In this document: positions 1 to 12,167 of the stretch, one piece after another | Layout: every line of letters begins with the position of its first letter | How positions within the stretch are numbered: position 1 is the first letter of the stretch | From: Thermococcales archaeon 44_46 | Lineage (GTDB): Archaea > Methanobacteriota_B > Thermococci > Thermococcales > Thermococcaceae | Assembly (NCBI GenBank): GCA_001507935.1 | Contig: LGET01000030.1 | Location: 1 to 12,167 of the forward strand | Length of the DNA: 12,167 nt | Reading direction: 5' to 3' | Notes under the pieces: generated by a model | What the model was told of the DNA's origin: nothing | The model's database searches: none | The model's input: the letters and a program-made list of their open reading frames with translations, nothing else | Program-made: the position numbers and the translations under genes

Positions 1-1
1 G

Positions 2-85
2 AGGGGGTTGGTTGTCAGGATTTTAGGGGCGATTCTGGCCGTGAATCTGGACAGATTATACAACTTCACAGATGGTGGGAACTAG
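2..85 (+). CDS. 3' end of an unidentified gene (partial; possible transposase tail)
   Basis: One plus-strand frame is open from the left edge to a TAG at 83-85 and encodes 27 residues containing RILGAILAVNLDRLYNF, which reads like the amphipathic helix at the end of a real protein. The gene body lies outside the window, so the family cannot be assigned. It is convergent with, and overlaps by about 30 bp, the truncated restriction-enzyme gene. An incoming mobile element would explain both that truncation and this tail, but this is inference. A chance open frame of this length is also possible. Confidence 0.35.
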   Translation, partial: RGLVVRILGAILAVNLDRLYNFTDGGN

Positions 86-1180
86 GGTTGATGTTATTAT
101 TTTGTCTAGGTCAACGCTCTCTACCCTGACATGGTTGAAAAGACCGCCGTTGAAGTACGGGACTCCATAGGTAAATATATCTCTAACAGTGGATGAAGGG
201 ATATTTCGGATTTCATCGATATCTCTTCGTTCGCTTCTTGGGGTGTTCATTGCGTAGAGGAATAGGACTCTAAGGTAGTCTTTGTAAAACTCACCACCAT
301 ATTCCTCCTTCTCCCTATACATCCACTTAATGAAATTCTTTATGTTGGGTGAAATGATTTCCAGTAAATCTTTTCTTAATATGTCTTTTTTAGCTTCAAC
401 AATCCATCCCTTCTTTTGGAGGAAATAAACAAACATCAGCCTGTTAAAGAACGTGTGGGCAAAAGTCTTGGCGGCTCTCTCAACGAATATCTCTTTTGGT
501 AATTCTCCTCTGTAGGCCTCCTCAAGCCTTTTTCCATAAAGCCTCTTTATTTCACCTTTGAGCTTATAGTAGTACTCCTTATACTCTTTGAAAAACTCCT
601 CCGTGAGGGGCTTAACCTGCATGTATTCGTCTATAATGGCTTTTATCTGAGCAGCTGGAGGGTGTTTCTTTGATGTTTCGTAGAGGTTTTTAAGCTCCTG
701 GGCAACAATGGCTAAGTTTCCCACAAGGGTTCTAAATTTCCCCTCTTCCGGGTCAATTACATAAATGTTGAGCTTGGCGTTTTCAAGTTCTCTTCTGTAG
801 ATTGGAACAACAAGCTTCCAATAATTGGAATAATCGAGAACAAGAAGAAAGTTTGCAAACTCCAAGTCCAGAGAATAAGTGAAATCGAGCAAGTCTTTAA
901 CAAGCCTCTGTCTGTACTTTACGGTATCGCTTCTGCTTTTGGCATAGACAATGTAGAAACTCTCCCCTTCTGGAGGGTTCGTTTTTGCAATAATCTTGAT
1001 AATCTCGGTGTGCCTTCCTACGAATTCGTTCAGCTCATTTTTAGGAATGAGTTCATCAGCATAATTAAAACCCCATGTATCGGTGAATATATCCCTAAAA
1101 AGGCGTATTGCTTCTTCGGTTTCCATTTTGGGATTAAGGCCTCTAAGTTTCTCTTCGATTATCTTGACTAGCGGATCCAT
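56..1180 (-). pseudogene. Truncated type IIG restriction-modification enzyme, N-terminal fragment
   Basis: The 374-residue product resembles the N-terminal part of archaeal type IIG (Eco57I/COG1002-like) enzymes, which join an endonuclease and an adenine methyltransferase in one chain of roughly 1,000 residues. The recognisable parts are the helical region around KPLTEEFFKEYKEYY (about 191-205), the FFNRLMFVYFLQKKGW segment (about 242-257), and VPYFNGGLFN near residue 345. In relatives the methyltransferase with its NPPY motif lies well downstream of NGGLF. Here the frame ends about 25 residues later in an unconvincing tail, so methylation and probably cleavage should be lost. No clear PD-(D/E)XK nuclease motif was found, only a degenerate ESFYIVYAKSRS near residue 73. 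The ATG at 1180 follows a GAGGGGG-type ribosome site, so the start looks intact. The family call is fairly secure; whether the fragment is expressed is unknown. Confidence 0.65.
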
Positions 1181-1235
1181 AAGAAAACCCCCTCATTAAT
1201 ATTGTCCTTTGTTATTCTGTTTTTATGTTAGGGGG

Positions 1236-1250
1236 TATATATAATTTTCA
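1236..1250 (-). promoter_or_regulatory. BRE/TATA promoter for the type IIG fragment
   Basis: On the minus strand a purine-rich GAAAAT is followed by ATATATAC, a good archaeal BRE/TATA pair about 55-70 bp upstream of the ATG at 1180. Start of transcription would be near 1213, giving a leader of about 30 nt. Confidence 0.5.
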
Positions 1251-1260
1251 TGCATGCAAT

Positions 1261-1281
1261 GAATATTGAAATTGAATATTC
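1261..1281. repeat. Short AT-rich inverted repeat
   Basis: GAATATT and AATATTC arms of 7 bp are separated by 7 bp. The repeat lies just past the stop codon of the metallo-beta-lactamase-fold gene and upstream of the restriction-fragment promoter. It could be a weak hairpin or an operator. It is AT-only apart from the arm ends, so chance is possible. Confidence 0.35.
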
Positions 1282-1284
1282 CAA

Positions 1285-1908
1285 TCAAAGCCTCCCCACA
1301 AGCTCCCTCAACTTCTCCTTTCCTTCGTTCAAGATCGGCTTCCCGTGGCTTGGGAGTAAATGCACAAAGTCAACGTCCAAAAGCCTCTTTATGGCTTCCC
1401 TATTCTTCATTGGGTCGAGGGAGTAGTGGTGCGGAATCTCCTCCAGCTTCCCGTTCTCTTCCCTAACCAAATCTCCCACAAAGAGGGCTTTTGTTTCCAG
1501 GTCGAGCAAACAAATGCTTCCGGGAGTATGACCGGGAGAATGAATAACTCTAAGCCCCTCGATCTCATCTCCGTCGTTCAGCTCTATCTCCACATCAACC
1601 GGCTCGATTTCTCTTCTGTATGTTTTCTCTCCCTTCAAATAAGGCACTTCATCCTTATGGGCCGCAACCACTGCACCGGTCGCATCTTTAAGGTCTTTTA
1701 AAGAGCCCACGTGGTCATAATGAGCGTGGGTCACTATTATTATCTCCACGTCCTCTGGAACGTAGCCAAGCTTTTCTACGTACCTCAAGACTTTCTCATA
1801 CTCTCCTGGAAGGCCGGCATCTATAAGGAGGAGTTTTTCTCCCCTTTCTATTAGATAGACGTTTGCAAAAGTTTCATCAACAAGGTGAATGTTTCCAATG
1901 ACTTTCAT
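1285..1908 (-). CDS. Metallo-beta-lactamase-fold metal-dependent hydrolase
   Basis: A 207-residue single-domain MBL-fold protein of the glyoxalase II-like group, probably cytosolic with no signal peptide. The full metal-site set is present: THAHYDH (His61, His63, Asp65, His66), HSPGHTPGS (His127), GDLV (Asp146) and PSHG (His188), as expected for a two-metal hydrolase. The length is typical for small archaeal members. The substrate cannot be read from the sequence; thioester or lactone hydrolysis is common in the family. The ATG start has a GGTGA ribosome site about 6 nt upstream. It is divergent from phr, and the two promoters share a 135-bp region, so co-regulation with heat shock is conceivable but unproven. 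Confidence 0.85.
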   Translation of the reverse strand: MKVIGNIHLVDETFANVYLIERGEKLLLIDAGLPGEYEKVLRYVEKLGYVPEDVEIIIVTHAHYDHVGSLKDLKDATGAVVAAHKDEVPYLKGEKTYRREIEPVDVEIELNDGDEIEGLRVIHSPGHTPGSICLLDLETKALFVGDLVREENGKLEEIPHHYSLDPMKNREAIKRLLDVDFVHLLPSHGKPILNEGKEKLRELVGRL

Positions 1909-1940
1909 ATAGATTCACCAAGATAATATTCTGTCTTTCA

Positions 1941-1949
1941 ACTTAAAGT
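1941..1949 (-). promoter_or_regulatory. TATA box for the MBL-fold gene
   Basis: The minus strand reads ACTTTAAGT preceded by an A-rich BRE-like stretch. It is spaced so that transcription would begin near 1920, just before the GGTGA ribosome site of the hydrolase gene. Confidence 0.5.
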
Positions 1950-1967
1950 AATTTTGGGTAGATAAAA

Positions 1968-1982
1968 CCAAAAGATTTAAGT
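1968..1982 (+). promoter_or_regulatory. BRE/TATA promoter of phr
   Basis: CCAAAAG (1968-1974) is a good B-recognition element followed directly by the TATA box ATTTAAGT (1975-1982). Transcription should start near 2003, inside the Phr operator, leaving a leader of about 40 nt with a GGGGGTGAG ribosome site (about 2030-2038). Confidence 0.65.
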
Positions 1983-1988
1983 AGGTTT

Positions 1989-2011
1989 TTTATTTACCTT
2001 AAGTTAGAGAA
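1989..2011 (+). promoter_or_regulatory. Predicted Phr operator (autoregulatory)
   Basis: The site reads TTT-N2-TTAC-N5-GTTA-N2-GAA. It fits the reported Pyrococcus furiosus Phr consensus TTT-N2-TTAC-N5-GTNA-N2-AAA (recalled from the literature) at all but one base, GAA in place of AAA. It begins 7 bp after the TATA box and covers the expected transcription start, the position from which Phr blocks RNA polymerase at its own promoter. The gene it precedes encodes Phr, which strengthens the call. Confidence 0.75.
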
Positions 2012-2043
2012 CACATATCACGATCATCCGGGGGTGAGAGTGC

Positions 2044-2646
2044 ATGGAGGAGCACGGGAGACTGCTTGATGTCCTTGGAAACGAGACGAGAAGGAGAATA
2101 TTACTGTTACTGACCAAACGGCCATACTTCGTAAGCGAGCTCTCGAAGGAGCTGGGAGTGGGGCAAAAGGCCATCCTTGAGCACCTTAGAATCCTTGAAA
2201 ACGCTGGTTTAATCGAGGGAAGGGTAGAGAAGATTCCAAGGGGCAGGCCCAGGAAGTATTATCAAATAAAGAGGGGCATTAGATTGGAGGTTCTCCTCAC
2301 GCCGTATTCCTTTGGCACGGAGATGTACGAGCCCAAAATGCCCAGACAGACGAGGGAATACGAGGAGATAAGGCAGCTCATAAAGTCTCAAGCTCCAGTG
2401 GAAGAAAAGATCAAGGAGCTTTCTGACTTCCTAAGTGAGATAGAACAGAAAATAGAAGAGCACATGAGAATCAAGAGCGAGCTTGAGGAAGTCAGAATGC
2501 TTACCGAGACTTACATAAAGAACCTTATGCGCAGGATTGCTAAAGAAAGTGATGAACAGTTTGACGACCTCTTGAAAGAATTCGAAGGGATTCTCCCAAA
2601 AGAAATCATCGAGGAACTAAAAAGGATAAAGAGAGAGCTGGTTTAG
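2044..2646 (+). CDS. phr: Phr-family heat-shock transcriptional repressor
   Basis: A 200-residue ArsR-like DNA-binding protein that closely resembles Phr, the Pyrococcus heat-shock regulator. Phr represses genes such as hsp20 and an AAA+ ATPase, as well as itself, at normal temperature and releases them on heat shock. Residues about 7-76 form the winged helix: [13 protein letters not shown], then the recognition-helix region [21 protein letters not shown], then the basic wing [10 protein letters not shown] middle segment (about 80-100) leads to a long charged helical region (about 115-165) that probably dimerises as a coiled coil. Length matches Pyrococcus Phr at about 200. The ATG follows GGGGGTGAG. 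The stop overlaps the tail of the convergent S17e gene by 4 bp. A near-consensus Phr site in its promoter supports autoregulation. Confidence 0.9.
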
Positions 2647-2846
2647 AGCATTTTTCCTTCTTCCTTAAGCCTTACAAGCCTTGTTATGTAGCCAGCTATT
2701 CTGTTTCTGAGAGTCTTGCTTGTGACGTTTGTTAGCTCCTCAACCTTCTTTTTGTTGTGTTCGAAGTCCCTTGTGAACTCGTTTGGGTATCTGTTGAAGA
2801 GCTCCCTCGCAGTTCTCTTAATGAAACCTTGCTTAATGTTTCCCAT
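2643..2846 (-). CDS. rps17e: 30S ribosomal protein S17e
   Basis: A complete 67-residue small-subunit ribosomal protein of the archaeal/eukaryotic S17e family, with no bacterial counterpart. Hallmarks are the N-terminal [20 protein letters not shown], the [11 protein letters not shown] segment, and [17 protein letters not shown] near the C terminus. Size is normal for archaeal S17e. The ATG has a GGAGGG ribosome site about 8 nt upstream. It is transcribed alone, converges on phr with a 4-bp overlap of stop codons, and is divergent from the DUF371 gene with adjacent promoters. Confidence 0.95.
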
Positions 2847-2896
2847 CCATCATCCCTCCGATAATCTTAATTTCCACACCCAAATCAAGTGAGGCT

Positions 2897-2910
2897 GTTT
2901 TAAACTTTTC
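2897..2910 (-). promoter_or_regulatory. BRE/TATA promoter of the S17e gene
   Basis: The minus strand has GAAAAG followed by the TATA element TTTAAA. The predicted start of transcription is near 2875, giving a leader of about 30 nt with the GGAGGG ribosome site. Only a few bases separate it from the opposing DUF371 promoter. Confidence 0.6.
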
Positions 2911-2913
2911 CCA

Positions 2914-2927
2914 GCCAAATTTATAAA
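2914..2927 (+). promoter_or_regulatory. BRE/TATA promoter of the DUF371 gene
   Basis: GCCAAA (2914-2919) precedes TTTATAAA (2920-2927), a near-ideal archaeal promoter. Start of transcription would fall at about 2948-2950, on the ATG itself, so the mRNA is probably leaderless or nearly so. No convincing ribosome site precedes the gene. Confidence 0.65.
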
Positions 2928-2949
2928 GCTTCCCTTTAAAGGTTTTTAC

Positions 2950-3366
2950 ATGGTTAAGGAAACCATCATCTGCTACGGGCATGAAAACGTAAAGGCAACC
3001 CACCGCTCAACGCTGGAAATAACGAAGGAGGATTACCTAACGCCAAGGGGAGACTGCATAATATGCATAAAAGCCAACAAAGCTCTTAGAGACCTAAGTG
3101 ATGAGTTAAAAGAAGCCCTGAAAAAAGGCAGAAAAATAAAAATAAGGATAATTGTTGATGATATTGTTGATGAGCTTGAGGCACTTGGAGATGAGAGGCT
3201 GAGCTTTGAAAGTGAGGTTTCTATGGTGATAAGAAAGAGCGACTACGTTGATGGGAGAACCCTTGCAATAAGGGCAAACAAGGCAGCGAAGGACATTAAA
3301 AGGGAACTCGTGGAGAAGCTGAAAAATCCGGGGCAGGAAGTGATTGTTGAGATAATTGTGGAATGA
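2950..3366 (+). CDS. DUF371 family protein (function unknown)
   Basis: A 138-residue protein of the archaeal DUF371/COG2090 family, for which I know of no established function. Visible features are GHENVKATHRSTLEITKED at residues 10-28 and LTPRGDCIICIKANKAL at 30-46. A second half echoes the first, with VSMVIRKSDYVDGRTLAIRANKA at about 90-112. The repeated small-polar plus ANKA pattern hints at an internal duplication. There are no membrane segments or signal peptide. The ATG lies about 26 nt after the TATA box, consistent with a leaderless message. The adjacent, divergent gene is ribosomal protein S17e, but that does not define a role. Confidence 0.85.
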   Translation: MVKETIICYGHENVKATHRSTLEITKEDYLTPRGDCIICIKANKALRDLSDELKEALKKGRKIKIRIIVDDIVDELEALGDERLSFESEVSMVIRKSDYVDGRTLAIRANKAAKDIKRELVEKLKNPGQEVIVEIIVE

Positions 3367-3390
3367 TAAAATTTGAGGTAAGGTTCTTAT

Positions 3391-3404
3391 CGAAAGATTT
3401 TTAT
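3391..3404 (+). promoter_or_regulatory. BRE/TATA promoter of the ATPase gene
   Basis: CGAAAG (3391-3396) followed by the T-rich box TTTTTAT (3398-3404) places the start of transcription near 3427. The box's downstream edge touches the first of three palindromic repeats, and the predicted start falls in the centre of the second. Confidence 0.5.
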
Positions 3405-3451
3405 TACATAGAACGTAATTTACATAGGGTGTAAATTACATGGTATGTAAA
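3404..3451. repeat. Three tandem 16-bp palindromic repeats (operator-like iterons)
   Basis: Unit 1 is TTACATAGAACGTAAT (3404-3419), unit 2 TTACATAGGGTGTAAA (3420-3435) and unit 3 TTACATGGTATGTAAA (3436-3451). All three fit TTAC-N7-GTAA, with centres at 3411, 3427 and 3443, exactly 16 bp apart. Unit 2 extends to perfect 8-bp arms around a 5-bp spacer, and unit 3 has perfect 6-bp arms around 3 bp. The array runs from the TATA box through the predicted transcription start, an AGGGTG ribosome site and the ATG of the ATPase gene. It looks like a cooperative repressor binding array, with sites about 1.5 helical turns apart. No other copy was seen in the window. Confidence 0.85.
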
Positions 3452-4561
3452 AACTTTTTCAGCACTAGACCTATTATGGAGGAGGAGTGCCTTTGGGGAG
3501 GAGGGCATAGAAATACAGCTGAAAAACTTTTTCAAGCAGTTCTGAGAGGGAATATTTCTGTTCTCTTGGGCCCGAGGCGTGTAGGAAAGACGAGCGTTGT
3601 TAATGTGATCGCTGAAAAGTTCACAAAACGAAGAAACCATCACTACATCTACTTCAACTTTTCTCGCTTCATTGGTGCTAGGGCTATTTCGATATCCGAC
3701 ATAGAGCCAAAAAGAACATCTCTAAGACTTATAACCATGAGTAAGAGCTACGCCCTTTCCCTTCGCGGAATTTCTGTCGAAGTTAGGAAGACAAGCATAG
3801 AGGAGTTTACTTCTGACTTTTCTACTCTTGTAAGGGTGCTGTCTCAAAACTCGGCAAGAGGACTCCTTATTTTTGACGAAGCTCAGGTGCTTGCTAGATT
3901 GAAAAATTTGGATTTTCGTGGTTTACTTCAGGAGATAACGGACAGTTATCCGAACATATCCCTGATTTTTACAGGCTCAATGCCCGGTCTACTTATGGAG
4001 TATTTGAATCCCGATGCCAGTAAGCCAAACTTTATGCGCTCGGCCGAGATATTTACACTCCCGCGCTGGAGCGTGATGGAGGGCGTAGAATTTTTGAGAA
4101 GAGGTTTTGAAACCTATGATCTTAATGTAAAAAATGAGCTCGAACTTGAAAGGGCTGTAAGGGAGCTTGGAGGCGTTCCAGGCTTTGTTTCTTATTATGG
4201 ATTAACTGTAACAAACCTTGTAAGGAGGGGAGTTGCTGTAGAAAAAGCTCTTCCAAGGGCACTGGAAGAGAGCAGAAAATATGCCCTTGATGAGTGGAAA
4301 AAGGATTTGGAAGCTTTCTTGAACGTTTACAGTAGCCCCATTTATGTTGAGGTGCTTAGAGTCCTCGCTAATGCATATCCCAGCGCACTTAGGGGGGCGG
4401 AGGTTTATAGAGAGCTTGAGAAGGAAGAAAAGGCACCTAGGAGAATTCAGCACATCTACAAGTATCTAGACACTCTTGAAAAAGCAGGGTTCATACGTTC
4501 GGAAGGAGGAAGATATTGGATAGAAGATCCCCTTCTTAGGGTTCTTCTGATGTCTCCCTAA
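3440..4561 (+). CDS. Archaeal STAND-like P-loop ATPase with C-terminal winged helix
   Basis: A 373-residue member of the archaeal ATPase family (PF01637-like; PH/MJ/SSO-type relatives of STAND NTPases), which is expanded in Thermococcales and largely of unknown role. Walker A is GPRRVGKT (44-51). Walker B is LLIFDEAQ with Asp146-Glu147. LIFTGS (175-180) serves as sensor 1. Between Walker A and B lies an unusual stretch (about 65-125) with little resemblance to the family that I can see. Residues about 310-372 form a probable winged helix (EVYRELEKEEKAPRRIQHIYKYLDTLEKAGFI), and there is no C-terminal nuclease domain. The ATG at 3440 is preferred over ATG 3476 because the FFSTRP segment matches the family N terminus and an AGGGTG site lies about 8 nt upstream. 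That start lies inside a palindromic repeat, which suggests autoregulation. Confidence 0.8.
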   Translation: MVCKNFFSTRPIMEEECLWGGGHRNTAEKLFQAVLRGNISVLLGPRRVGKTSVVNVIAEKFTKRRNHHYIYFNFSRFIGARAISISDIEPKRTSLRLITMSKSYALSLRGISVEVRKTSIEEFTSDFSTLVRVLSQNSARGLLIFDEAQVLARLKNLDFRGLLQEITDSYPNISLIFTGSMPGLLMEYLNPDASKPNFMRSAEIFTLPRWSVMEGVEFLRRGFETYDLNVKNELELERAVRELGGVPGFVSYYGLTVTNLVRRGVAVEKALPRALEESRKYALDEWKKDLEAFLNVYSSPIYVEVLRVLANAYPSALRGAEVYRELEKEEKAPRRIQHIYKYLDTLEKAGFIRSEGGRYWIEDPLLRVLLMSP

Positions 4562-4571
4562 CCCTTATATC
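4562..4571 (+). promoter_or_regulatory. Possible TATA box for the glycerate kinase gene
   Basis: CCTTATATC just after the ATPase stop codon could act as a TATA element, placing transcription start near 4592 by the GGTGGTGAT ribosome site. The BRE is poor, and read-through from the ATPase gene is equally possible. Confidence 0.35.
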
Positions 4572-4606
4572 TTGCTCTGCGTTAATACTCTACGGTGGTG
4601 ATTTAC

Positions 4607-5947
4607 ATGATGAATCGAGATGAACTTCTCTCTCATGGAGATGTGAAGGCCAAAGAAATTGCCCTTGCACTCATGGAGGAAGCCGTAAAAAGCGCAGACC
4701 CGTATGAAGCAGTAAAAAGAGCCCTAAAAGTTGAGGACGGCAAGCTCATCGTTGAAGGAAATGAGTTTCCAATAAAAGGGAAGATTTACGTTCTGGCATT
4801 TGGAAAGGCTGCATGCTCCATGGCAAAAGCTGTTGAAGAGCTCTTGGGAGAAAAAATTGCCGAGGGAGTTGCGGTTACCAAATACGGCTATTCACTGCCC
4901 CTGAAGAGGATTAAAGTTATTGAAGCCGGACATCCTGTCCCGGATGAGAAATCTGTAAGAGGAGCCCAACTTGGGGTGGAGCTTGCTAAAAAGGTTGGTG
5001 AAGAAGACATACTCCTCGTTCTCATCTCCGGCGGCGGGAGTGCCCTCTTCATGCTGCCTGAAGACGGGATAAGCTTTGAGGACAAGATGAAAACCAACGA
5101 GCTCCTTCTCAAGAGCGGGGCCAAGATCTACGAGATAAACACGGTCAGAAAGCACATCTCGAAGGTTAAAGGGGGTAAGCTGGCGAAACTGGTTAAGGGA
5201 ACTTTAATAAGCCTAATCCTCTCCGACGTCGTGGGCGACCCCCTAGAGGCAATCGCCTCTGGACCGACGGTTAAAGACCCGACGACGTTTCAGGACGCCT
5301 ATAGAATATTAAAGCTCTACGACCTATGGGACGAGCTTCCCGAAAGCGTGAAAAGGCACATAGAACTCGGCCTTGAGGGAAAAGTCGAGGAAACCCTAAA
5401 AGAAGACCTTCTCAACGTCCACAACTTCCTTATAGCGAGCAACGCCTTGGCGTGTGAAGCAGCAGAGAGAAAAGCCAGAGAGCTCGGGCTTAATGCTCAT
5501 ATTCTCACAACGACGCTGGAGGGGGAAGCGAGGGAAGTGGCGGTGGCTTTTGGTTCGATTATTGAGGAGATTTACCACCGGAGCAGACCCTTTGAGAAGC
5601 CGTGTGTTTTGATAGCAGGTGGGGAGACGACTGTGACAATAGAGGGCGAAGCTGGCCTCGGCGGGCCGAACCAGGAGTTTGCTCTAAGCGTGGCAAGGAA
5701 GATAGCGAACCTCAGGGGAGTTGCGGTTTTGGCCATGGATACAGATGGAACTGACGGCCCAACGGATGCCGCCGGTGGATTGGTGGACAGCTACACTCTG
5801 GAAGTCCTTAAAAAAGATGGCATAGATGTCGAGGAATACTTAAAGGGGCACAACGCTTACGAGGCTTTGAAGAGAGCAAAAGCCCTACTTATAACGGGTC
5901 CAACAAGAACGAACGTTAACTCAATAATTATTGCTGTTATTCTTTAA
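4607..5947 (+). CDS. Glycerate 2-kinase (DUF4147/MOFRL family)
   Basis: Phosphorylates D-glycerate with ATP to 2-phosphoglycerate, feeding glycolysis; P. horikoshii has a close homologue of known structure. The N-terminal DUF4147 domain shows LAFGKAA (Lys67), GHPVPDE (108-114), the phosphate-binding SGGGSALF (141-148), NTVRKHISKVKGGKLA (about 181-196) and LSDVVGDPLEAIASGPT (about 205-221). The MOFRL domain shows GGETTVT (338-344), GGPNQEFAL, and DTDGTDGPTDAAGG. Near the C terminus the usual GPTGTNV reads GPTRTNV (Arg434, codon AGA for GGA), which is unusual. ATG 4607 is preferred over an in-frame GTG at 4595 because GGTGGTGAT sits just upstream; an ATG follows at 4610. Base composition is uneven, from about 38% GC in parts of the N-terminal third to about 65% around 5221-5280. 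Confidence 0.92.
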   Translation: MMNRDELLSHGDVKAKEIALALMEEAVKSADPYEAVKRALKVEDGKLIVEGNEFPIKGKIYVLAFGKAACSMAKAVEELLGEKIAEGVAVTKYGYSLPLKRIKVIEAGHPVPDEKSVRGAQLGVELAKKVGEEDILLVLISGGGSALFMLPEDGISFEDKMKTNELLLKSGAKIYEINTVRKHISKVKGGKLAKLVKGTLISLILSDVVGDPLEAIASGPTVKDPTTFQDAYRILKLYDLWDELPESVKRHIELGLEGKVEETLKEDLLNVHNFLIASNALACEAAERKARELGLNAHILTTTLEGEAREVAVAFGSIIEEIYHRSRPFEKPCVLIAGGETTVTIEGEAGLGGPNQEFALSVARKIANLRGVAVLAMDTDGTDGPTDAAGGLVDSYTLEVLKKDGIDVEEYLKGHNAYEALKRAKALLITGPTRTNVNSIIIAVIL

Positions 5948-5966
5948 TAATTGGAATTCTGTTCTG

Positions 5967-5991
5967 TTTTTTGCTTGATTTTTTGAATTTT
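5967..5991 (+). terminator. Oligo-T terminator after glycerate kinase
   Basis: Two runs of six T (5967-5972 and 5979-5984) and a further TTT-rich end occur within 45 bp of the stop codon. Archaeal RNA polymerase stops at such tracts without needing a hairpin. A short CCCTA-A-TAGGG inverted repeat follows at 5998-6008 and is of unknown relevance. Confidence 0.55.
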
Positions 5992-6048
5992 ATGGGGCCC
6001 TAATAGGGGAACTGAATGTAATTTTGACAAAATGGCAACTTTTTCTTC

Positions 6049-6064
6049 GAAAAAACTATATAGG
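6049..6064 (+). promoter_or_regulatory. Promoter of the threonine/proline operon
   Basis: CGAAAAAA (6049-6055 and adjacent) precedes TATATAGG (6057-6064). Transcription should begin near 6085, giving a very short leader before the aspartate kinase start. The remainder of the 154-base gap holds the upstream terminator and no coding frame that I can support. Confidence 0.65.
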
Positions 6065-6101
6065 TAATCTAAACTTTCGGGAGTAAGGTGAGCTAAAATG
6101 G

Positions 6102-7190
6102 GTGATTTACAAACTCTCCAGAATAGTAGTTAAATTTGGAGGAAGTTCGATTAGGGACTCTTTTGAAGATGCCTTAGAGTTTGTCCAGAAATTCTGGGAG
6201 GAAAAAAGTGAAGTTGTTGTCGTTTTGTCCGCACTTAAAGGAGTTACAGACCTTTTGTTGGAGCTTGCAGAAAGGAAAAGCCCGGAGCTTCTAGAGGAGT
6301 TTACGAACATACACTTGGCTGCGGCTGAGAAATTTGGCGTCAATATAGACATCGAGGAGGAACTCAAGGAACTTAGGTTTGTGCTGAAAAATGAAAGAGC
6401 TTTCCCAAGTAAGAAGGCATACACAGATCATGTCTTCTCCTTCGGCGAAAGACTATCAGTTAAACTCTTTTCAAGCACACTAAACGAGAGGGGTATAGAG
6501 AGTGCTCCAATTGATGCCTTCTATTTGGTAGAAACAAACGGAAACTTTGGGAATGCTGAAGTGAATCTGGAAAAAACAAAGAATAATCTTTGGATGCTCG
6601 AGGAGTTATTAAAAGCGGGCAAGGTACCTGTTGTGACAGGATTTCTAGGGAAGTTCAATAGCCTTAGGACAACACTTGGGAGAGGGGGAAGTGATTACAC
6701 GGCCTCAGTTTTAGGGCGTCTCTTGAATGCCAGAGCAGTTTTGATCATGAGTGACGTGAAAGGAATCTATACGGCTGATCCAAGAATAGTCAAAAATGCT
6801 AAAGTTATCCCGTTTGTGTCGTATGATGAAGCTTTAATTGCTTCAAAACTTGGGTTAAAAGCTCTACACGAACGAGCTATCGAGCCTGTAAAAAATAGGG
6901 TTCCATTGATCTTTGGAAGGACAAACGAATGGAGATTAGGCACACTAGTTTCAGATTTTACCCTTAAAATACCACTAATTACCTACAGGATTATTGGGGA
7001 AAAAGCAAAGATTGGAGTGATTGGAGCTTCTTGTAGTGTGCCCTACCCAGTTGTTGAACAAAAAGAAGAATACACGTGTTTTATGGTTGATAAGGCTGAG
7101 CTTGAGGATGTTTTGAATGAAGTTCATGAGGTGATTTTTGGTGAAAGTTCTAGCTCCAGCAACAATAGCGAACTTTGGGCCGGGATTTGA
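6102..7190 (+). CDS. Aspartate kinase, short form with one ACT domain
   Basis: Catalyses ATP-dependent phosphorylation of aspartate, the entry step to threonine, methionine and lysine. The amino-acid kinase core has VKFGGSS (10-16), TLGRGGSDYTA (about 191-201), DVKGIYTADPR (218-228) and GTLVSD (280-285). Canonical lysine- or threonine-sensitive enzymes carry two ACT domains; here only about 60-70 residues follow, ending DVLNEVHEVIFG, which suggests a single ACT half. A short form like the P. furiosus 'aspartokinase II alpha' in the equivalent operon is known. The GTG at 6102 is the only in-frame start before the core; its AAGGTGAG site is about 10 nt away and is better placed for an out-of-frame ATG at 6098. 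The last 16 codons overlap thrB and give a serine-rich tail unlikely to be conserved. Confidence 0.88.
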   Translation: MIYKLSRIVVKFGGSSIRDSFEDALEFVQKFWEEKSEVVVVLSALKGVTDLLLELAERKSPELLEEFTNIHLAAAEKFGVNIDIEEELKELRFVLKNERAFPSKKAYTDHVFSFGERLSVKLFSSTLNERGIESAPIDAFYLVETNGNFGNAEVNLEKTKNNLWMLEELLKAGKVPVVTGFLGKFNSLRTTLGRGGSDYTASVLGRLLNARAVLIMSDVKGIYTADPRIVKNAKVIPFVSYDEALIASKLGLKALHERAIEPVKNRVPLIFGRTNEWRLGTLVSDFTLKIPLITYRIIGEKAKIGVIGASCSVPYPVVEQKEEYTCFMVDKAELEDVLNEVHEVIFGESSSSSNNSELWAGI

Positions 7191-8028
7191 TGTCTTTGGT
7201 TTATGTCTTGCCAAGCCTGTGGATGTAATAGTCTTCAAAGAAAGTGATGAGGTAACATTAGAGGTTGAAGGATTTGACGTGCCAAGTGATCCTGAGAAGA
7301 ACGTTGCTTCAATATCTGCCCTTGCTCTCTTGAAGATGCTTAATGTGGAAATGGGATTTAACATGAAATTAAAAAAGGGAATAAGGCCTAAAAGTGGACT
7401 TGGAAGCTCTGGGGCTTCAGCTATCGGCGGGGCACTGGCTGTGGCAAATGCCCTTGGGGTTCGAGATAAGAATCTCATAATAAAAGCTGCCCTTGAGGGA
7501 GAAAAAGCAGCATCTGGTAGTGCCCATGGGGATAACGTGGTTCCAGCTCTGTTTGGTGGCTTTACAATTTTAAAATCTCTACACTATCTTGAGGTGTTTA
7601 AGCTTGATGTTGACTTTGAACTCGTCGTGGTTCTTCCAGAGGTTGAGGTTAGCACAAGGAAAGCAAGATCTGTTTTACCAAGAGATATTCCACTAGGTGA
7701 CGCTGTTAAGAACTTGGCCCTAGCAAGTGCTTTGATTTCAGCACTGAAGGAGGGAGATTTGGAGACAGTTGGAAGGCTCCTGGATGACTATTTGGTTATT
7801 CCATACAGAAAGCCTCTCATACCTTGGTTTGATAAAGTCAGAAAAGCAGCTTTGGAGAGTGGAGCTTATGGGGTTTCTTTATCCGGTTCTGGACCGGCCA
7901 TGTTTGCTTTGGGAGAAGATTTGCGCAACATTGGAAAGTCAATGGTTGAGGCCTTTGAGAGTGAAGGGATTAGGGCAGAGTATTTTATAACAAAAGTAGG
8001 AGGTGGAGCAAAATGCTCAGATGTATAG
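7141..8028 (+). CDS. thrB: Homoserine kinase
   Basis: A GHMP-family kinase that converts homoserine and ATP to O-phosphohomoserine, the threonine synthase substrate. The N-terminal APATIANFGPGFD (about 5-17) is the homoserine-kinase signature, PKSGLGSSGASA (83-94) is the GHMP phosphate-binding loop, and SLSGSGPAMFAL near 245 is the C-terminal GHMP motif. At 295 residues it is full length. The GTG at 7141 is chosen because GAGGTGAT (7128-7135) lies 5 nt upstream; the TTG at 7138 would be too close to that site. The start overlaps the aspartate kinase tail by 50 bp and the end overlaps thrC by 16 bp, so translation of the three genes is probably coupled. Confidence 0.95.
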   Translation: MKVLAPATIANFGPGFDVFGLCLAKPVDVIVFKESDEVTLEVEGFDVPSDPEKNVASISALALLKMLNVEMGFNMKLKKGIRPKSGLGSSGASAIGGALAVANALGVRDKNLIIKAALEGEKAASGSAHGDNVVPALFGGFTILKSLHYLEVFKLDVDFELVVVLPEVEVSTRKARSVLPRDIPLGDAVKNLALASALISALKEGDLETVGRLLDDYLVIPYRKPLIPWFDKVRKAALESGAYGVSLSGSGPAMFALGEDLRNIGKSMVEAFESEGIRAEYFITKVGGGAKCSDV

Positions 8029-9188
8029 AATGTGGAAAAGAGTATGGAGAAAATGAAGTTAGGTATAGATGTGACTGCGGAGGTCTGCTGGAGGTAGTCA
8101 TTGATTTGGGCAAAGTTAAAAACGTCTTTGATGGGAGGAACATAACATTGTGGAAGTATGAGAGCTTTATTCCTGTTGAAAGGAGAGTTTCTCTCAATGA
8201 AGGGGGAACACCTCTGTATCGTCTGGAAAATCTTCAAAAAGAGCTGGGAATAGTAGAACTTTACGTCAAAAATGAAGGTGCAAATCCAACAGGCTCTTTT
8301 AAGGATAGGGGAATGACTGTTGGTGTTAGCAAAGCTTTGGAACTTGGCATGGATAAAGTCATTTGCGCCTCAACGGGCAACACTTCGGCTTCTTTAGCCG
8401 CTTATTCAGCAAAAGCAGGGATAAAAAGTTATGTCCTTGTTCCAAGTGGAAAAATTGCACTGGGAAAACTGGCTCAAGCGATAGTATATGGTGCAAAAGT
8501 TGTTCCGGTTAAAGGGAACTTTGATGATGCTTTGAGGGTTGTTGTTAAGGCCAGTAGAGAACTTGGAGTTTACATGCTTAACTCAATAAATCCCTTCCGG
8601 TTAGAAGGCCAAAAGACTATAGCTTTTGAGATTTTTGATCAGCTGGGGTTTGTTCCAGACAATATAATCCTACCCGTAGGAAACGCTGGTAACATTTCAG
8701 CCATCTGGAAAGGCTTTAAAGAATTATTCCAAGCAGGATTTATCGATGAATTGCCAAGGATGATTGGAATCCAAGCCGAAGGAGCATCACCCTTGGCAAA
8801 AGCTTGGAAAGAGAAAAAGGAGTTTAAACCCGAAGAAAAGCCAGATACAGTGGCTACAGCAATAAGGATTGGGAATCCTGCTAATTGGAGAAAGGCCTGG
8901 CTTGCTGCCGAAGAGTCAAAGGGATTCTTTGAGAGTGTTAGTGATGAGGAGATTCTTAGGGCCCAAAAACTTCTCGCATCAAAAGAAGGAATTTTCGTTG
9001 AACCGGCATCGGCATCTTCCTTGGCTGGTTTAGTTAAGTTGAAAGAGCTTGACCTGATTAATTCAGATGAGAGCTATGTTTTAATTACAACGGGACATGG
9101 GCTGAAAGACCCAAACATAATAATTGAAAACTTTTCCCTGCCAGAGCCTATAGAACCAACGTTGAGTGCTTTTAGGGAGGTTCTTTAA
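8013..9188 (+). CDS. thrC: Threonine synthase
   Basis: A PLP enzyme that converts O-phosphohomoserine to threonine and phosphate. The 391-residue protein begins with a rubredoxin-like knuckle, CIECG...RCDCGG (Cys4, Cys7, Cys20, Cys22), as in many archaeal threonine synthases. Lys97 in NPTGSFKDRGM forms the Schiff base, STGNTSASLAAY binds substrate and phosphate, and PVGNAGN (about 222) holds the PLP phosphate. The ATG at 8013 follows GGAGGTGGA, which lies inside the thrB coding sequence. The stop TAA shares one base with the asd start (TAATG), a typical coupling junction. Confidence 0.95.
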   Translation: MLRCIECGKEYGENEVRYRCDCGGLLEVVIDLGKVKNVFDGRNITLWKYESFIPVERRVSLNEGGTPLYRLENLQKELGIVELYVKNEGANPTGSFKDRGMTVGVSKALELGMDKVICASTGNTSASLAAYSAKAGIKSYVLVPSGKIALGKLAQAIVYGAKVVPVKGNFDDALRVVVKASRELGVYMLNSINPFRLEGQKTIAFEIFDQLGFVPDNIILPVGNAGNISAIWKGFKELFQAGFIDELPRMIGIQAEGASPLAKAWKEKKEFKPEEKPDTVATAIRIGNPANWRKAWLAAEESKGFFESVSDEEILRAQKLLASKEGIFVEPASASSLAGLVKLKELDLINSDESYVLITTGHGLKDPNIIIENFSLPEPIEPTLSAFREVL

Positions 9189-10171
9189 TGGATGTTGCGA
9201 TTTTGGGCGCCACGGGATTAGTTGGCCAGATGTTTGTGGGACTCTTAGAGAATCACCCTTGGTTTAAAATAGAGCGCTTAGTAGCTTCAGAAAGATCAAA
9301 GGGAAAGAAATACAGAGATATTGTAGAATGGCCTAGTGGTGATATTGGAGAGATGGAAGTGGAGGGGTTGGGAGATTTCTTAAAGGATCCAGATGTGGAT
9401 TTGGTTTTTTCAGCCCTTCCATCTTCAATAGCGGGTGAAGTTGAAGAAAAGCTAGCTGAGAAAACCCCTGTGTTTAGCAACGCCTCATCCCATAGATATG
9501 AAGAGGATGTACCTATTATAGTTCCAGAAGTCAATGGAGGTCAGCTAAAGCTTATTGAAGTTCAACAAGAGCAAAGGGGCTGGGAGGGGTTTATAGTCAC
9601 AAACCCCAATTGTTCAACTGCAATACTGGTGCTCTCGCTTAAGGTTCTTTCAGAATTTGGGCTCAAAAAAGTGAATGTGGTAACAATGCAAGCAATAAGC
9701 GGGGCAGGATTTAAAGGTTTATCAGCTCTGCAGATCTTTGATAACGTAATTCCATACATTGAAAAAGAGGAGTGGAAAATTGAGAACGAATCAAGGAAAA
9801 TCCTCGGTCTTGATTTTGAAATATCCGCTATTACAACAAGGGTTCCAATATCTCACGGTCATACAGAAGCGGTTTTTGTCGAGCTTGGCCAAGACACAAC
9901 CGTTGAAGAGCTTAGAAGAGTTTTTGAATCTTTTGATCCATTAAAAAACCTTAAGCTTCCTTCATATGCAAAGCCAATTGTGTATAAAGAAATCCCTCAG
10001 CCAAAGCTCCACAGGGAATTAGGCAAGGGAATGGGCGTTACAGTTGGAAAACTGGGGAAAATTAATGAAAAAATGTTTAAATATGTTATCTTAGGACATA
10101 ACCTTATTAGAGGAGCCGCTGGATGCTCGATTTTAAATGCTGAGCTTGCTTATCGGAAGGGAATAATTTGA
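9188..10171 (+). CDS. asd: Aspartate-semialdehyde dehydrogenase
   Basis: Reduces aspartyl phosphate to aspartate semialdehyde with NADPH, the step directly after aspartate kinase. The Rossmann motif is GATGLVG (7-13), and the catalytic cysteine is Cys142 in [14 protein letters not shown] (His223, His225) holds the active-site histidine region of the archaeal/fungal type. The length of 327 is a little short of the roughly 350 of many archaeal members, with no obvious missing block. A GGGAGG ribosome site lies within thrC. Its place fourth in the operon, after thrC, matches the order I recall in P. furiosus. Confidence 0.95.
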
Positions 10172-10181
10172 GGTGGTTGAG

Positions 10182-10628
10182 ATGGAAGTCAAAACCCATA
10201 CAGCCCTTCACGTGCTCAAAGGTGCCGTGGTGAAGGTTTTGGGAGAAGGGGCTAAGTGGACTGCAAGCGTCTACGTTAGTGGGAGCCATGGAAGATTAAC
10301 TGTTAAATTCAACAGAAAACCAAGCGAAGAAGAAATTAAAGAGATAGAGGGGCGTGCAAATGAGAAAATCAGGGAAAACGTCCCCATAAAAGTATATGAG
10401 CTCCCGAGGGAAGAAGCGGAAAGAAGGTTTGGCGAGGACATGTACGACCTCTTCCCTATCCCAGAAGAAGTTAGAACCCTTAAGGTTGTGGTTATTGAAG
10501 GCTGGAACATCAATGCATGTAACAAAGAGCATACGAAAACCACCGGGGAAATTGGGGAGATAAAAATTAGGAAAGTCAGGTTTAGGAAGGCTAAGGAACT
10601 TTTGGAAATAAGCTTTGATGTTGTTTAG
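10182..10628 (+). CDS. Alanyl-tRNA editing protein, short AlaX (AlaX-S type)
   Basis: A free-standing editing domain related to the AlaRS and ThrRS N2 editing domains. Such proteins hydrolyse Ser-tRNA(Ala), and in some cases Gly-tRNA(Ala). The zinc-ligand pair is visible: HTALH (His6, His10) and CNKEH (Cys113, His117), followed by the conserved TKTTGEIG. The 148-residue length and overall sequence resemble the P. horikoshii short AlaX. The ATG at 10182 follows GAGGTGG at 5 nt; an in-frame GTG at 10173 would add three residues and lacks a well-placed site. It sits 10 bp after asd and 17 bp before proC, so it is co-transcribed with amino-acid synthesis genes. Confidence 0.9.
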
Positions 10629-10645
10629 TATTTGGGGGGATTGGT

Positions 10646-11437
10646 ATGAAAGTGGCTGTTATTGGGGCCGGAACTATTGGAAGTGCAGTTGCAAAGGCTC
10701 TTTCAGAAAAATATGAAGTGATCGCAACAAGAAGAAAAATAGAAAAAATAAAGTGGCTGGAGGAGTACGGAGTCAAAATAACCAATGATAACAGATATGC
10801 GGCAAAAGTTGCTGACATTGTTATAATTGCAGTAAAACCAAATAAAATCAAAAGGGTCTTGGATGAGATCAGGGAGGATATTAAAGGGAAGATCGTTATT
10901 TCTCTTGCCGCTGCAATCTCATTGGAAACTCTAGAAAGTCTTGCTGATGCCAAGTTTGTGAGGGCTATGCCAAACATAGCAGTTCTCGTCGGAGAGTCCT
11001 TCACGGCTTATGCTACGAGGAATCTGGATGAGAATGAAATAAGAATTATAGAAGACATTTTCAAAACCTTTGGAATGTGTGTTAGGGTCGAAGAAGAGTA
11101 CATGGATGCAATAACAGGTTTAAGTGGTTCTGGGCCTGCCTATGTCTCTGTATTTCTGGAAGCCCTTATGTACGGAGGATTAAGAGTAGGACTGCCAAGA
11201 GATGTTGCAATATTGGCGAGTGCACAGACCCTTTTGGGGACAGCAAAACTTCTTTTGGAATTAGATTTACACCCCGCTCAGATCAGAGATATGGTGATAA
11301 CTCCCGGAGGGACAACAATAGATGGCATTTTTGAGCTTGAAGACAGCAGGATAAGGAATGCACTTATGAAGGCTGTAGATGCTGCAACAAAGAAATCAAG
11401 AATCCTGCGTCTTGAGCTAGAGAAAAAGATGAAATAA
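10646..11437 (+). CDS. proC: Pyrroline-5-carboxylate reductase
   Basis: Reduces 1-pyrroline-5-carboxylate to proline with NAD(P)H. The N-terminal Rossmann fold has VIGAGTIGSA (5-14), followed by IIAVKP, RAMPN (about 111-115), the substrate-binding LSGSGPAYV (about 157-165) and TPGGTTIDG (about 229-237) of the dimerisation domain. Length 263 is normal. A GGGGGGAT ribosome site lies 5 nt upstream of the ATG. No glutamate kinase or glutamyl phosphate reductase genes are in the window, so the source of pyrroline-5-carboxylate (for example ornithine or another route) is not evident here. Confidence 0.94.
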   Translation: MKVAVIGAGTIGSAVAKALSEKYEVIATRRKIEKIKWLEEYGVKITNDNRYAAKVADIVIIAVKPNKIKRVLDEIREDIKGKIVISLAAAISLETLESLADAKFVRAMPNIAVLVGESFTAYATRNLDENEIRIIEDIFKTFGMCVRVEEEYMDAITGLSGSGPAYVSVFLEALMYGGLRVGLPRDVAILASAQTLLGTAKLLLELDLHPAQIRDMVITPGGTTIDGIFELEDSRIRNALMKAVDAATKKSRILRLELEKKMK

Positions 11438-11454
11438 CAACATCAAGGCGAGCT

Positions 11455-11465
11455 GGGAATTTCCC
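11455..11465. repeat. Short inverted repeat between convergent genes
   Basis: GGGAA-T-TTCCC lies in the 33-bp gap between the proC and thymidine kinase stops. It could fold in either transcript as a small hairpin, but no T tract follows it, so a terminator role is weak. Confidence 0.3.
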
Positions 11466-11470
11466 GGATT

Positions 11471-12049
11471 TCATAGTACCACGTGGTGCCTTCTGCATCT
11501 TGCCTCATAAGCTTCCGTTCCACCAACCAGTATCCTCGGTGAGTCCCTGGGGGCTGGTTTTCCATTTATAAGCCTTTGTGTCCTCGTGGCTTCCCTTCCG
11601 CAGACAGTGCATATTGCGGTTAGGTAAACTATGTTGTCAGCCCTTGCCAGAAGCTCCTTTGTAACCTCAAAGGGCTCCCCCTTAAAATCAAGGTTTAAGC
11701 CGCTTGCAATAACATAAACACCTTCATCGGCGAGCCTGTTTAGTGTTTCGACAATTGACATCGGAAAGAACTGAACTTCATCCACGCCTATGACCTCGAA
11801 CCCCTCTTCTTTGGTTTTCTGGTATATCATCTCAACCCCTTCCTCTGTTGTGGGCACCACAAAGGCCTCGTAGCTTAGTCCGTTATGTGCCACGACCTTA
11901 TCCTCGCTGTAGCGGTTGTCTATTGAAGGCTTAAAAAGAGCAGCAGTTCTCTTTGCGAACATCTGCCTCTCGATTCTTTTTATGAGCTCACTCGTCTTTC
12001 CCGCAAACATCGGTCCGGTAATGACTTCCAAGAACCCCTCTGGATGCAT
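11471..12049 (-). CDS. tdk: Thymidine kinase, type II
   Basis: Salvage kinase that makes dTMP from thymidine and ATP. From the chosen start the protein has 192 residues. Walker A is GPMFAGKTS (12-20), the Walker B/catalytic base region is VDEVQFF (Asp90, Glu91), GLNLDFKGEPF is at 117-127, the structural zinc site is CTVC plus CRRH (Cys147, Cys150, Cys185, His188), and the thymidine-binding lasso is RILVGGTEAYEA. An in-frame ATG at 12079 would add ten residues. The ATG at 12049 is preferred because AGGTGG lies 5 nt upstream, the family typically begins with HPEGFLEVITG, and the TATA box places transcription start near 12060, inside the longer version. Confidence 0.93.
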   Translation of the reverse strand: MHPEGFLEVITGPMFAGKTSELIKRIERQMFAKRTAALFKPSIDNRYSEDKVVAHNGLSYEAFVVPTTEEGVEMIYQKTKEEGFEVIGVDEVQFFPMSIVETLNRLADEGVYVIASGLNLDFKGEPFEVTKELLARADNIVYLTAICTVCGREATRTQRLINGKPAPRDSPRILVGGTEAYEARCRRHHVVL

Positions 12050-12081
12050 GTATACCACCTTTCGCCTCTTGCTCCCCAATC

Positions 12082-12096
12082 TAAAAAGCTCTTTCC
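12082..12096 (-). promoter_or_regulatory. BRE/TATA promoter of the thymidine kinase gene
   Basis: The minus strand shows GAAAGAGC then TTTTTAG. Transcription would start near 12060 and the leader would be about ten bases, just enough for the AGGTGG ribosome site at 12055-12060. Confidence 0.5.
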
Positions 12097-12167
12097 TTGG
12101 GATTTTTGGATGTTAAACAACTACTTATGGAGTTTTGCTTTAAAATAACATATCACTTAAAAACAGG

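Follow-up and report, generated by a model that had tools for sequence, protein, structure and literature searches.

The question raised by this locus is why short palindromes in strict phase cover the promoter and the start codon of an ATPase gene, and which protein might read them. The locus lies in a window, i.e. the whole stretch of 12,167 nucleotides that was analysed, from a member of the Thermococcaceae, and the array was followed from this window to its orthologues, its paralogues and its ATPase-less copies in other genomes.

Results

The window sequence contains the pattern TTAC-N7-GTAA three times in register, as 15-bp units with a period of 16 bp that span 3404-3450, have their centres at 3411, 3427 and 3443 and are separated by a single T or A. 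Unit 1 (TTACATAGAACGTAA, 3404..3418), unit 2 (TTACATAGGGTGTAA, 3420..3434) and unit 3 (TTACATGGTATGTAA, 3436..3450) are strandless features defined by the sequence and the shuffle count. The triple pattern occurs once in the window and was given by 0 of 200 dinucleotide shuffles, while single units numbered three against 0.14 expected, a count that no shuffle reached. The paired pattern has a single place in the window's own assembly (1.70 Mb, 79% complete), and the reversed control has none. The three phased dyads at 16-bp centres that the original prediction had described were confirmed, with starts at 3404, 3420 and 3436, and the end of the array was corrected from 3451 to 3450. The predicted unit TTAC-N7-GTAA is present, but the better unit across genomes is TTACAY-N3-RTGTAA, from which window unit 1 departs at one position; the letters conserved between genomes are TTACA and TGTAA.

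A putative TATA-like box, TTTTTAT (3398..3404, plus strand), abuts unit 1, and a putative Shine-Dalgarno-like AGGGTG (3426..3431, plus strand) lies 8 nt 5' of the ATG, both read from the sequence. The ATG of the ATPase gene (3440-3442) is within unit 3 (TTAC-ATG-GTATGTAA), an overlap that had also been claimed before. Judging from the position of the TATA-like box, transcription would be expected to start inside unit 2, and the array appears to have the layout of an operator placed between the TATA box and the start codon of its own gene. The first ATPase codons, immediately behind the array, contain an inverted repeat of 26 nt (3449-3474 and 3507-3532, 32 nt apart, 77% complementary).

The ATPase gene (3440..4561, plus strand) encodes 373 aa and matches AAA_14 (PF13173, E 2.3e-11, 44.3 bits) and ATPase_2 (PF01637, E 1.8e-10, 41.5 bits), both over the curated cut-offs of 27 and 33.2 bits, respectively. 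Profile A1 matched solved relatives nearly full length (2qen, E 6e-99; 2fna, E 6.9e-78), and the window ATPase alone was aligned with 2fna and 2qen over residues 34-368 and 25-370, respectively, a full-length similarity by which it is predicted to be an SSO1545-type AAA+ ATPase. The putative C-terminal winged-helix region (residues about 302-357; 4343..4510, plus strand) resembles PF21100 (MCM_C wHTH), a profile that the window ATPase matches weakly (E 0.015, below the profile's cut-off); at E up to 0.5 it is matched by 31 of 51 family members, the best of them at 3.1e-14. The presumed recognition helix, RRIQHIYKYLDTLEKA, was assigned by eye in the alignment to about residues 334-349 (4439..4486, plus strand). 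No transposase, nuclease or recombinase domain was found in the window ATPase, in which only ATPase/AAA Pfam matches were obtained at E 0.001. Assignment to a known anti-phage defence system is doubtful, since the NCBIfam search gave no match and the best PADLOC match, PDC-S01 (E 9.6e-9), covers residues 23-63 only. The upstream neighbour encodes DUF371 (PF04027; 2950..3366, plus strand) and the downstream neighbour DUF4147 plus MOFRL (PF13660, PF05161; 4595..5947, plus strand), according to Pfam. On the minus strand of the window, a 67-aa frame (2643-2846) matches ribosomal protein S17e (PF00833, E 1.2e-15), and a 374-aa frame (56-1180) has no Pfam match at E 0.001.

The original prediction had proposed a search of the Thermococcales for at least two units at 16-bp spacing. 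The array of this type, referred to as A, was searched as two copies of TTACAYNNNRTGTAA at 16-bp spacing with ≤3 mismatches, and turned up at a single place per genome in 39 of the 94 Thermococcaceae genomes, with 0 for the reversed pattern. The orthologue set comprised the best 28 loci (L023-L050, 59-100% identity, including the broken copies L030, L046 and L050): all 28 carry a unit at the start codon, and 27 carry three units with ≤2 mismatches each, L044 having one. The middle unit of most orthologues is TTACATGGGGTGTAA or close to it, and all 26 group-A rows that were read retain the N-terminus MxCKNxF, even at about 57% identity. Perfect single A units in 18 author-picked genomes fell within the array in 35 of 37 cases, and the two located elsewhere compare with three for the reversed control, so that a scattered A-type regulon was rejected for these genomes. 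Arrays missing from orthologous loci, or lying at random positions, had been named as outcomes contrary to the original prediction, and neither was found. In the window and its nearest relatives the group A gene is downstream of the DUF371 gene; in others it is flanked by YigZ (UPF0029) and a helicase gene of the MrfA type, and further contexts occur too. One genome without an A array has a fragment with a stop and 68% identity to ATPase residues 72-222 (G013:C1:1705306-1705758).

Across 115 genomes of the phylum, matches were listed for 80, every one of them in the same family; of 11 genomes from outside it that were searched with PF01637, 3 were above the cut-off. Sixty-three paralogue loci were chosen among the matches listed, and 61 of them gave a tblastn match with about 27-40% identity; the resulting dataset has 87 rows, including 26 of group A, which are not independent of each other (L022 and L138, for example, are identical). 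The sampled paralogues carry paired dyads between the TATA box and the start codon, and the half-site varies by clade. Read by eye, these regions have the first dyad in contact with a T/A-rich TATA-like box, and the last dyad contains the start codon or ends just before it. The operator groups, set by eye after the start regions had been read and with related rows inside each group, are A (TTACA-N5-TGTAA, 26 rows), B (GTTACA-N4-TGTAAC, 3 rows), C (GTGA-N7/8-TCAC, 9 rows), D (AGTAT-N7-ATAC, 5 rows), E (ACTTG-N8-CAAGT, 13 rows), F (ACTTA..TAAG, 9 rows), G (GGAC..GTCC around CCCC..GGGG, 5 rows), H (GGCTCA-N4-TGARCC, 3 rows), I (TGGAAG..CTTCCA, 6 rows), J (GTATCG-N4-CGATAC, 1 row) and K (ACCTG-N3-CAGGT, 2 rows), with 5 rows of other operators. 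With a pattern-free two-dyad score, 67 of the 87 family start regions reached 11 or 12; the other mechanical ORFs (≥180 aa) did so in 5 of 104 cases and the shuffled regions in 3 of 87.

The half-site type largely follows the protein tree. In a quick protein tree, the rows of A, B, D, E, H, I and K cluster by group, as do those of F apart from L154; C is not separated from D and shares one clade with it, and G takes in L095 and L165, both without a clear operator. The alignment showed that the presumed recognition helix is near-constant inside groups and different between groups: RxQHxYKYL in A, SNPKLARVL in B, SERRAKxVL in C, SxVRIKNxL in D, NDxNFSxLL in E, NDAKFSxLL in F and SDRSLxRIL in I. 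The similar helices of E and F go with the half-sites ACTTG and ACTTA. L154 is the exception, having an F-like operator with neither an F-like tree position nor an F-like helix. This locus (G093:C33) has the F-like operator at both gene ends, and its protein sits on a long branch beside J (L174).

In some groups the gene carries dyads at its 3' end as well. The E pattern (≤1 mismatch) was found in 31 of 94 genomes with a control of 0, and in six of these 31 it occurs twice, exactly 1121 bp apart, one copy 5' and one copy 3' of the E gene, with the stop codon inside the second copy. Among six further E genes, the right array is present in L209, L210 and L224 (with a one-base gap) and absent from L220-L222. 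When own-type 3' units with ≤2 mismatches were scored over the 87 rows, leaving out J, K and the other operators, they were found in E (6/13), F (7/8 testable) and G (2/5, with a third at 3 mismatches), and were absent from A (0/26), B (0/3), C (0/8), D (0/5), H (0/3) and I (0/6). The background in the rows of other groups was 4/59 for A, 0/82 for B, 4/80 for D, 6/72 for E, 7/77 for F, 0/79 for G, 0/82 for H, 1/79 for I and 26/77 for C, the pattern of which is too loose for this scoring. In L206-L211 an extra inverted repeat of varying letters, e.g. around AACCTTTGCGCAAGCAAAGGTT in L206 and AAACTTTTCGCCAGAAAAGTTT in L207, lies about 30-60 bp 5' of the E left array and precedes the E promoter.

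Arrays without an adjacent ATPase were found for both A and E. Eleven of the 39 A-array genomes fall outside the 28 orthologue genomes; G067 and G070 have ATPase fragments at the A array, and G088 resembles, by eye, the remnant of an ATPase gene start. A solo A array lies between YigZ and the helicase gene in eight genomes (G019, G027, G069, G074, G079, G081, G093 and G116), and G075 is a ninth solo allele, with the spacing changed by 1 bp. Two or three perfect TTACA-N5-TGTAA units are present in seven of these nine alleles and one in each of G075 and G079; G065 keeps half a unit, and G079 and G093 have damaged units. The 14 other YigZ/helicase loci read had no unit, and G112 looks degenerate by eye. 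A single-gene YigZ tree of 39 rows, in which 17 of 36 inner branches are weak, interleaves the solo and full alleles. Between the members of two related, author-chosen solo pairs, 0 of 50 half-site positions and 4 of 25 core positions have changed, against a divergence of 17% and 10% over the aligned loci. Choosing the pair G069/G075 would have brought in the spacing change, and conservation of solo arrays is over-counted because the loci were found by motif. A long hairpin between neighbouring units was rejected as a conserved feature, since the solo cores are often non-complementary (by eye, e.g. G116). Solo A arrays at L009, L010, L058, L062, L065, L070, L102 and L112 have TTTTTAC at their left edge and GTAAAAA at their right, and sit between two convergent genes, as if amid two U-tract terminators.

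The helicase query, taken from G019, matched over all 485 residues in the solo alleles G019, G081 and G116, whereas it matched to 477 or less in the full alleles, so that simple deletion of the ATPase gene would not yield these three solos; allele exchange between species could be the source of this difference. In the solos G027, G069, G074, G075 and G079 the match stops at 476-477. Nine E-type loci (L212-L219 and L223) have no adjacent E ATPase by tblastn, and they carry two perfect units each except L215, which has one. In the alignment, L212 and L214 consist of the left flank, the array and the right flank, and L216 retains about 115 bp that can be aligned to the 3' end of the E gene. Deletion between direct repeats would produce such solo E alleles.

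Discussion

The array is probably a private operator of its ATPase gene, to which the ATPase itself would bind and by which it would regulate its own expression. Dimers of the ATPase would most likely bind the 15-bp dyads cooperatively through the presumed C-terminal winged helix, and with the 16-bp step adjacent units would face almost opposite sides of the DNA helix. Because the array spans the TATA box, the expected transcription start and the start codon, binding would block initiation; an occupied array would then mean autorepression, and a ligand or the nucleotide state of the ATPase could lift it. With transcription expected to begin inside unit 2, the palindromes make most sense as sites on DNA. 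The family has probably spread in the Thermococcaceae with this plan unchanged and with the half-site specific to each clade, and since one plan goes with clade-specific half-sites, each ATPase would control mainly itself. The site of a cooperative protein tied to PF01637-type ATPases, as originally predicted, fits these results; ATPase binding, cooperativity, repression and the signal are what we infer from them. The original prediction, drawn from one instance only, had missed the dependence of the operator type on the paralogue, the 3' dyads of three groups and the arrays without an ATPase. These last two weigh against autoregulation, being superfluous for self-control: regulation explains the 5' arrays, but it does not alone explain the 3' dyads and the solo arrays. 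The cautious account of the solo arrays would be an operator whose gene has been lost.

The 3' dyads and solo arrays could also belong to a self-targeting cassette, an explanation that we consider unlikely, in which the array is an attachment or homing site and the ATPase recognises it and aids entry at solo arrays, so that the arrays would double as operator and homing site of a one-gene mobile element, whose AAA+/winged-helix ATPase gene, without nuclease or transposase, would stand next to its array or be flanked by two copies of it and would have diversified into clades with private sites. It is similarly doubtful that the solo arrays are empty or vacated sites, and that across species they have been kept as such under selection. 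Homing of a cassette to its array would cover 5' arrays, 3' dyads and solos alike. It would suit the paired E arrays of 6 of the 31 E-pattern genomes, which flank the gene at a distance of exactly 1121 bp and hold the stop codon in the right copy, the own-type 3' units of E (6/13), F (7/8 testable) and G (2/5), and the flank-array-flank alignment of L212 and L214. Group A adds nine genomes in which a solo array occupies the position taken by array plus ATPase in relatives, the interleaving of solo and full alleles on the YigZ tree and the several genomic contexts. On the other hand, the window ATPase lacks a nuclease, transposase or recombinase domain, so that there is no known enzyme for homing, passive deletion between direct repeats gives solo E alleles (L216 keeping its part of the gene 3' end), the A-type 3' unit is missing from all 26 A rows and no movement was observed. 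Carriage by viruses or plasmids was rejected, as none of 27 pattern matches in viral contigs was a relative and plasmids and phages gave no match.

That another host DNA-binding protein reads the arrays, with the ATPase genes as its targets and the solo arrays as its remaining sites, seems to us quite improbable. The persistence of A arrays in genomes without an A orthologue would suit such a protein, as would the unchanged half-sites (0/50) of two solo pairs whose flanks differ by 17% and 10%, but a single protein must then read many half-sites that vary with the ATPase clade, and the count of conservation is inflated in loci found by motif, decay being seen in G065, G075, G079 and G093. Control of translation by RNA hairpins around the ribosome-binding site and the start codon is very unlikely. 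In its favour, GGGGTG or GGTG stands about 7-9 nt 5' of the start codon in several groups, and stem-loops with a G-rich loop could form from many of the units. With the start expected in unit 2 from the TATA-like box, however, unit 1 and part of unit 2 would be left untranscribed, and the inner pair of unit 1 is often C facing A, a combination that does not pair in RNA. A known structured RNA element was rejected for window positions 3200-3700, where no Rfam match reached the gathering threshold.

If the preferred reading holds and each paralogue binds the array of its own gene, genome sequence alone would provide a table of protein-operator pairs, from which the recognition code of this winged helix could be read. 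The bracketed genes and solo arrays pose the question of self-regulation with gene loss versus a site-directed mobile ATPase gene.

No description of these arrays was found in the titles or abstract starts among the matches listed in open-access papers, and the literature search found no DNA target for SSO1545-type ATPases (PDB 2fna; 2qen, 'Walker-type ATPase'), whose solved members the window family matches nearly full length by profile. LTR- or IS-like elements have terminal repeats and leave solo repeats. The group E gene would partly resemble them, being bracketed by repeats in some genomes, with solo repeats at the same locus, but it differs in having no transposase or recombinase and in repeats that are tandem dyads including operator-like sites and the stop codon; group A, compared with a transposon layout, has 5' arrays and solo arrays only. 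The Orc1/Cdc6 initiators combine AAA+ with a winged helix and have repeated ORB sites beside the gene. The window ATPase shares with them AAA+ and the repeated sites beside the gene, and has a putative winged helix, whereas its array covers the gene's own promoter and start codon. For NLR proteins, PMC4599002 discusses how such ATPases are structurally related to Cdc6/Orc1. The window dyads, lying between the TATA box and the start codon of the putative regulator's own gene, are laid out much as in autoregulation of the Lrp or TrmB type. The Lrp and TrmB families include autoregulated archaeal repressors with operators that overlap the TATA box or the start site. Unlike these, the putative regulator described here would be an AAA+ ATPase with a C-terminal wHTH, and its operator would consist of 2-3 phased dyads with a half-site that varies by paralogue.
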